A stretch of 64,000 nucleotides of DNA, taken from Flavobacteria bacterium GWA2_35_26. Its GTDB lineage: Bacteria; Bacteroidota; Bacteroidia; Flavobacteriales; Flavobacteriaceae. Numbering within the stretch: position 1 is the stretch's first letter; the number at the start of each line of letters is the position of its first letter. The stretch is taken from assembly GCA_001800905.1 (NCBI GenBank), contig MGWH01000002.1, positions 620,001 through 684,000 of the forward strand, read 5' to 3'. The position numbers were made by a program, and so were the translations under genes. This document shows positions 1-64,000 of this stretch, piece after piece. The notes under the pieces were generated by a model. The model saw nothing but the letters and a program-made list of their open reading frames with translations, was not told where the DNA came from and did no database searches.

Positions 1-195
1 TCTATGTACAAATACCTCTCCCGGCTTGGCGCCAATGATTTCATTAGCAGGAACTCTACTGTCTGAACAGCCTATCCACAATAAGGGAGGTGTTTGTCCT
101 TTGGCTAAATCTTCAAAATAATTGGGATCCAATTCTAATGATTCTTCTACCCACTTTTTATTATTATCTAGTATTTTTTTATAGAATTCTTTCAT
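1..195 (-). CDS. beta-class carbonic anhydrase, 3' end cut by window edge
   Basis: The first 65 residues of a beta-carbonic anhydrase, which interconverts CO2 and bicarbonate in the cytoplasm. The diagnostic zinc-binding and catalytic motif C-S-D-S-R is visible at about residues 43-47, followed by V-P-A-N-E, as in the family; the second zinc motif (HxxC) lies beyond the window. The start is the ATG at 193-195, and the frame runs open to base 1. The SulP transporter gene starts upstream on the same strand with only 45 bp between them, so the two are probably cotranscribed and work together in inorganic carbon handling. Family assignment is firm; the physiological role is inferred. Confidence 0.93.
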
Positions 196-240
196 TTTAA
201 TTTTATTTTAAAGGTATTAAACTTTTTCTGGTTGAAGTAT

Positions 241-1887
241 TTATTTTTGATCGAAATGTTTGACTTCTTTTTCAACCATAACCCTTTTCAATGCATCGTA
301 TTCATGAACGATAGTCACATGGTTGTCATCGCTATTCTCTAATTGGTATTCTTTTTTAAAACCTTTCAATTTCACTTTAATATGTTCCTCTTTGGCTCTA
401 ATGGATTTGAATTCATGGATCAAATCTAAAATATCATGCGCAATATAAATCGTGTCTTTAGCATCTATAATTACCTTAGAATTTCCAGGAATTGATTGTA
501 ATGTTTGCTTGATAGCTGCTTTATTCAAAAACGAAACTTCCTGAGCTAAATCGATATGAATTACATCACCATCAGCATATTCTTCTTTTCTAAAAATATA
601 GGCTCTTTTTAAATTTCCTTTTAAAATAAATACTACGCTAATGATCATTCCCAGCGCTACCCCTTTTAACAAGTCAGTAAATACTACCGCAATTAAAGTC
701 GCTATAAACGGAATAAACTGGTATTTTCCTTTGTGCCAAAAATGAATAAAAGTCGCTGGTTTTGCCAGTTTATACCCTACCAAAAGTAAAACAGCGGCCA
801 AGGTAGCTAAGGGTATTTTATTCAACAAAAACGGAATAGAAAGTACACTAATTAAAAGTAAAACACCATGGATTATTGCTGACATTTTTGTTTTGGCTCC
901 CGCATTATTATTCGCAGAAGAACGCACTACAACAGATGTCATTGGCAAACCACCCAAAAGCGAACTGACAATATTTCCAATACCTTGTGCCTTAAGCTCT
1001 ACATTGGTATTTGTATATCTTTTTTGAACATCCATTCTATCTGCAGCTTCAATACACAATAAAGTTTCAATAGAAGCTACAATTGCTATAGTAAGTCCAA
1101 CTACCCACACTTTTGGATTTATAAACCCATTGAAATTAGGAGTAACAATAATTTGCTTGAAATCCTCAAATGAAGAAGGAACAGGCAATGAGACCAAATG
1201 TTCTTTGGCAATAGCCAAACTACTTCCTGAACTTATAAAAAATTCATTCAAAACGATTCCAGCGATAACTGCCACTAAGGCTCCAGGAATTAATTTTAAT
1301 TTTTTAAGAAAGGAAATCTTATCCCAAGCGATCAAAATACCCAATGACAATATCGAAATCACGATCGAACCTAATTGCACATAATTAAAAATATGAAACA
1401 AAGAAGAAAAAGTATTACTCCCATCAGCCTGAATAAAAGATTGATCCCCTTCAAAATCACTATCAAAACCAACGGCATGAGGTAATTGTTTCATAATTAT
1501 AATGATCCCAATACCGGCTAACATTCCTTCAATAACATTGGTTGGAAAATAATTTGAAATCGTTCCGGCTTTCAAGAAACCAAGAGCCAACTGAAATAAA
1601 CCCGCTATAAAAACAGCGGTTAGAAATACGTCAAATGCTCCTAAATCAGTAATAGCGGTTAATACGATAGCGGTTAATCCCGCGGCAGGACCAGAAACAC
1701 TAATATGAGATTGACTAAGATAACCGACCACAATTCCTCCAATAACTCCGGAAATAATTCCAGAAAACAAAGGTGCTCCTGAAGCCATTGCAATTCCTAA
1801 ACACAAAGGTAGCGCCACCAAAAAAACCACTAAACCGGAAGCAAAATCAGATTTAAGGTTGGCAAAAATATTGTTATTTTTTGACAT
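241..1887 (-). CDS. SulP family inorganic anion transporter (probable bicarbonate/sulfate permease)
   Basis: A 548-residue inner-membrane protein with an N-terminal SulP transmembrane domain of about 11-12 hydrophobic segments (residues ~10-430) and a short C-terminal STAS-like cytoplasmic domain (~435-530). The N-terminus contains the family-typical stretch around V-A-L-P-L-C-L-G-I-A and the S-G-P-A-A-G-L motif. SulP members carry sulfate, bicarbonate or other anions, normally with Na+ or H+. The gene immediately precedes a beta-carbonic anhydrase on the same strand, a pairing that points to bicarbonate rather than sulfate, though the sequence alone does not prove the substrate. Confidence 0.9.
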   Translation of the reverse strand: MSKNNNIFANLKSDFASGLVVFLVALPLCLGIAMASGAPLFSGIISGVIGGIVVGYLSQSHISVSGPAAGLTAIVLTAITDLGAFDVFLTAVFIAGLFQLALGFLKAGTISNYFPTNVIEGMLAGIGIIIIMKQLPHAVGFDSDFEGDQSFIQADGSNTFSSLFHIFNYVQLGSIVISILSLGILIAWDKISFLKKLKLIPGALVAVIAGIVLNEFFISSGSSLAIAKEHLVSLPVPSSFEDFKQIIVTPNFNGFINPKVWVVGLTIAIVASIETLLCIEAADRMDVQKRYTNTNVELKAQGIGNIVSSLLGGLPMTSVVVRSSANNNAGAKTKMSAIIHGVLLLISVLSIPFLLNKIPLATLAAVLLLVGYKLAKPATFIHFWHKGKYQFIPFIATLIAVVFTDLLKGVALGMIISVVFILKGNLKRAYIFRKEEYADGDVIHIDLAQEVSFLNKAAIKQTLQSIPGNSKVIIDAKDTIYIAHDILDLIHEFKSIRAKEEHIKVKLKGFKKEYQLENSDDNHVTIVHEYDALKRVMVEKEVKHFDQK

Positions 1888-1977
1888 GATATTGAACTAA
1901 ATTATAGATAAAAACAAAGCACATATAAGAGTGCGTAAATTGATTTTAAAACAATACGCTTTAAAATGAAAGGTGTT

Positions 1978-2259
1978 TTAACTTAGTTCTGGTGGTGGTA
2001 TAAAAATTCCTAAAGAAATATCGCTGTGTTTTAATGTGTTCTTAGAAGATACAAATTCATTTGTTACAGATGGCAAATAGAGCCTATTCGGAATTTGTTC
2101 AAAATAAAAAACCAGCTTGATGTCTTTTTGGACCTGTTCTTCTTCCGAAAAATTGGACACTACCGAAATATCCCCATCATTTTCAATCGCACTTACAACA
2201 GTAGGTGTTATTAAAAATAAAACGAATAAAAAAAGTAATATACTGGCAAGTTTTTTCAT
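1978..2259 (-). CDS. small secreted protein of unknown function
   Basis: A 93-residue protein with a clear N-terminal signal peptide (K-K then a long Leu/Phe/Ile-rich core, probable cleavage near V-V-S-A at ~24). The remainder is polar and ends in a proline-rich tail, I-P-P-P-E-L-S. There is no lipobox and no domain I recognise. It lies 90 bp upstream of the SulP gene on the same strand, so it might be exported and cotranscribed with it, but no function follows from that. The coding call rests on the signal peptide and the codon pattern. Confidence 0.65.
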   Translation of the reverse strand: MKKLASILLFLFVLFLITPTVVSAIENDGDISVVSNFSEEEQVQKDIKLVFYFEQIPNRLYLPSVTNEFVSSKNTLKHSDISLGIFIPPPELS

Positions 2260-2349
2260 TAGAACAAAAATAGAATTAATCTTGTAGGATCAACATTAAT
2301 TTAATGAAAATTAACACTAATTTATTGATGTTTCGGGCTATTGGTGTCT

Positions 2350-3417
2350 CTATCTTTTTTTGGCAGCTCTGTCAATTGTAAATGAAAATTCAGAACCAAC
2401 GCCGTATTCACTTTCAACATATATTTTTTGTTTGTGTGCTTCGACAATATGTTTTACAATAGACAATCCTAAACCAGAACCTCCTTCTGAACGAGAACCA
2501 CTTTTATTTACCCTATAGAATCGTTCAAAAAGGCGAGGGATATTTTGTGACTCAATTCCTTCTCCATTATCAGTAATACGCACTAAGAATTTTTTACTTG
2601 TAAATCCAGTTACTGAAATCTCCGTTTCACCACCTTCTCTACCATATTTAATTGAGTTTACAATTAAATTGATAATCACTTGTTGCAATTTATCTTTATC
2701 GGCTGCCACCCACATTGGTTTATTATTATGTTCTATTACAAGTGTGATGTTCTTTTTAGTGGCTTTCATTTCTAACATGTCTACCACACTTTGAATCAAG
2801 TTGACAACATCAAATTCAGAAATTTCTAAATTCAACTCACCCGATTCCAATTTACTAATCATATCTAAATCTTCTACGATATAGATTAATCGTTCAACTC
2901 CTTTTTCAGCGCGATCCAAATACTTTTTTAGAATTGTTTTATCCGAAAAAGCGCCATCAGTAAGTGTAGACAAATACCCTTGAACCGTAAATAATGGTGT
3001 TTTTAATTCGTGGGAAACATTACCCAAAAATTCTCTACGGTATTGTTCTCTTATTTGCAACATTTCAATCTCCAATTTTTTATCCGAGGCAAATTTCTTT
3101 ACTTTTCTTGATAGCGTTTCCATATCGGTTGCTATAGGTTGACTTCCCATAGTAGATGATTCAAGTATTGCAACGTCATCATAAATTTGTTTAATCCTTC
3201 TGTAAATAAAACGTTCGATTCGGTATTGCAAAACCAAAAAAGAAAAAACAAATACGACAGTAAAATAGATCAAACCGTAAATAAGAACCGCATTTTTATC
3301 TTGCTGCAAGGTAAATCGCATTAAAATCATTCCCAAAAGTGTGGTAAACAAACTTATTAAGGAAGATGATTTAAGGGCAAATTGATAATTTTTCTTGAAA
3401 CTTTTTTTAACGGCCAT
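2350..3417 (-). CDS. phoR: PhoR-like sensor histidine kinase
   Basis: A 355-residue membrane kinase. Two transmembrane segments (~15-38 and 44-66) enclose almost no periplasmic loop, so it probably senses within the membrane or through partner proteins. The H-box is V-S-H-E-L-K-T-P-L with phospho-acceptor His136, followed by the ATPase domain: N-box N-L-I-V-N-S-I-K-Y, G1 D-N-G-E-G-I and G2 G-S-G-L-G-L-S. There is no PAS domain, unlike many PhoR proteins. It lies 68 bp downstream of the PhoB-like response regulator and is surely its partner. The kinase family is firm; the phosphate-specific role is inferred from the partner, from family resemblance and from Pho-box-like repeats next door. Confidence 0.85.
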   Translation of the reverse strand: MAVKKSFKKNYQFALKSSSLISLFTTLLGMILMRFTLQQDKNAVLIYGLIYFTVVFVFSFLVLQYRIERFIYRRIKQIYDDVAILESSTMGSQPIATDMETLSRKVKKFASDKKLEIEMLQIREQYRREFLGNVSHELKTPLFTVQGYLSTLTDGAFSDKTILKKYLDRAEKGVERLIYIVEDLDMISKLESGELNLEISEFDVVNLIQSVVDMLEMKATKKNITLVIEHNNKPMWVAADKDKLQQVIINLIVNSIKYGREGGETEISVTGFTSKKFLVRITDNGEGIESQNIPRLFERFYRVNKSGSRSEGGSGLGLSIVKHIVEAHKQKIYVESEYGVGSEFSFTIDRAAKKR

Positions 3418-3485
3418 AACTGTATTAAATAAAAAAACAACGCAATAAATGCGTTGTCTAAAGTACTACTTTTTTTAAAAAGTGA

Positions 3486-4169
3486 TTACACTTCTAATTT
3501 GTAACCAACTCCTTTGATAGTTTTGAAATAATCATCTCCTATTTTTTCTCTTAACTTTCTGATGTGAACGTCGATTGTTCTTCCTCCAACAATTACATCA
3601 TTCCCCCAAATTGTATCTAAAATTTCTTCTCTTTTAAATACTTTACCAGGTTTAGATGCTAGTAAATAGAACAATTCAAATTCTTTTCTTGGTAATGATA
3701 TTTCGATTCCATCTTTAATAATAATGTATTCTTCGCGATTGATTTCGATCCCGCCAACACTTAAAGTCCCCACATTTTTTTGTTGATCATTAAAACGTCG
3801 TAACAAAGCATTTACTTTACTTACCAATAATTTTGGCTTGATCGGTTTACTAATATAGTCATCAGCGCCTGCATCAAAACCAGCCACTTGGGTGTAATCT
3901 TCATTACGAGCAGTTAGAAAGGTAATAATTACATTAGGCAGTTCAGGTAATTTTCTAATAATTTCACAGGCCTCGATACCATCCATTTCAGGCATCATGA
4001 CATCCATAATAATTAAATCTGGCAAATCCGATTTGGCTTTAGCAACGGCTTCTTTTCCATTAGAAGCAGTACTAATTTGATATCCTTCTTGTGATAAATT
4101 ATACCCCACAATTTCTAAAATATCTGGTTCATCATCGACCAATAAGATTTTAGCTTTATTCTTTGCCAT
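3486..4169 (-). CDS. phoB: PhoB-like OmpR-family response regulator
   Basis: A 227-residue two-domain regulator. The receiver domain (1-120) has the acidic pair D-D at 12-13, phospho-acceptor Asp56 (I-I-M-D-V-M-M-P), Thr86 and Lys108. The C-terminal winged-helix domain (~135-227) ends with the typical R-T-I-D-V-H-I-R-K-L-R-E-K-I recognition region and K-G-V-G-Y-K-L. It resembles PhoB more than other OmpR members. The gene is divergent from a TonB-dependent receptor; the shared 202-bp region holds six 11-bp-phased heptamer repeats that would suit a PhoB-type head-to-tail binder. Orthology to E. coli PhoB is likely but not proven. Confidence 0.87.
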   Translation of the reverse strand: MAKNKAKILLVDDEPDILEIVGYNLSQEGYQISTASNGKEAVAKAKSDLPDLIIMDVMMPEMDGIEACEIIRKLPELPNVIITFLTARNEDYTQVAGFDAGADDYISKPIKPKLLVSKVNALLRRFNDQQKNVGTLSVGGIEINREEYIIIKDGIEISLPRKEFELFYLLASKPGKVFKREEILDTIWGNDVIVGGRTIDVHIRKLREKIGDDYFKTIKGVGYKLEV

Positions 4170-4272
4170 AGTTTCTTTTATTTGAATCTAAGTTATACTT
4201 ATTTAGATTAACAAGTTGTAAATATATAGAAATTTACACACCGAAAATCGAGTTAACCTAAATTTAATCTAG

Positions 4273-4334
4273 TAACAATTTGGTAATATTAAGTTATTCA
4301 AAATATAACAAAGTGATAACCTCGAAACAACATT
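4273..4334 (+). promoter_or_regulatory. candidate PhoB operator: six 11-bp-phased heptamer repeats
   Basis: Heptamers start at 4273 (TAACAAT), 4284 (TAATATT), 4295 (TATTCAA), 4306 (TAACAAA), 4317 (TAACCTC) and 4328 (CAACATT), each separated by 4 bp. A further pair in another register starts at 4254 (TAACCTA) and 4265 (TAATCTA). E. coli pho boxes have the same 7-4-7 geometry. The last repeat ends 7 bp before a -7-like element TTAATTTG at 4342-4349; there is no TTG at -33, as expected for an activator-dependent promoter. It could serve both the receptor gene and divergent phoB. The protein that binds is inferred. Confidence 0.55.
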
Positions 4335-4371
4335 GCCGCGGTTAATTTGCAGGAAAATTAAAACTATTAAA

Positions 4372-7134
4372 ATGAAATTAAAATTTGTATTAATTACATT
4401 ATTTATTTGTGCAATAAGTTTCGCACAAACCAAAGGTACAGTCACAGGTACACTTTTAGATAAAGAATCAAAAAACCAACCCCTTCCTTTTGCCAATGTG
4501 CTTATTAAAGGAACAACTATCGGAGTAAATACTGACATCGATGGAAAATACAGCATTAATCTTGCTGCTGGTAACTATACTATTCAATTTAGCTTTGTAG
4601 GCTATGAAAACATTGAAATGCCAATCACTGTAAAAGCGAATGAAACACTTGTTATTAATAAAACTTTAGGCTCTGGCAACTACACTTTAAAAGATGTTGT
4701 GGTTAAAGCGAAAGCAAATAGAGAAAAAGCCACAGCTTTACTTTTAGATCAAAAAAATGCAGCAGCAATAAAACAAAGTATTGGTGCACAAGAGCTTTCT
4801 GCAAAGGGTATTAGTGACGTTGAAGAAGGTTTAACAAAGATCACTGGTATTTCTAAAGTTGAATCAAAAGGGTTATTTATTAGAGGCTTAGAGGATCGAT
4901 ACAATAATTTACTTTTAAATAACTTAGCGGTACCGTCTAACAGTCCATTTAAAAAGATAATTCCATTAGATCAATTCCCAACAGATGTTGTTGGATTTAT
5001 GGATGTTTACAAAACATTTAATGCTAATCTATATGGTGATTTCGCAGGAGCGACTATTGACGTAACAACTTCTCAACCAACCGAAAGTCAAACTAAAATA
5101 TCATTTGGAACAGGTTTTACAACTAATAATAACTTAAGTGATTTTTTAATTTCAAGTGATGCAACTAATACAAATAGCTTCTTTGGATTTGGAGGTCAAG
5201 AAAGAACAATGCCTTCAGCTTATGGAACTAAACCATCAGCTAGAATAAGTAATGATTATCAATCTACTTGGAATGTAACTAAAAAACAAGCTCCTTTAAA
5301 TACAAGTTTTGGCGTTAGCCATACAGATAAATTCGAAATTGGTGACAATAAATTATATTACAATTTCGCTACTAATTTTGACAATAAATACCAAATTAGA
5401 GAAGGTGTTGATAGAACATTTTCTCAAGGACAAGGTATTTACGATAACAATTTAAATAGAGTACAATACAAATTTTCAACTCAATCTTCTGTATTATTTG
5501 GATTGCAATATAAATCAAGTCGTTTAAATTTATTTACTAATAGTTTGTATTTAAAATCAACCGAAAATAGTATCCAAGACCAATTGGGTTACACTAGAAC
5601 TGCAATTCAAAATCCAAATGAGTTTATCCGTTTGAACCAGTATGAAGAGTCACAATATTTCTCAAACCAATTGTTTGGAAATTATAAAATCACTGCTGAT
5701 GACAAACATTCTGTAAACGGAGGTATATCTTATACAAGAACTAATTACAATCAACCAGATAGAAAATTTGTTACTGGTAGAAAAATTAGTGAAACTCAAG
5801 TTGAAACTCAATATGGTGCTAACAATTTAATTCGTCAATTTTTCAACATCGACAATAATTTCCATTTATCAGGAAAACTAGAATACAACTTGAAATTTGG
5901 TAAAAACGAAGACAAACAAAATAAATTGTCTATTGGATACAATGGTTTTGCTGAATATATGATTTCTAAATTTAGATTTGCCTTTGGTAAACCAAACGGA
6001 GCTTCTATCCCAACTATTGTGAACATTAATGAAGTAGAGTCAACTATTCAAGCTGATGTAGCGAATAATAGAATGTTTTTTCAAGAAGAATCTTCAAGTG
6101 AATACAAAACAAAAGTTTTTCAAAGAGCTGATGGAATTTACACCAATTTGTTATTCCATTTAAATGATAAATTAGAAATCAACACTGGACTTAGAGCAGA
6201 AAATACAATTCGTGAATACAAATTCAGAACGATTTCTGATCCAATATCAAGCCCATACAGAAAAAAGACAGTTGAAAAATTATATATTTTACCCTCTTTA
6301 AATGTTAAATATGTAGCTTCAGAAAAAAGCAATATTCGTTTTACAGCTTCAAAAACGTATACTAAACCAGTTCTTTTTGAAAGTCTTGATATCAACTTAA
6401 TTAATGCAGATGGAACAACTGAAAGAGGGAATTCAGACCTAATCAACAGTGAAAATTATAATGCTGATTTAAAATTTGAAATTTTCCCAACTAGCAAAGA
6501 ATTATTTGCTGCTACAGTATTTGCCAAATATATTGACAATCCAATCGAAAGAACAGTGCTTTCAAGTGCTACAGGTAGTGGGCAAACTATAACTTACTTT
6601 AATAACAAAAGTGCTCAGTTATTTGGTGCTGAATTTGAGTTTTTAGTTCAATTATCACGTATTAATGATAATTTGAAAGGGTTCTCATTTGGATTTAATA
6701 CATCATTAATGTTTACAGAAGCAACAGTAAACAAAAATAGAAGTGGTTACTTCGATACTTTTGAAAAGAGAAAATTACAAGGAGCCTCTGATTGGTTAGT
6801 AAATTCAGACATTAAATATGAATTTAATTCAGGGGATGCATGGAAAAATACAGCTTCATTAGTATATAGTGTTTATGGAGAACGAATTTTTGCAGTTGGA
6901 ATTGCTGGATACGATCATATCTATGAAAAACCATTTCATAAATTAGATTTAGTTTGGAGTAGTGTTATCAATAAAAAATGGAATTTAAAATTCTCAGTAG
7001 ATAATATACTAGATCCTATTTACAAAAGAGAGTTAGGAACCAACAATAAGATTTCTATTGACGAAGCATCTTACTTGCTTCAATCATACCAAAGAGGAAT
7101 TGGGTTTTCAACTAACTTGACTTATTCTTTCTAA
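4372..7134 (+). CDS. TonB-dependent outer-membrane receptor with carboxypeptidase-like N-domain
   Basis: A 920-residue outer-membrane receptor. A signal peptide (1-19, ending S-F-A-Q) is followed by a carboxypeptidase-regulatory-like beta-sandwich (~20-105, with N-V-L-I-K-G-T-T-I-G-V and G-N-Y-T-I-Q-F-S-F-V-G-Y), a plug domain (~115-240, with I-R-G-L-E-D-R-Y-N-N) and a beta-barrel ending in aromatic F (T-Y-S-F). The start is ATG 4372; an in-frame upstream extension overlaps the promoter. No SusD-like partner follows; instead a beta-helix lipoprotein gene lies downstream with a similar operator array. The ligand is unknown. Position beside phoB and the repeats suggest induction under phosphate limitation, which is inference. 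Confidence 0.9.
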   Translation: MKLKFVLITLFICAISFAQTKGTVTGTLLDKESKNQPLPFANVLIKGTTIGVNTDIDGKYSINLAAGNYTIQFSFVGYENIEMPITVKANETLVINKTLGSGNYTLKDVVVKAKANREKATALLLDQKNAAAIKQSIGAQELSAKGISDVEEGLTKITGISKVESKGLFIRGLEDRYNNLLLNNLAVPSNSPFKKIIPLDQFPTDVVGFMDVYKTFNANLYGDFAGATIDVTTSQPTESQTKISFGTGFTTNNNLSDFLISSDATNTNSFFGFGGQERTMPSAYGTKPSARISNDYQSTWNVTKKQAPLNTSFGVSHTDKFEIGDNKLYYNFATNFDNKYQIREGVDRTFSQGQGIYDNNLNRVQYKFSTQSSVLFGLQYKSSRLNLFTNSLYLKSTENSIQDQLGYTRTAIQNPNEFIRLNQYEESQYFSNQLFGNYKITADDKHSVNGGISYTRTNYNQPDRKFVTGRKISETQVETQYGANNLIRQFFNIDNNFHLSGKLEYNLKFGKNEDKQNKLSIGYNGFAEYMISKFRFAFGKPNGASIPTIVNINEVESTIQADVANNRMFFQEESSSEYKTKVFQRADGIYTNLLFHLNDKLEINTGLRAENTIREYKFRTISDPISSPYRKKTVEKLYILPSLNVKYVASEKSNIRFTASKTYTKPVLFESLDINLINADGTTERGNSDLINSENYNADLKFEIFPTSKELFAATVFAKYIDNPIERTVLSSATGSGQTITYFNNKSAQLFGAEFEFLVQLSRINDNLKGFSFGFNTSLMFTEATVNKNRSGYFDTFEKRKLQGASDWLVNSDIKYEFNSGDAWKNTASLVYSVYGERIFAVGIAGYDHIYEKPFHKLDLVWSSVINKKWNLKFSVDNILDPIYKRELGTNNKISIDEASYLLQSYQRGIGFSTNLTYSF

Positions 7135-7141
7135 ACAAATT

Positions 7142-7168
7142 AAGAGCAGTTATTCACTGCTCTTTTTT
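7142..7168 (+). terminator. intrinsic terminator after the TonB-dependent receptor
   Basis: A stem of nine base pairs (AAGAGCAGT/ACTGCTCTT) with a TATTC loop is followed by a run of T. It separates the receptor from the next gene, which therefore needs its own promoter. Confidence 0.85.
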
Positions 7169-7181
7169 GTTTACAATTAAG

Positions 7182-7269
7182 TAACGTTCAGGAAACTATT
7201 AATTATTCAACGACTAACAATTTTATAACAATTACTATACATTAATAAAATACAAGTCAAATACATTTG
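7182..7269 (+). promoter_or_regulatory. promoter with 11-bp-phased Pho-box-like repeats
   Basis: Heptamers at 7182 (TAACGTT), 7204 (TATTCAA), 7215 (TAACAAT) and 7226 (TAACAAT) all lie on one 11-bp register; the last two form a perfect 7-4-7 direct repeat. A perfect -7 element TACATTTG sits at 7262-7269 and there is no TTG near -33. The repeats are in the same phase relative to the -7 element as in the receptor promoter upstream (offset 14 bp from a register position in both). This suggests one activator for both genes. Confidence 0.55.
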
Positions 7270-7299
7270 CCTTAATAATTTAAATAAACAAATTAAACA

Positions 7300-8475
7300 A
7301 TGAAAAAATTAATTTTAAGCTTATCAATTTTAGCTTTAACTTTTACAGGATGTTCAACAACTGATGATGAAGACACAACTCAAATTCCAGTAGTTGGAGA
7401 ATTAACAGGTTCTATCACTTCAAACAGAACTATTGCTTTTGGAAATTACACATTAAAAGGAATTGTAACTATTGAATCTGGAGTTACTGTAACTTTTGAC
7501 GCAGGGTCAACTATTACTGCAAATGCAGCTGATGGTGTGGATGCACTAGTAGTTAAAAATGGTGGTAAATTAATTATGAATGGTACCGCTGCTCAACCTA
7601 TTATTTTAACTGAACCTTCAGCAACTCCTGGAGCTTGGGGCGGAATTATCATGTATGGTGATGCACCAATAACTGGCGCTCCTGTAAATGGTGTTGCGGT
7701 TGCCTCTAAAAACTCTGAAGATGGTTTAAATTTATCATATGGTGGAACTAATGCAGCTCACAATGGCGGAACATTACGTTATGTAAGAGTAGAATACGCT
7801 GGAAAAAAAATTACTGATGGTACAAGTGAAATGAATGGATTTTCATTTTATTCTGTAGGATCTGGAACTGTTTTAGAGAATCTAGTTTCCTACAAAGGTG
7901 CTGATGATGGTTTTGAATTTTATGGTGGTACAGTGAGTGCTAAAAATTTAATTTCTTACGGAAATTTTGATGATTCTTTTGACTGGCAAGACGGTTGGAA
8001 AGGTGAAAACAATACCAATTGGTACGCTTACCAAGTGACAACAGGAAACTTTGGAATGGAAATTGAAGCTTCAAATAATAACAATGCTTTCTACCCAGTA
8101 GTTTCTAATATAACTTTAAAAAGAGCCGCTGGAACAGTTACAGAAGGAGGTTCATCTGCTGCTGAATATGATGCAATCCAGTTTAAAAAACACGGGAATG
8201 GTCATTTTTCAAATATTGTGATTTCTGGTTATACTACAACAGGAGCAACAGCAGTTCGTATTCAAGATGCTAATGCTAATACACAAGTAAATGAAGGTAA
8301 AATTAAATTAACTTCAGTTAAAAAAGATGATATTACATCTAAATTTGCAACTGTTGGAACAACAATTACAGTAAATTTTCTAGAAGCCAATTATACACTT
8401 AGCTCTTCAGCAACTGGTGCTAGTTTAACTGCAGGTGCTTGGGCAACAGTAAATGGTGTGAATTTAATTCAATAG
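7300..8475 (+). CDS. right-handed beta-helix lipoprotein
   Basis: A 391-residue exported lipoprotein: signal peptide with lipobox ending at Cys18 (L-T-F-T-G-C), a short acidic linker with D-D-E-D, then a repetitive domain rich in Gly, Asn and Thr with parallel beta-helix character. Recognisable segments are G-T-L-R-Y-V-R-V-E-Y-A-G (~160), G-A-D-D-G-F-E-F-Y-G-G and D-D-S-F-D-W-Q-D-G-W, as in a Bacteroidota/marine-bacteria family often encoded beside TonB-dependent receptors. The acidic clusters could bind cations. Function is unknown; it may be a surface-exposed partner of the receptor upstream, with which it shares a predicted operator type. Confidence 0.78.
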   Translation: MKKLILSLSILALTFTGCSTTDDEDTTQIPVVGELTGSITSNRTIAFGNYTLKGIVTIESGVTVTFDAGSTITANAADGVDALVVKNGGKLIMNGTAAQPIILTEPSATPGAWGGIIMYGDAPITGAPVNGVAVASKNSEDGLNLSYGGTNAAHNGGTLRYVRVEYAGKKITDGTSEMNGFSFYSVGSGTVLENLVSYKGADDGFEFYGGTVSAKNLISYGNFDDSFDWQDGWKGENNTNWYAYQVTTGNFGMEIEASNNNNAFYPVVSNITLKRAAGTVTEGGSSAAEYDAIQFKKHGNGHFSNIVISGYTTTGATAVRIQDANANTQVNEGKIKLTSVKKDDITSKFATVGTTITVNFLEANYTLSSSATGASLTAGAWATVNGVNLIQ

Positions 8476-8490
8476 GTTCTTCTATAAATT

Positions 8491-8529
8491 AAAAAACCCC
8501 TGTTAGGAATACCTAACAGGGGTTTTTCT
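8491..8529. terminator. bidirectional terminator between convergent genes
   Basis: A long, perfect stem (AAAAACCCCTGTTAGG and its complement) with an AAT-containing loop is flanked by A and T runs, so it can end transcription from both the beta-helix gene and the convergent MORN-type gene. Confidence 0.9.
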
Positions 8530-8546
8530 ATTAATCTACTACAAGA

Positions 8547-8891
8547 TTAATTTAAAGCAACTGTTCCTTTGCTCCATTTTTTAACTGATAAAATACTGTC
8601 TTTAGAGAAATCAACTTCAGAAAGTCCTTCATTGTTCCAGAAAAACCAGTTACCTACTTTTTTACCTTTTGCATATTCAGCAATTGCAATCTTTACACCA
8701 TTCTCATTGTAAGAAACCCATTTTCCTTCTAATTTACCATCAGCAAAAAATCCTTCTTGTTGGATTTCTCCGTTTTCGTGATAATATGTTGCTTTAACTA
8801 AACCGTTTACTTCTTCTAATTTAGGCTCTCTATTTTGTGCAAAAGTTACACTAGATACTACTAACACTGCGATCATCATAATTTTTTTCAT
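8547..8891 (-). CDS. secreted MORN/YwqK-type repeat protein
   Basis: A 114-residue protein with a signal peptide (M-K-K-I-M-M-I-A-V-L-V-V-S-S-V-T-F-A-Q) followed by about three MORN-like repeats of the Y-x-E-N-G-x-x-x-x-E-G-x-F/W type: Y-H-E-N-G-E-I-Q-Q-E-G-F-F, G-K-L-E-G-K-W-V-S-Y-N-E-N-G and K-G-K-K-V-G-N-W-F-F-W-N-N-E-G. Such proteins are often auto-annotated as YwqK family antitoxins, but nothing here resembles a toxin partner and the signal peptide argues for an envelope role. It lies in the possible Pho-linked cluster, convergent with the beta-helix lipoprotein. Confidence 0.75.
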   Translation of the reverse strand: MKKIMMIAVLVVSSVTFAQNREPKLEEVNGLVKATYYHENGEIQQEGFFADGKLEGKWVSYNENGVKIAIAEYAKGKKVGNWFFWNNEGLSEVDFSKDSILSVKKWSKGTVALN

Positions 8892-8941
8892 TTTGTTAGG
8901 TTTTAATTGTTAATAATTCGATAATAAATATAGACATTAAT

Positions 8942-8981
8942 TTACATCTACCAAACATTTACTTAACAATTTGGTAACATT
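8942..8981 (+). promoter_or_regulatory. third array of 11-bp-phased Pho-box-like repeats
   Basis: Four heptamers in one register: 8942 (TTACATC), 8953 (AAACATT), 8964 (TAACAAT) and 8975 (TAACATT), with 4-bp spacers. The array lies between the MORN-type gene (minus strand, start 8891) and the T9SS mini-protein (plus strand, start 9159). The orientation matches the two arrays upstream, that is, the plus strand, but I cannot place a convincing -7 element in the expected position, so the target gene is undecided. Confidence 0.45.
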
Positions 8982-9158
8982 GAAACACAAATCTATACGA
9001 TTTTCAATTGAATTAGTAGTTAAGTATTTGATTTGTAATTGTTTGCAATGTTAAATTAATTTTAAAAAAAAATATATTTTTTTTGACCAAACGATTTTTT
9101 ATCCATTTTAGTATTTCTGTAGAAAAAAATAGTACTTTTATACTGTTACTTTCAGAAC

Positions 9159-9491
9159 ATGAAGAAGTTGTACTACATCCCTTTTCTGTTTTTGCTGTTA
9201 ATTGTTTCTAGTGCCAAGGCACAAGACGTTAAACAGCAATCCAAAATACAAGAGTCTGCCATTGAAGGTTTGAGCTTGTATCCTAATCCTATAACTAATG
9301 GGAAAGTGTACATTGCAACAAAAAATGATGCAGAAAAAGAAATCCAAATTTTTGATGTTTTAGGCAAAAAAGTGTTTTATACTCAATTAAATACTAGAGA
9401 ATTAAACATCTCGTCTCTTTCTCCTGGCGTATACATTATCAAAATAAGAGAGGAAGAAAGCACTGCCACACGAAAATTAATTATTCGATAA
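9159..9491 (+). CDS. mini-protein consisting of a signal peptide and a type A T9SS sorting domain
   Basis: A 110-residue protein: signal peptide (1-22, ends S-S-A-K-A-Q), about 12 linker residues, then a complete type IX secretion C-terminal domain (~35-110). The domain is identified by L-Y-P-N-P at ~41, I-F-D-V-L-G-K-K-V, L-N-I-S-S-L-S-P-G-V-Y-I-I-K-I and the basic terminal K-L-I-I-R. In ordinary T9SS substrates this domain follows a large cargo; here essentially no cargo is present. The start ATG precedes an ideal signal peptide. A weak -7 element (TACTTTTA) lies at 9133-9140. It could be a carrier peptide, a competitor for the secretion machinery, or a remnant of a larger gene. Confidence 0.8.
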   Translation: MKKLYYIPFLFLLLIVSSAKAQDVKQQSKIQESAIEGLSLYPNPITNGKVYIATKNDAEKEIQIFDVLGKKVFYTQLNTRELNISSLSPGVYIIKIREEESTATRKLIIR

Positions 9492-9547
9492 ATTTGCTAC
9501 CATAAAAGGTATGTTTCATACCCATTTCTTTTCCCATTTATTTCAAT

Positions 9548-9555
9548 TACTTTTG
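9548..9555 (+). promoter_or_regulatory. -7 element for the LuxE-like gene
   Basis: A perfect TAnnTTTG match (TACTTTTG) ends 14 bp before the TTG start codon of the acyl-adenylating gene, giving a very short leader. No clear TTG at -33. Confidence 0.55.
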
Positions 9556-9569
9556 TGAAAAAATAATTC

Positions 9570-10550
9570 TTGATTTCAACTCACGATATATTCACTAGTA
9601 ATAATCAAAAGCAATTTGACAAAATGGCTTTGAAAGTTTTTCGTTTTCAATACGAGAATAATTTGGTGTATCGTGAATTTTGCGATTTCTTAAAGACCGA
9701 TGTTCAAAAGGTAAAAACCATCCAACAGATTCCTTTTTTACCCATTCAATTTTTTAAAAGTCACGAAGTAGTGTCAAATTCCAATCCTATCCTAACTACT
9801 TTCACAAGCAGTGGTACAACTGGAATTGTTACGAGCAAACATTTAGTTACTGATGTCAGTATTTATGAAGAAAGCTACCGCAAAGGATTTTCACAATTCT
9901 ATGGCAACATTGAAGATTATGTAGTATTGGCTTTACTTCCCTCCTATTTAGAGCGAGAAGGCTCCTCATTAATCCATATGGTGGATGATTTAATTCAACT
10001 ATCCAATCATCCTGATAGCGGATTTTACTTGCATAATTACGATGAACTTATTGAAAAAATAATTCAGTTGGACCAATCAGGTCAAAATGTGATTTTAATT
10101 GGCGTCACTTATGCTTTACTTGATTTAATCGAAAAACATTCTTTCCAGTTAGAAAATACTATTATCATGGAAACGGGTGGTATGAAAGGCAAACGCAAAG
10201 AGATGATTCGCGAAGAATTGCACCTACAGCTTTGTAATGGCTTTGGGGTGAAGTCCATCCATTCGGAATATGGAATGACGGAATTACTGTCGCAAGCCTA
10301 TTCTTTAGGTGACGGAATTTTTAAATGCCCTTCCTGGATGCAAATTAGTATTCGCGACACCGAAGATGCTTTATCCTATGTTAGAGAAGGAAAAACAGGC
10401 GGGATCAATGTAATTGACTTGGCCAATATCAATTCCTGTTCGTTCATTGCTACACAAGATTTGGGTAAAAAATATAGTAACGGCAGTTTTGAAGTATTAG
10501 GTCGATTTGACCATTCTGATATTCGAGGATGTAATTTAATGGTCGTTTAA
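9570..10550 (+). CDS. LuxE-family acyl-protein synthetase-like adenylating enzyme
   Basis: A 326-residue soluble protein related to LuxE/PaaK-type adenylate-forming enzymes. The phosphate-binding loop T-S-S-G-T-T-G is at ~85-91, and E-Y-G-M-T-E-L at ~230 is the adenylate-binding motif of this superfamily. These enzymes activate an acyl group as an acyl-AMP and may transfer it to a protein or carrier; the substrate here is unknown. The start is a TTG codon at 9570: it gives the family-typical N-terminus (I-S-T-H-D-I-F) and sits just after a -7 element, whereas the next Met is at residue 20. It converges on and overlaps the DUF3078 gene by 4 bp. Confidence 0.8.
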   Translation: MISTHDIFTSNNQKQFDKMALKVFRFQYENNLVYREFCDFLKTDVQKVKTIQQIPFLPIQFFKSHEVVSNSNPILTTFTSSGTTGIVTSKHLVTDVSIYEESYRKGFSQFYGNIEDYVVLALLPSYLEREGSSLIHMVDDLIQLSNHPDSGFYLHNYDELIEKIIQLDQSGQNVILIGVTYALLDLIEKHSFQLENTIIMETGGMKGKRKEMIREELHLQLCNGFGVKSIHSEYGMTELLSQAYSLGDGIFKCPSWMQISIRDTEDALSYVREGKTGGINVIDLANINSCSFIATQDLGKKYSNGSFEVLGRFDHSDIRGCNLMVV

Positions 10551-11488
10551 AAAGTATACACAAGACCAATACCCAACATTTGTTTTAATTGAAGTTTTGG
10601 ACCTACCGTAATCTGACTGCCATTTACTTCTTCTTTCGCCTTGATGTCATCGTCGTATATAATTCGCGCACCAATATTAGCCCTTACATATTGATTGACG
10701 ACTAGATCTAGCATAAAATCATAATCAATATCAATGTTCCCAAAGTTATTAATGTAATCGGAGTACAGGACTAACCTATTAACTAATATGACATTTTTAA
10801 CTATATCTTTTTTATAATAACTGGTGAATAAAAACCCCAATTCTGTTTTTGATCTTTTACCATTGATAATCATATTTCCGTTAGCATCGTACTGTGCTTT
10901 GGTAACCCCAAAAGCTCCTTGATTGGCCAGTCGCTGGTCTAATACCAAAGTGTTTTTGAACGTAAACGGAGAAATATAAAACACTCTATGCTTTGATTTA
11001 CTCGCATTTTCAGCACCTACACCCAGAAAAAAATACGCAGGAGCAAACAATCTAGAAATCGCTTTGTCCGTATTTGGATACGCATATCCATTAGTAAATT
11101 GAGTGTTAAAATTAAATTTAGCCGAATGATACCAATTGGTAATCGTATCTTTTCTATAACCAAAAGTCGAGTTGATTTGAATGGCATCGTCTGTCTTTCG
11201 CATCTCAAAACCATCTTGTTTGTTTAGACCATAACGAATGGATAAATCGTTGACCCATTTTTGATTTCCTTTGGCATAAATTCTGGAGAAATCCCCTTTC
11301 AACAAACCCGAAATAGCACTATTCCCTCCGGCACTCCAGTTCACAAATGCAATTTCTGAAATATCAAATCCTACTCTGTTTTTTTTGGTCCAATGCGAGG
11401 TCGTATCGGGTATTTTGGCATCAATTACTTCTTGAGCAAAGATCGAAACCGAAAAAAGAAATAGAAAAAAAGAAAATCCTAACCTCAT
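10547..11488 (-). CDS. DUF3078 outer-membrane protein
   Basis: A 313-residue protein with signal peptide (1-18, ending S-I-F-A-Q) and a pattern of alternating polar and aromatic beta-strands to the C-terminal L-V-Y-T-F, so probably an outer-membrane barrel. The N-W-S-A-G-G-N-S motif near residue 50 is the hallmark of the DUF3078 family in Bacteroidota. Function is unknown. It lies 18 bp downstream of dxs on the same strand and may share its transcript; the convergent LuxE-like gene overlaps its stop by 4 bp. Confidence 0.85.
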   Translation of the reverse strand: MRLGFSFFLFLFSVSIFAQEVIDAKIPDTTSHWTKKNRVGFDISEIAFVNWSAGGNSAISGLLKGDFSRIYAKGNQKWVNDLSIRYGLNKQDGFEMRKTDDAIQINSTFGYRKDTITNWYHSAKFNFNTQFTNGYAYPNTDKAISRLFAPAYFFLGVGAENASKSKHRVFYISPFTFKNTLVLDQRLANQGAFGVTKAQYDANGNMIINGKRSKTELGFLFTSYYKKDIVKNVILVNRLVLYSDYINNFGNIDIDYDFMLDLVVNQYVRANIGARIIYDDDIKAKEEVNGSQITVGPKLQLKQMLGIGLVYTF

Positions 11489-11506
11489 TATACTTTGTTT
11501 ATATCT

Positions 11507-13285
11507 TTAATTGTTGAGCAGTTCTTGAAAAAAACTTTGCAAACTACTAACGTCAATTTTACAATATTGTTGTAATTCCAAAATGGTTCCTTGTTCAATA
11601 AATTCATCCGGAACACCTAGTAACTGTATTTTGGAATGGTAATTATTTGCTGCCGCAAATTCTAATACAGCACTTCCAAATCCACCACTAACAACTCCAT
11701 CTTCAATAGTAATAACCATTTCAAATTTTGAAAAAATAGTATGTAAAAGCGCTTCGTCTAATGGCTTTACAAAAGGAAAATCAAAATGTGCAATAGTATT
11801 TGGAAGATTTAAATTTTCCAAAGCTTGCGTTACATTATTCCCAATGGTTCCATTGGATAAAACGGCTAGTTGAGTTCCTTCTTGTATGCATTGGCCTTGG
11901 CCAATAGCTATTTTTTGATAGGGTGATTTCCAATGACAATTTTGTCCGCGACCTCTTGGATATCGAATTGCAATAGGATGATCTAATCCTAATTGCGCCG
12001 TATATAAAATATTTTGTAAGTCTTTTTCATTTCTTGTCGAATAGACTATTAAATTCGGAATACATCGTAAATAAGCTAAATCAAAAACGCCATGATGAGT
12101 AGCACCATCTTCACCTACTAAACCTGCACGATCCAAACAAAATATTACGGGTAAATTTTGTAAAGCAACATCATGAATTACTTGATCGTAGGCTCTTTGC
12201 AAAAATGTAGAATAGATATTACAAAAAACGATCATGCCTTGGGTTGCCATTCCAGCTGCCAAAGTAACCGCATGTTGTTCGGCAATTCCCACGTCAAATG
12301 CACGTTTAGGAAAAGCATCCATCATTAACTTAAGAGAACTTCCCGTTGGCATTGCTGGAGTAATTCCAATGATGTTTTCATTCTTTTGAGCCAAATCCAA
12401 AATAGTTTCGCCAAAAACATCTTGGTATTTTGGCGGCAGATTTTCATCTGATTTTGGAATAATATTTCCTGTATTAGCATCAAATTTTCCTGGCGCATGG
12501 TATTGCACCTGATTCTCTTCTGCTTGTTGTAACCCTTTTCCTTTGGTGGTAATGATATGAAGAAACTTTGGTCCTTTTATTTTTTTGAGTCGCTCTAATT
12601 CTTGGATAACCGCCTGAATATCATGGCCGTCTATAGGCCCTGAATAATCAAAATTCAAGGACTTAATCATGTTGTTTTGTCTAGGGTTTTTGCCCTCTTT
12701 GACTGCTGTTAAATAATTTTTCAAGGCACCCACACTTGGATCAATACCAATGGCGTTATCGTTTAAAATCACTAATAAATTAGCATCGGTAACTCCAGCG
12801 TGATTCAATCCTTCAAAAGCCATTCCCGAAGCGATCGAAGCATCGCCAATGACCGCAATGTGTTGTCTTTCAATATCCCCTTTCAAATTGGCGGCAATTG
12901 CCATTCCCAAAGCTGCAGAAATAGAAGTAGACGAATGGCCTACGCCAAAAGCGTCGTACTCACTTTCGCTTCGTTTTGGAAAACCGGAAATACCGTGAAG
13001 TTGCCTGTTGGTATGAAAATTTGATCTGCGGCCTGTCACTATTTTGTGACCATACGCTTGATGCCCAACATCCCAAATCAAACAATCGTTAGGGGTATCA
13101 AAAACATAATGCAAGGCAATGGTTAATTCTACTACTCCCAAGCTAGCACCCAAATGCCCTTCTTTTACCGAAACGACATCAATAATGAAGTCGCGTAGCT
13201 CTTGAGCCAATTGCGGCAACTGATGCACATCAAGTTGACGTAAATCAGCAGGACAGTTAATGCTTGAAAGTAAATTGTTTGACAT
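11507..13285 (-). CDS. dxs: 1-deoxy-D-xylulose-5-phosphate synthase
   Basis: A 592-residue thiamine-diphosphate enzyme that condenses pyruvate and glyceraldehyde 3-phosphate, the first step of the MEP isoprenoid pathway. The cofactor motif G-D-A-S-I-A-S-G-M-A...N-D-N at ~150-180, the family stretch V-G-H-Q-A-Y-G-H-K near 80, the central G-I-A-E-Q-H-A-V-T segment and the C-terminal transketolase domain are all present. The start is ATG at 13283-13285: the -7 element TACATTTG ends only 4 bp upstream, so a longer N-terminus is not possible and the mRNA may be leaderless. Divergent from tadA across 37 bp. Confidence 0.95.
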   Translation of the reverse strand: MSNNLLSSINCPADLRQLDVHQLPQLAQELRDFIIDVVSVKEGHLGASLGVVELTIALHYVFDTPNDCLIWDVGHQAYGHKIVTGRRSNFHTNRQLHGISGFPKRSESEYDAFGVGHSSTSISAALGMAIAANLKGDIERQHIAVIGDASIASGMAFEGLNHAGVTDANLLVILNDNAIGIDPSVGALKNYLTAVKEGKNPRQNNMIKSLNFDYSGPIDGHDIQAVIQELERLKKIKGPKFLHIITTKGKGLQQAEENQVQYHAPGKFDANTGNIIPKSDENLPPKYQDVFGETILDLAQKNENIIGITPAMPTGSSLKLMMDAFPKRAFDVGIAEQHAVTLAAGMATQGMIVFCNIYSTFLQRAYDQVIHDVALQNLPVIFCLDRAGLVGEDGATHHGVFDLAYLRCIPNLIVYSTRNEKDLQNILYTAQLGLDHPIAIRYPRGRGQNCHWKSPYQKIAIGQGQCIQEGTQLAVLSNGTIGNNVTQALENLNLPNTIAHFDFPFVKPLDEALLHTIFSKFEMVITIEDGVVSGGFGSAVLEFAAANNYHSKIQLLGVPDEFIEQGTILELQQYCKIDVSSLQSFFQELLNN

Positions 13286-13289
13286 GGTG

Positions 13290-13323
13290 CAAATGTACAA
13301 ATTGAATTCTTATTTTTGCCAAA
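13290..13323. promoter_or_regulatory. back-to-back divergent promoters of dxs and tadA
   Basis: On the minus strand TACATTTG (13290-13297) with TTTG at 13320-13323 (22-bp spacing) faces dxs. On the plus strand TATTTTTG (13311-13318) faces tadA. Each -7 element ends 4 bp before the ATG it serves, so both transcripts are predicted to begin at or within a base or two of the start codon. Confidence 0.65.
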
Positions 13324-13766
13324 TGGAAAACCCTTTCAACGACACCTATTTTATGAAGAAAGCCTTACAAGAAGCTGAGATGGCTTTTGATAAAGGCGAA
13401 ATTCCTGTAGGGGCAGTTATTGTGATCAACAATACAATCATTGCGCGCAGTCACAATCTAACCGAGTTATTGCATGATGTTACGGCTCATGCCGAAATGC
13501 AAGCCATTACAGCCGCTGCTAATTTTTTGGGTGGAAAATACTTGAAAGATTGCACTTTGTATGTCACACTGGAACCTTGCCAAATGTGTGCTGGGGCTTT
13601 GTATTGGAGTCAGATTTCCAAAATTGTCTATGGCGCAAGCGACAATCAAAGAGGTTGTACCGTAATGGGAACTCAATTACATCCTAAAACTGAAGTAGTT
13701 TCTGGAGTTTTGGCTGAAGAAGCAGGTGCATTGATGAAACAATTTTTTGCAGAGCGAAGAAAATAA
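13323..13766 (+). CDS. tadA: tRNA-specific adenosine deaminase TadA
   Basis: A 147-residue cytidine-deaminase-fold enzyme that converts adenosine 34 to inosine in tRNA-Arg(ACG). The zinc and catalytic motif H-A-E is at 56-58 and P-C-Q-M-C at 85-89; N-D-x-x and the C-terminal F-F-A-E-R-R are family-typical. The start is ATG 13323; the frame runs open further upstream, but that stretch contains the -7 element TATTTTTG ending at 13318. The 3' end is closed by a terminator shared with convergent rng. Confidence 0.92.
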   Translation: MENPFNDTYFMKKALQEAEMAFDKGEIPVGAVIVINNTIIARSHNLTELLHDVTAHAEMQAITAAANFLGGKYLKDCTLYVTLEPCQMCAGALYWSQISKIVYGASDNQRGCTVMGTQLHPKTEVVSGVLAEEAGALMKQFFAERRK

Positions 13767-13796
13767 ATACTAAATAATCTCACACTAAAGCATAAA

Positions 13797-13829
13797 AAAA
13801 CCGCCTCTCTTTCGAAAGGCGGTTTCTAT
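13797..13829. terminator. bidirectional terminator between tadA and rng
   Basis: Stem AAACCGCCT/AGGCGGTTT with A-rich and T-rich flanks on both sides. Confidence 0.85.
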
Positions 13830-13831
13830 TT

Positions 13832-15385
13832 TTATTCTGAAATAACATTCCCTTTTTTGTCAAAGAAATGATATTCTAAATACGTGTAAGCGTCACGTGG
13901 TATGATTTTCACCCATTTTTTATGTTCAAAGAACCACTTTGAACGTATTGATGGAAAACCTTTGGTAAGGTATGCAGCCACAAACGGATGTACATTAAGC
14001 ACAACAGATGGATGGCTTTTTACTAATCTTTCTAGATCTAAAGTAATCTTGTCAATAATAAGAATTGGCGCTTCAATTTCGCCACTTTCATTATTCGGAT
14101 CTTCTTCTCTAGTTTTAATATTCATTTCTGGTCTTACGCGTTGTCGTGTAATTTGAACTAATCCAAATTTACTTGGCGGTAAGATCTTGTGTTTGGCTTT
14201 ATCATCACTCATTTCTTCTCGTAAGAAGTCGAATAATACTTTGCGGTTTTCAGGATTCGCCATATCAATAAAATCAACTACGATGATTCCGCCCATATCG
14301 CGAAGACGCAATTGTCTTGCTATTTCAGCGGCAGCAATCATATTTACTTCCATGGCGGTGTCTTCTTGATTAGAAGCTTTATTCGAACGATTCCCACTGT
14401 TCACGTCAATAACGTGTAAAGCTTCGGTATGTTCGATAATAAGGTAAGCCCCTTTACTCATAGAAACCGTTTTTCCAAACGAAGTCTTGATTTGTCTCTC
14501 TATATTGTATTTCTCAAAAATGGGAGTATCATTGGATTGATAAAACTTCACAATTGATTCTTTGGATGGTGCAATTTCTTGCACATAATCCTTGGTTTGT
14601 TGGTACAACTCTTCATCATCAATTTGAATACCACTGAAGGTATCGTTAAATACATCTCGCAAGATAGAAGACGCTCTGTTGAGCTCTCCTAAAACTTTTG
14701 ACGGATGATGAGCAGTTGGTAATTTCTTACACATTGCAGTCCATCTGCTAAGCAGGTTCTGCAAATCTTTTTCTAATTCGGCTGTATTTTTGCCTTCGGC
14801 TACTGTGCGAACAATAACACCAAATCCTTTTGGTTTAACTGATTGTACGAGTCTTTTCAAACGGTCCTTTTCTTTTTTGTCTTCTATTTTTTGCGAAATA
14901 GAAACACGATCAGAAAAAGGAACTAACACAATAAAACGTCCGGCAAGAGAAAGCTCAGCGCTAATTCTTGGTCCTTTGGTTGATATTGGTTCTTTTACGA
15001 CTTGCACTAAAATTGATTGATTGGCACTCAAAACATCTGTAACGGTACCGTCTTTATCAATTTCATTGTCAAACTGAAATGATTTTAGGGAGAAATCTTT
15101 TAATTTACCTGCGCTTACAAGTTTTATGAATTTCAGTTGGGAAGCTAAATTAGGACCTAAGTCATGATAATGTAAAAAGGCATCTTTTTCGAAGCCAACA
15201 TTCACAAAAGCAGCATTTAATCCAGCAACAGGTTTTCTGATTTTGGCAATAAAAATATCACCAACTTGAAAGTTGCTTTTTTCTTCTTCCTTGTGTAATT
15301 CAATTAGTTTTCCATCTTTTAATAAGGCAAAATCTACGGCTTCTGAACTGGATCGAATGATTAATTCTTTATTCACGCTGTACAT
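13832..15385 (-). CDS. rng: ribonuclease E/G family endoribonuclease
   Basis: A 517-residue RNase G-type enzyme without the long C-terminal scaffold of RNase E; it matures rRNA and starts mRNA decay. An S1-like domain at ~38-130 (V-G-D-I-F-I-A-K-I and A-A-F-V-N-V-G) precedes the catalytic DNase-I-like domain, with D-V-N-S-G at ~328 and D-F-I-D-M at ~368 supplying the Mg2+ aspartates. The S1 region carries an insertion of about 35 residues (~75-115) relative to E. coli RNase G, as in other Bacteroidota. The gene stands alone; the 248 bp upstream show no strong promoter and nothing else I can identify. Confidence 0.93.
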   Translation of the reverse strand: MYSVNKELIIRSSSEAVDFALLKDGKLIELHKEEEKSNFQVGDIFIAKIRKPVAGLNAAFVNVGFEKDAFLHYHDLGPNLASQLKFIKLVSAGKLKDFSLKSFQFDNEIDKDGTVTDVLSANQSILVQVVKEPISTKGPRISAELSLAGRFIVLVPFSDRVSISQKIEDKKEKDRLKRLVQSVKPKGFGVIVRTVAEGKNTAELEKDLQNLLSRWTAMCKKLPTAHHPSKVLGELNRASSILRDVFNDTFSGIQIDDEELYQQTKDYVQEIAPSKESIVKFYQSNDTPIFEKYNIERQIKTSFGKTVSMSKGAYLIIEHTEALHVIDVNSGNRSNKASNQEDTAMEVNMIAAAEIARQLRLRDMGGIIVVDFIDMANPENRKVLFDFLREEMSDDKAKHKILPPSKFGLVQITRQRVRPEMNIKTREEDPNNESGEIEAPILIIDKITLDLERLVKSHPSVVLNVHPFVAAYLTKGFPSIRSKWFFEHKKWVKIIPRDAYTYLEYHFFDKKGNVISE

Positions 15386-15610
15386 TTTTATCCGAACAAT
15401 GGGCTGTTTGTCGCTGATTATTTGTTATTAGAAAAGACCAATAACGAACAACCATCAACTACAACTTATAGTAAGGATGGATTAAACAATATTTTTAACA
15501 GGTATTGAACCCGGGGAAAACTAGCTAGCCGCAGACAGTTCTGTGTAGTCAGCATGCTGAATACTAAAAACTGAGGACTGATAACTAATTTTCGATTTCA
15601 ATGAACGTTT

Positions 15611-15642
15611 AAAAAGAAAAAAGTAGTTTAAAACTACTTTTT
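15611..15642 (-). terminator. terminator overlapping the stop codon of the 30-residue basic gene
   Basis: An inverted repeat (AAAGTAGTTT and AAACTACTTT) followed on the minus strand by TTTTCTTTTT. The TAG stop of the small gene (15634-15636) lies inside the promoter-proximal arm, so translation reaches into the hairpin. Confidence 0.7.
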
Positions 15643-15726
15643 CTTCTTGTGACGGTTAGCTCTCGCTCTTTTTTTACGTTTGTGCGTCGCTACCTTATGT
15701 CTCTTTCTTTTTTTACCACTTGGCAT
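15634..15726 (-). CDS. 30-residue highly basic ribosomal-protein-like peptide
   Basis: This frame encodes 30 residues beginning M-P-S-G-K-K-R-K-R-H and ending R-H-K-K-K-K. More than half of the residues are Lys or Arg and there are four His; there is no acidic residue. The composition resembles very small ribosomal proteins (bL36, Thx) that fill rRNA crevices. I recall similar uncharacterised peptides in Flavobacteriia, but the assignment as a ribosomal component is inference. It follows HU by 30 bp on the same strand and is closed by a terminator that overlaps its stop codon, so it looks like the last gene of a two-gene operon. Confidence 0.7.
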   Translation of the reverse strand: MPSGKKRKRHKVATHKRKKRARANRHKKKK

Positions 15727-15756
15727 ATCTTGTAGATTTTATGATTAATTATTCTT

Positions 15757-16047
15757 TTATTTTGCTTCGTTATTGATTTTTACGCCTTCTACAAAAACTT
15801 TTGCCGGTTTAAAAGCAGGAATATTGTGAGCAGGAATTTTTATGGTTGTATTTTTTGAAATGTTTCTACCCGTTTTTTCAGCTCTAGTTTTTACGATAAA
15901 ACTTCCAAAACCTCTTAAATATACGTTATCTCCAGTCTCTAATGAAGTTTTCACTTCATTCATAAATGTTTCTACAGTTGCCTGAACATCTCCTTTTTCA
16001 AGACCTAATTTCTCTGAAATTTTCGCTACGATATCTGCTTTCGTCAT
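15757..16047 (-). CDS. HU/IHF-family DNA-binding protein
   Basis: A 96-residue histone-like protein of the HU/IHF family that bends and compacts DNA. It shows the usual N-terminal helical dimerisation region (M-T-K-A-D-I-V-A-K-I-S-E-K-L), G-F-G-S-F at ~46-50 and the beta-arm with R-x-x-x-x-G-R-N and I-P-A-H-N-I-P-A-F-K-P. The arm has I-P-A-H-N-I-P rather than the HU consensus I-P-A-x-x-x-P-x-F only in detail. Its promoter is recognisable upstream, and the 30-residue basic peptide follows in the same direction. Confidence 0.92.
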   Translation of the reverse strand: MTKADIVAKISEKLGLEKGDVQATVETFMNEVKTSLETGDNVYLRGFGSFIVKTRAEKTGRNISKNTTIKIPAHNIPAFKPAKVFVEGVKINNEAK

Positions 16048-16091
16048 TTTCTTTCCTTAATTTATAAATGTTGTACTTTTTTTTGAGTTTG

Positions 16092-16123
16092 CAAATATAT
16101 GAATTAAAAAAACAATTATTCAA
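16092..16123 (-). promoter_or_regulatory. promoter of the HU gene
   Basis: On the minus strand, TTG (16121-16123), 21-bp spacer, then a perfect -7 element TATATTTG (16092-16099), about 45 bp before the HU start codon. Confidence 0.65.
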
Positions 16124-16156
16124 GCTAATTCATTAAATTTTAATCACATAAACTTT

Positions 16157-16164
16157 TACTTTTG
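16157..16164 (+). promoter_or_regulatory. -7 element of mutY
   Basis: TACTTTTG, a perfect TAnnTTTG match, 17 bp before the mutY ATG. No clear -33 TTG. Confidence 0.5.
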
Positions 16165-16181
16165 CAAACAAATAATTAACA

Positions 16182-17213
16182 ATGGATTTTTCTAAGTTAT
16201 TGATAGATTGGTATTTACAAAATAAACGCGATTTACCATGGCGAAATACCACTAATCCATACCCAATTTGGCTCTCGGAAATTATGCTGCAACAAACGCG
16301 AGTGGCGCAAGGAATGCCTTATTTTTTTTCGTTTACAAAAGCTTTTCCAACCATTTTTGATTTGGCCAATGCTCATGAAGAACAAGTATTGAAATTATGG
16401 CAAGGATTAGGCTATTATTCTCGAGCTAGAAACTTGCATCAAACCGCTCAATTTATTGCAAACGAACTTGGCGGTGTTTTTCCAAATAACTACAAAGACT
16501 TACTTCAATTAAAAGGAATTGGCGAATATACCGCTGCAGCCATTGCCTCATTTGCTTACAACGAAGTAGTTCCAGTTGTGGACGGGAATGTTTTTAGAGT
16601 GCTTTCGCGCTATTTTGATATTGAAACCGATATTGCTTCAGCTTCCGCCAAAAAGGAATTCAGTGCTTTGGCAATGGAATTAATTCCAAAAGAAAATCCG
16701 GCGTTATTTAATCAAGCCATAATGGAATTTGGCGCCTTACAATGCGTTCCAAAAAGTCCCAATTGTTCTGATTGTATTTTTAACCAAAGCTGTGCGGCTT
16801 TGCAAAAAAAGAAAGTTGACATACTACCTGTAAAATTGAAAAAACTAAAAGTTAGAAACCGATTTTTCAATTACCTCATCTTTTCAGATGATCTGGCCAA
16901 CACCATTATTCAAAAAAGAACGGACAAAGGTATTTGGCACAACCTTTATGAATTTCCTTTAATTGAAACCGAAAAAGAAGAAAACTTTGATACGCTTTCA
17001 GAGCAGGTAAAAACCAATTTTCAAGACTTTAATATTGTTTCTATAAGAGAAGAGAATTCCAAAAGTATCCTCCATAAATTGTCACACCAGCATTTGCACA
17101 TCAAATTTTGGAATGTAAAAGTAAATGGTCACTTGCCAAACGGAATCAACTCAACTGATTTGAAATCCTATCCATTCCCTATCGTGCTTCATAATTTTAT
17201 CGAAGCAAAATAA
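16182..17213 (+). CDS. mutY: A/G-specific adenine DNA glycosylase
   Basis: A 343-residue base-excision repair enzyme that removes adenine mispaired with 8-oxoguanine. The catalytic Glu33 lies in S-E-I-M-L-Q-Q-T-R-V, the helix-hairpin-helix in L-K-G-I-G-E-Y-T-A-A-A-I (110-121), Asp134 in V-D-G-N-V, and the iron-sulfur cluster cysteines at 188, 195, 198 and 204 follow the C-x6-C-x2-C-x5-C spacing exactly. The C-terminal MutT-like 8-oxoG recognition domain spans ~215-340. ssb follows 30 bp downstream with its own -7 element. Confidence 0.96.
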   Translation: MDFSKLLIDWYLQNKRDLPWRNTTNPYPIWLSEIMLQQTRVAQGMPYFFSFTKAFPTIFDLANAHEEQVLKLWQGLGYYSRARNLHQTAQFIANELGGVFPNNYKDLLQLKGIGEYTAAAIASFAYNEVVPVVDGNVFRVLSRYFDIETDIASASAKKEFSALAMELIPKENPALFNQAIMEFGALQCVPKSPNCSDCIFNQSCAALQKKKVDILPVKLKKLKVRNRFFNYLIFSDDLANTIIQKRTDKGIWHNLYEFPLIETEKEENFDTLSEQVKTNFQDFNIVSIREENSKSILHKLSHQHLHIKFWNVKVNGHLPNGINSTDLKSYPFPIVLHNFIEAK

Positions 17214-17219
17214 AAATCC

Positions 17220-17227
17220 TATCTTTG
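17220..17227 (+). promoter_or_regulatory. -7 element of ssb
   Basis: A perfect TATCTTTG between the mutY stop and the ssb start (ATG 17244), suggesting that ssb-gldD can be transcribed independently of mutY. Confidence 0.5.
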
Positions 17228-17243
17228 AATCAAATACTACATT

Positions 17244-17657
17244 ATGAATGGAACAGTAAATAAAGTGATTCTTATCGGCTATCTTGGAGACGAAGTCAAG
17301 TTGCATTATTTTGAAGGAGGCAATTGTATTGGCCGATTTCAATTGGCTACTCATGAAGTGTATATCAATAAAACAACGAACGAGAAGATCACTTCTACAG
17401 AATGGCACAATTTAATTGTACGAAATAAGGCTGCAGAATTATGCGAAAAATACCTTTCTAAAGGAGATAAAATTTATGTAGAAGGCCGAATCAAATCTCG
17501 TCAATGGCAAGCTGAAGACGGCACAACCAAACATACCTCAGAAATCCAAGTAGTAGAATTTACGTTTTTGAACACCAAAAAAGATTCCGAAAACAACAAG
17601 ACAATTCCATCAGAACCACAACACACTAATTTACCTATTAACGATTTGCCTTTCTAA
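17244..17657 (+). CDS. ssb: single-stranded DNA-binding protein
   Basis: A 137-residue SSB: an OB-fold (~1-110) with N-K-V-I-L-I-G-Y-L-G at the N-terminus, the W-H-N-L-I-V motif near 55 and G-D-K-I-Y-V-E-G-R-I-K-S-R-Q-W, then a short flexible linker and the acidic-hydrophobic tip I-N-D-L-P-F, the Bacteroidota version of the D-D-I-P-F tail that recruits repair proteins. gldD follows after 26 bp. Confidence 0.95.
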   Translation: MNGTVNKVILIGYLGDEVKLHYFEGGNCIGRFQLATHEVYINKTTNEKITSTEWHNLIVRNKAAELCEKYLSKGDKIYVEGRIKSRQWQAEDGTTKHTSEIQVVEFTFLNTKKDSENNKTIPSEPQHTNLPINDLPF

Positions 17658-17683
17658 TCTATTCTATTTTTTAAGAATATACT

Positions 17684-18247
17684 ATGCCTAAAAAATCAAT
17701 TCTTTTTGTACCACTTTTTCTTATCGCTATAACAATGTTGAGTTGTAAAAAAGAGGCCTTGCCGAAACCGGCAAGTCATTTGCGACTAGACTATACAGAA
17801 GCCAGTTATAGACGATTTGAAAGCCCTTGTCATTATTCATTTGAAATGAATTCAGATGCGATTATTAAAGACGAAAAAGAGTGTGGATTTACCATACATT
17901 ACCCAAAAATGAAGGCAACCATTTATTTGAGCTACAAACCTGTAAATGGAAATATCAATAAATTATTACGTGATGCTCAAAAACTGACCTACGAGCATGT
18001 TATTAAAGCAGACGACATAGTAGAACAACCTTTTCTAAATACAAAACAAAAAGTGTTTGGGATGTTCTATCAAGTAGATGGGAACGCGGCAACCAATTCT
18101 CAATTTTATGCTACTGATAGCACGAAACATTTTCTTACAGGTTCGATTTATTTTTATGCAAAACCTAATTTTGATTCCATTATGCCTGCAGCCAGTTATG
18201 TCAAAAACGATATGCAACGATTACTAGAAACCTTGAAATGGAAATAA
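17684..18247 (+). CDS. gldD: gliding motility lipoprotein GldD
   Basis: A 187-residue lipoprotein (lipobox cysteine Cys21 in T-M-L-S-C-K-K) matching GldD, required in F. johnsoniae for gliding and type IX secretion. Recognisable segments are P-x-S-H-L-R-L-D-Y, the C-x-Y-x-F-E region near residue 50 and I-H-Y-P-K-M-K-A-T-I-Y-L-S-Y at ~75-90. In F. johnsoniae gldE lies directly upstream of gldD; here ssb precedes it with only 26 bp between, so gldE is absent from its usual position. No separate promoter is evident, so ssb and gldD are probably cotranscribed. Confidence 0.93.
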   Translation: MPKKSILFVPLFLIAITMLSCKKEALPKPASHLRLDYTEASYRRFESPCHYSFEMNSDAIIKDEKECGFTIHYPKMKATIYLSYKPVNGNINKLLRDAQKLTYEHVIKADDIVEQPFLNTKQKVFGMFYQVDGNAATNSQFYATDSTKHFLTGSIYFYAKPNFDSIMPAASYVKNDMQRLLETLKWK

Positions 18248-18248
18248 C

Positions 18249-18279
18249 AAAAAAAGCATCCCAAAAGGATGCTTTTTTA
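18249..18279. terminator. bidirectional terminator after gldD
   Basis: Stem AAAAAGCATCC/GGATGCTTTTT with a CAAAA loop, between gldD and the convergent HMA-domain gene. Confidence 0.88.
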
Positions 18280-18297
18280 TTTACTAACTTAATGTAG

Positions 18298-18675
18298 TTA
18301 TGATTTGGGTAAAACTACTTTGTATGTTTTTCCATCAGCAGTCGCTTCAACTACTTTAGTCAAATTGTCTTGATTTTGAATTGTTTTATCAAATACAACT
18401 GTTGCTTTTTTTGAATCAAAGTCTACTGTTGCTTTTTGAACACCTTCTAATCCGCCTAATTCTTCCTCGATGGTTTTAGCACAACCAATTGCACAAGTCA
18501 TCCCTTCAATTTCAAAACTAGCCGTCTGCACATTTTCAGCAGCAATTACAACTTCTTTTTTAGGTGTTTCAGCTGTTTTTTCTGTAGTTGTTTCTGTTGT
18601 TGCGGCTTCTTTTTTACAAGATGTCATTAAAAGACTAACGAATGCCAATGCAACTATTGTTTTTGTGATTTTCAT
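18298..18675 (-). CDS. heavy-metal-associated (HMA) domain lipoprotein with C-x3-C motif
   Basis: A 125-residue envelope protein. Lipobox ends at Cys20 (L-L-M-T-S-C), followed by a Thr/Glu/Lys-rich linker (21-50) and one HMA domain (~53-120). The metal-binding loop reads G-M-T-C-A-I-G-C-A: cysteines 61 and 65 are separated by three residues, not two as in the standard M-x-C-x-x-C. HMA domains bind Cu(I) or other soft metals; here the role could be metal buffering in the periplasm. The start is ATG 18675; an upstream in-frame extension overlaps the -7 element TAATTTTG (18705-18712, minus strand). Confidence 0.82.
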   Translation of the reverse strand: MKITKTIVALAFVSLLMTSCKKEAATTETTTEKTAETPKKEVVIAAENVQTASFEIEGMTCAIGCAKTIEEELGGLEGVQKATVDFDSKKATVVFDKTIQNQDNLTKVVEATADGKTYKVVLPKS

Positions 18676-18771
18676 ATGAATTGAATTTATTTCTTTTATA
18701 AATACAAAATTAATCAAAAAAAAGCGGTCCTATCCAGAAAATAATTAGAATTTTGGCGCAAACTAATTTTT

Positions 18772-19638
18772 ATGGAATCCAAGCAGCTCAAATGGGTACT
18801 TCTAACCGTTCTTTCTTTAATTTGGGGAAGCTCCTTTATTTTAATAAAAAAAGGATTAATTGGACTAACCCCAATACAATTAGGTTCGTTACGAATACTT
18901 TTTGCTGGTATTTTCTTATTAGCAATTGGATTCAAAAGCATCTCAAAAATATCATTACAGCAATGGAAATTCATTGCAATTACTGCATTGTTTGGCACGT
19001 TCATCCCGGCTTATCTTTTCGCAATTGCACAAACAGAAATTGACAGTTCAGTAAGCTCAATATTAAATTCATTAACTCCATTAAATACATTGGTCTTAGG
19101 TAGTATCGCCTTTGGATTACAATTTAAACGAAATCAAATCTTTGGAGTAATTATAGGGCTTTTTGGAAGTGCTTTACTAATTTTGAATGGAGCAATGAAC
19201 CATCCTGAACAAAACTATTACTATGCCCTATTAATTCTAATTGCTTCATTATGTTATGCAACAAATGTGAATTTAATTAAGAAACACTTATCATGCATGG
19301 CACCTTTAAGTATTACAACAGGAAATTTTTTAGTTTTACTACTCCCTGCAACTTTAATCTTATATTTTACAGACTTCATAGAGGTCGTTACAATTCCTCA
19401 AGTTCAAAACTCAATGCTATTTATTGTCATTTTAGGCGTTATAGGTACTGGGATTGCAAATATTATCTTCTTCAAATTAATTCAATTATCATCTCCTGTG
19501 TTTGCCACTTCAGTAACTTATTTAATTCCTATTGTAGCATTTTTTTGGGGATTATTAGACAACGAAATGCTGACACCTATCCAATTCTTAGGCGCGTTTG
19601 TAGTATTGATTGGCGTTTACCTTTCAGCAAAGAAATAA
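18772..19638 (+). CDS. EamA/DMT-superfamily permease
   Basis: A 288-residue integral membrane protein with ten predicted transmembrane helices in two EamA repeats (~8-140 and ~150-286), the arrangement of drug/metabolite transporters. The first helix contains W-G-S-S-F, the typical EamA signature. These proteins export amino acids, metabolites or drugs; the substrate cannot be told from sequence. It is a single-gene unit closed by a terminator. Confidence 0.88.
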   Translation: MESKQLKWVLLTVLSLIWGSSFILIKKGLIGLTPIQLGSLRILFAGIFLLAIGFKSISKISLQQWKFIAITALFGTFIPAYLFAIAQTEIDSSVSSILNSLTPLNTLVLGSIAFGLQFKRNQIFGVIIGLFGSALLILNGAMNHPEQNYYYALLILIASLCYATNVNLIKKHLSCMAPLSITTGNFLVLLLPATLILYFTDFIEVVTIPQVQNSMLFIVILGVIGTGIANIIFFKLIQLSSPVFATSVTYLIPIVAFFWGLLDNEMLTPIQFLGAFVVLIGVYLSAKK

Positions 19639-19640
19639 AA

Positions 19641-19672
19641 AAAGGCGATCTACAAAGACCGCCTTTAATTTA
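19641..19672. terminator. bidirectional terminator between EamA gene and M16 operon
   Basis: Inverted repeat AAAGGCG...CGCCTTT with A-rich and T-rich flanks. Confidence 0.75.
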
Positions 19673-19686
19673 TTTAAAAATGTTAT

Positions 19687-21735
19687 TTATTGAAAATCGG
19701 CATCGGTTACCCCTTCGTTAATTTTAACATCTGTCATTTTAATATTCAATTCAAAACCTACATTTTGAATCATATTAAATGGAACTTTTACACCTTTTAC
19801 TTCACGATAATCCAAATATGAATTGGTTTTATTCATCGTTTTTCCGCCTTGTTCAATTGTAATAACATCCGCTATTTTCAATCCTGATTTAACATCATAA
19901 TACAAGGTAGTTTTTCCGTTTTTCAAAGCATACGCTTCTGTTCCATTGATCGTTTCAATTCCTGTCAAACTTACCTCTGGTTTTTTCAACAAATTCAATT
20001 CTTCGATTGGAGTAGCAACTGCTTTCATGTCTTCTAAATCATTTCCTTTAAGTTCAACTTTTTGACCTTGTTGAACTACGAAAGCACCTTTTTCATTAAC
20101 GACTTGTTTCATCAAGCTCATTCCGCCCATAGCTATTTCTACTGCTAATTTCCCTTTTACAGAGATTTTAGAATTAAAACTCAAAGGGGCTGGAGCTTGC
20201 GGAATAGTGGTTGATCCTACCATGGCAATCGTTTTTACAGCAAGAGCTGCTTTTTCGCCACCAATAGCTTTAATATAATTATCTAAAACTATTTTAGCTG
20301 TCATTCCTTTTGGGACTTCTTTTTTGAAAACTGGTTTTTCAACCGCATTCCCATATTTATCAAAAAACAAAATTGGAATTTTTAATTTTTCAAGTGCTGG
20401 AACTACATCAGCTCCTTTTCCAACAATTAAAATACGACTATTATCTGCCAAGAAATATTTATTAGCTACTCGCAATACATCATCAGCAGTTACCGCATTG
20501 ATATTTTTAATGTAGTTTTCATAGAAATCAGCTGGTAAGTTTTGTGTTTGGATACGTAAAGCATAACCTGCAACCGTTTGAGGTTTTTCAATTTGCATTA
20601 CAAATCGGCCAATATAACCGGCTTTCACACTAGCTAACATTTCGTCAGTAACTTTCTCAGTTCTGATTTTTTTATACTCTTTGAAAATTTCAACTACTGT
20701 ACTATCCGTTACCGCATTTCGCACTTGAGTTGAAGCTTCAAATTTAGTAAGACGTTTGTCTCCACGAATACTAGATCCGGCACCATAAGTCCATCCATGT
20801 GCCTCTCTCAAATTCATATTCAAATAACTATTAAAGTCACCTCCAAGAATTTGATTGGCTACCAAAGCTGGAAAATAATCTGGATCCGTCATTTTAAGGT
20901 TAACCAAATTTACCACCGCTACTTCTGATTGAACAGCGTTTGGCATATCTACAAAATTGATTTGCGAAAATCCCACGTCTTTTGGCTCAGCATAAGTTTG
21001 AACTGGAGCCGCTGCTTTTTTCCAAGAACCGAATAATTTTTCTACGGCTTTTTTAGTGTCGGCAAATTTAACATCACCTACTATAATTAAATACGCATTT
21101 TCAGGAACAAAATACGAATTGTAATTGGCCTCAACATCAGCAAGAGTTACGTTTTTGATTGTCGTTTCAGTAACATATTCTCCATTAGGATGGTCCTTGC
21201 CAAAGGTCAAGAAATCATTTATTCTTGAAGCTACAGCTGGAACACTTTTCTCATTAGCTTTTAAACCTTCAATTATTTTCGCTTTTTCTTTGTCAAATTC
21301 TTCTTGAGTGAAGTTAGGATTCAAAGCTCCTTCTGCTAACAATTGCAAAACTCGTCCTGAATATTTCGAAAGAGAATTTCCAGAAGCGCCATTGGAACTA
21401 AAATTAATACTAGCTCCCATAAAATCGATTTCTTCGTTGAAAGCGGTTTTAGAGATTTTTTTTGTTCCGTTTCCAATAAGACTACTTGTCAAATCAGCAA
21501 CTCCTTTTTTAGCACCTTCTGTATAAGGAGCATTATCCAAAGTTAAAGTAAAAGAAACTCGAGGTAATTTATGATTTTCAACTATCATTACTTTCAACCC
21601 GTTCTTTAATTGAAAAGACTCTGGTTTCCCTATTTTAATTGTTGGGGCAGGTCCTGATTTCGGTTGAGGTATGATTTGTCCTTGCATTATCGCTGTTATA
21701 AATAAGCTTGATAAAATTATGATTGATTTTTTCAT
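19687..21735 (-). CDS. M16 peptidase homologue lacking the zinc motif, with C-terminal extension
   Basis: A 682-residue exported protein (signal peptide 1-19, ends M-Q-G-Q) with an N-terminal M16 domain, an M16C middle domain and an extra ~200-residue C-terminal beta-rich domain (~480-682, resembling an outer-membrane lipoprotein-carrier-like fold). Where catalytic homologues have H-x-x-E-H it has L-T-S-S-L, so it cannot bind zinc the usual way. It starts 8 bp after the catalytic M16 protein and probably forms a heterodimer with it, like the alpha subunit of the mitochondrial processing peptidase. Substrate unknown. Confidence 0.88.
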   Translation of the reverse strand: MKKSIIILSSLFITAIMQGQIIPQPKSGPAPTIKIGKPESFQLKNGLKVMIVENHKLPRVSFTLTLDNAPYTEGAKKGVADLTSSLIGNGTKKISKTAFNEEIDFMGASINFSSNGASGNSLSKYSGRVLQLLAEGALNPNFTQEEFDKEKAKIIEGLKANEKSVPAVASRINDFLTFGKDHPNGEYVTETTIKNVTLADVEANYNSYFVPENAYLIIVGDVKFADTKKAVEKLFGSWKKAAAPVQTYAEPKDVGFSQINFVDMPNAVQSEVAVVNLVNLKMTDPDYFPALVANQILGGDFNSYLNMNLREAHGWTYGAGSSIRGDKRLTKFEASTQVRNAVTDSTVVEIFKEYKKIRTEKVTDEMLASVKAGYIGRFVMQIEKPQTVAGYALRIQTQNLPADFYENYIKNINAVTADDVLRVANKYFLADNSRILIVGKGADVVPALEKLKIPILFFDKYGNAVEKPVFKKEVPKGMTAKIVLDNYIKAIGGEKAALAVKTIAMVGSTTIPQAPAPLSFNSKISVKGKLAVEIAMGGMSLMKQVVNEKGAFVVQQGQKVELKGNDLEDMKAVATPIEELNLLKKPEVSLTGIETINGTEAYALKNGKTTLYYDVKSGLKIADVITIEQGGKTMNKTNSYLDYREVKGVKVPFNMIQNVGFELNIKMTDVKINEGVTDADFQ

Positions 21736-21743
21736 GATGTTTC

Positions 21744-23069
21744 TTAGTTTTGGGATTTATCTTTAACTGGAACATAATCCAACACCATTCTTTGGTTTGG
21801 GTTCAAATACTTCTTTGCTACCTCTCTAATTTCCTCAGCAGTAATAGAGTGGTACATTTCGATTTCAGTGTTGATCAAGTTTACATCTCCATACAACAAA
21901 TGATAGGTAGCTAAATTACTAGCTATTCCTTCAATAGTTGAATTACTATTTACATATTGATTGTCAAATTGATTTTGTAGTTTTTGCAAATCTTTGTCCG
22001 AAATTAATTCCGTTTGAAGCTTCACAATTTCTTCATCAATTTCGGCTAATAAATTAGCAGCTGTAAATGGAGATTGTGGTAATCCATATAAAATATAGGT
22101 TCCATGATCTTCTTGACTGTAATTGAACGCTCCAATTTGGAGTGCCATTTTCTTATCGTCTACAATTTTCTTGTACATTCTTGAACTTTTTCCATCGCTC
22201 AAAATTGACGAAATCATATCCAAAATACGCGCTTCTCTAGTTTTCATTGAAGGTGTTCTATAGGCAGTCACCAACATTGGTAATTGAATATTTGGATCTT
22301 CAAAATTGGCTTTGATCGTTTCTGTAATTGGAGCTTCCTCAAAACTAGCACGCTTGATTGGTGTTCCTTTAGGAATTACTCCAAAGTATTTTTGAATCCA
22401 TTCTTTGGCTTGAGCAGGTTTAAAATCACCCGCAACAACTAAAACAGCATTATTTGGAATGTAGAATTTTTTATTAAAAGCTTGAAATTCTTCTAGTTTA
22501 GCAGCATCCAAATGTTCCATAGAACCAATAGTTGTCCAACGGTACGGATGATTTTTAAACATATTTTTCTTTACTTGTGGAAGTATTTGTCCGTATGGAC
22601 TATTGTCATAACGCAATCTTTTTTCTTCTTTTACTACTTCGTTTTGAGTATCAACACCAATTTGATTAATCACAGGATGAAGCAAACGTTCTGCTTCCAT
22701 CCACAAGCCTAACTCTAAATTATTTGAAGGAAAAACTTCATAGTAGTACGTTCTGTCTTCAGTAGTGTTAGCATTGTTCACGCCTCCATTTCCAGTAACG
22801 ATTTTAAACCATTCGCCACGTTTAATATTCTCAGTTCCTTCAAACAATAAATGTTCGAAAAAATGAGCAAAACCAGTACGATCTGGTTGTTCATCTTTGG
22901 CACCAACATGGTACATTACCGAAGTAACCACAGTTGGAGCTGAGGGATCGTTGTGCAAAATTACATGCAATCCATTGTCTAAGTCGTATTCCTCAAAGGC
23001 GACTTTCTGAGCAGAAGCAACTCCTCCCAGCATCAATGCAGCACTTAACATCATGATAGATTTTTTCAT
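21744..23069 (-). CDS. M16 family zinc metallopeptidase (catalytic subunit)
   Basis: A 441-residue exported peptidase (signal peptide 1-20, ending V-A-S-A). The inverted zinc motif H-F-F-E-H is at 69-73, with the downstream glutamate-containing helix N-E-V-V-K-E-E-K-R-L-R around 145. A C-terminal M16C domain (~190-370) follows. It resembles PqqL-type and processing peptidases that cut short peptides in the periplasm. The non-catalytic homologue follows 8 bp downstream. A likely -7 element is TATTTTTG on the minus strand at 23154-23161, giving a leader of about 80 nt. Confidence 0.92.
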   Translation of the reverse strand: MKKSIMMLSAALMLGGVASAQKVAFEEYDLDNGLHVILHNDPSAPTVVTSVMYHVGAKDEQPDRTGFAHFFEHLLFEGTENIKRGEWFKIVTGNGGVNNANTTEDRTYYYEVFPSNNLELGLWMEAERLLHPVINQIGVDTQNEVVKEEKRLRYDNSPYGQILPQVKKNMFKNHPYRWTTIGSMEHLDAAKLEEFQAFNKKFYIPNNAVLVVAGDFKPAQAKEWIQKYFGVIPKGTPIKRASFEEAPITETIKANFEDPNIQLPMLVTAYRTPSMKTREARILDMISSILSDGKSSRMYKKIVDDKKMALQIGAFNYSQEDHGTYILYGLPQSPFTAANLLAEIDEEIVKLQTELISDKDLQKLQNQFDNQYVNSNSTIEGIASNLATYHLLYGDVNLINTEIEMYHSITAEEIREVAKKYLNPNQRMVLDYVPVKDKSQN

Positions 23070-23260
23070 AAAGATTAATAATTTTAAGTTAGATTTAGGT
23101 TTAATAGTCCTAAAGAAATTGAATTAGATACTTCTTTAGTATTATTGTTACATCAAAAATAGTTTTTTTAATTTGAATATGTTCATAATTTCAAGTTTGA
23201 CAAAAAATTAACAGTTGTTATGACTTAATAAGAGCTCCAAAAACTTTTTTTACTAAGGGA

Positions 23261-23290
23261 TTGCACAGTAAATTATTAGTTGTATATTTG
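23261..23290 (+). promoter_or_regulatory. promoter of rplU-rpmA
   Basis: TTG (23261-23263), 19-bp spacer, then TATATTTG (23283-23290): a near-ideal Bacteroidota housekeeping promoter, with a ~25-nt leader to the rplU ATG. Confidence 0.8.
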
Positions 23291-23320
23291 CAACCTTAAA
23301 ATTAATAAAAACAATTTCGT

Positions 23321-23767
23321 ATGTATGCAATCGTAGAGATAGCAGGGCAACAATTTAAAGTAAGCAAAGACTTAAAGGTTTATGTTCACCGTTTGGCTAA
23401 CGAAGAAGGTTCAAAAGTTTCTTTTGACAAAGTTCTTTTAGTTGACGATAAAGGGAATGTAACTTTAGGCGCCCCAGCTATAGAAGGTGCTTCAGTAGAA
23501 GCCAAAGTGTTACAACACTTAAAAGGAGACAAAGTTATCATTTTCAAAAAGAAAAGAAGAAAAGGATACAAAAAGAGAAACGGTCACAGACAATATCTTA
23601 CTCAAATTGTAATTGAAGGTATTACAGTAGGTGGAGCTAAAAAAGCTGCAGCGCCTAAAAAAGAAAAAGTAGTAGCAGAAGCGCCAGCAACTGAAGCAGC
23701 TCCAAAAGCAGCTCCAAAAGCTAAAAAGGCAGCTCCAAAAGCTAAAAAAGAAGATACTAAAGAATAA
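23321..23767 (+). CDS. rplU: 50S ribosomal protein L21 with a long Ala/Lys/Pro tail
   Basis: A 148-residue bL21. Residues 1-104 match the usual protein (M-Y-A-I-V-E-I-A-G-Q-Q-F-K-V, and K-R-R-K-G-Y-K-K-R-N-G-H-R-Q near 79-91, which contacts 23S rRNA). Residues ~106-148 form a low-complexity tail of Ala, Lys and Pro (repeats of A-A-P-K-A-K-K) absent from the ~103-residue E. coli protein. rpmA follows after 25 bp, the standard operon. Promoter at 23261-23290. Confidence 0.97.
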   Translation: MYAIVEIAGQQFKVSKDLKVYVHRLANEEGSKVSFDKVLLVDDKGNVTLGAPAIEGASVEAKVLQHLKGDKVIIFKKKRRKGYKKRNGHRQYLTQIVIEGITVGGAKKAAAPKKEKVVAEAPATEAAPKAAPKAKKAAPKAKKEDTKE

Positions 23768-23792
23768 TTAACAATATTAAAACCAATACGTC

Positions 23793-24053
23793 ATGGCTCA
23801 CAAGAAAGGTGTCGGTAGTTCGAAGAATGGTAGAGAATCAGAATCAAAACGTTTAGGCGTTAAGATTTTTGGTGGTCAAGCTGCTATTGCTGGAAACATC
23901 ATCGTAAGACAAAGAGGTTCTAAACACAATCCAGGAGAAAACGTTTACATCAGTAAAGATCATACTTTACATGCAAAAGTTGATGGAGTTGTTAAGTTCC
24001 AAAAGAAAAGAGATAATAAATCATACGTTTCTATCCTTCCATTCGAAGCATAA
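23793..24053 (+). CDS. rpmA: 50S ribosomal protein L27
   Basis: An 86-residue bL27, whose N-terminus reaches toward the peptidyl transferase centre. It begins directly with M-A-H-K-K-G, without the cleavable N-terminal extension known in Firmicutes, and contains the family core [22 protein letters not shown] and [10 protein letters not shown]. Second gene of the rplU operon. Confidence 0.98.
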
Positions 24054-24077
24054 TCTGTAGATTTTCTATATCATTAA

Positions 24078-24107
24078 AAAACCTGTTTCTCACGAAACAG
24101 GTTTTTT
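24078..24107 (+). terminator. terminator of rplU-rpmA
   Basis: Stem AAACCTGTTTC/GAAACAGGTTT with a TCAC loop and a T run; the A-rich 5' flank lets it serve the convergent gene too. Confidence 0.9.
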
Positions 24108-24130
24108 GTTTTTATACCATTATGTTTTTA

Positions 24131-24619
24131 CTACATCCAACCACAAACTATCGCGCCGATAATCATCAAGGAAACTGTCCAAAATCCAGCATGGATGAAA
24201 ATATACTTCCACGACTTTCTTTCAAATAAGCCATTGATAGCAATCATTGGGAAAGCAAAAAACAAACCAGTCAAAGTTCCGTGTAATGCACCGTGTTTAG
24301 CCGTTCTAAATGCCATGCCATAATCGGTCATAAAAGCTGTAAAAGATGGTTTTACCTCAGCTAATTTTGTTGGTCCTCCAATCATACCTAAAGCACCCAT
24401 CTGATGAATGGTTAATGACTGCATTATCATTCCAATAAAAATAGAAAAGACAAATGTCAGTCCGAAGATTTTAAGCATATTCCCTTTTTCCAATTCTTCT
24501 TGAGTTAAGCCTGTTTCTTTCATCCAAGCTGTTCCAAAAACCTTAGGATGATACCATACAAAACCTACTAACAAAGTAGTAAAAGCCGCCACAACAGGCG
24601 AAATAAAATTCATTTCCAT
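24131..24619 (-). CDS. DUF1761 membrane protein
   Basis: A 162-residue inner-membrane protein with four hydrophobic segments (~10-28, 48-70, ~110-130, ~138-160). The sequence W-Y-H-P-K-V-F-G-x-A-W near residue 18 is characteristic of the DUF1761 family. Function unknown. Two ATGs lie close together (24617-24619 and 24611-24613); I chose the first, and the sequence further upstream does not look coding. Single-gene unit. Confidence 0.82.
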   Translation of the reverse strand: MEMNFISPVVAAFTTLLVGFVWYHPKVFGTAWMKETGLTQEELEKGNMLKIFGLTFVFSIFIGMIMQSLTIHQMGALGMIGGPTKLAEVKPSFTAFMTDYGMAFRTAKHGALHGTLTGLFFAFPMIAINGLFERKSWKYIFIHAGFWTVSLMIIGAIVCGWM

Positions 24620-24670
24620 AGCATTCGTTTTAGTTGTTAATAGAAACAAATATAAAAATAATAGGCATTA

Positions 24671-24706
24671 AAAAACCCTTACGCCTGAAAATACAGGAGT
24701 AAGGGT
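24671..24706 (-). terminator. terminator of ahcY
   Basis: Stem CCCTTAC.CCTG/CAGG..GTAAGGG followed on the minus strand by a T run, 40 bp after the ahcY stop. Confidence 0.82.
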
Positions 24707-24746
24707 AGTTCTGTTTTGAGATGCTGAAACGAGTTCAGCATAACAA

Positions 24747-26063
24747 TTAATATCTGTAATATTCTGGCTTGAATGGCCCTTGAACCTCAACGCCAATATA
24801 AGCTGCTTGTTCTGGACGCAATGTCTCTAATTCTACACCCAATTTTGCCAAGTGTAAAGCGGCTACTTTTTCATCCAAGTGTTTTGGTAACATGTACACA
24901 TCATTATTATAAGCCGCACTGTTTTTCCATAATTCGATTTGTGCCAAAGTTTGGTTGGTAAATGAGTTACTCATTACAAAACTTGGGTGACCTGTAGCAC
25001 AACCTAAGTTTACCAAACGACCTTCGGCCAAGATGATAATATCTTTTCCGTTTACGTTGTAAATGTCTACTTGAGGTTTTACTTCGTTTTTAGTATGACC
25101 AAAGTTTTTATTCAACCAAGCCATATCAATTTCGTTGTCAAAGTGTCCGATGTTACATACAATCGTTTTGTCTCTCATTTGTTCGAAGTGAGATCCTAAC
25201 ACAATATCTTTATTTCCTGTTGTTGTGATAATAATATCAGCAGTACCAATAACTGTATTCAATTTCTTTACTTCAAAACCATCCATAGCTGCTTGTAAAG
25301 CACAAATTGGATCGATTTCAGTAACGGTTACAATAGAACCTGCACCTCTAAAAGAAGCCGCTGTTCCTTTTCCTACGTCACCGTATCCACAAACAATTAC
25401 TCTTTTTCCAGCCAACATAATATCGGTTGCTCTTCTAACTGCATCTACAGCCGATTCTTTACAACCGTATTTGTTATCAAATTTCGATTTAGTAACCGAG
25501 TCGTTAACGTTAATCGCTGGCATTGGCAATGTTCCTGCTTTTACTCTTTCGTATAATCTGTGTACACCCGTTGTAGTTTCTTCAGACAATCCTTTGATTC
25601 CTTCTACTAAATGAGGGTAACGATCAATAACCATATTAGTCAAATCTCCACCATCATCCAAAATCATGTTCAATGGTTTTCTGTCTTCACCAAAGAATAA
25701 AGTTTGCTCAATACACCAGTCAAAATCTACTTCGTTCAAACCTTTCCAAGCATATACTTGAATACCTGCAGCAGCAATAGCGGCAGCAGCCTGATCTTGA
25801 GTAGAGAATATATTACAAGAAGACCAAGTTACCTCAGCTCCTAAAGCAATTAAAGTTTCGATCAAAACCGCAGTTTGAATCGTCATGTGTAAACAACCTG
25901 CAATACGAGCACCTTTCAATGGTTGTTCATCTTTATACTCTGCACGAAGTGCCATCAATCCTGGCATTTCAGCTTCTGCTAATTCAATTTCTTTTCTTCC
26001 CCAAGCCGCTAGAGAAATGTCTTTTACTTTGTAAGCCACATAAGGCATCGTTGCTGTACTCAT
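24747..26063 (-). CDS. ahcY: adenosylhomocysteinase
   Basis: A 438-residue NAD-dependent enzyme that splits S-adenosylhomocysteine into adenosine and homocysteine, clearing the product of methylation. Visible: the substrate region C-L-H-M-T-I-Q-T-A (~57-65), S-C-N-I-F-S-T-Q-D, the Rossmann motif G-Y-G-D-V-G-K-G near 225 and the C-terminal K-P-E-Y-Y-R-Y used across the tetramer interface. A -7 element TAGTTTTG lies on the minus strand at 26096-26103. No SAH riboswitch is visible in the leader. Confidence 0.97.
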
Positions 26064-26203
26064 TTATAGTATATTTGTAGTTCTAAAAATTTTTGCAAAA
26101 CTACATAATAACTTATGATTTTAAAAACATTCCCCTACTTTTATGAATTGTTTAGGGAGCTAATCTTTTAAAAATCAATAAAATAATTGTAATTCATTCC
26201 TTT

Positions 26204-26236
26204 TTGGAGCTATTCCCGCCATTCGCTTTATCTTTG
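26204..26236 (+). promoter_or_regulatory. promoter of the phosphopantetheinyl transferase operon
   Basis: TTG (26204-26206), 22-bp spacer and a perfect -7 element TATCTTTG (26229-26236). Confidence 0.65.
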
Positions 26237-26295
26237 CCACCAAAAACCGGCAGCAAAGGATGTTACTTCTGTCGGGGCTAAAACACGTTTTCGGT

Positions 26296-26955
26296 ATGCC
26301 TTTGTATAAAACCATTCATCACAATTCCAATACACAAATCCTAATTTGGGACATCACCGAATCATTTGAACAATTGAACCAAGAAGTACAATTGAACGAA
26401 AAAAACCAATTGCGCCTCAACGGAATGAAGTCCGAAATGCACCAACGTGCTTTTCTAAGCATCCGAAAATTATTGGCTCTAGCCAGTTATTCTGATTTTG
26501 ATTTAGAATATGATGCATTTGGGAAGCCTCATTTGGCAGACCACAATTACATTTCCATTACCCATTCCCATCATTTTTCGGCTATCATTGTAAGTGCCGA
26601 ACCCGTTGGCATCGACATCGAAATGCAACGCGAAATAATTCTAAAAATCGCACATAAGTTTGTCAATGACGATGAATTAAACCGACTTCAAAAAACTGAC
26701 ATCGCCGAATACATTAAAAAACTCACTGTGAAATGGGGGGCTAAAGAAGCCATTTTTAAAATCAAAAACGAAAAAGGCATTAGCTTTAAAGATCATATTC
26801 AAGTAACTCCATTCGAATTGAATGAAACACCAACTTTAGCTAATTTAAGTTATGGAGGCGTAGAGGAAAAATTCACCATTTATTTTTCAGAATTGGACAC
26901 TAATTTTACGTTAGTGTATGCATTTGAAAATAATGATTCAACTCAACTCAACTAA
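26296..26955 (+). CDS. 4'-phosphopantetheinyl transferase family protein
   Basis: A 219-residue transferase that moves the phosphopantetheine arm of CoA to a serine of a carrier protein. The Mg2+ motif G-I-D-I-E is at 106-109 and the W-G-A-K-E-A motif at 147-152, in the Sfp/AcpS-like arrangement. The start is ATG 26296, ~55 nt after the promoter; the longer frame has no good start. It precedes the pnuC-like gene by 2 bp, so the three downstream genes form one transcript, although the functions seem unrelated. Confidence 0.88.
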   Translation: MPLYKTIHHNSNTQILIWDITESFEQLNQEVQLNEKNQLRLNGMKSEMHQRAFLSIRKLLALASYSDFDLEYDAFGKPHLADHNYISITHSHHFSAIIVSAEPVGIDIEMQREIILKIAHKFVNDDELNRLQKTDIAEYIKKLTVKWGAKEAIFKIKNEKGISFKDHIQVTPFELNETPTLANLSYGGVEEKFTIYFSELDTNFTLVYAFENNDSTQLN

Positions 26956-26957
26956 TT

Positions 26958-27590
26958 ATGTTCGAATTTTTCTTTTCTCAATACAAAGACTACCAGACTT
27001 ACGATATTGTTCTGGAAATCATTGCGGTGCTTTTAGGAATTGCAAGCGTTTGGTATGCCAAAAAAGATAATATTCTGGTTTTCCCAACTGGAATGGTTAG
27101 CACTTTAATTTATGTGTATTTGCTTTGGAAATGGACACTTTGGGGCGATATGATGATCAATGGCTACTATTTTACCATGAGCATTTATGGTTGGTATTGT
27201 TGGACCCGAAAAAAAGGAGACAGCGTCGAGTTTCCAATTTCCGTAATTTCTAATGCCGAAAAACGCATGTCCCTATTTATCTTTATCTTTACCGTCGCAT
27301 TTGTTGTCGCTGTCTACCTTTATTTTAATAAATTCAATACTTGGTATGCATATGTAGACACTTTTGTCACCGGAATTTTCTTTATTGGAATGTGGCTTAT
27401 GGCCAAACGAAAAATAGAAAATTGGGTGTTTTGGATTATTGGAGATCTAGTTTCTATTCCATTGTATTTTGCAAAAGGACTGACCTTTACTAGTTTTCAA
27501 TATTTAGTATTTACAATTGTTGCCGTTTACGGCTATTTAGAATGGAAGAAAACCTTAAACAGCTCCCAAGCGGACCTAAAAGAATTTTAA
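26958..27590 (+). CDS. PnuC/PnuT-family vitamin transporter
   Basis: A 210-residue membrane protein with about seven helices and the PnuC signatures (W-Y-A-K-K-D-N near 30 and N-W-V-F-W-I-I-G-D-L-V-S-I-P-L-Y near 155-170). The family imports nicotinamide riboside (PnuC) or thiamine (PnuT) by facilitated diffusion, trapped by an intracellular kinase. In Bacteroidota, PnuT genes are known to cluster with TPP riboswitches and outer-membrane receptors, and a TPP riboswitch plus TonB-dependent receptor lie 0.7 kb downstream, so thiamine is the likelier substrate here. The next gene overlaps it by 49 bp. Confidence 0.85.
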   Translation: MFEFFFSQYKDYQTYDIVLEIIAVLLGIASVWYAKKDNILVFPTGMVSTLIYVYLLWKWTLWGDMMINGYYFTMSIYGWYCWTRKKGDSVEFPISVISNAEKRMSLFIFIFTVAFVVAVYLYFNKFNTWYAYVDTFVTGIFFIGMWLMAKRKIENWVFWIIGDLVSIPLYFAKGLTFTSFQYLVFTIVAVYGYLEWKKTLNSSQADLKEF

Positions 27591-28168
27591 AAATAGCTTT
27601 ATTCGGTCCCGAAAGTACTGGAAAAACTACTTTAGCTAAACAATTGGCCGAATACTACAAAACCGATTGGGTTCCCGAATTTGCACGCGACTATCTTCAA
27701 GAAAAATGGGACAAACACCAAGCTATTTGCGATGTTAATGACATGTTGCCAATTGCTTACGGTCAAACCCAACTTGAAAATGAAAAAATGGCAACTGCCA
27801 ATCAATATCTTTTTTGCGATACCAATTTAATGGTAACCAAAGTTTTCTCTGAGGTATACTATAACTATTGCGACCCTTTATTAGACCAAGCGGCTCGCGA
27901 ACACGTATACGATTTGTTTTTTCTAACCGATATAGATGTGCCATGGGAAAAAGACGATTTGCGCGATAAACCCGAGGGACGTGAAACGGTTTTTAGCGTT
28001 TTCAAAAAATCCCTAATTGACAACAATAAACCATTTATTACCCTTTCAGGCGATGCTTCCTTACGCCTTAAAAAAGCCGTTTCTATAATTGATAATTTAA
28101 CTGAAGCCCTGAAAAACGGACAATCGTCTTTAGAATTTGTTCAGGATTATCTAATACAACACAATTAA
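27542..28168 (+). CDS. NadR-like P-loop kinase (ribosylnicotinamide- or thiamine-trapping)
   Basis: A 208-residue ATPase with Walker A G-P-E-S-T-G-K-T at 22-29 and the NadR C-terminal-domain pattern W-V-P-E-F-A-R-D-Y-L and F-C-D-T-N-L-M-V. It lacks the NMN adenylyltransferase domain of full NadR. A kinase of this type phosphorylates the vitamin taken up by a PnuC protein and traps it. The start overlaps the pnuC-like gene by 49 bp, an unusually long overlap that indicates translational coupling. Whether it acts on nicotinamide riboside or thiamine cannot be decided from the sequence. Confidence 0.85.
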   Translation: MEENLKQLPSGPKRILKIALFGPESTGKTTLAKQLAEYYKTDWVPEFARDYLQEKWDKHQAICDVNDMLPIAYGQTQLENEKMATANQYLFCDTNLMVTKVFSEVYYNYCDPLLDQAAREHVYDLFFLTDIDVPWEKDDLRDKPEGRETVFSVFKKSLIDNNKPFITLSGDASLRLKKAVSIIDNLTEALKNGQSSLEFVQDYLIQHN

Positions 28169-28240
28169 ATCCATCTGGTTTTATTACAATTGAATTTTGA
28201 AATTTTCATTGCAATTGAAATGGAATATTCTATATTTGCA

Positions 28241-28330
28241 CTGTCTCAAGGGGTGCTCTAAATAACGAGCTGAGATTATACCCAATGAACCTGAGCGGGT
28301 AATGCTGCTAAGGGAAAACAGACTTAACGA
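28241..28330 (+). promoter_or_regulatory. TPP riboswitch (THI element)
   Basis: The conserved thi-box core is present: GGGGTGC at 28250, GCTGAGATTATACCC at 28269, GAACCTGA at 28287 and GGGTAATGCTGCTAAGGGAA at about 28297. P1 can close with CTGT (28241) and ACAG (28318-28321). It lies ~90 nt upstream of a TonB-dependent receptor gene on the same strand, and thiamine pyrophosphate is expected to switch that gene off. Confidence 0.95.
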
Positions 28331-28400
28331 TTAATACACCTATTAATTTTGTAGTCTAGAGTAACCATTTAATTTTTAACCAAGAATAATGACCCCTGTT

Positions 28401-28421
28401 ATTCGTAATCTATTTACGAAT
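28401..28421 (+). promoter_or_regulatory. start-codon-sequestering hairpin of the TPP riboswitch leader
   Basis: A perfect 8-bp stem (ATTCGTAA at 28401-28408, TTACGAAT at 28414-28421) with a 5-nt loop includes the first two bases of the receptor ATG (28420-28422). There is no T run, so it is not a terminator but a translational lock. Nearby ACCCCT (28392-28397) is complementary to AGGGGT (28249-28254) inside the aptamer, so an alternative pairing could couple the two. Confidence 0.6.
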
Positions 28422-30555
28422 GAAATTTTTATTATTCAAACTGAGCGCAAAACGACTTTTTTTAAGCTCATTCTTGCTATTTTCTTTGGCTACATTGGCA
28501 CAAGAAAAAACCAAAGACACCACACGTGTCAATCAACTCGACGAAGTATTAGTATCAGCGATTCGAGTGAATTCTAAAACGCCTGTAAGTTTTAGCAACT
28601 TGTCCAAAAAAGAAATCCAAAACCGAAATCTAGGGCAAGACATTCCTATTTTAATGAACTACATGCCGTCAGTTGTAACTACTTCAGATGCTGGAAATGG
28701 AGTGGGTTACACCGGAATTCGTGTTCGTGGAACCGATGCAACTCGTGTCAATGTAACTATCAACGGAATCCCTTATAATGATTCTGAAAGTCACGGGACT
28801 TTTTGGGTTAACATGCCTGATTTTGCGTCCTCACTTCAAAGTGTGCAATTGCAACGCGGTGTAGGAACCTCAACCAATGGGTCTGGTGCTTTTGGAGCCA
28901 GTTTAAATATGCTAACCGATTCGTATTCGGAGAAAGCCTCTGGTGAAATCTCCAATTCTTTTGGAAGTTTCAATACACGCAAACATACAGTAAAGTTCAG
29001 TACCGGTTTACTTAATGATCATTTTGAGATTGCGGGACGTGTTTCTACTTTGAATTCGGACGGCTACATTGACCGTGCGAGTTCCGATTTGAAATCCTAT
29101 TTTTTACAAGGAACTTATGTTGGTACAACTACATTAATCAAAGCCTTGGCTTTTGGAGGAAATGAAAAAACCTATCAATCTTGGAACGGAATAGATGGCG
29201 AAACTTTGTTAACTAACAGAACCTTTAATTCGGCAGGGATTTTTACCGATGAGGCAGGTCAGACGCGTTTTTATGACAATGAAACCGACAATTACCAACA
29301 AGACCATTATCAATTGCATTGGAACGAAAAACTAGCTGCTAATTGGAATACCAATCTTGCCTTTCATTACACCAAAGGAAAAGGGTATTATGAAAATTAT
29401 AAAGAGGACGGTGATTTTTCAAGTTATGGATTGACTCCTATTGCAATTAATGGAACTTCCATCAATATGACGGATTTAATACGTCAAAAATGGTTGGACA
29501 ATGATTTTTATGGAACTACATTTTCAGCCAATTACCAATCCAACAAATTGGATTTTATCTTTGGCGGAAGCTATAACAAATACGAAGGAAATCATTTTGG
29601 AAAAGTAATTTGGGCAAGATATGCCGGCGCATCAGAACTAGGCGATCGCTATTATGAGGATAGGGCTACCAAAACAGATGGCACCGCTTTCGCGAAAGCC
29701 AATTACCAAGTAAATGACCAATGGAGTCTTTTTGGCGACTTACAAATTCGTAATGTAAACTACAAAGCCAATTCTAATGAAACCGGTGTAGTGAATGATA
29801 CCTTCTCTTTTTTCAATCCAAAAGCAGGACTTAATTATACCGTCAATTCCAAAAACAATGTATACTTTTCGTATGCAAGAGCCAATAGAGAACCCAATCG
29901 AACCGACTATGAAGGCGGCAATGTGAAACCAGAAAAATTAAATGATTTCGAATTGGGTTGGAGGTATTTGTCGGACAAAGTGCAATTGAATACTAACTTC
30001 TATTATATGGCCTACCAAGACCAATTAATTTTAACCGGAACACTAGACGATGTGGGAAATCCAATTCGTTCCAACAGTGAAAAAAGCTACCGATTAGGTG
30101 TAGAAGTGGATGCGGCAATTGTGCTATCTTCAACATTCAGCCTTCGTCCAAACCTTACGTTAAGCCGCAATAAAAACATAGACTTGGCGGTAAGCGGACA
30201 AATTTATGGGACCAAAGACATTTCGTATTCCCCTTCAGTAATTGCAGGAAATAGTTTGATTTACAAACCTACTGAAAGCTTGCAAATTATTTGGTTGCAA
30301 AAATATGTAGGACAACAATACATGAACAACATTGAATTGCCAGAAGCTAAATTAGCTGATTACTTTATCAACGACTTGAATGTGACCTATGAAATCAAAC
30401 CAAAATCAGTTTTCAAATCGATTGTTTTCAAAGGCTTAGTCAATAATATTTTGAACAAAAAATATAGTTCAAATGGCTATATGTGGGACATATACCCCTA
30501 TTATTATCCTCAAGCAGGAACTAATTTGTTAGCAGGAATAACATTGTTATTCTAA
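28420..30555 (+). CDS. TPP-riboswitch-controlled TonB-dependent receptor (probable thiamine receptor)
   Basis: A 711-residue outer-membrane receptor: signal peptide (1-27, ends L-A-T-L-A-Q), a plug (~40-170 with L-D-E-V-L-V-S-A, I-R-V-R-G-T-D-A-T-R-V-N-V-T-I-N-G-I-P and F-G-A-S-L-N) and a beta-barrel ending in L-L-F. No carboxypeptidase-like N-domain is present. The TPP riboswitch ahead of it makes import of thiamine or a thiamine precursor the best guess. The start codon lies within a hairpin that would be opened when the riboswitch is unliganded. Confidence 0.9.
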   Translation: MKFLLFKLSAKRLFLSSFLLFSLATLAQEKTKDTTRVNQLDEVLVSAIRVNSKTPVSFSNLSKKEIQNRNLGQDIPILMNYMPSVVTTSDAGNGVGYTGIRVRGTDATRVNVTINGIPYNDSESHGTFWVNMPDFASSLQSVQLQRGVGTSTNGSGAFGASLNMLTDSYSEKASGEISNSFGSFNTRKHTVKFSTGLLNDHFEIAGRVSTLNSDGYIDRASSDLKSYFLQGTYVGTTTLIKALAFGGNEKTYQSWNGIDGETLLTNRTFNSAGIFTDEAGQTRFYDNETDNYQQDHYQLHWNEKLAANWNTNLAFHYTKGKGYYENYKEDGDFSSYGLTPIAINGTSINMTDLIRQKWLDNDFYGTTFSANYQSNKLDFIFGGSYNKYEGNHFGKVIWARYAGASELGDRYYEDRATKTDGTAFAKANYQVNDQWSLFGDLQIRNVNYKANSNETGVVNDTFSFFNPKAGLNYTVNSKNNVYFSYARANREPNRTDYEGGNVKPEKLNDFELGWRYLSDKVQLNTNFYYMAYQDQLILTGTLDDVGNPIRSNSEKSYRLGVEVDAAIVLSSTFSLRPNLTLSRNKNIDLAVSGQIYGTKDISYSPSVIAGNSLIYKPTESLQIIWLQKYVGQQYMNNIELPEAKLADYFINDLNVTYEIKPKSVFKSIVFKGLVNNILNKKYSSNGYMWDIYPYYYPQAGTNLLAGITLLF

Positions 30556-30577
30556 AGTAAATGAATAAAATTTGAAG

Positions 30578-30606
30578 AAATCCTGGCAGCAATGTCAGGA
30601 TTTTTT
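30578..30606 (+). terminator. terminator after the thiamine receptor
   Basis: Stem AAATCCTG/CAGGATTT with a T run, reaching into the stop codon of the convergent lipoprotein gene. Confidence 0.8.
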
Positions 30607-31018
30607 AATTGTAAATTCGCAATACATTTCCATTTACTTCAACGCGGTATTGTTTCATAGGATATTGTAAACTCCCTTGCCCAGAAAATAAACTGTAGGT
30701 TTTATTATCACAAGAGCACACCGCATCAATTCCATCAATTGTCATTGGAGAACAAGTCGAAGGCGTTTGATTGGGACAAGCGGCATCAAATGCATTATAG
30801 CCGCTTCCGGTGTTGAATATAATAAGTCCTTTAACTCCTTTTCCAGCATAATACACCGCATTACTTGGATATAATAGTTTCGAATAGGAAGGCAGGTTCA
30901 TATTGATATCTACTGTAAATGTATAATTAGGAATAAAAGGATTTGTATTGACTGGTCCGTTATCCGAACAAGAAATAAATGCCGAAAAAAGTATAAAGAT
31001 CCAGACTGACTTTTTCAT
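30605..31018 (-). CDS. Rieske-like lipoprotein without the canonical histidine ligands
   Basis: A 137-residue lipoprotein (lipobox Cys17 in F-I-S-C-S-D-N). The second half resembles a Rieske domain: the loops A-C-P-N-Q at 80-84 and V-C-S-C-D-N-K-T-Y-S-L-F-S-G-Q at 100-114, then the P-x-x-x-Y-R-V-E-V-N-G-N strand pair. Canonical Rieske proteins have C-x-H and C-x-x-H; here Asn83 and Asp104 stand where histidines are expected. Four cysteines remain (81, 89, 101, 103). The protein may therefore bind no [2Fe-2S] cluster, or bind metal with a different ligand set. Promoter -7 element TAAATTTG on the minus strand at 31054-31061. Confidence 0.72.
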   Translation of the reverse strand: MKKSVWIFILFSAFISCSDNGPVNTNPFIPNYTFTVDINMNLPSYSKLLYPSNAVYYAGKGVKGLIIFNTGSGYNAFDAACPNQTPSTCSPMTIDGIDAVCSCDNKTYSLFSGQGSLQYPMKQYRVEVNGNVLRIYN

Positions 31019-31124
31019 TATTTTGTGAATTAAGTAGCTAAGAATTAGCGCAACAAATTTAATTTATTTACATTTGAAATAGGTTGTCAAAACGAATATA
31101 GTTACAATCTAAATAAAATTATAG

Positions 31125-31170
31125 TATCTTTGTGGAAAGAAATCCCGTCCTGATGGGATTTTTTCTATTT
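31125..31170 (+). promoter_or_regulatory. greA promoter and leader attenuator hairpin
   Basis: A perfect -7 element TATCTTTG (31125-31132) is followed, right at the expected transcription start, by a stem AAATCCCGT/ATGGGATTT (31140-31161) and the T-rich tract TTTTTTCTATTTT. This is an intrinsic-terminator-like structure in the ~50-nt leader, before the greA ATG at 31189. It would stop much transcription before greA. Confidence 0.65.
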
Positions 31171-31188
31171 TATATAAACAATGAAGTT

Positions 31189-31665
31189 ATGAGCACAGTA
31201 TCTTATTACACCGCAGAAGGATTAAAAAAATTACGAGAAGAATTAGATTATTTAAAAAATGTGATGCGTCCAAAAGCATCGCAAGATATTGCTGACGCAA
31301 GAGATAAAGGTGATTTATCTGAAAATGCCGAATACGATGCTGCCAAAGAAGCACAAGGAATGCTAGAAATGCGCATCGCTAAATTAGAAGAAATTCATTC
31401 TAATGCCCGTTTAATCGACGAAACCCATTTAGACGTTTCTAAAGTATTGGTGTTGTCTAAAGTAAAAATCAAAAACCAAACTAACGGAATGGAAGTGATT
31501 TATACTTTGGTGGCCGAAAGTGAAGCCGATTTAAAAACTGGAAAAATTTCTGTAACCTCTCCAATTGGAAAAGGGCTATTAGGAAAATCAGTGGGTGAAG
31601 TAGCTGAAATTACGGTTCCAAATGGTGTATTGAAATTTGACATCTTAGAAATTACTAGAGAATAA
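31189..31665 (+). CDS. greA: transcription elongation factor GreA
   Basis: A 158-residue GreA: an N-terminal coiled-coil (~5-75, with E-G-L-K-K-L-R-E-E-L and the acidic tip D-A-R-D-K-G-D-L-S-E-N-A-E-Y) and a C-terminal FKBP-like domain (~85-158, ending with L-K-F-D-I-L-E-I). GreA enters the RNA polymerase secondary channel and stimulates cleavage of backtracked RNA. The start is ATG 31189; the longer frame begins inside the -7 element and crosses the leader hairpin, so it is not real. HIT-family gene follows after 10 bp. Confidence 0.96.
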   Translation: MSTVSYYTAEGLKKLREELDYLKNVMRPKASQDIADARDKGDLSENAEYDAAKEAQGMLEMRIAKLEEIHSNARLIDETHLDVSKVLVLSKVKIKNQTNGMEVIYTLVAESEADLKTGKISVTSPIGKGLLGKSVGEVAEITVPNGVLKFDILEITRE

Positions 31666-31675
31666 ATTCAATCGC

Positions 31676-32065
31676 ATGAGTTCTATTTTTACCAAAATCG
31701 TAAACGGAGAAATTCCTTGTTATAAAATTGCAGAAGATGCTAATTTTTTAGCTTTTTTGGATGTAAATCCAAATGCGAAAGGACATACATTGTGTATTCC
31801 AAAACAAGAAATTGACCAACTTTTTGAAATAGACGATACATTGTATTTGGGCTTAATGCAATTCTCTAAAAAAATTGCTACCGCCTTACAAAAAACAGTC
31901 CCTTGCAAACGCATCGGAATGTCAGTAATTGGTTTAGAAGTGCCTCACGCTCATGTTCATTTAATTCCTTTAAACGAAATGGATGAAATGCGCTTTCAAA
32001 ACAAAGTAACGCTGAGCAAAGAAGAATTTGAAGCTTTGGCCAAAGCAATTCAAAACAATTTATAA
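31676..32065 (+). CDS. HIT family nucleotide-binding hydrolase
   Basis: A 129-residue HIT-domain protein with the active-site histidine triad H-A-H-V-H at ~103-107 and the N-terminal I-F-x-K-I-V-N-G-E-I-P-C-Y-K-I that marks HinT-like members. The family hydrolyses nucleoside phosphoramidates or acts on adenylated intermediates. It lies 10 bp behind greA and shares its transcript, a pairing found in many Bacteroidota. Confidence 0.94.
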   Translation: MSSIFTKIVNGEIPCYKIAEDANFLAFLDVNPNAKGHTLCIPKQEIDQLFEIDDTLYLGLMQFSKKIATALQKTVPCKRIGMSVIGLEVPHAHVHLIPLNEMDEMRFQNKVTLSKEEFEALAKAIQNNL

Positions 32066-32070
32066 AAATT

Positions 32071-32107
32071 AAAAAGCGAATCCATTTAAATAGATTCGCT
32101 TTTTTTA
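32071..32107. terminator. bidirectional terminator between the HIT gene and the histidine kinase
   Basis: Stem AAAAAGCGAATC/GATTCGCTTTTT with T runs on both strands; it overlaps the 3' end of the convergent kinase. Confidence 0.88.
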
Positions 32108-33237
32108 TAACTCAATTGTATTGTACTTCCTTTTCCTATTTCGGATTGAACCACTTTAATTCGGCCTTTGTGATACTCTTCTACAATTCTTTTGGTTAAG
32201 GAAAGTCCTAAACCCCACCCTCTCTTTTTGGTTGTAAATCCCGGTTCAAAAATAGTCTTGAATTGTTTTTTAGGAATTCCAATTCCCGTGTCTGAAACTT
32301 TAATTTGTATCCATTCGCCCTCTTGTTCCATAACCAAATCTAAATTGCCCTTTCCTTTCATGGCATCAATGGCATTTTTGACTAAATTTTCAATGGTCCA
32401 ACTGTGTAACGTTGCATTGAATAAAACAAAAATGGGTAACTCTGGTGCTTGAAAAGAAAATAGGACTTGCTTTGAAAAACGCGATTGTAAATAGTCAATC
32501 GTTTCTTGAGTTGCAGCAATAATATTTTGATTTTCTAATTTAGGTTCTGATCCAATTTTTGAAAAACGATCCGTAATGGTTTGCAAACGCTCAATATCTT
32601 TTTCAATTTCCTGAGTAGTCGATTCAGCTACATTCTCTGCTTTTAACAACTCAATCCAACCAATTAGTGACGAAAGTGGCGTTCCAATTTGGTGAGCGGT
32701 TTCTTTAGCCATTCCGGCCCAAAGTTTGTTTTGAGTAGCCATTTTTGTACTTCGGTAAAAATTATATACCAAGGCAGCAAACAATACAATAATCAATACT
32801 AAAGCAATAGGATAGTATTTTAATTTGTTCAACAAGGCCGAATTTCCATAATACAACTTTTGAAACTTTCCAGGTGCATATTGTATTACAATAGGGTCAT
32901 TTTCATTTTTAAGATCTTCTAGAAAATGAGCCGATTCGCTTGTACTTGCAATTATTTTTTCATCAATATTCACCGCATTGATGATCTTGTTATTCTCTGT
33001 TAAAATAATTGGTATAGAGGAATTAGTGCTGAAGATTTGCAAGGGTAATTCTACATCGGCATTGGCATCGGCGTTGATCAACGTTTTTTGAGCTTTGGCC
33101 CAAAGATTCATTTTCAAACGTTCTTCATTTTTGAAAATTTGAAAAAAGGTATAGGTATTCCAAAGTATCAATGAAATAATTAAAAACGAGACCAATATGA
33201 TTAACCAGCGAGTGGTATTGCGCCTATCCGAAAACAT
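32086..33237 (-). CDS. orphan membrane sensor histidine kinase
   Basis: A 383-residue kinase with transmembrane segments at ~11-33 and ~143-161 enclosing a ~110-residue extracytoplasmic sensor domain. The phospho-acceptor helix reads K-E-T-A-H-Q-I-G-T-P-L-S-S-L with His182, a variant of the usual S-H-E-L-R-T-P-L in which a Gly-Thr-Pro replaces Arg-Thr-Pro. The ATPase domain has N-L-V-K-N-A-I-D-A-M, D-T-G-I-G-I and G-L-G-L-S-L. No response regulator lies nearby, so the partner is unknown. Confidence 0.88.
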   Translation of the reverse strand: MFSDRRNTTRWLIILVSFLIISLILWNTYTFFQIFKNEERLKMNLWAKAQKTLINADANADVELPLQIFSTNSSIPIILTENNKIINAVNIDEKIIASTSESAHFLEDLKNENDPIVIQYAPGKFQKLYYGNSALLNKLKYYPIALVLIIVLFAALVYNFYRSTKMATQNKLWAGMAKETAHQIGTPLSSLIGWIELLKAENVAESTTQEIEKDIERLQTITDRFSKIGSEPKLENQNIIAATQETIDYLQSRFSKQVLFSFQAPELPIFVLFNATLHSWTIENLVKNAIDAMKGKGNLDLVMEQEGEWIQIKVSDTGIGIPKKQFKTIFEPGFTTKKRGWGLGLSLTKRIVEEYHKGRIKVVQSEIGKGSTIQLSYKKSESI

Positions 33238-33328
33238 AGATTCAATTTAGTTTATAAATGTAACGAAATAATTTGAAAAAGATTTTAGGCCTTCGCCAAA
33301 GAAAAATAGTTGATCAAAAAAAGACCTC

Positions 33329-33359
33329 TTGCCTAGAAAAGAAGAAGTTAGTATATTTG
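33329..33359 (+). promoter_or_regulatory. promoter of the DUF3127 gene
   Basis: TTG (33329-33331), 20-bp spacer, TATATTTG (33352-33359). Confidence 0.75.
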
Positions 33360-33397
33360 TAAATCTAAAGTAGAAATAAACTTAAAAAATAATACAG

Positions 33398-33781
33398 ATG
33401 GAAGTTACAGGAAGAGTAAAAATGATTGACCAAACTAAAGAAGTAGGTTCTGGTGGTTTCAAAAAAAGAGATATTGTTGTTACTACTGACGAACAATACC
33501 CACAACATATTTTGGTACAGTTTGTTCAAGATAAATGTGACTTACTAAACAATTACCAAGTGGGTGACCAAGTAAAAATCGACATCAATTTAAGAGGTCG
33601 TGAGTGGACTAACCAACAAGGTGAAACTGTTTATTTCAACACTATTCAAGGATGGAGAATTGGAAAAGTACAAGCAGAAGCTTCAGTGGCTGCTACACAA
33701 ACTCCTCCAATGCCGTCTGCAGAAACTTTTGCACCTGCAACTAATTTAAATGAAGAAGAGCCGGACGATTTACCGTTCTAA
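33398..33781 (+). CDS. DUF3127 (OB-fold) protein
   Basis: A 127-residue soluble protein of the DUF3127 family, with an OB-fold core (~1-95: E-V-T-G-R-V-K-M-I, K-R-D-I-V-V-T-T, Q-V-K-I-D-I-N-L-R-G-R-E-W) and a disordered tail ending E-E-P-D-D-L-P-F. The tail resembles the acidic D-D-x-P-F tip of SSB (compare N-D-L-P-F of the ssb at 17.2-17.7 kb), so it may contact the same partner proteins at replication forks. Function has not been shown to my knowledge. Confidence 0.85.
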   Translation: MEVTGRVKMIDQTKEVGSGGFKKRDIVVTTDEQYPQHILVQFVQDKCDLLNNYQVGDQVKIDINLRGREWTNQQGETVYFNTIQGWRIGKVQAEASVAATQTPPMPSAETFAPATNLNEEEPDDLPF

Positions 33782-33801
33782 TCTCTAAAAAAATATACCT
33801 A

Positions 33802-33832
33802 AAAACCCGACTCCAACGCGTCGGGTTTTTTT
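33802..33832 (+). terminator. terminator of the DUF3127 gene
   Basis: Stem AAAACCCGA/TCGGGTTTT with a T run. Confidence 0.85.
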
Positions 33833-33866
33833 ATTTACATTTGTATTTCACAAATACTACCAAGCG

Positions 33867-35213
33867 ATGAACTGGGAACAACTTTTATCATTAAAAAGAC
33901 AAGGCGACAAAGGCAAAAGATTACGCGTAGAACAAGACGATACTCGTCTAGGTTTTGAAGTAGACTACGACCGTATCATCTTTTCGGCGGCCTTTAGAAG
34001 TTTGCAAGATAAAACCCAAGTCATCCCACTTTCCAAAACTGATTTTGTGCACACCCGTTTAACGCACAGTTTAGAAGTATCAGTTGTAGGACGTTCTTTA
34101 GGCCGATTGGTAGGAAAAAAAATCCTTGAAAAATACCCGCATTTAAAAGAAGTACATGGCTATCATATGAATGATTTTGGGGCTATTGTTGCCGCTGCTT
34201 CATTGGCACACGATATTGGAAATCCGCCTTTTGGTCATTCGGGTGAAAAAGCCATTGGCGAATATTTTTCTATTGGAAAAGGACAACAATACCAAAACCA
34301 CCTCAGCCCAAAAGAATGGCAAGATTTAATCGATTTTGAAGGCAATGCCAATGGGTTTTCAGTTTTAACCGCGGATCGTCCAGGAATTGAGGGCGGCTTG
34401 CGAATTTCGTTTGCCACTTTGGGTGCTTTTATGAAATACCCAAAAGAAAGTTTGCCGAAAAAACCAACTAAAAATATTGCCGACAAGAAATACGGTTTCT
34501 TCCAAAGTGACAAAGTATTCTTTGAAGAAGTCGCTTCAGACATGGGCTTAATTCCTAATAAGTCTGGAAAAGATATTGGATTTGAAAGACATCCTTTGGC
34601 CTACTTGGTAGAAGCAGCCGATGATATTTGTTACACCATTATAGATTTTGAAGACGGTATTAATTTGGGTTTAGTTCAGGAAGAATATGCCTTAGAATAT
34701 TTAATCAAATTAGTTAAAGATTCTATTGATAGTGCCAAATACAGCACCTTGAATACCAAAGAAGATCGCATCAGTTATTTGAGAGCCTTGGCAATTGGCA
34801 GTTTAATTAACGATGCCGTTCGCGTTTTTATTGAAAATGAAGAAGCAATTCTAGCGGGGAAATTTCCCTATGCGCTGACTGATAAAAGCAAGTACAAAGC
34901 GCAAATGGATGACATCATTAAATTGAGCGTAAAAAATATCTATCAAAGTCGTGAAGTGATCGAAAAAGAAATTGTTGGTTACCAAATTATCCAAACCTTA
35001 TTGGATAAATTCATCTCGGCCATGAACAATAAATTCAATGGAACCGCTTCGAATTACGATCAATTAATTCTAAAGATGTTACCTGAAAAACACAATATAG
35101 AAAAAGAAAATCTATACGATCGTTTGTTACATATTTGTCACTATGTTTCCATGTTAACCGATGGCAATGCCTTGGAATTATTTGAAACAATTAACGGCAC
35201 AAAAAAATCCTAA
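33867..35213 (+). CDS. dgt: deoxyguanosinetriphosphate triphosphohydrolase-like protein
   Basis: A 448-residue HD-domain dNTPase that releases triphosphate from dGTP and regulates dNTP pools. The metal-binding residues are visible in H-T-R-L-T-H-S-L-E-V (~62-71) and A-H-D-I-G-N-P-P-F-G-H (~118-128), the HD motif; a Bacteroidota-style E-A-A-D-D-I-C-Y occurs near 250. The -7 element TACATTTG (33836-33843) lies 23 bp before the ATG. The gene ends in its own terminator. Confidence 0.95.
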   Translation: MNWEQLLSLKRQGDKGKRLRVEQDDTRLGFEVDYDRIIFSAAFRSLQDKTQVIPLSKTDFVHTRLTHSLEVSVVGRSLGRLVGKKILEKYPHLKEVHGYHMNDFGAIVAAASLAHDIGNPPFGHSGEKAIGEYFSIGKGQQYQNHLSPKEWQDLIDFEGNANGFSVLTADRPGIEGGLRISFATLGAFMKYPKESLPKKPTKNIADKKYGFFQSDKVFFEEVASDMGLIPNKSGKDIGFERHPLAYLVEAADDICYTIIDFEDGINLGLVQEEYALEYLIKLVKDSIDSAKYSTLNTKEDRISYLRALAIGSLINDAVRVFIENEEAILAGKFPYALTDKSKYKAQMDDIIKLSVKNIYQSREVIEKEIVGYQIIQTLLDKFISAMNNKFNGTASNYDQLILKMLPEKHNIEKENLYDRLLHICHYVSMLTDGNALELFETINGTKKS

Positions 35214-35240
35214 TTAGCTAACTAATTAGGATTTTTTTTA
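35203..35240. terminator. terminator overlapping the dgt stop codon
   Basis: A long palindromic stem (AAATCCTAATTAG/CTAATTAGGATTT) with T runs on both strands. The dgt TAA lies inside the 5' arm. Confidence 0.88.
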
Positions 35241-35257
35241 TTCTTTATTCATTTGGA

Positions 35258-36553
35258 TTACTTCACTCGAACTACAAAATAATTTTTCTTTCCGCTTTGT
35301 AATAAAACGAATTGATTATTGATTAAATCGTTAGCTGAAAGTTGGTATTCCTCTGTTATTTTTTCTTTGTTTACTGAAATTGAATTGGCTGTCAAAGCTC
35401 TTCTCGCCTCTCCATTAGATTTAAAGAATCCTGTTTTTTCATTTAAAACCGTTACAATATCCAATCCATTTTCAATTTCGCTCTGCGCAATTTCAGCCTG
35501 AGGCACACCGTCAAAAACTTCTAAGAAAGTCGCTTCGTCCAATTGTTTCAAATCGTCAGCTGTAGCATTTCCAAAAAGAATATTCGACGCTTTAATCGCT
35601 TTCTCTAATTCTTCTTTAGAATGCACCAAAGTAGTTACTTCTTCAGCTAGTTTTCTTTGTAACACTCTCAAATGAGGTGCTACTTGATGTTCTGTGATTA
35701 AAGCTTCGATAGTAGCTTGATCTAGGAAAGTAAAAATCTTAATGTATTTCTCTGCATCGACATCAGTCGTGTTCAACCAAAATTGGTAGAATTTATAAAC
35801 CGAAGTTTTATCTGCGGTTAGCCACACATTTCCTCCTTCAGATTTTCCGAATTTGGAACCGTCTGCTTTGGTAATTAAAGGACAAGTCATGGCATAGGCT
35901 TTGGCGCCTTCGGCATTCATTCGGCGTACTAATTCTGTTCCTGTTGTAATATTTCCCCATTGATCAGAACCTCCCATTTGTAGCAAACAGTTGTATTCTT
36001 TATGCAAATGATAAAAATCGTACCCTTGAATTAATTGGTAAGTGAACTCGGTAAACGACATTCCTTCGCCTTCGCCAGACAAACGTTTTTTAACCGAATC
36101 TTTTGCCATCATGTAGTTAACGGTAATTCGTTTACCCACATCGCGTGCAAAATTGATGAACGACAAATCCTTCATCCAGTCGTAATTGTTTACTAAAACG
36201 GGTGCATTTACTTCTTTCGAATTAAAATCCAAGAAACGAGAAAGTACCGCTTTGATGCCTTCTACATTGTGTGCCAAAGTAACTTCGTCTAACAAATTTC
36301 GCTCATCCGATTTTCCAGATGGATCTCCAATCATTCCGGTGGCACCACCTACTAAAGCAATAGGTTTATGTCCAAAATTTTTCAAATGAACTAACAATAA
36401 GATAGGTACCAAACTTCCAATATGCAACGAATCTGAAGTCGGATCAAATCCGATATAAGTTGTTGTCATTTCTTTCAAAAGTTGTTCTTCGGTTCCAGGC
36501 ATGATGTCATGAACCAAACCACGCCATTGTAATTCTTCTACTAAATTTTTCAT
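35258..36553 (-). CDS. tyrS: tyrosyl-tRNA synthetase
   Basis: A 431-residue class I synthetase charging tRNA-Tyr. The ATP site is [12 protein letters not shown] (the HIGH-type H-I-G at ~42-44), and K-F-G-K-S near 235 is the KMSKS equivalent. A C-terminal S4-like domain (~350-431) recognises the tRNA. A clear promoter lies upstream (36571-36600 on the minus strand). Confidence 0.97.
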
Positions 36554-36570
36554 TTTTTAAACAATTTGCG

Positions 36571-36600
36571 CAAAGATAGCCATTTCATCAGCAATCACAA
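36571..36600 (-). promoter_or_regulatory. promoter of tyrS
   Basis: On the minus strand TTG (36598-36600), 19-bp spacer and TATCTTTG (36571-36578). Confidence 0.75.
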
Positions 36601-36682
36601 TTGCAAAAATCAATTTCAGGCGCAAAATTCAAAATCAATTTGAAAATCTGGGAATCAGCAGTAAATAAATTATCTTTACCCC

Positions 36683-37672
36683 ATGATTTTAGTTACAGGA
36701 GGAACCGGTTTAGTGGGTGCACATCTTTTGCTTCATTTAGTTGAGCAAGGAGAAAATGTGCGTGCAATTTATCGATCTACAACATCCATCGAAAAAAGCA
36801 AAAATTTATTTTCGCTATACAACAAGTTTCATCTATTCGAAAAAATAGAATGGATGGAAGCGGATATACTTGACATCCCGTCTTTGGAAAATGCCTTTCA
36901 AAATATTGAATTCGTATACCACTGTGCGGCTTTAATTTCTTTTGATCCAAAAGACGAAGAAGTCATTCGCAAAACTAACATTGAAGGGACCGCCAACATC
37001 GTTAATTTTTGCCTGGCTTACAAGATCAAAAAAATGCTATTTGTGAGTTCGATCGCCGCTTTGGGAGATCTAAATGCAACCGAAACTACAATTTCTGAAA
37101 CCACTGAATGGAATCCCGAAAAACCGCATAGCGATTACGCTATTTCAAAATATGGCGCCGAAATGGAAGTATGGCGGGGCCAACAAGAAGGATTAAACGT
37201 ACTCATAGTTAACCCTGGCGTTATTCTAGGACCTGGTTTCCCAGATCAAGGAAGTGGCGCTTTATTTTCGGCTGTTGCCAAAGGATTGTCTTTTTACACG
37301 CTGGGAACTACCGGATTTATCGGGGTTACCGATGTAGTCGAAACGAGTATCCAATTAATGAAAAGTGAGAACCAAAACGAACGATTTACTTTAATTGAGA
37401 GCAACTATTCGTTTCAAGAGATACTGAATTCTATCGCTGATAGCTTGAACGTTAAACGCCCTAAATGGCATGCTAGCCCCTTTTTAGTGAATGTTTTTTG
37501 GAGACTGGATTGGTTTTTATCGACCTTTTTCCTCCAAAAAAGAAAATTATCCCGCGCTAGTGCTAAAGCTTCGTATTCAAAAACTGAATTTACTAACGCT
37601 AAAATACTATCGACGATCACTCCCAAATTTAAATCAGTCAAAGAATATATCCAATTTATTGCTACCCTATAA
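36683..37672 (+). CDS. NAD(P)-dependent epimerase/dehydratase (extended SDR)
   Basis: A 329-residue extended short-chain dehydrogenase. The nucleotide motif T-G-G-T-G-L-V-G at ~5-12, the downstream A-D-I-L-D, and the catalytic Y-A-I-S-K near 152-156 are present. Such proteins modify nucleotide-sugar or other carbonyl substrates; the C-terminal substrate domain gives no clear specificity. It stands alone between tyrS and the tRNA-Gln gene. Confidence 0.88.
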   Translation: MILVTGGTGLVGAHLLLHLVEQGENVRAIYRSTTSIEKSKNLFSLYNKFHLFEKIEWMEADILDIPSLENAFQNIEFVYHCAALISFDPKDEEVIRKTNIEGTANIVNFCLAYKIKKMLFVSSIAALGDLNATETTISETTEWNPEKPHSDYAISKYGAEMEVWRGQQEGLNVLIVNPGVILGPGFPDQGSGALFSAVAKGLSFYTLGTTGFIGVTDVVETSIQLMKSENQNERFTLIESNYSFQEILNSIADSLNVKRPKWHASPFLVNVFWRLDWFLSTFFLQKRKLSRASAKASYSKTEFTNAKILSTITPKFKSVKEYIQFIATL

Positions 37673-37687
37673 TTTGAATGTAACACA

Positions 37688-37722
37688 TAAAAAAAGCCTC
37701 TCAATTTCTTGAGAGGCTTTAT
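37688..37722. terminator. bidirectional terminator between the epimerase gene and tRNA-Gln
   Basis: Stem AAGCCTCTCAA/TTGAGAGGCTT with a TTTC loop; runs of A and T on both sides. Confidence 0.88.
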
Positions 37723-37723
37723 G

Positions 37724-37794
37724 TTGGTCTACTAGGACTCGAACCTAGAAAGACTGCACCAAAAACAGTTGTGTTACCATTACACCATAGACCA
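37724..37794 (-). tRNA. tRNA-Gln (anticodon TTG)
   Basis: The minus strand folds as a cloverleaf: acceptor TGGTCTA/TAGACCA, D-arm with GTAATGGTAACAC, anticodon stem ACTGT/GCAGT with loop TTTTGGT (anticodon TTG, reading CAA), T-arm with TTCGAGTC. Discriminator A at 37724; the CCA end is not encoded. It is transcribed alone. Confidence 0.95.
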
Positions 37795-37814
37795 GCAGTG
37801 CTGTTAAGCGAGTG

Positions 37815-37844
37815 CAAATTTAATACAAATTTTATTTTGCGCAA
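37815..37844 (-). promoter_or_regulatory. promoter of tRNA-Gln
   Basis: On the minus strand TTG (37842-37844), 19-bp spacer and TAAATTTG (37815-37822), ~20 bp before the tRNA. The remaining bases up to 38020 hold only the leader of the next gene; I see no other feature there. Confidence 0.7.
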
Positions 37845-38020
37845 ACTTTTGGATTGTTTTTATCAAAAAACTTTTGGGATCCCAGTAACGCTATCCAAAA
37901 CCAACTAATAACCAAATCATTACTTCTCTTTTTTCAAGAGTAGAATTTTTTGTTAATGCTCGCTTGATTACACAAAAAAACATTTTCTTTGCAACTTAAA
38001 ATAAATACCCGATTTTAATC

Positions 38021-41000
38021 ATGAAAAAGGCCGATTTCAATTTTAATAAATGGAACACTATTTTAGGTTGGTTTGCATTTACAATAGCGTTAGTAACCTA
38101 CACCCTAACTGTTGAACCAACGATGAGTTTTTGGGATTGTGGTGAATATATCGCAACAGCTGCAAAACTAGAAGTAGGCCACCCTCCTGGAGCGCCTTTA
38201 TTCCAAATGATTGGTGCGTTTTTTGCCATGTTTGCATTCGACAATGAGCACATTGCATTAATGGTTAATATGACTTCGGTGGTGTCTAGTGCCTTTACCA
38301 TTTTATTTTTGTTTTGGTCGTCAAATATGATTTTGAAAAAAATCATCGGTTCGTATAATGAAATTAATACAGACAATTCGATCGTTATTCTAGGAAGTTC
38401 GTTTGTTGGCGCATTAGCGTTTACTTTTTCTGATAGTTTTTGGTACAATGCCGTTGAGGCCGAAGTCTATGCTATGGCTTCGTTACTGATCGCGTTATTG
38501 CTTTGGTTAGGCTTGCGTTGGGAACAAGAAATGAATACCCCTAGAGGCGATAAATGGCTGCTAATTATTTCATTGGTCATTGGGCTTTCATTCGGAGTAC
38601 ATTTCATGGCTTTATTGACTATTCCTGCGATTGGATTTTTATATTTTTTCAAAAATTACAAAACCGTTACCGTTAAGAATTTCATCATTGCGAATGTAGT
38701 TGTGGTTTCTATTTTGTTGTTTATCTTCAAAATGTTATTGCCTTTAACTATGGCTTTCTTTGGTAAAACTGAAATTTTCATGGTCAATGAAATGGGATTG
38801 CCATTCAACTCAGGAACCTTGTTTGTAACTTTTTTGCTAGTAGCCTTCTTCTATTTTGGATTGCGTTACACCAAGCAAAAAGGATTGGTTTTTTACAATA
38901 CAATTATCCTATGCACCTTGTTCATTTTAATAGGATTTTCAACTTGGATGATGTTGCCTATTCGTGCCAATGCCAATACGGTTATTAACGAAAACAAACC
39001 GTCGGATGCTGCCGAAGTACTTGCCTATTACAACCGAGAACAATACGGAGTGAATCCGCTTTTTTACGGACCACAATTTACAGAAGCCTTTGCTGGATTA
39101 GATAAAGACAAGCCTTATTTAGACAAAGCGCCTAACTACGAAAGAAATTACACCACTGGCAAATACGAGATTACAAATAATTTCAAAAATGCAGAGCAAA
39201 ACAGTGATGACAATCACAAAACGATATTACCAAGATTGTGGAGTGCCGATCATGTAGAAAATTACATCAACTTTACTAATCCGCCCGAGTTTAAAATTAA
39301 TTACGATTATCCTTTTGAAGAGGATTTGGCTAAATACGGTATCGAAGCGAGTCAATTAAGTGAGGAAGAGTATAACAAAGCGATTGCTCAACTTAAAGGC
39401 GAAATTGAAAAAGTAGTAGTTGAATTTAGACAAGCCTATGCTCAAAAAGAAATTGACAACGAAGGCTATGTAGCCTTCTTGAAAAACTACGGCGATTATT
39501 TGATTGTTGAAAAACCAACTACTTTAAACAATTTCCAATTCATGTTTGAATACCAATTCGGTTATATGTACTGGAGGTATTTAATGTGGAATTTTGTAGG
39601 TCGTCAAAACGACATTCAAGGTAGGTATGATAATTTAAATGGAAACTGGATTAGTGGCATCCCTTTTATGGATAGCTTACACCTAGGTTCTCAAGACAAT
39701 TTGCCAACTGATGTTTTGAAAAACAAAGGGCGCAATACGTATTTCTTCTTACCATTTATATTAGGATTGATTGGATTAATGTACCACGCTAGTAAAGACC
39801 GTAAAAGTTTTTACGTGTTACTTTCCTTATTTTTATTTACGGGAATTGCCTTGAAAATTTACTTAAACGAACGCCCGTTTGAACCTCGTGAACGCGATTA
39901 TGCCTTAGTAGGATCGTTTTATGTTTTTGCAATTTGGATTGGCTTTGGCGTCTATTCACTTTATGAAAGTGCCAAAAAACATTTGGCTCCAAAAATTGCA
40001 GGACCTGTTTTAATTGCTGGAAGTTTATTAGCCGCTCCTGTACTTATGGGATTCCAAAATTGGGATGATCATGACCGTTCCGATAAATATACTGCAGTAG
40101 CAATGGCTAAAGCCTATTTAAGTTCGTGTGACAAAAACGCGATCTTATTTACCATTGGAGATAATGATACTTTCCCATTGTGGTATGCACAAGAAATTGA
40201 GAATTTTAGAACGGATGTGAAAATTGTCAATACCAGTCTATTTATGACCGACTGGTACATTGACCAAATGAAAATGAAAAGTTACGAATCGGAGCCGCTT
40301 CCTATTTCGTTTAAGCATAATGAATATGTTGGAGACAAATTAGATTATGTGGCTCATATTCCAAAAATTGAAACACGCTGGGATGTAAAAGATTTTATCG
40401 CTTTTATTAAAAATCCAAAGTCAACCGTTGAAATGCAAAATGGACAAACCATCCATTTTTATCCAACCAATAAAATTAGAATTCCTATTGACAAAAACAC
40501 CATTATCAAAAATAAAGTGGTCAGTCCTCGATACAATGATTCTATCGTTTCGGCCATAGAAATTGATATTAAAGGAAGTGCTATTTACAAAAATAGATTA
40601 ATGATGCTAGACATTGTAACCAATAATAATTGGAAACGTCCGATCTATTTTAGTGGAGGTGCTTTTGACAACGAAGATTATCTTTGGATGAAAGAATTCC
40701 TTCAATTAGAAGGGATGGTTTACAAATTAGTGCCTGTTAGAACGCAACTTCCAAAAGGGGCTAGCCAAATCGATATGGGTCAAATTGATACTGACATTAT
40801 GTTTGACAAAGTGATGCGTTGGGATTGGGGCAATAGCGAAAGTCTTTCTATCTATCACGATCCTGAGACACGAAGAAACAGTATCACCTACCGCATGAAT
40901 TTATCGCGATTGATGAGTAAACTAATTGCAGAAGGCAAACTAGACAAGGCTAAAAAAGTAATTGATTTAGCAATGACTAAAATGCCCGTAGATCAATTTG

Positions 41001-41302
41001 AATACTACTCTTTGGTAGATCCTTTTGCAAAAGGATATTATGATGTAGGCGAAAAGGCTAAAGCGCAACAACTATTAACTCAATTGATTGGAAAATACAC
41101 TGAAAACTTAAACTATTACAGTCATTTGTCTTCAACAGAGCAAGTGGACATAGCTATAGAAATTGTAACCGATATCGAACGTTACCGTGGATTATTAGAA
41201 ATTATGAAAGAAAGCGGCGATATTACTTTGTACGAAAAATCAAAAAAGACTTTCAATAATTACATCAGTATTTTTGAACGCTTTGGACGAGAAAAGGAAT
41301 AA
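38021..41302 (+). CDS. DUF2723 integral membrane protein, candidate protein O-mannosyltransferase
   Basis: A 1093-residue protein: about 12 hydrophobic segments in two blocks (~14-320 and ~570-690) around a soluble insert, and a ~400-residue C-terminal soluble part with TPR-like helices (~980-1090). The first loop holds F-W-D-C-G-E-Y (Asp39, Glu42) and G-H-P-P-G (53-57), reminiscent of the D-E catalytic pair of GT-C glycosyltransferases; DUF2723 is the family of eukaryotic TMEM260, a protein O-mannosyltransferase. A polyprenyl-phosphate-mannose-synthase-like gene lies 1.9 kb away. The glycosyltransferase role is inference. Confidence 0.85.
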   Translation: MKKADFNFNKWNTILGWFAFTIALVTYTLTVEPTMSFWDCGEYIATAAKLEVGHPPGAPLFQMIGAFFAMFAFDNEHIALMVNMTSVVSSAFTILFLFWSSNMILKKIIGSYNEINTDNSIVILGSSFVGALAFTFSDSFWYNAVEAEVYAMASLLIALLLWLGLRWEQEMNTPRGDKWLLIISLVIGLSFGVHFMALLTIPAIGFLYFFKNYKTVTVKNFIIANVVVVSILLFIFKMLLPLTMAFFGKTEIFMVNEMGLPFNSGTLFVTFLLVAFFYFGLRYTKQKGLVFYNTIILCTLFILIGFSTWMMLPIRANANTVINENKPSDAAEVLAYYNREQYGVNPLFYGPQFTEAFAGLDKDKPYLDKAPNYERNYTTGKYEITNNFKNAEQNSDDNHKTILPRLWSADHVENYINFTNPPEFKINYDYPFEEDLAKYGIEASQLSEEEYNKAIAQLKGEIEKVVVEFRQAYAQKEIDNEGYVAFLKNYGDYLIVEKPTTLNNFQFMFEYQFGYMYWRYLMWNFVGRQNDIQGRYDNLNGNWISGIPFMDSLHLGSQDNLPTDVLKNKGRNTYFFLPFILGLIGLMYHASKDRKSFYVLLSLFLFTGIALKIYLNERPFEPRERDYALVGSFYVFAIWIGFGVYSLYESAKKHLAPKIAGPVLIAGSLLAAPVLMGFQNWDDHDRSDKYTAVAMAKAYLSSCDKNAILFTIGDNDTFPLWYAQEIENFRTDVKIVNTSLFMTDWYIDQMKMKSYESEPLPISFKHNEYVGDKLDYVAHIPKIETRWDVKDFIAFIKNPKSTVEMQNGQTIHFYPTNKIRIPIDKNTIIKNKVVSPRYNDSIVSAIEIDIKGSAIYKNRLMMLDIVTNNNWKRPIYFSGGAFDNEDYLWMKEFLQLEGMVYKLVPVRTQLPKGASQIDMGQIDTDIMFDKVMRWDWGNSESLSIYHDPETRRNSITYRMNLSRLMSKLIAEGKLDKAKKVIDLAMTKMPVDQFEYYSLVDPFAKGYYDVGEKAKAQQLLTQLIGKYTENLNYYSHLSSTEQVDIAIEIVTDIERYRGLLEIMKESGDITLYEKSKKTFNNYISIFERFGREKE

Positions 41303-41322
41303 GGAAGAATATTCAATTGAAC

Positions 41323-41358
41323 AAAAAAAGGCAGTACATACGTACTGCCTTTTTTTGT
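41323..41358. terminator. bidirectional terminator between DUF2723 and DUF4296 genes
   Basis: Stem AAAGGCAGTAC/GTACTGCCTTT with T runs on both strands. Confidence 0.9.
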
Positions 41359-41804
41359 TATCCTTTTTTTATTTTGAGTGCTGCGATTGAATCTTTTACC
41401 TTTTTAGCAAGCTGCTTTTTCTTTTTAAGTTTCGCCATTCGGATGTTATTCTTTTTTTGTTCCAATTTAACGGCGGCATTAGCTCGTTTCTTTTCTTTTG
41501 CAATTCGCTTTACTACCTCTTCAAACATAATTTTATAGCTTTTATAATCAGCAGCGTAATACACATTATTTTGCGCTAATTGCAAGCTATCAATTTTGTA
41601 TTTTTTGTAAATATATTGCTTTGGGCGAATTTGATTGGAGTCTAAGACAGCAGGATTTTGGTATTTAATGGCTTCTAACAAAGCTAAATCATACATAATA
41701 TCCATCATTTTCGATTTTTCAATAAGAACGTCTGGTTTTTTAACCAAGTCATCTTTACAGCCCAAAAGGGTTAAAATCGCTAATAATGAAATCCTCTTTT
41801 TCAT
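41358..41804 (-). CDS. DUF4296 lipoprotein
   Basis: A 148-residue lipoprotein (lipobox L-T-L-L-G-C at Cys16) belonging to DUF4296. The core has I-M-Y-D-L-A-L-L-E-A-I near 43-53 and Y-K-K-Y-K-I-D-S-L-Q, followed by a very Lys-rich, probably helical C-terminus. Function unknown. The start is ATG at 41802-41804, placed by the lipobox; a longer frame would overlap pyrC. It starts 4 bp after the pyrC stop, so it is translated from the pyrC transcript. Confidence 0.85.
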   Translation of the reverse strand: MKKRISLLAILTLLGCKDDLVKKPDVLIEKSKMMDIMYDLALLEAIKYQNPAVLDSNQIRPKQYIYKKYKIDSLQLAQNNVYYAADYKSYKIMFEEVVKRIAKEKKRANAAVKLEQKKNNIRMAKLKKKKQLAKKVKDSIAALKIKKG

Positions 41805-41808
41805 CTTT

Positions 41809-43149
41809 TTATCTATTGAATAACAAACGCTTTCCAGCACGAATGTTCTTTACTTTAAAGGCATTATAAACCAATTGTCCGTTTACAAATGTATGGGTAA
41901 TTCTTGATTTAAAAGTATAGCCTTCAAAAGGTGACCAACCACATTTTGCTAAAATATTTTCTTTTTTAACGCTCCAAGGCAAACCTGCATTTACAATTAC
42001 TAAATCGGCATAATATCCTACTTTAATAAAACCACGTTTTTCGATTTTAAAAATCTTAGCCGGATTGTGACACATTTTTTCTACAATCTTTTCTACACTT
42101 ATTTTACCTTGATGAAAAGCTTCAAACAAGGCTACCACTGCATGCTGTACCAATGGTCCTCCTGAAGGTGCATTCAAATAGGATTGTTGCTTTTCTTCCA
42201 AAGTATGCGGTGCGTGATCGGTTGCAATAACGTCTATTCTGTCGTCTAATAATGCTTTCCAAAGCGCTTCTTTATCAGTTGCTGTTTTAACAGCTGGATT
42301 CCATTTGATAAAATTTCCTTTAGTAGCATAATCCTCATTAGTAAACCACAAATGGTGCACACATACCTCAGCCGTAATTTTTTTGTCTTCCAATGGAATT
42401 TTATTGGTAAACAAATCCATTTCTTTCGCCGTTGACAAATGAAAAATATGCAGTCTCGCTCCCGTTTTTTTGGCCAAAGCAATTGCTTTTGAAGACGAAA
42501 GATAACAAGCCTCTGTGCTTCGAATTAAATGATGCGCAGTAACTGGAACATCTTCTCCGTATTCTTCTTTGTATTGTGCTAAATTATTTTTAATTGTGGT
42601 TTCATCTTCACAATGAACCGCAATCAACATGGGAGTACTTGAAAATATTCTCTCTAATACAGCTTCATTATCTACTAGCATATTTCCAGTAGAGGAGCCT
42701 AAAAAGATTTTAATTCCGGCTACATTCTTGGGATTGGTTTTTAAAACTTCTTCCAAATTATCATTAGTAGCTCCCATCATAAATGAATAATTCGCAAACG
42801 AATTTTGAGCTGCTATTTGATATTTTTCCTCAAGAATTTCTTGGGTAACGGCATTAGGAACTGTGTTGGGTTGTTCAATAAAAGAGGTAATCCCTCCTGC
42901 GACTGCAGCTCTAGATTCAGATTCTATGTCTCCTTTATGAGTCAAACCTGGCTCTCTAAAATGCACTTGATCATCTATTGCTCCTGGCATTAAATAGTTG
43001 CCTTCAGCATCCACAATTTTACAATCAGCAGATTTTGCGCTAATTGTTTCGGCGATTTCAACAATTAAGTCGTCCTCAATTAAAACATCGCCTTCAAAAA
43101 TCCTTCCCTCGTTTACTATTTTGGCATTCTTAATTAAAACCCTATTCAT
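41809..43149 (-). CDS. pyrC: dihydroorotase
   Basis: A 446-residue amidohydrolase (class I, AllB-like) that closes carbamoyl-aspartate to dihydroorotate in pyrimidine synthesis. The metal motif D-D-Q-V-H-F-R-E-P-G (H-F-R at ~61-63), the central residues including A-V-H-C-E-D-E (~180), I-H-F/H-L-S and A-T-D-H-A-P-H near 310 are present. The operon continues with the DUF4296 gene, and the mannose-transferase-like gene lies 12 bp upstream. Confidence 0.95.
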   Translation of the reverse strand: MNRVLIKNAKIVNEGRIFEGDVLIEDDLIVEIAETISAKSADCKIVDAEGNYLMPGAIDDQVHFREPGLTHKGDIESESRAAVAGGITSFIEQPNTVPNAVTQEILEEKYQIAAQNSFANYSFMMGATNDNLEEVLKTNPKNVAGIKIFLGSSTGNMLVDNEAVLERIFSSTPMLIAVHCEDETTIKNNLAQYKEEYGEDVPVTAHHLIRSTEACYLSSSKAIALAKKTGARLHIFHLSTAKEMDLFTNKIPLEDKKITAEVCVHHLWFTNEDYATKGNFIKWNPAVKTATDKEALWKALLDDRIDVIATDHAPHTLEEKQQSYLNAPSGGPLVQHAVVALFEAFHQGKISVEKIVEKMCHNPAKIFKIEKRGFIKVGYYADLVIVNAGLPWSVKKENILAKCGWSPFEGYTFKSRITHTFVNGQLVYNAFKVKNIRAGKRLLFNR

Positions 43150-43161
43150 TCTATCTTTTTC

Positions 43162-43887
43162 TTATAATGTGTTGACTAATCTTTTTAATCGAAGTGCAAT
43201 TACTCCAAAAACGGCTTCTACAATAATTGAATTACTCATTTTTGATTGCCCTTTTGTGCGATCTGTAAATATGATTGGCACTTCCGAAATTGTAAAATTT
43301 TTACAGAAAGTGCGGTATTTCATTTCAATTTGAAAGGCATAGCCTACAAATTTAATTTCATCTAAATTAATACTTTCCAACACTTGTCTTTTGTAACAAA
43401 CAAAGCCTGCTGTAGCATCGTGAATTTTCATTCCCGTTATAAAACGAACATACACAGAGGCAAAATAGGAAAGTAATACTCGGCTTAATGGCCAATTCAC
43501 TACATTGACGCCAGTTACATAGCGAGAACCGATTGCCAAATCAGCATCTCCAAGATGACACGCATTATACAACTTTTCTAAATCCGTTGGATTATGAGAA
43601 AAATCAGCGTCCATCTCAAATATGTAATTGTATTTATTTTCTAAAGCCCATTTAAATCCATGCACATAGGCAGTTCCTAATCCCGATTTCTTTGCTCTTT
43701 TTTCTAAAAACAAACGATCTGAAAACTCTGATTGCAAAGCGATTACTTTGTCAGCAGTATGATCTGGCGAATTGTCATCGATGATTAAAACATGAAAAAA
43801 CTTGTGCTGCGACAACACCGTTCTTATGATGCTTTCAACGTTCTCAATTTCGTTATAGGTAGGAATTATAACTAGGCAATCATTCAT
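43162..43887 (-). CDS. polyprenyl-phosphate mannose synthase-like glycosyltransferase (GT2)
   Basis: A 241-residue soluble GT2 enzyme without a C-terminal membrane anchor. I-I-P-T-Y-N-E at ~7-13, the D-D-N-S-P-D-H-T-A motif at ~37 and the metal-binding M-D-A-D-F-S-H (Asp93, Asp95) match dolichyl/polyprenyl-phosphate mannose synthase. It would load mannose from GDP-mannose on a polyprenyl phosphate at the inner membrane. First gene of an apparent operon with pyrC and DUF4296; the -7 element TACTTTTG lies on the minus strand at 43908-43915. Confidence 0.88.
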   Translation of the reverse strand: MNDCLVIIPTYNEIENVESIIRTVLSQHKFFHVLIIDDNSPDHTADKVIALQSEFSDRLFLEKRAKKSGLGTAYVHGFKWALENKYNYIFEMDADFSHNPTDLEKLYNACHLGDADLAIGSRYVTGVNVVNWPLSRVLLSYFASVYVRFITGMKIHDATAGFVCYKRQVLESINLDEIKFVGYAFQIEMKYRTFCKNFTISEVPIIFTDRTKGQSKMSNSIIVEAVFGVIALRLKRLVNTL

Positions 43888-43993
43888 AATTTTGAGTAAT
43901 TTCAGTGCAAAAGTAAGCTTTTTATGCCATTTGAATCATAATAAATTTATAATAAAAAGTAATGAAATAAAAAATTAGTAATTTTGTACAACT

Positions 43994-44665
43994 ATGAATG
44001 AATTTGTACTTCATCCCCGATTAACTGACAACTCTGACTGGGTAACACTCTTGTTTTTGATTTGTTTTGCAACCATTGCTATTACTAAATCAGTTTTCGA
44101 AAATCGATTTGGTGATTTTGCCAACTTACTTTTTTCAGATAAATACATCAAAGTATATCGTGAGAGTGGTAATTTAAAAAATGGATTTACCATAGCCTTA
44201 TTTTTTGTTCAAGTAATATCTTTAGCTTTTTTCATTCAACTATCATTACATATTTATGGATTTGGGGCAAAAGTAGATTGGATGCAATACATTCAAATTG
44301 TTAATTTTTTACTTTTCTTCATTTTGTCAAAAGTGCTAATTGAAAAAATAATTGCCACCGCCTTTCACATTGAAGAATTCGTTGAACAATTCAATCATCA
44401 AAAAGTAACCTACCGAACTTATATTGGTATTATTTTGCTTCCAATCAATATGTTATTTTTCTATTATGAAAACATAAACACATTGTTTCCGAGCTTAATT
44501 ATCGCAATCGTAATAGCTGCAAACCTAGTAACTTACGTGGTTTCCGTTAAAAATTATCAAAATTTAATATTCAGCAAGTTGTTTTATTTTATTTTGTATC
44601 TTTGCGCTCTTGAAATAGCTCCTTACTATTTCATGTATTATTGGTTTACAAAAGGAGTCGCATAG
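43994..44665 (+). CDS. DUF4271 membrane protein
   Basis: A 223-residue inner-membrane protein with about six hydrophobic helices, of the DUF4271 family common in Bacteroidota and usually next to hemD, as here. A perfect -7 element TAATTTTG (43979-43986) ends 7 bp before the ATG, so the leader is almost absent. No catalytic motif is visible. Possible roles in haem biosynthesis or membrane anchoring are only suggested by the hemD neighbour 13 bp downstream. Confidence 0.83.
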   Translation: MNEFVLHPRLTDNSDWVTLLFLICFATIAITKSVFENRFGDFANLLFSDKYIKVYRESGNLKNGFTIALFFVQVISLAFFIQLSLHIYGFGAKVDWMQYIQIVNFLLFFILSKVLIEKIIATAFHIEEFVEQFNHQKVTYRTYIGIILLPINMLFFYYENINTLFPSLIIAIVIAANLVTYVVSVKNYQNLIFSKLFYFILYLCALEIAPYYFMYYWFTKGVA

Positions 44666-44678
44666 AAAAAGTTATAGT

Positions 44679-45428
44679 ATGAAAGTGAAAACAATTTTGG
44701 TGTCGCAACCAGAGCCTAAAGTGGAGAATTCTCCTTACTTTGAGCTGCAACAAAAGCATAAAGTAAAAATTGATTTCAGACCTTTTATTCATGTAGAAGG
44801 AGTTAATGCAAAAGAAATTAGACTGCAAAAAATTGACTTGAATAATTACAGTGCTATTATTCTTACAAGCAAAAATGCAGTAGATCACTTTTTTAGAGTG
44901 GCTGAAGAAATGCGCTATAAAGTTCCTGAAGGATTGAAATATTTTTGTCAGTCAGAAGCCATTGCGTTCTACCTACAAAAATATGTAGTGTACAGAAAAC
45001 GTAAAATCTATGTAGGACCAAAAGATTTTGCAGATTTATCTCCTTTGATTAAAAAATACAAAGACGAAAAATTCTTGTTACCAGCATCAGATCAATTGAA
45101 CGCAGACATCCCGGTTACATTAAACGGCTTGAAAGTGGATTGGACACCTGCTACATTTTATAAAACCGTAATGAGTGACTTATCTGATTTAGCTGATGTG
45201 TATTATGATGTATTGGCTTTCTTTAGTCCAACAGGAATCAAATCATTGTTCAAGAATTTCCCTGACTTCAAACAAAACGATACGCGTATTGCTGTTTTTG
45301 GAAGTACTACTCAAAAAGAAGCGTTAGATCACGGATTGCGCATTGACATCATGGCTCCAACACCTGGAACCCCATCCATGACAATGGCGTTAGAAAAATA
45401 TGTTGCCGAAGCAAACAAAGGAAAATAG
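44679..45428 (+). CDS. hemD: uroporphyrinogen-III synthase
   Basis: A 249-residue two-domain protein related to HemD, which closes hydroxymethylbilane to uroporphyrinogen III. The family is poorly conserved; visible signs are the hinge arrangement, L-T-S-K-N-A-V-D-H-F (~67-76) and F-S-P-T-G-I-K-S-L near 185. It starts 13 bp after the DUF4271 gene and ends at a terminator, so they form a two-gene operon. Confidence 0.88.
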   Translation: MKVKTILVSQPEPKVENSPYFELQQKHKVKIDFRPFIHVEGVNAKEIRLQKIDLNNYSAIILTSKNAVDHFFRVAEEMRYKVPEGLKYFCQSEAIAFYLQKYVVYRKRKIYVGPKDFADLSPLIKKYKDEKFLLPASDQLNADIPVTLNGLKVDWTPATFYKTVMSDLSDLADVYYDVLAFFSPTGIKSLFKNFPDFKQNDTRIAVFGSTTQKEALDHGLRIDIMAPTPGTPSMTMALEKYVAEANKGK

Positions 45429-45450
45429 AATTCCTTTTCAATAGTTGACA

Positions 45451-45476
45451 AAACCATCCTTTCGGATGGTTTTTTT
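45451..45476 (+). terminator. terminator of the hemD operon
   Basis: Stem AAACCATCC/GGATGGTTT with a TTTC loop and T run. Confidence 0.88.
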
Positions 45477-45575
45477 ATAAGCCAAAATGAAGCAAAATGA
45501 ATTATTTCGTTTATTTTTTCTACTTTTGGTTTCTAAATAAAACTAAAACTTCCTTTTTAGTTACAATATCCAATT

Positions 45576-46046
45576 ATGAAAATTAATTCTCTTCAAGTAG
45601 AAATAGACGGAATCGACAAAGAAATTTTACGCGATTTAATGGAAGATGCTCGAAAACCCATTCTGCAAATTGCCAATAAAATTGGAATCTCAGGAGCAGC
45701 TATTCACCAACGTCTTCGAAAATTAGAACAATCTGGTGTCATTTCAGGTTCTAAGTTTACAGTAAATCACAAAGTATTAGGATACAACACTATGGCTTTT
45801 GTGGGAATTTATTTAGACAAAGCCGCGCGAAATTCGGAAGCCGTTCGTGACTTAAAGAAGATTCCTGAAGTTTTGGAATGTCATTATACTACTGGGAATT
45901 GGTCTATATTAATTAAGATCATTTGTTTGGACAATGAGCATTTGATGCATTTATTGAACACTAAAATTCAAGCTATTGAAGGTGTTTCTAGAACAGAAAC
46001 CTTCATTTCATTAGACCAACAAATTGACAGACAAATCCAATTATAG
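45576..46046 (+). CDS. Lrp/AsnC-family transcriptional regulator
   Basis: A 156-residue regulator with an N-terminal helix-turn-helix (~10-65, I-D-K-E-I-L-R-D-L and G-A-A-I-H-Q-R-L-R-K-L-E) and a C-terminal RAM/Lrp effector-binding domain (~75-150, with C-H-Y-T-T-G-N-W-S-I-L-I-K near 108). Members bind amino acids or other small ligands. It stands alone with a -7 element TACTTTTG at 45521-45528; the regulated genes and ligand are not evident. Confidence 0.93.
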   Translation: MKINSLQVEIDGIDKEILRDLMEDARKPILQIANKIGISGAAIHQRLRKLEQSGVISGSKFTVNHKVLGYNTMAFVGIYLDKAARNSEAVRDLKKIPEVLECHYTTGNWSILIKIICLDNEHLMHLLNTKIQAIEGVSRTETFISLDQQIDRQIQL

Positions 46047-46080
46047 TTCATAGGTTAATTTGGTTATTTGAAAAATAAAA

Positions 46081-46112
46081 AATCTCTGTTCCAAAATTTC
46101 GAAACAGAGATT
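46081..46112 (-). terminator. terminator of leuS
   Basis: Stem AATCTCTGTT/AACAGAGATT with T run on the minus strand; also placed to end the Lrp-family gene transcript. Confidence 0.8.
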
Positions 46113-46133
46113 CCAACAAAAATTATAAAATAA

Positions 46134-49010
46134 CTACCCTACTAAATTGATAATTTTTCCAGGCACAATAATTACTTTGTTTGGTGTTCGTCCATCTAAT
46201 TGACGCAAGGTGCGTTCGTCTTTCATCACAATTTCCTCAATTTGTTCCTTGGTTAAATCCAAAGGCAATTCAATCGTAAAGCGCATTTTTCCGTTAAAAG
46301 AAACCGGATATTCTTTACTGCTTTCTACCAAGTGTGCCGCTTCAAATTTTGGAAAGGCCACAGTAGCAATTGAATTGGAGTGACCTAATAAAGACCACAA
46401 CTCTTCTGCAATATGAGGTGCATATGGCGAAATTAAAATAGCTAAGGGTTCTAGAATCGTTCTCTCATGACAATTTTGAGTTGACAATTCATTCACACAA
46501 ATCATAAATTGGGAAACCGAAGTGTTGAATGAGAAACTCTCAATATCTTCCGCTACTTTTTTAATCGTTTTGTGCAACGATTTTAAATTGTCTTTGGTTG
46601 GTTCGTTATCAGTAACTATCAAACCATTATCATCAAAATACAAACGACATAATTTTTTCAAGAAACCAAAAACACCCGAAATACCAGCAGTATTCCATGG
46701 TTTGGCTTGTTCCAAAGGTCCTAAAAACATTTCATACAAACGCAATGTATCCGCACCGTATTCGGCACAAATTAAATCTGGCGTAACCACATTATATTTG
46801 GATTTAGACATTTTTTCTATCTCACGACCTACAATGTATTTGCCGTTATCTTCAGTTACAAAAGTTGCCTCTGCATAATCCTCTCTCCAATTTTTGAAGG
46901 CTTCAATATCTAACTCGTCTGAGCTATTGATTAAATTCACATCCACGTGAATCGGTTGAACATTTTGACCTTTAATTTGATTTTTAGACACATAGGTGTT
47001 GGTTCCGTCCAAACGATACACAAAAGCACTCATTCCTAAAATCATTCCCTGATTGATCAGTTTTTTGAAAGGCTCTTCTGTTGGTGCAAATCCTTTGTCT
47101 TTTAAAAATTTATTCCAAAAACGAGAGTATAACAAATGGCCTGTAGCGTGTTCGCTTCCGCCAATGTACAAATCCACACTTTCCCAATATTTCAAAGCCT
47201 CTTGACTCGCAAATTCTTTTTCGTTTTGCGCATCCATATAACGCATCCAATACCATGAACTTCCAGCCCATCCTGGCATGGTGTTCAATTCGAGAGGAAA
47301 AATAGTCACGTTGTCAACCAAATTTGTGTCAACTACTTTATTATTTACATTGTCCCAAGCCCAAATATTTGCATTTCCTAATGGTGGTTGTCCATCTTCA
47401 GTTGGCAAATATTTCTCCACTTCCGGCAATACGATTGGCAAATGTTGGGCGGCAATCATTTGAGGTAATCCATTCACATAATAGACTGGAAATGGTTCTC
47501 CCCAATAACGCTGACGAGAAAAAACTGCATCACGCAAACGGTAATTCGTTTTTCCTTTTCCTTGCCCTATTTTTTCTAAGGCTTCAATTACTTTTTTAGT
47601 TCCTTCTTTGTAACCTAAGCCGTTTAAGAAATCTGAATCCACTAATTCAAAACCGCCTTTGTCTCCATAAGCAGCCTCTGATATGTCTTTGTTAAAAATA
47701 TTTTTAATGGCTGGCATTCCGTTTTGGCCTTTAAAGAAATTAGCAAATGCATAATCTCTTTCGTCTCCACAAGGCACCGCCATTACTGCTCCGGTTCCGT
47801 ATCCTGCCAATACATAATCCCCTATCCAAACTGGAATTGGTTGTTTCGTAAATGGATGTTCCGCATAAGCTCCTGTAAAAACACCTGAGATGGTTTTGAC
47901 ATCTGCCATTCGCTCACGCTCAGAACGTTTTGCTGTTTTTTCAATATAGTCTTCGACCGCTTGTTTTTGTTCTGCGGTTGTAATTTGAGCCACTAATTCG
48001 TGTTCTGGAGCCAAGGTCATAAACGTTACTCCGAAAATTGTATCAGGTCGGGTAGTAAAGACTTCTATGGCTTTCGGCTCAGAGCTGTGAGCCGTGGGCA
48101 CAAGGCCAAAAGAAACCATTGCACCAACTGATTTTCCAATCCAATTGCGTTGACTTTCTTTAATACTTTCGGTCCAATCAATTGTATCCAAACCTTGCAA
48201 CAAACGTTCCGCATAAGCCGAAATTCGCATGCTCCATTGGGTCATTTTTTTACGAATTACTGGAAAGCCACCGCGTTCAGAAACTCCATTTACAATTTCG
48301 TCGTTGGCCAATACAGTTCCTAATCCTGGGCACCAGTTCACTTCGGTTTCTGCCAAATAGGTTAAACGGTATTGCAATAGTATTTTTTGTTGTTCTTCGG
48401 ATGTTAAGGCATTCCATTCTGAAGCTGAAAAAGGCGCAATATTATCATCGCAAACGGCATTGACAGTAGTATTTCCTTCTTTTTCGAACAAGGCAATTAA
48501 ATTGATAATATCTTCTGCTTTGTCTGAATTTTTATTGTACCAAGAATTAAATAATTGGATAAAAATCCATTGTGTATGTTTGTAATAATCGGGGTTAGAA
48601 GTACGTACTTCACGACTCCAATCAAATGAAAATCCAATTTTATCCAACTGCTTTCTATAGCCTGCAATGTAGTTTCCTTCTTTGTCCACCCCACCATCAA
48701 TATTTACCGAAGTAGTATCTTCAGGACGTTGTCCGGTTTGAATGGCATATTGCTCAGCTGGTAATCCAAAACTATCATAGCCCATTGGGTGCAATACATT
48801 AAACCCTTGGTGTCTTTTATATCTTGAGTATACATCTGAAGCAATATATCCTAACGGATGCCCAACGTGCAAGCCCGCTCCTGATGGATAAGGAAACATA
48901 TCTAACACATAATGTTTGGGTTTATCAGCATTATTTTGGGCAGCAAAAGTGTGATTTTCTGCCCAATATTTTTGCCATTTCGCTTCAATTTCGTTCGGAT
49001 TGTATTTCAT
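46134..49010 (-). CDS. leuS: leucyl-tRNA synthetase
   Basis: A 958-residue class I synthetase for leucine. HIGH is V-G-H-P at ~50 (L-H-V-G-H-P-L-G-Y), KMSKS is E-K-M-S-K-S-K-Y near 730, and the CP1 editing domain (~270-500) has the conserved T-R-P-D-T-I-F-G and D-E-R-D-Y motifs. The protein is ~100 residues longer than E. coli LeuS, mainly from an insert at ~170-215 (with D-K-A-E-D-I-I-N-L-I) and extra sequence around ~690-715, seen in other Bacteroidota. The minus-strand -7 element TAAATTTG lies at 49110-49117. Confidence 0.97.
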   Translation of the reverse strand: MKYNPNEIEAKWQKYWAENHTFAAQNNADKPKHYVLDMFPYPSGAGLHVGHPLGYIASDVYSRYKRHQGFNVLHPMGYDSFGLPAEQYAIQTGQRPEDTTSVNIDGGVDKEGNYIAGYRKQLDKIGFSFDWSREVRTSNPDYYKHTQWIFIQLFNSWYNKNSDKAEDIINLIALFEKEGNTTVNAVCDDNIAPFSASEWNALTSEEQQKILLQYRLTYLAETEVNWCPGLGTVLANDEIVNGVSERGGFPVIRKKMTQWSMRISAYAERLLQGLDTIDWTESIKESQRNWIGKSVGAMVSFGLVPTAHSSEPKAIEVFTTRPDTIFGVTFMTLAPEHELVAQITTAEQKQAVEDYIEKTAKRSERERMADVKTISGVFTGAYAEHPFTKQPIPVWIGDYVLAGYGTGAVMAVPCGDERDYAFANFFKGQNGMPAIKNIFNKDISEAAYGDKGGFELVDSDFLNGLGYKEGTKKVIEALEKIGQGKGKTNYRLRDAVFSRQRYWGEPFPVYYVNGLPQMIAAQHLPIVLPEVEKYLPTEDGQPPLGNANIWAWDNVNNKVVDTNLVDNVTIFPLELNTMPGWAGSSWYWMRYMDAQNEKEFASQEALKYWESVDLYIGGSEHATGHLLYSRFWNKFLKDKGFAPTEEPFKKLINQGMILGMSAFVYRLDGTNTYVSKNQIKGQNVQPIHVDVNLINSSDELDIEAFKNWREDYAEATFVTEDNGKYIVGREIEKMSKSKYNVVTPDLICAEYGADTLRLYEMFLGPLEQAKPWNTAGISGVFGFLKKLCRLYFDDNGLIVTDNEPTKDNLKSLHKTIKKVAEDIESFSFNTSVSQFMICVNELSTQNCHERTILEPLAILISPYAPHIAEELWSLLGHSNSIATVAFPKFEAAHLVESSKEYPVSFNGKMRFTIELPLDLTKEQIEEIVMKDERTLRQLDGRTPNKVIIVPGKIINLVG

Positions 49011-49207
49011 TGTATACTAAATTTATCTCTGCCTATGCTTTGGCTGAAAACAGGTTGGTTTTTAAATTAAAAATGAAAAAGTTGGTATCACTTTTACCAT
49101 TTCAGCTGCCAAATTTACGTTTATTGTACGAAAGTTAAAACTTTGAACGATATTAACTTTAAATAAAGAAATTCTTTATTATTTTTACCCCATAATTTTC
49201 ACAAACT

Positions 49208-50083
49208 ATGAGTTCTTCTTACGATAAATTTCAAAAACGCCGTTTAATTTCCTCTTATTTTTCAGTAGTCTTAAGTGTATTCTTAGTGCTATTTTTGTTA
49301 GGAATGTTGGGGCTTTTTATAATCAATTCTAAAAAATTAGCTGACGATTTTAGAGAAAATATTGCCATGACCGTATTTTTCAAAAAAGAAGCTAACGATA
49401 CCATCATTAAATCTTTTGATGCCGAATTAAAAAAAGCGCCTTTTGCCAAAACTTTTGAATACGTTTCAAAAGATGCAGCGGCTAAACAACATACCGATAT
49501 TATCGGGGAAGATTTTGTGACTTTTTTGGGTGAAAATCCATTACAAAATTCATTCGACATTCACTTAAAAGCCGACTACGTTTACAAAGACAGTATCGCT
49601 AAAGTAGAAAGTCAATTGCGTAAAAATCCAATGATTTCTGATATTGTTTATGACAAACAATTGGTCAATTTAGTAAATGACAACATCAAGAAAGTCAGCA
49701 TGTGGATTTTGATTATCAGTGGATTTTTCACCATTATAGCAGTGTTACTTATCAATAGTTCATTGCGTTTGTCCATTCACTCGAATCGTTTTATCATCAA
49801 AACCATGCAAATGGTGGGCGCTACCAAAGCCTTTATCAGAAAGCCATTTGTGTTACGAAGTGTTCGTCTTGGAATGATTGGTGCTGGTTTGGCTATTATA
49901 GCCTTGATTGGCGTTTTGATTTATTTGGAGAGTAATTTTCCAGATTTAGGACTCCTTGACGATCAATTATTAATTGCTTTAGTATTAATTTCTGTATTTG
50001 CATTAGGCGTATTGATCACCTGGGTAAGTACGTATTTTGCAACACAACGTTTCTTGAATTTACGTACTGACGATTTGTATTAA
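49208..50083 (+). CDS. ftsX: cell-division ABC-transporter permease FtsX
   Basis: A 291-residue permease-like protein with four transmembrane segments (~20-42, ~165-185, ~218-240, ~255-277) and a ~110-residue extracytoplasmic domain after the first helix. FtsX, with the ATPase FtsE, controls peptidoglycan hydrolases at the division septum; no ftsE lies in this window. The next genes (DUF3098, uppP, truB) follow at 35, 0 and 4 bp and form an operon; uppP ties it to cell-wall synthesis. Confidence 0.93.
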   Translation: MSSSYDKFQKRRLISSYFSVVLSVFLVLFLLGMLGLFIINSKKLADDFRENIAMTVFFKKEANDTIIKSFDAELKKAPFAKTFEYVSKDAAAKQHTDIIGEDFVTFLGENPLQNSFDIHLKADYVYKDSIAKVESQLRKNPMISDIVYDKQLVNLVNDNIKKVSMWILIISGFFTIIAVLLINSSLRLSIHSNRFIIKTMQMVGATKAFIRKPFVLRSVRLGMIGAGLAIIALIGVLIYLESNFPDLGLLDDQLLIALVLISVFALGVLITWVSTYFATQRFLNLRTDDLY

Positions 50084-50118
50084 TATACTTGAGGAAATTT
50101 CATCCCTAACAATGACTT

Positions 50119-50364
50119 ATGAAAAATAAAAGCGAAAACCCACAAGAATTTCTTTTTGAAAAAGTGAATTACAAAATTTTACTCATTGGTATTGCTGTAA
50201 TTGCTTTAGGTTTTATTCTCATGTCAGGTGGTGGAAGTGATGACCCAAACGTTTTTAACGACGATGTATTTAGTTTTAGACGCATTCGTTTAGCTCCAAC
50301 TACCGTTTTAATTGGTTTTGGAATTACCATTTATGCTATTTTGAAAAATCCAAAAAAAGCGTAA
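50119..50364 (+). CDS. DUF3098 small membrane protein
   Basis: An 81-residue protein with two transmembrane helices (~20-37 and ~60-76), of the DUF3098 family found between ftsX and uppP in Bacteroidota. The loop has M-S-G-G-G-S-D-D-P-N-V-F-N-D. Its stop codon directly precedes the uppP ATG. Function unknown, presumably linked with FtsX or UppP. Confidence 0.85.
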   Translation: MKNKSENPQEFLFEKVNYKILLIGIAVIALGFILMSGGGSDDPNVFNDDVFSFRRIRLAPTTVLIGFGITIYAILKNPKKA

Positions 50365-51174
50365 ATGAATTCGTTTCAAGCTATTTTAATTGCAATTATA
50401 GAAGGTTTAACTGAATACCTTCCCGTTTCCTCCACAGGGCATATGGTTTTTTTGAGTTCCTATTTTGGAATTCAAGAAGACGATTTTGTAAAGCTTTTTC
50501 AAGTTTCCATTCAATTTGGAGCTATTTTGGCTGTTGTGGCTTTGTATTGGAAAAAATTCTTTGACTTTTCTAAACTTAGTTTTTTTATAAAATTAGCTTG
50601 CGCGGTTGTACCAGCTTTGGTTTTGGGTAAACTATTTGACGATGCTATTGAAGCAGTTTTAGGAAATCCTATTCCTATAGCTATTGTATTGATTCTTGGA
50701 GGGATTGTGTTACTTTTTATCGATTCCAAATTTCAAAACCCAACCATACTCAAAGAAGAAGATATCACTATTAAGAAAGCTGTTACCATTGGTTTTTGGC
50801 AATGTTTAGCCATGATGCCAGGAACAAGTCGTTCAGCTGCCTCTATTATTGGCGGAATGCAACAAGGTTTAAGTCGTCATGCTGCGGCTGAATTCTCGTT
50901 CTTTCTAGCAGTTCCTACGATGCTAGCAGTAACTTGTTATTCGGTTTTTTTAAAAACATACGAAGCCTCTCAAATGAAAGGCTACGAATTAATTTTAAAA
51001 TCAGACGAACACATTCAATTGTTCCTTTTGGGTAATGTTGTGGCATTTGTTATTGCCATTTTGGCCATCAAATTCTTTATTGAAATCATCAAACAATACG
51101 GTTTTAAACCATGGGGTTGGTATCGAATTGTTGTTGGGGCATTGCTATTATTGTATTTTTCATTTTTAAAATAA
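50365..51174 (+). CDS. uppP: undecaprenyl-diphosphatase UppP (BacA)
   Basis: A 269-residue membrane phosphatase that recycles the undecaprenyl carrier of cell-wall synthesis. Catalytic regions are E-G-L-T-E-Y-L-P-V-S-S-T-G-H (Glu13, Glu17, Ser22, His26) and M-P-G-T-S-R-S-A-A-S near 158. Eight or so helices are visible. It abuts DUF3098 without a gap and is 4 bp from truB. Confidence 0.96.
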   Translation: MNSFQAILIAIIEGLTEYLPVSSTGHMVFLSSYFGIQEDDFVKLFQVSIQFGAILAVVALYWKKFFDFSKLSFFIKLACAVVPALVLGKLFDDAIEAVLGNPIPIAIVLILGGIVLLFIDSKFQNPTILKEEDITIKKAVTIGFWQCLAMMPGTSRSAASIIGGMQQGLSRHAAAEFSFFLAVPTMLAVTCYSVFLKTYEASQMKGYELILKSDEHIQLFLLGNVVAFVIAILAIKFFIEIIKQYGFKPWGWYRIVVGALLLLYFSFLK

Positions 51175-51178
51175 TCCT

Positions 51179-51889
51179 TTGAAAACAGCTGAAGAGGTAC
51201 TAAACGGTCAAGTCATACTTATTGACAAACCCCTGACATGGTCTTCGTTTCAAGCGGTGAACAAGTTAAAATACAGTATCAAGCGCCGTTTTGATTTGCC
51301 AAAAAAATTCAAAATTGGACATGCCGGCACTTTAGATCCATTAGCCTCTGGATTGTTGATTATTTGTACGGGTAAATTCACCAAAAAAATCACGGAAATT
51401 CAGGCACAGCCAAAAGAATACACCGGAACTTTCTTTATTGGAGCTACAACGCCTTCCTATGATTTAGAAACTGAAATTGATCAAACGTATCCAATCTCTC
51501 ATATCGACGACGCTCTAATTCACAAAACAGTAGCTCAATTCATTGGAGAAATTGATCAAAAACCGCCTGTTTTTTCGGCTATAAAAAAAGATGGCGTTCG
51601 CTTGTACGAACATGCACGAGCTGGTATTGAAGTCGAAATTGCTTCTCGAAAAACAACCATTTATGAGTTTGAAATTACGCGAATTGCTTTGCCAGAAATT
51701 GACTTCAGAGTCGTGTGTAGCAAAGGAACTTATATTCGATCGCTAGCGTATGACATTGGGAAAACCATGGAATCCGGTTCCCATTTAACGGTCTTGCGCC
51801 GAACAAAAATTGGCGATTACAACGTTGATAATGCTTTGACTCCAGAAAATTTTGAAAAAGTTATTCTAAATTCTGAAGCAACAGAATAA
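51179..51889 (+). CDS. truB: tRNA pseudouridine-55 synthase
   Basis: A 236-residue enzyme that makes pseudouridine 55 in the T-arm of tRNA. The catalytic Asp53 lies in H-A-G-T-L-D-P-L-A-S-G, preceded by the typical D-K-P-L-x-W-S-S-F. The start is TTG at 51179, 4 bp after the uppP stop, since it yields the family-typical N-terminus K-T-A-E-E-V-L-N-G-Q and no ATG fits. The 3' end overlaps the convergent thioredoxin-like gene by 29 bp. Confidence 0.95.
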   Translation: MKTAEEVLNGQVILIDKPLTWSSFQAVNKLKYSIKRRFDLPKKFKIGHAGTLDPLASGLLIICTGKFTKKITEIQAQPKEYTGTFFIGATTPSYDLETEIDQTYPISHIDDALIHKTVAQFIGEIDQKPPVFSAIKKDGVRLYEHARAGIEVEIASRKTTIYEFEITRIALPEIDFRVVCSKGTYIRSLAYDIGKTMESGSHLTVLRRTKIGDYNVDNALTPENFEKVILNSEATE

Positions 51890-52466
51890 TTTCATTTTGT
51901 GTACTCACTCCTTTATCGTGTAAGTACCATAATTGCAAATTGGCTTTAGCCGTTTCGTCAATACTTCCAAATTCAGTTTTATACGCTTCAATCAAATTAA
52001 CCGCACCTTGAGGTCTTGGTCCCCAATCACTTACTACTGATCCCGTTTCTTTATGAATGATAATTAGTTTTGGAATGGCTTTGCTTTTATTGGTTAAAAA
52101 ATGATTCATTAGCGTTTCATTTTCATCACGCAATACCAATTTCATTTCGATCTTGCCATTAGATTCTACTTCCATTTTATGGAGAATCGGCAAAATTTGT
52201 GCAGCATCTCCGCACCAACTTTCAGAAAGTACAAGCCAAATATACCTTTTAGTTAAGGCCTTTAACTTAGCACCATTCTCATCCGTAATGCGCATAGTTT
52301 TGTCCAAGCGTCGCATTCTAGACTCGTTTAACTCACTATAATGAGTGCGTTCTTGGGTTTGTTCTACAGCAGTCGATTTTCCGTCTTTCAACAGATCGGC
52401 CATCAATTTTCTATATTCTAAATACGAATGACTATTAAATAAAGCCTGTGCAATAACGATTTTCAT
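51861..52466 (-). CDS. thioredoxin-like protein with a single cysteine
   Basis: A 201-residue soluble protein with a thioredoxin-like fold (~70-170). The active-site position reads S-E-S-W-C-G-D-A, keeping the W-C but replacing the second cysteine of the W-C-x-x-C motif, so a disulfide exchange of the normal kind is not possible. The cis-proline motif K-A-I-P-K-L and a C-terminal helix follow. Function unknown; a single-cysteine redox or chaperone role is possible. It overlaps truB by 29 bp, tail to tail. Confidence 0.8.
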   Translation of the reverse strand: MKIVIAQALFNSHSYLEYRKLMADLLKDGKSTAVEQTQERTHYSELNESRMRRLDKTMRITDENGAKLKALTKRYIWLVLSESWCGDAAQILPILHKMEVESNGKIEMKLVLRDENETLMNHFLTNKSKAIPKLIIIHKETGSVVSDWGPRPQGAVNLIEAYKTEFGSIDETAKANLQLWYLHDKGVSTQNEIILLLQNLE

Positions 52467-52623
52467 AATTCAATTATTTATACCACCGAAGGTAACTTTA
52501 TAAAGTTAGTGAGAAAGTGACATTTATTACCAACATCTACTACATCCTTTCAAATAATTTTTAAAACACTATTTCAAAAAATCAGAATATAACTATATTT
52601 GCAGCAAATAACTCAACGAACTC

Positions 52624-53331
52624 ATGAAATACAATAGAATTCTTCTGAAATTAAGTGGCGAAGCTTTAATGGGCGATTTAAACTACGGAATTGACCCGAA
52701 AAGATTAGCAGAATATGCGGCTGAAATCAAACAAATTCATGACAAAGGAGTGGAAATTGCCATTGTAATTGGGGGTGGTAACATCTTTAGAGGAGTTGCT
52801 GGTGTAAGTTCAGGAATGGATCGCGTTCAAGGCGATTATATGGGGATGTTAGCAACCGTAATTAATGGAATGGCTTTGCAAGGCGCTTTGGAAGACAAAG
52901 GAATGAAAACGCGTTTGCAAACTGCTTTAAAAATGGAATCTATTGCAGAGCCGTATATCAAAAGAAGAGCCGTTCGTCACTTAGAAAAAGGAAGAATTGT
53001 AATCTTTGGAGCTGGAACTGGAAATCCTTATTTTACTACTGATACTGCAGCTGTTTTACGTGGAATTGAAGTCAATGCAGATGTGATTTTAAAAGGAACT
53101 CGTGTGGATGGAGTGTATGATTGCGATCCTGAGAAAAATGCCAGTGCCGTTAAATTTGATTACATCTCTTTTGAAGATGTATTGAGCAAAGGATTGAATG
53201 TAATGGATACCACAGCCTTTACTTTAAGTCAGGAAAATGAATTACCAATTGTAGTTTTTGACATGAACAAAGAAGGCAACCTAATTAAAATTTGCGAAGG
53301 CGAAAATATAGGAACTGTAGTTAACATTTAA
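52624..53331 (+). CDS. pyrH: uridylate kinase
   Basis: A 235-residue amino-acid-kinase-family enzyme that phosphorylates UMP with ATP. N-terminal [10 protein letters not shown], the G-G-G-N-I-F-R-G motif at ~49-56 and D-T-A-A-V-L-R near 142 are typical. A -7 element TATATTTG (52594-52601) lies 22 bp before the ATG. frr follows after 75 bp, a usual pairing. Confidence 0.97.
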
Positions 53332-53406
53332 TAAAAAACAGAATCAACTTCTCAGACAATTAGACCAAAAAGATCTGAAAATCTGAAAATATAAATAATC
53401 TGAAAA

Positions 53407-53970
53407 ATGACTGAAGAAATTGAATTTATATTAGATAGTACCAAAGAATCTATGGAAGGTTCTATTGAGCATTTAGGAAAAGCTTTTGTAAATATTCGTG
53501 CTGGAAAAGCTTCTCCAGCCATGTTAGGAAGTGTGTTTGTAGACTATTATGGTTCGGCTACACCGCTTTCGCAAGTATCTAAAATCAGTATTCCTGACGC
53601 AAGAACGATTACATTACAGCCTTTTGAAAAAAACATGTTGCAAGCAATTGAAAAAGCAATCATGATTGCTAATTTAGGCTTCAACCCAATGAATAATGGA
53701 GATGTAATTATCATTAGTGTACCGCCTTTAACAGAAGAAAGACGACGTGAATTAGCAAAACAAGCCAAGGCGGAAGCAGAAGATGCTAAGATTGGAGTTA
53801 GAAATGCACGTAAAGATGCCAATACCGATATCAAAAAATTAGAAAAAGACGGAACTTCGGAAGACGTTTGTAAAAGCGCTGAAGACGAGGTTCAGAACTT
53901 AACTAATGCTTACATCAAAAAAATCGACGAACTTCTTGCAGAGAAAGAAGTAGAAATTATGAAAGTGTAA
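53407..53970 (+). CDS. frr: ribosome recycling factor
   Basis: A 187-residue RRF that, with EF-G, splits post-termination ribosomes. R-A-G-K-A-S-P-A-M-L at ~31-40, the hinge and the three-helix bundle with V-P-P-L-T-E-E-R-R-R-E-L near 105-116 match the family. Length is the usual ~185. It ends 22 bp before a strong terminator. Confidence 0.97.
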   Translation: MTEEIEFILDSTKESMEGSIEHLGKAFVNIRAGKASPAMLGSVFVDYYGSATPLSQVSKISIPDARTITLQPFEKNMLQAIEKAIMIANLGFNPMNNGDVIIISVPPLTEERRRELAKQAKAEAEDAKIGVRNARKDANTDIKKLEKDGTSEDVCKSAEDEVQNLTNAYIKKIDELLAEKEVEIMKV

Positions 53971-53991
53971 GGTTAGCCTATATATAAAATT

Positions 53992-54038
53992 AAAATCCGC
54001 CATAGTTGTATGGCGGATTTTTTTTATCTGTACTTTTG
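53992..54038 (+). terminator. frr terminator overlapping the promoter of the DUF5686 gene
   Basis: Stem AAATCCGCCATA/TATGGCGGATTT (loop GTTG) with a T run to 54025 ends frr. The same segment holds the next promoter: TTG (54006-54008) in the loop, a 22-bp spacer and a perfect -7 element TACTTTTG (54031-54038). Terminator and promoter are interlocked. Confidence 0.75.
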
Positions 54039-54057
54039 TATGGCAAAATTGGTTTAT

Positions 54058-56544
54058 ATGAAGTATTTGTTTGGTATTCTTTTATTGTTCTCGCTTTCCC
54101 TTCAAGCGCAGTTTCAACTGAGCGGCATTGTAAAAGACGCCAATACTACTTTGCCTTTAGCTTTTGCTACTATTTCTAGCGCGGGGGGAGCATACACACT
54201 CTCAGATGTTGATGGCAAATTTACCATTAACACATTAGCTCCTATTCGGGAATTTACCATTTCTTATATTGGTTACGACAAAAAAATAACTACAGTTGAA
54301 AATGGCAAATCATTTTATCTGATTGCCTTGCAACAAAACACCAACAATTTACAAGAAGTTCTCATTCCCCGAGAAAATCCTGCAGTAGCCATTATTAGAA
54401 AAGCGATTGCTTTAAAAGAACAGAATGATCCACAAAAAAGGATCTCGGCTTTTGAATTTAAATGCTACAATTCGCTTGTAATTACAGCCAATCCTGACTC
54501 AATCAGTGCTAAAATTGACACTTTGATCACCCCTAAAAAAAGTATCAAAATAGATTCTTCGAATTACAAATTCAAAAAAATGATTCAGAATCAACATTTG
54601 TTTCAAACTGAAAAAGTGTCCTTGTACCAATATAAAAACAACCACCTAAAAGAAACTATTTTAGGTTCCAAAATGGCAGGGTTAAAGCAACCTATTTATG
54701 AAATTCTTGGGTTTAAACTTCAGTCCTTTTCCATTTATGATTCGAATTACGAATTATTTGAAACCAAATACAACAGTCCAATTGCTAAAGATGCCTTAAA
54801 GGAATACAAATACCAATTGCTAGATTCAACTGAAATTGAAGGTAGAAATGTGTACCTAATTCATTTTAAAAACAAGAAAAAAAACAAAGTAAAGGGACTT
54901 GAAGGCGTGCTTTATATTGATCAAAACACATTTGGTATTGCGAAAGCAATTATGCGCATCAAAGGCGTTTTGGACATTAGCGGCACGCATGACTTTAATT
55001 TTCTACCTCAAGAAAATATCTGGTTTCCTTCTAAAAAATCGTTTAAAATAGTAAAAGGCAATAACGACGATAAGCTACAGCTTCTAGGAGGTACAGTACA
55101 ATTTGAAGGCGACACCGAAAAGGACTTTAAACCCAGAAAAAAAGGAGCTTCCGATTTTATTTATTTGTTTTCAAAAAGTGCTAATTTCGAAATTCAATTG
55201 AATCAACCTGTCGAATTAAAAAAAGGGGCAATTGCTTTAGAAATAAGCAAAGAAGCTACTGATAGAAATGACGAATTTTGGAATACCTATCGAAAAGACA
55301 GTTTAGACATTCGAAGTAAACGAACTTATACTGTATTGGATAGCATCTCCATTAAAAATAATTTCGAGCGTAAATTAACAATTGGTCGCCGACTAATAAA
55401 TGGCTTTATTCCTGCTGGTCCAATTGATTTAGATCTTCGCAAATTTTTTAGTTTTAACAACTATGAAGGGTTTCGAATTGGCCTTGGCGGAACAACCAAT
55501 GATCGCTTTTCTAAGACCATTCGTATGGAAACGTATACTGCCTACGGAACCAAAGATGGAACTTTTAAGTACAATATCGGAATTGGAACACGACTCAGTG
55601 AACCCACTAATTCATGGATTGGAATAGCCTACACTGATGATGTACGGGAAATTGCAAGTACAGTATATGCAATCGAAAAACGCGGATTTAAAATTTATGA
55701 CCCCAGACCTTTTAATATTAGCACTTTCTACAATTACAAAAATTGGAGAGCCTATTTTGAAACCAAATTGATCCCAAAAACAGAAAGTATCTGGGAAGTC
55801 GCTACAGCAAAAGTGGAACCGAAATTTGGCTACAGTTACCTAGTAAATGGTAAATCGTACACCAATTACAACATGACAACCGCAATGGTTTCTTTAAAAT
55901 GGAGTCCGTTTAGTGACTATATGCAAACCCCAACGGGAAGAGTTGAAGTAGAAAAACGATTCCCTAACTTCACTTTTCAGTTGACAAAATCCATCACAAA
56001 CGGCGAGTTAAACGATTTCTCATTTGGTAAAATTGACCTGAAAACCGAATATGAAAAAAAACAACTCAACGGCCAAAAAACAAGCATACTGGTTCAAGGA
56101 GGCTATGCTTTTGGCGATTTACCGCTAACCCATTTGTATAGTATTTCTCCAAATAATATTACCAAAGAAACAATTATGCAACGTATTACAATTGCGGGTA
56201 AAAACAGTTTTGAAACCATGTTTTACAACGAATTTTTCTCGAGCGAATACTTGTATTTTCAAATAAAACATGGCTTTCAACGCATCACACTTTTCAAAAA
56301 AGTAAAACCGTCTTTTGTTTTTGTAACTCGAATAGCGTGGGGAAATTTACATCATGCCGAGCGACATAAAGGGTTAGAATTCAAAACACTGAATCAAGGA
56401 TACTTTGAATCAGGAGTTGAATTAAACCAAATCTATAAAGGACTAGGGCTCGTTGGTTTTTATCGCTACGGACCAAATGGGTTACTCAAATTGGAAGATA
56501 ATATAGCTATCAAATTGAGCTACATTTTAGACCTAGGGTTTTAA
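54058..56544 (+). CDS. DUF5686 outer-membrane protein with carboxypeptidase-like N-domain
   Basis: An 828-residue exported protein: signal peptide (1-17, ends S-L-Q-A-Q), a carboxypeptidase-regulatory-like beta-sandwich (~20-105, with A-T-I-S-S-A and F-T-I-S-Y-I-G-Y), then a DUF5686 region (~120-830) ending in a long beta-barrel-like stretch (final L-D-L-G-F). The family is common in Bacteroidota; its role is not established. The start is ATG 54058; the ATG at 54040 would lie upstream of the predicted transcription start. The 3' end overlaps the convergent antiporter gene by 12 bp. Confidence 0.87.
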   Translation: MKYLFGILLLFSLSLQAQFQLSGIVKDANTTLPLAFATISSAGGAYTLSDVDGKFTINTLAPIREFTISYIGYDKKITTVENGKSFYLIALQQNTNNLQEVLIPRENPAVAIIRKAIALKEQNDPQKRISAFEFKCYNSLVITANPDSISAKIDTLITPKKSIKIDSSNYKFKKMIQNQHLFQTEKVSLYQYKNNHLKETILGSKMAGLKQPIYEILGFKLQSFSIYDSNYELFETKYNSPIAKDALKEYKYQLLDSTEIEGRNVYLIHFKNKKKNKVKGLEGVLYIDQNTFGIAKAIMRIKGVLDISGTHDFNFLPQENIWFPSKKSFKIVKGNNDDKLQLLGGTVQFEGDTEKDFKPRKKGASDFIYLFSKSANFEIQLNQPVELKKGAIALEISKEATDRNDEFWNTYRKDSLDIRSKRTYTVLDSISIKNNFERKLTIGRRLINGFIPAGPIDLDLRKFFSFNNYEGFRIGLGGTTNDRFSKTIRMETYTAYGTKDGTFKYNIGIGTRLSEPTNSWIGIAYTDDVREIASTVYAIEKRGFKIYDPRPFNISTFYNYKNWRAYFETKLIPKTESIWEVATAKVEPKFGYSYLVNGKSYTNYNMTTAMVSLKWSPFSDYMQTPTGRVEVEKRFPNFTFQLTKSITNGELNDFSFGKIDLKTEYEKKQLNGQKTSILVQGGYAFGDLPLTHLYSISPNNITKETIMQRITIAGKNSFETMFYNEFFSSEYLYFQIKHGFQRITLFKKVKPSFVFVTRIAWGNLHHAERHKGLEFKTLNQGYFESGVELNQIYKGLGLVGFYRYGPNGLLKLEDNIAIKLSYILDLGF

Positions 56545-58803
56545 AATCAATACTGAAGGAACTCCGCTTAACCAATCACTTTGAGAATCCACTAACGATT
56601 TCCAACTTTCAAGGCTAATGACCATAATATCTTGCGAGGCCAAGAACTCTTTCTTCATGGTGTCTTCTTCCATCAAATGAATGTTATTAGGATATTTATT
56701 TTCCAATGATTCCATAGCACTTTGTACTACAAAATTAGTTGGAATGTCACCGTTCACATCAAATATTTCAATTTTAGAATTGTTATTGAAGATTAATTTT
56801 TGAGCATAATCAAATAAGAAAGAATCCTCAGAGGTGAAAATAGGAATAAAAACTCGATTTACATTTTGCAAGTCTTTATCAATTAAAATACCCAATGGCA
56901 TTTTTGTTTTCGATATAATTTGTCGCGTTCTTTCATCAAAAGGAGAATTTTCAAAAAGTCCTTCTTTACCAGTAAACTTATCAATTAAACGATCCGGATT
57001 AATAATTCGAGTAGTAAATCCAATTACTTTTCCTAAAAGTGTTCCTTCAAAAATCGATTTCCCTAAACCAACCAACAATAAGTCATAATCTCCTTGATTT
57101 GCCACATCAGCAATCTCAGTTTCGATGTCCATCGTCGCTTTAAACAACGTGTCTATTTCTTGATTTAGTGTTTTGGACTCTTCTAGTAAGCTAACAAAAC
57201 TCTCTTTTTCAATTTCTTCGGTATTAAAGGTGTGCATTTCGTCACTTAAATACAAATGCATGGCTGTTACTGATGCTGCTTTTTTTTGTTTCTTAGTTAA
57301 ACTGTTGGCTAAACGCAATAATGATTTCCCTTTTTCATCATTACCAAATGAAATCAACACCTTATACTTATTGCTATTGACAATTATTTCGGGCACTTCG
57401 GCCTCTTTATCTTTAAAAATAAAATTGATGAAGTCAAGGGCGGGTCCCGTCATAAAAGTGGTAACCAAAGCCATAATCACCATCATGGTAAATACTTCAG
57501 GCGTTAGCACTTTCAATTCTAAACCAATGTTCAATACAATCAATTCCATCAACCCTCTGGTATTCATCAAAGCACCAATAGTGAAACTATCTCTCCAGGA
57601 TTGACCAACAAATTTCGCAGCTAAGGCACTTCCAAAGAACTTTCCAACTACAGCCACCAAGATAATAAAGCCGGTAACTTTCCATAAATAAGGATCGTTA
57701 ATCAACCCGATTTCAGTTTTTAAACCTGTAAAAACAAAAAACAAAGGCAATAACAAAATCAAAGAAACATCTTCAACTTTTTCTATAAAAATAGTTCTGA
57801 ATTTAGTTACATCCGGCATGATTGCGCCTGTCATAAATGCACCAAATAAGGCATGAATCCCAATTACTTCGGTCGCATAGGATGAAATTATCAGGGTGAG
57901 AAAAAAGATAGCCACAACCGGTTTTACTAAGGTATCTTTAGATCCGTACAATTCACCTATACGTTTCAAAAAAGGCTTTACAATGAACAGCATAACCAAA
58001 ACGTACACTACTGCTAAACCAATAATATAAAGAGAACTTACAAAGGTTCCTGCTTTTACAATTGCAATTACAACGGCTAACAAACACCAAGCGGTGATAT
58101 CATCGGCGGCGGCACATGTTATAGCAATCGCGCCTAATTTTGTTTTATGGAGTCCACGTTCTTGAACTATTCGAGCCAATACTGGAAAGGCGGTAATACT
58201 CATTGCAATTCCCATAAATAAGGCAAAAGACAAAAATTTAACCCCTTCAGGTGCAAATCGATTATATACAAAATAAGATAATCCTATTCCTAATGCAAAC
58301 GGAATTACAATACTGGCGTGGCTGATAACAACGGCCTCATTGGCTTTATTTTTTAATACTTTCAAGTCCAATTCCATCCCAATTACAAACATGAAAAGTA
58401 TCAAACCGATCTGACTTAAAAATTTTAAATTTCCTAAAGATTCTACTGGAAATAAAGTGGCTGAAAATTCTGGAAAATACATTCCTAATAAAGAGGGGCC
58501 TAATACAATTCCGGCAATAATTTCGCCAATCACTGTAGGTTGACCAATTTTTTTAAACACCCAACCAAAAAAGCGAGCTACAATAATGATAGTTACTATT
58601 TGGGCTAAAAGTATGGCTAATGGATCTTGTAGATTATGTAACATAGAAGCTACGAAATCATTCCAAGAACCATTTTCGCTAGCAGTTGAAACTATTGCTT
58701 TGTTTAGTTCAAGAAACTTTCCCTCCTTAATAATCCAATAAATAAGCGCACTAAAACCTCCAGTTACTGCGATGTAAAATGCTGCATTTTTATAATTTTT
58801 CAT
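56533..58803 (-). CDS. CPA2-family cation:proton antiporter with C-terminal USP-like domain
   Basis: A protein of ~756 residues (from ATG 58803): about 12-13 transmembrane helices (~1-455) forming a Kef/NapA-type exchanger, with the conserved A-D-D-I-x-A-W near 232 on helix 5, then a cytoplasmic domain (~470-756) with universal-stress-protein-like character instead of the usual TrkA/RCK domain. It probably exchanges K+ or Na+ for protons. An in-frame GTG at 58830 gives 765 residues. The ATG is preferred because a -7 element TATATTTG lies on the minus strand at 58845-58852, and the GTG would sit near the transcript's first bases. Confidence 0.9.
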   Translation of the reverse strand: MKNYKNAAFYIAVTGGFSALIYWIIKEGKFLELNKAIVSTASENGSWNDFVASMLHNLQDPLAILLAQIVTIIIVARFFGWVFKKIGQPTVIGEIIAGIVLGPSLLGMYFPEFSATLFPVESLGNLKFLSQIGLILFMFVIGMELDLKVLKNKANEAVVISHASIVIPFALGIGLSYFVYNRFAPEGVKFLSFALFMGIAMSITAFPVLARIVQERGLHKTKLGAIAITCAAADDITAWCLLAVVIAIVKAGTFVSSLYIIGLAVVYVLVMLFIVKPFLKRIGELYGSKDTLVKPVVAIFFLTLIISSYATEVIGIHALFGAFMTGAIMPDVTKFRTIFIEKVEDVSLILLLPLFFVFTGLKTEIGLINDPYLWKVTGFIILVAVVGKFFGSALAAKFVGQSWRDSFTIGALMNTRGLMELIVLNIGLELKVLTPEVFTMMVIMALVTTFMTGPALDFINFIFKDKEAEVPEIIVNSNKYKVLISFGNDEKGKSLLRLANSLTKKQKKAASVTAMHLYLSDEMHTFNTEEIEKESFVSLLEESKTLNQEIDTLFKATMDIETEIADVANQGDYDLLLVGLGKSIFEGTLLGKVIGFTTRIINPDRLIDKFTGKEGLFENSPFDERTRQIISKTKMPLGILIDKDLQNVNRVFIPIFTSEDSFLFDYAQKLIFNNNSKIEIFDVNGDIPTNFVVQSAMESLENKYPNNIHLMEEDTMKKEFLASQDIMVISLESWKSLVDSQSDWLSGVPSVLILKP

Positions 58804-58969
58804 ACCTCCTAAGCGTACTTTATCTTTCACAAAGATGTAAAAATCAAATATAGCAATAATAATAGGAATACAAATAGTAACCTAAATTTAATCTTACATA
58901 AAATACAACTCCAAAAAGAATAAAATTAACCCACTTTCCCTACCTTTGCAACGCTTAAAAAACAAATTA

Positions 58970-61390
58970 ATGATCAAGTGGTTTAGTTTAGGTTTTTGGG
59001 AATTGTTTGCCCGAATCGTCCTTAGAAATAGGATTTTAATGTTATCCATCGTGGTAATCATTACTGGATTGTTGGCAACCCAATGGAAAAATATTCATTT
59101 TAGCCATACCGAAGCCAATATGCTACCCGATGACAATGTGGTCAATGTAGAATATAATGCGTTTCTAAATAAATTTGGCGAAGAAGGAAACCTCATCATT
59201 ATTGGAATCAAAGACGAAGCGATTTTTACACCTAAAGCGTTTGCCTCTTGGACCAAATTAATGAATCAACTAAAAAAAGACCAAGCTGTTGATCTTGCTA
59301 TTTCGATTAACGATTTGCAACAATTACAGCGCAATGATTCGCTTGAAAAATTTGAGTTAATTCCTTTTGTAGATCCTAAGAAAACGGGAAACCAATCCTA
59401 TCTCGCCCAACTTAAAAAAACACTTTTTGCCGATTTGCCATTTTACGAAGGGCTGCTTTTTAATAAAAAATCAGGCAGTATTCGCTCGGCGATTTATTTA
59501 GATAAAAAAATTGTGAATACGCCTGCGCGAAAAGATTTTGTTCTAGAACGCTTAGTTCCGGCAGTAGAAGCTTTTGAAAAAGAAACCAATATTGATTTAC
59601 GCGTTTCGGGCATGCCTTACATACGGACGCTGAATGCGCAAACCATTGTCAAAGAAATTGGACTATTCATTGGTGCCTCTTTACTAGTTACCTCATTGCT
59701 TTTCTTTTTCTTTTTTAGAAGTTTTAGAGCCACTTTAATCTCGATGATTATTGTAATTATTGGCGTAATGTGGTCGTTTGGTTTCTTGGGACTATTCAAC
59801 TATGAAATTACGGTTTTGACTGCATTAGTTCCTTCATTAATTATTGTCATCGGAATTCCGAATTGCATTTTCTTGACCAATAAATACCATCAAGAATACA
59901 AAGTACACGGTAATAAAGCCAAAGCCTTGCAACGGGTTACCACCAAAATTGGTATGGCGACTTTAATGACCAATGTTACTACTGCTATCGGTTTTGCCAC
60001 TTTTGTTGCTTCAAACAACCAACTTTTATTGGAATTTGGAGTGGTCACTTCTATCAACATTATCGGGCTGTTCTTTTTGTGCATTATTGTGATTCCTATT
60101 TTTCATAGTTACATCCCTGCGCCTATTGACCGACATACCAGACATTTGGATCGGGGTTCAGTAAAACGCTTTATGGACTGGATTTTACGCAATGTGAAAT
60201 ACAATCGATTTTCGATTTATGTAGCCGCTATTGTGTTGCTTGTTTTCGGAATTATCGGGGTATTCCAAATGCGGATATCAGGCAGTTTGATTGAAGACAT
60301 GCCTAAAAAAGAACCGTTTTTTGAAGACATTGTCTTTTTTGAAAAAGAATTTGACGGCGTGATGCCTCTCGAAATCATGATCGACACCAAACGCAAAAAA
60401 GGGGTAATGAAATTATCTACGCTCAAGCGAATGGAGGAATTGGAACAAACCATCGAGGAAATGCCAGAGTTGTCCAAAACGATGTCCATTGTCAATTTAG
60501 TTAAATATTCGAAACAGGCCTATTACAACGGCAACCCAGAATACTACGAATTGCCTACTTCACAAGAGCAGTCTTTTATTTTATCGTATGCCAAAAATGC
60601 GACCAAAAACAACAAAGACAATTTGATGAAGAGTTATGTGGACTCCACCGGACAATATGCTCGTATCACTACTTTTATGCGTGATGAAAATGGCGGTAAA
60701 ATTCCTGAAATCGAGGCGGAGATTCGAAAAGAAGCTGACAAATTATTTCCACCCGATCGCTATCATGTAACGATTACCGGAAAAGCCTTGGTGTTCCAAA
60801 AAGGAACGGGTTATCTTTTAGACAACTTGCTTTCCTCTTTGATTTTTGCATTTTTCTTGACGGCATTATTAGTTGCTTTTATGTTCCGATCGTTCAAAAT
60901 GGTATTGGTTTCTATCATTCCTAATTTGTTGCCCTTGTTGTTAACGGCTGGAATTATGGGCTTTTTGGATATTCCGTTAAAACCATCCACGATTTTAGTT
61001 TTCGGAATTGCATTTGGACTTTCGGTAGATGATACGCTGCGCTTTTTGGCCCAATACCGAGAGGAATTAAGGAAAAACAATTGGAAAATTCGCAAGTCGG
61101 TGTATGCTACTTTTAATGAATCGGGATTGAGTATGTTTTATACTTCGATTGTGTTGTTCTTTGGATTTTCGGTATTTATGCTGTCGAGTTTTGGTGGAAC
61201 GATTGCTTTGGGCGGATTGATTTCCCTAACTTTATTATTTGGGATGTTGTCCAATTTAATGTTGTTGCCGGCATTAGTATTGACGTTGAACAAAACATTG
61301 GCTAACGAACAGGAATTTATCGAGCCGAAAATTGACATTATTGAACATTCAGACGAAGAGATAGACAATCTCGAAAAAGAACAGCTCTAG
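58970..61390 (+). CDS. MMPL/RND-family exporter (sterol-sensing-domain-like)
   Basis: An 806-residue membrane protein with two MMPL halves, each with one N-terminal helix, a large extracytoplasmic loop and a five-helix bundle (~225-390 and ~620-790). The second half contains F-G-I-A-F-G-L-S-V-D-D-T near 685, with the Asp pair used for proton coupling. Such proteins export lipids or hopanoid-type molecules; substrate unknown. The start is ATG 58970, because the -7 element TACCTTTG (58941-58948) occupies the upstream frame. It is followed by a REP-like element. Confidence 0.9.
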   Translation: MIKWFSLGFWELFARIVLRNRILMLSIVVIITGLLATQWKNIHFSHTEANMLPDDNVVNVEYNAFLNKFGEEGNLIIIGIKDEAIFTPKAFASWTKLMNQLKKDQAVDLAISINDLQQLQRNDSLEKFELIPFVDPKKTGNQSYLAQLKKTLFADLPFYEGLLFNKKSGSIRSAIYLDKKIVNTPARKDFVLERLVPAVEAFEKETNIDLRVSGMPYIRTLNAQTIVKEIGLFIGASLLVTSLLFFFFFRSFRATLISMIIVIIGVMWSFGFLGLFNYEITVLTALVPSLIIVIGIPNCIFLTNKYHQEYKVHGNKAKALQRVTTKIGMATLMTNVTTAIGFATFVASNNQLLLEFGVVTSINIIGLFFLCIIVIPIFHSYIPAPIDRHTRHLDRGSVKRFMDWILRNVKYNRFSIYVAAIVLLVFGIIGVFQMRISGSLIEDMPKKEPFFEDIVFFEKEFDGVMPLEIMIDTKRKKGVMKLSTLKRMEELEQTIEEMPELSKTMSIVNLVKYSKQAYYNGNPEYYELPTSQEQSFILSYAKNATKNNKDNLMKSYVDSTGQYARITTFMRDENGGKIPEIEAEIRKEADKLFPPDRYHVTITGKALVFQKGTGYLLDNLLSSLIFAFFLTALLVAFMFRSFKMVLVSIIPNLLPLLLTAGIMGFLDIPLKPSTILVFGIAFGLSVDDTLRFLAQYREELRKNNWKIRKSVYATFNESGLSMFYTSIVLFFGFSVFMLSSFGGTIALGGLISLTLLFGMLSNLMLLPALVLTLNKTLANEQEFIEPKIDIIEHSDEEIDNLEKEQL

Positions 61391-61460
61391 CCCCGATAGC
61401 AGCGACATCCTTTTACTTTTTTCTTGAAAAAGTAAAAGATACAGCGGATAGCGGGAAATA
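61391..61460 (+). repeat. REP-like intergenic palindromic element
   Basis: Directly after the exporter stop codon, a hairpin of 12 perfect base pairs (CTTTTACTTTTT at 61410, AAAAAGTAAAAG at 61427) is flanked by two GC-rich arms that share GATAGC (CCCCGATAGCAGCG and CAGCGGATAGCGGG). The layout resembles dispersed REP-type elements of Flavobacterium that I recall from intergenic regions. It may also stop transcription. Confidence 0.5.
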
Positions 61461-61533
61461 GCTTCTCTAAAAAAACAAAAACAATTATATTTGCAGCTCA
61501 GAAAAGCTGATTTTTAATACCAATACCATACAA

Positions 61534-62967
61534 ATGAAACACACTAAAGTTAAAGACTTACTAAACAGTACCACAACACTTCAAGAAGTAAATGCAAAAG
61601 GATGGGTAAGAACTTTTAGAAACAATCAATTTATTGCGTTGAACGATGGTTCGACAATTAACAATATTCAGTGTGTAGTGGATTTTGAAAACACGCCTGA
61701 AGATACTTTAAAACGCATCACAACTGGAGCTTCAGTTTCGGTTACAGGTAGTTTAGTAGAAAGCAAAGGTGCGGGTCAGAAATACGAAATTCAAGTGGCC
61801 AAATTGGAAATCCTAGGCGATTCAGACGCGGAGAAATTCCCAATGCAACCTAAGAAACACTCTTTGGAATTCTTGCGTGAAAATGCGCATTTAAGAGTTA
61901 GAACTAATGCTTTTGGCGCGATTATGCGTGTGCGTTCGGTATTAGCGCATGCGGTACATACTTATTTTCAAGAAAAAGGTTTTGTGTATGTGAATACGCC
62001 AATTATCACGGGATCAGATGCTGAAGGAGCTGGCGAAATGTTCAAAGTAACCGCTTTGCCTTTTGACAACACCCCAAGAACCGAAGACGGAAAAGTAGAT
62101 TACAAAAAAGACTTTTTTGGAAAAGAAACCAACTTAACGGTTTCAGGACAATTAGAAGGCGAAACCTTTGCCATGGCTTTGGGCCAAATTTATACTTTCG
62201 GTCCTACTTTTAGAGCTGAAAACTCAAACACATCTCGTCACTTGGCAGAATTCTGGATGATTGAACCTGAAGTAGCGTTCAATGATTTAGATGACAATAT
62301 GGACTTGGCTGAAGATTTTATTCAGTACGTAATTAAATACACCATGGACAAATGTCCAGACGATTTGAAATTCTTAGAAAGTCGTTTGTTAGACGAAGAA
62401 AAACAAAAACCACAAGCGGAACGTAGCGAAATGGCGTTGTTAGACAAATTAAACTTTGTATTGGAAAACAATTTCAAACGTGTATCGTATACAGAGGCAA
62501 TCGAAATTTTAAGAGAATCTACTCCGAATAAAAAGAAAAAATTCAGTTATATCATTGACGAATGGGGTGCCGATTTACAATCGGAACACGAGCGCTATTT
62601 AGTAGAAAAACACTTCAAATGTCCGGTAATTTTGTTTGATTACCCTGCTAATATAAAAGCATTTTACATGCGTTTGAACGAAGACGGTAAAACGGTTCGC
62701 GCTATGGACATCCTTTTCCCAGGTATTGGAGAAATAGTAGGAGGTTCGCAACGTGAGGAACGTTATGATGTCTTGGTTGAAAAAATGAAAGCTTTGGGTA
62801 TTGACGAAGAAGAATTATGGTGGTACTTGGATACACGTCGATTCGGATCTGCAGTGCACTCTGGTTTCGGACTTGGATTTGAACGTTTGGTGTTGTTTGT
62901 AACAGGTATGACTAACATTCGTGACGTGATTCCTTTCCCAAGAACACCAGGTAGTGCGGAATTCTAA
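61534..62967 (+). CDS. asnS: asparaginyl-tRNA synthetase
   Basis: A 477-residue class IIb synthetase. N-terminal OB-fold (~15-115, with G-W-V-R-T-F-R), motif 2 F-R-A-E-N-S near 230 and motif 3 with G-L-G-F-E-R-L near 445, plus the S-G-Q-L-E-G-E loop, are all present. The -7 element TATATTTG lies at 61486-61493. In relatives rpoN commonly follows asnS; here a GxxExxY gene lies between them. Confidence 0.97.
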
Positions 62968-62968
62968 A

Positions 62969-62991
62969 TTTCTCGCCACAAAGTCGCTAAG
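62969..62991 (+). repeat. left inverted repeat of the GxxExxY cassette
   Basis: TTTCTCGCCACAAAG followed by TCGCTAAG, right after the asnS stop. Its reverse complement resembles the repeats at 63393-63465, so the GxxExxY gene is bracketed by inverted degenerate copies. Confidence 0.45.
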
Positions 62992-63002
62992 CCCCCAAGC
63001 AT

Positions 63003-63398
63003 ATGGAAGAAAGAATAGAACAAATTGCAAAGAACATTGTTCATTGCGCGTATAAAGTGCATAAGGAACTTGGACCAGGATTGCTTGAAAAAGTATATGA
63101 AATATGCTTGGTTCATGAATTAGAAAAATGTGGGTACAACGTTAAAAGACAAGTTGAGATACCAATAGTGTACGACGGCATGACTTTTAAAGAAGGTCTC
63201 AGATTAGATATTGTAGTCGAAGATGAAATCATTATTGAAGTCAAAGCAGTTGAATTAGTGAATGCGGTGTGGGAAGCACAAATTATTAGCCAACTGAAAA
63301 TTACCAATAAAAAACTTGGCTTTTTAATTAATTTTACTGTGCCTTTAATCAAAAATGGTATAAGGCGCTTTATTAATAGTAATAAAAATTATACTTAG
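63003..63398 (+). CDS. GxxExxY family protein (PD-(D/E)xK-like nuclease fold)
   Basis: A 131-residue soluble protein with the eponymous motif G-L-L-E-K-V-Y at 26-32 and a nuclease-like core: Asp69 (L-R-L-D-I) and E-V-K at 79-81, matching the D...ExK pattern of the PD-(D/E)xK superfamily. Family members are widespread in Bacteroidota, usually unassigned, and often scattered in intergenic repeats. Here it sits between asnS and rpoN, flanked by degenerate inverted repeats; its stop codon TAG lies inside the right-hand repeat. No partner gene is visible. Confidence 0.85.
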   Translation: MEERIEQIAKNIVHCAYKVHKELGPGLLEKVYEICLVHELEKCGYNVKRQVEIPIVYDGMTFKEGLRLDIVVEDEIIIEVKAVELVNAVWEAQIISQLKITNKKLGFLINFTVPLIKNGIRRFINSNKNYT

Positions 63399-63465
63399 AT
63401 TCTTTTGCGCCTTAGTGGCAAATAAAATAATAAAACTTAGATTCTTTGTGCCTTTGCGGCAGAAA
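63393..63465 (+). repeat. right-hand tandem repeats of the GxxExxY cassette
   Basis: Two ~30-bp copies: 63393-63422 (ACTTAGATTCTTTTGCGCC then TTAGTGGCAAA) and 63435-63465 (ACTTAGATTCTTTGTGCC then TTTGCGGCAGAAA), 12 bp apart. The second ends 8 bp before the rpoN start codon. Both are in inverted orientation to 62969-62991. Confidence 0.55.
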
Positions 63466-63473
63466 ACAAAAAA

Positions 63474-64000
63474 ATGCTAAAGCAATTCCTAAATCTCAAA
63501 TTAACCCAGAAATTATCTCCACAACAAATTCAGTTGATGAAGTTAATTCAGTTGCCTACGCAAGCTTTTGAGCAACGTTTATTGGAAGAAATGAACGAAA
63601 ACCCAGCGCTCGAAGCAGGTAAAGAAGAAGAGGAATATGTAAAAGACGAGTTTGAATCAGAAGACTATGACGATTATGATGAGGCCGAATCAGAACGTGT
63701 CGACGCTGAAGAAATCAATATCGACGACTATTTAAGCAACGACGATACTCCTGATTACAAAACACAAGTCAACAATTATAGCGATGACGATGAAGACCAC
63801 GATGCGCCTTTTGCAGCACCGATTAGTTTTCATCAAGATTTAATCAACCAACTCAATACATTTATTTTAACAGAGGAGGACCGAGAAATTGCGGAATTCC
63901 TAGTGGGAAGTATTGACGATATGGGATACATTCGCAGAAGCATCTCTGATATTGTAGATGATTTGGCTTTTACACAAGCAGTTTACACGGATGAAAAAAC
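63474..64000 (+). CDS. rpoN: RNA polymerase sigma-54 factor, 5' part
   Basis: The first 175 residues of sigma-54, cut by the window edge. Region I is typical: L-N-L-K-L-T-Q-K-L-S-P-Q-Q-I-Q-L-M-K-L-I-Q-L-P, then F-E-Q-R-L-L-E-E-M-N-E-N-P-A-L-E. An acidic region II (~52-105, rich in Asp and Glu) and the start of the core-binding region (I-S-F-H-Q-D-L-I-N-Q-L, D-R-E-I-A-E-F-L-V-G-S-I-D-D-M-G-Y-I) follow. ATG 63474 is 8 bp after the last cassette repeat, so the insertion may have separated rpoN from its normal upstream signals. Confidence 0.94.
   Translation, partial: MLKQFLNLKLTQKLSPQQIQLMKLIQLPTQAFEQRLLEEMNENPALEAGKEEEEYVKDEFESEDYDDYDEAESERVDAEEINIDDYLSNDDTPDYKTQVNNYSDDDEDHDAPFAAPISFHQDLINQLNTFILTEEDREIAEFLVGSIDDMGYIRRSISDIVDDLAFTQAVYTDEK

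Follow-up and report, generated by a model that had tools for sequence, protein, structure and literature searches.

A conserved 11-bp repeat array locked to the -7 element of a TonB-dependent receptor promoter beside phoB is likely a Pho box of flavobacteria and related families

In the window (the whole stretch of 64,000 nucleotides analysed here), six direct repeats at positions 4273-4334 on the plus strand form a conserved array in an 11-bp register that is locked to the -7 element of a TonB-dependent receptor promoter, and this array is very probably a Pho box for PhoB. The register is kept and the lock to the -7 element recurs at orthologous loci, and arrays of the same type are found upstream of phosphate genes in further families of the class common to our genome sample, which we take to be Bacteroidia of the GTDB taxonomy. 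The array has the sequence hallmarks of a Pho box: at least two direct repeats of 7 to 8 bp in an 11-bp register, placed before phosphate-starvation genes, with the last unit close upstream of a core promoter element, where a -35/-33 element would otherwise lie. We infer that the PhoB-like protein encoded at 3486-4169 is the binder and activator. Bacteroidota use their own promoter elements and, to our knowledge, the sites of their regulators are little described. A Bacteroidota Pho-box consensus was not recognised among the matches listed by full-text searches, which covered mainly the main texts of papers outside subscription. A box of known sequence whose spacing follows a fixed rule would make phosphate regulons predictable across a class important in soil, water and the gut, also for TonB receptors and surface lipoproteins with a presumed role in the uptake of organic phosphorus, and it points to how genomes that lack PhoU may sense phosphate.

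The phoB-receptor locus

The array lies between the gene for the PhoB-like response regulator (3486-4169, minus strand), its predicted binder, and the TonB-dependent receptor gene (4372-7134, plus strand). The regulator consists of a receiver domain (Response_reg, PF00072) and a winged-helix domain (Trans_reg_C, PF00486), both detected above cut-off. The PhoB models TIGR02154 (207.2 bits) and NF053854 (204.6) are its two best models despite scores below their curated cut-offs of 296.2 and 270, respectively. The PhoR-like sensor kinase (2350-3417, minus strand) has HisKA and HATPase_c domains and also scores under the cut-offs of the curated PhoR models. The assembly that contains the window comprises 2.10 Mb and is 99.49% complete. 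The genome is Flavobacterium-like: a MAG named Flavobacterium (locus L063) has the same locus, with the MORN-repeat-like and T9SS-tail proteins described below being 92% and 88% identical. A receptor search of plasmids returned 87 records, every one below 60% identity. Between the gene for a SulP-type transporter and phoR, the window also encodes a 93-aa protein with a signal-like start (1978-2259), for which no NCBIfam or Pfam family match was found.

The six units follow one another at exactly 11 bp: TAACAAT (4273), TAATATT (4284), TATTCAA (4295), TAACAAA (4306), TAACCTC (4317) and CAACATT (4328). Four are good copies and two (4295 and 4328) are weak; all six are predicted PhoB half-sites of the receptor promoter. 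The -7 element TTAATTTG (4342-4349, plus strand) begins 7 bp past the array end at 4334, and its TTTG lies 29 bp after the unit at 4317. Two extra conserved units, TAAC at 4254 and TAAT at 4265 (4254-4271, assigned to neither strand), are 11 bp apart and 8 bp off the register of the six-unit array; their target may be phoB on the opposite strand, the receptor gene, or both. These two units had been overlooked in the earlier note, whose principal observations held when the sequence was re-examined and ranked by matrix: the 11-bp heptamer period at all six positions, the 7-bp gap between the last copy and a -7-like element, and two further arrays, which we place at 7215-7232 and 8942-8983.

Conservation of the register in the genus

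A search for the receptor in 61 genus genomes, the window's own among them, gave a match in every one; the loci compared are the best 30 of these 61, so that the conservation counts lean toward closer receptors. At each of the 30 loci (own included), the receptor gene has a phoB-like gene beside it and an FII-type lipoprotein gene after it. All 30 contain the TTTG of the -7 element, as TTTGC. Counted back from TTTG, words of the form TAA[CT] or TTAC occur at -73 (28 loci), -62 (29), -40 (28), -29 (30) and -18 (24), the position at -51 being a weak unit. Further words occur at -92 (29 loci) and -81 (25), the positions of the two extra units, and at -86 (26), an additional conserved word off register. 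Between -75 and -10, 139 of 158 such words share a single phase of the possible eleven. Unit positions stay fixed while the distance from TTTG to the ATG start codon ranges from 21 to 43 bp; only in L012 are the upstream units shifted, and the register is kept in 29 of the 30 loci.

A unit matrix was trained on 29 of these receptor promoters (L012 was left out because of its shifted units). In a leave-one-out test of the window array, the training set excluded both this locus and L009. The six-unit score at 4273 ranked first among 127,870 window positions on both strands, and none of 500 dinucleotide-shuffled versions of the intergenic region reached it; the four-unit score ranked second in the window (0/500 shuffles), and the three-unit score was weaker, ranking eighth and being reached in 17/500.

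Rows of similar words might also arise by chance in AT-rich intergenic DNA, as simple pattern counts over whole genomes do not rise above a reversed control. Short IUPAC patterns gave 31 forward and 41 reversed matches in the window's own genome and 64 and 109 in strain SLB02 (95 versus 150 in total). A second pattern set gave 5 versus 6 in the own genome, 3 versus 5 in G051 and 20 versus 14 in SLB02 (28 versus 25 over the three genomes). Since neither set shows a clear excess, the regulon is not readable from simple patterns. Against chance stand the first rank in the window, the shuffles and, above all, the fixed position at 29 of 30 loci despite the varying distance to the start codon; this conservation refutes a chance origin of the repeats, the probability of which we regard as negligible.

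Arrays before phosphate genes across the class

The eight-column core of the matrix, which was used for the scans, reads (G/T)TAACA(A/T)T, with the C of TAAC kept at 0.73; the E. coli consensus CTGTCAT is not matched by the unit. We scanned pst regions within and outside the genus, counting as hits scores of at least 12 and as upstream those within 200 bp of a gene, with 20 random regions per set as controls. The genus set comprised 18 regions, reduced to 16 by removing L155 and L161, which lie on cut contigs. The outside-genus set comprised 32 regions: 31 representing 27 other families of the class, whose genomes were picked from 74 with PhoU for having a single-domain PhoU among the matches listed, and L287, from another genus of the window's family, which came from a phylum-wide PhoU search that listed mainly distant classes.

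Within the genus, all 28 hits were upstream of a same-strand gene and were distributed over 15 of the 16 regions, while the control regions gave 0 hits in 20. Outside the genus, 33 hits were obtained over both strands together (34 when counted strand by strand), 28 of which, spread over 17 of the 32 regions, were upstream of a same-strand gene and three before an opposite-strand gene only; 15 of the 32 regions had no upstream same-strand hit. The corresponding 20 controls gave two hits, both upstream of a same-strand gene. Region maxima differed from those of controls in Mann-Whitney tests (p 9.7e-7 for 16 versus 20 genus regions; p 7.4e-4 for 20 versus 20 regions from the same 20 genomes outside the genus).

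The mirror matrix proved to be a poor control (2/16 and 5/32 regions reach a score of 15), because TAACAAT reads the same backwards, which also makes the reversed heptamer void as a control; we therefore relied on random regions and on a scan of periods with the training stretches masked. Period 11 reached a score of 15 in 15 of the 16 genus regions and 14 of the 32 others, and periods 8-10 and 12-14 did so in none or one. This bears on the view that the repeats are a structural element, that is, AT-rich DNA bent by helical phasing that aids the polymerase without a specific protein. The units are indeed AT-rich and phased near the helical repeat; however, no more than one region reaches the threshold with neighbouring periods such as 10 and 12, the units retain the C of TAAC, and random regions are nearly free of hits (0 in 20 for the genus, 2 in 20 for other families), which makes a purely structural role very improbable.

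The genes behind the arrays speak to the identity of the binder. We ran Pfam on 20 of them (19 from the scanned regions and one from the own genome) and found Porin_O_P, PstS-type binding proteins, PstC-type permeases, PhoU_div, an OmpR/PhoB-family regulator and the PHO4 transporter of the own genome; four had no match, and one matched a T9SS sorting domain only. Many named relatives carry the array before oprP. At PhoX loci the picture is mixed: 3 of 12 have an array, with modest scores (10.8, 9.4 and 14.9) and a TTTG in phase at 84; arrays are absent from four strong PhoX loci (L107-L110), and PhoX was not found in strain SLB02. The phosphate genes that matrix hits precede in the regions examined are those of the pst operon and of the PhoU_div(DUF47)-Pit operon, Porin_O_P genes and some PhoX-like genes. 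Together with the register conserved in alignments of orthologous intergenic regions (29/30 loci) and the phoB-like gene that accompanies the receptor throughout, these matches support what the earlier note had proposed, namely that the row next to phoB is a Pho box. Neither outcome that the note named as refuting, an unconserved register or hits placed randomly with respect to phosphate genes, was seen in the loci and regions covered. In another family, a strong array (L256:6086-6127) is located 24 bp before a gene for an OmpR/PhoB-family regulator, which suggests that this regulator is autoregulated.

Direct repeats every 11 bp are common in the OmpR/PhoB regulator family, and this counts for another explanation: a different OmpR/PhoB-type regulator that follows phosphate or envelope state binds the arrays, and the phoBR neighbourhood is incidental. 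The best full-length solved relatives of the PhoB-like regulator are MtrA and RegX3, and its DNA-binding domain scores 62-68 bits against chains of VicR, WalR and RegX3, compared with 52 bits for E. coli PhoB. We consider this explanation unlikely, given that the genes behind the arrays in the examined regions are largely phosphate genes from many families, that the array adjoins phoB at 30/30 loci and precedes a regulator gene of this family in L256, and that a 512-bp fragment of a pstC promoter is bound and shifted by PhoB of B. fragilis (PMC3547664). The word "consensus" is absent from the main text of that B. fragilis paper (PMC3547664).

Phase lock to the -7 element

The scoring matrix contains nothing of the -7 element, and the arrays it finds stand in a fixed phase to it. 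Of the 28 genus arrays, 24 had a TTTG downstream, the first of which was at 7 modulo 11 in 20 cases; outside the genus, the same was true for 24 of the 28 arrays with a TTTG (34 arrays, six without). The in-phase maxima in 1000 shuffles of the downstream DNA were 5 and 4, respectively. The stricter TAnnTTTG, described as the sigma-A -7 box of flavobacteria (PMC9723704), was in phase in 16/16 genus arrays and 8/12 outside the genus. Among the 82 arrays with a TTTG at 38 named loci (94 arrays in total), 75 were in phase; many of these closely resemble the training promoters, but Mariniflexile, Formosa, Confluentibacter and Aureivirga are also represented.

A distance of 18 or 29 bp between the fourth scored unit and TTTG was seen in 14 of the 24 genus arrays and 20 of the 28 others; since these two distances prevail, PhoB would occupy a single helical face next to sigma. 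Under the Pho-box reading, molecules of phosphorylated PhoB would form a head-to-tail row on the half-sites, and the row would recruit RNA polymerase when phosphate is scarce, helping sigma; units in place of the missing -33 element would explain the presumed dependence on an activator.

Relation to known Pho boxes and phosphate responses

The PhoP box of B. subtilis, TT(A/T/C)ACA-N5, also places TTAACA-like units every 11 bp, in either orientation, and the array unit is near it as well; it belongs to another phylum and another promoter type. In sequence, the unit comes closest to the SphR box of cyanobacteria, CTTAACCT as given in PMC1906773, with 8 + 3 bp and three units. The two share nearly the same unit (TTAAC), the 11-bp register and tandem rows before pst and phosphatase genes; unlike in the SphR box of that paper, which comes from another phylum, TTAA is followed here by CA(A/T)T more often than by CCT, and the array's helical phase relative to the -7 element is fixed. 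The E. coli Pho box (CTGTCAT, 7 + 4 bp; PMC4415409, PMC1906773) has direct repeats in the same register, and in both cases the row ends shortly upstream of the core promoter, with a gap of 10 bp to the -10 element in E. coli (PMC1906773) and of 7 bp to the -7 element here. Unlike the E. coli box as these sources describe it, the array has a TTAACA-like unit, six units plus two, and the flavobacterial -7 element TAnnTTTG.

Published expression data for F. johnsoniae agree with a phosphate-responsive locus. Genes of the window were matched to F. johnsoniae genes by gene order rather than sequence, and on that basis the receptor is the counterpart of the receptor beside F. johnsoniae phoB, which belongs to a phoBR-receptor-FII locus of the same order that is induced by phosphate depletion (PMC8115612). 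Values from the FC column, which we read as log2, were 8.02 for the receptor, 9.91 for FII and 3.06 for PhoB (PMC8115612). The OprP porin of the phoBR locus was not induced (-1.3, not significant), and uncharacterised phosphate-responsive loci including FII are described as tightly repressed under N and Fe limitation (PMC8115612). The main text of that paper contains "pho box" and "promoter" zero times each and gives no promoter or binding sequence (PMC8115612).

PhoU_div-Pit genes and a possible shared code

The own 99.49% complete assembly contains no match to PhoU (PF01895), so that the classic Pst-PhoU combination is not found in it. It has two PhoU_div genes. One, in the Pit region (G000:C4:104799-106852), is followed by a PHO4 transporter and carries an in-phase array whose last unit is 18 bp before TTTG; the other (G000:C6:328693-329307) has two units that are one base out of phase. 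Among 30 genus loci, a two-unit box was the top hit, lay on the same strand and had its scored stretch end 22-44 bp before the PhoU_div gene in 25 cases, six of which scored low as four-unit arrays (2.0-5.9); the two-unit box was absent in L207, L208, L214, L221 and L225. PhoU was detected in 17 of the 61 genus genomes (44 without) and PhoU_div in 53; neither was seen in G012, G016, G021, G023, G032 and G034, of which G021 and G034 are incomplete.

In S. aureus, the PhoU_div protein PitR (PF01865) represses PhoR (PMC13170248), and a PitR-based loop in Flavobacterium without PhoU is therefore a fair inference from analogy. As in S. aureus, the PhoU_div gene adjoins a Pit transporter gene; unlike the S. 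aureus case described in PMC13170248, here the PhoU_div gene bears a predicted Pho box and 44/61 genus genomes lack PhoU. An array before PitR-Pit genes would close a feedback loop. More broadly, Bacteroidia may share one Pho code, with TTAACA-type units every 11 bp, in either orientation, on one helical face of TAnnTTTG, and PitR-Pit, itself under the box, may replace Pst-PhoU as the sensing partner in PhoU-less Flavobacterium; we see the chances of this combined proposal as evenly balanced. If such a shared code is real, the phosphate regulon becomes readable from sequence in the class.

The lipoprotein and MORN promoters

Downstream of the receptor gene, the same type of array recurs twice, once before the lipoprotein gene and once, in inverted orientation, before the MORN gene. 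Before the gene for the FII-type surface lipoprotein (7300-8475, plus strand), a homologue of which stands beside the receptor gene at 30/30 loci, two perfect units TAACAAT-N4-TAACAAT (7215-7232, plus strand) are in phase with a perfect -7 element, TACATTTG (7262-7269, plus strand), the TTTG of which comes 51 bp after the TAAC at 7215, that is, at 7 modulo 11. Lipoprotein promoters are outside the training set. In 27 of the 30 (L015, L032 and L034 were dropped for a poorly placed start or a short spacer), 79 of 113 words between -75 and -10 fall in the phase of the receptor promoters, with the other phases holding 0-11 words each. In strain SLB02, a phased array is present at two of six FII-family genes, FII itself and one more.

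The third array, which is the top four-unit match in the window, consists of four units (8942-8983, minus strand) that are inverted relative to the gene for a MORN-repeat-like secreted protein (8547-8891, minus strand; PF07661 at 28.3 bits, just below the cut-off of 29.6), a predicted target of the box with the -7 element TATATTTA (8925-8932, minus strand). Read toward this gene, words of the form GTTA, ATTA, GTAA or GTTT lie 17, 28, 39 and 50 bp before TTT[GA] of a -7 element in the window and L063. Such words occur at 17, 39 and 50 in five loci from other genera and at 16, 28, 39 and 50 in L074. GTTA-type units thus keep fixed steps from the -7 element at all eight MORN loci (the window, L057, L058, L061, L063, L065, L066 and L074), with a few extra words out of step. 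The array is of the same kind as that of the receptor, inverted and with its phase differing by one base, and this pattern of words suggests that the box may function in both orientations.

Most likely, judging from these spacings, the array at 8942 serves the divergent MORN gene and not the gene to its right. A role in driving the latter, a T9SS-tail gene at 9159, was rejected because there is no in-phase TTTG on that side and the similarity to L063 fades toward 9159, whereas the MORN side is fixed at 8/8 loci. The product of this gene (9159-9491) is a secreted protein of 110 aa that has little beyond a type IX sorting domain, a sorting tail nearly free of cargo. A T9SS-tail protein is encoded downstream of the FII lipoprotein gene in 30 of the 38 named loci (L039-L042, L044-L056, L059, L060, L062-L064, L067-L070, L072, L073, L075 and L076). 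A further MORN homologue was detected in control region L321, where it starts at the first base of the region.
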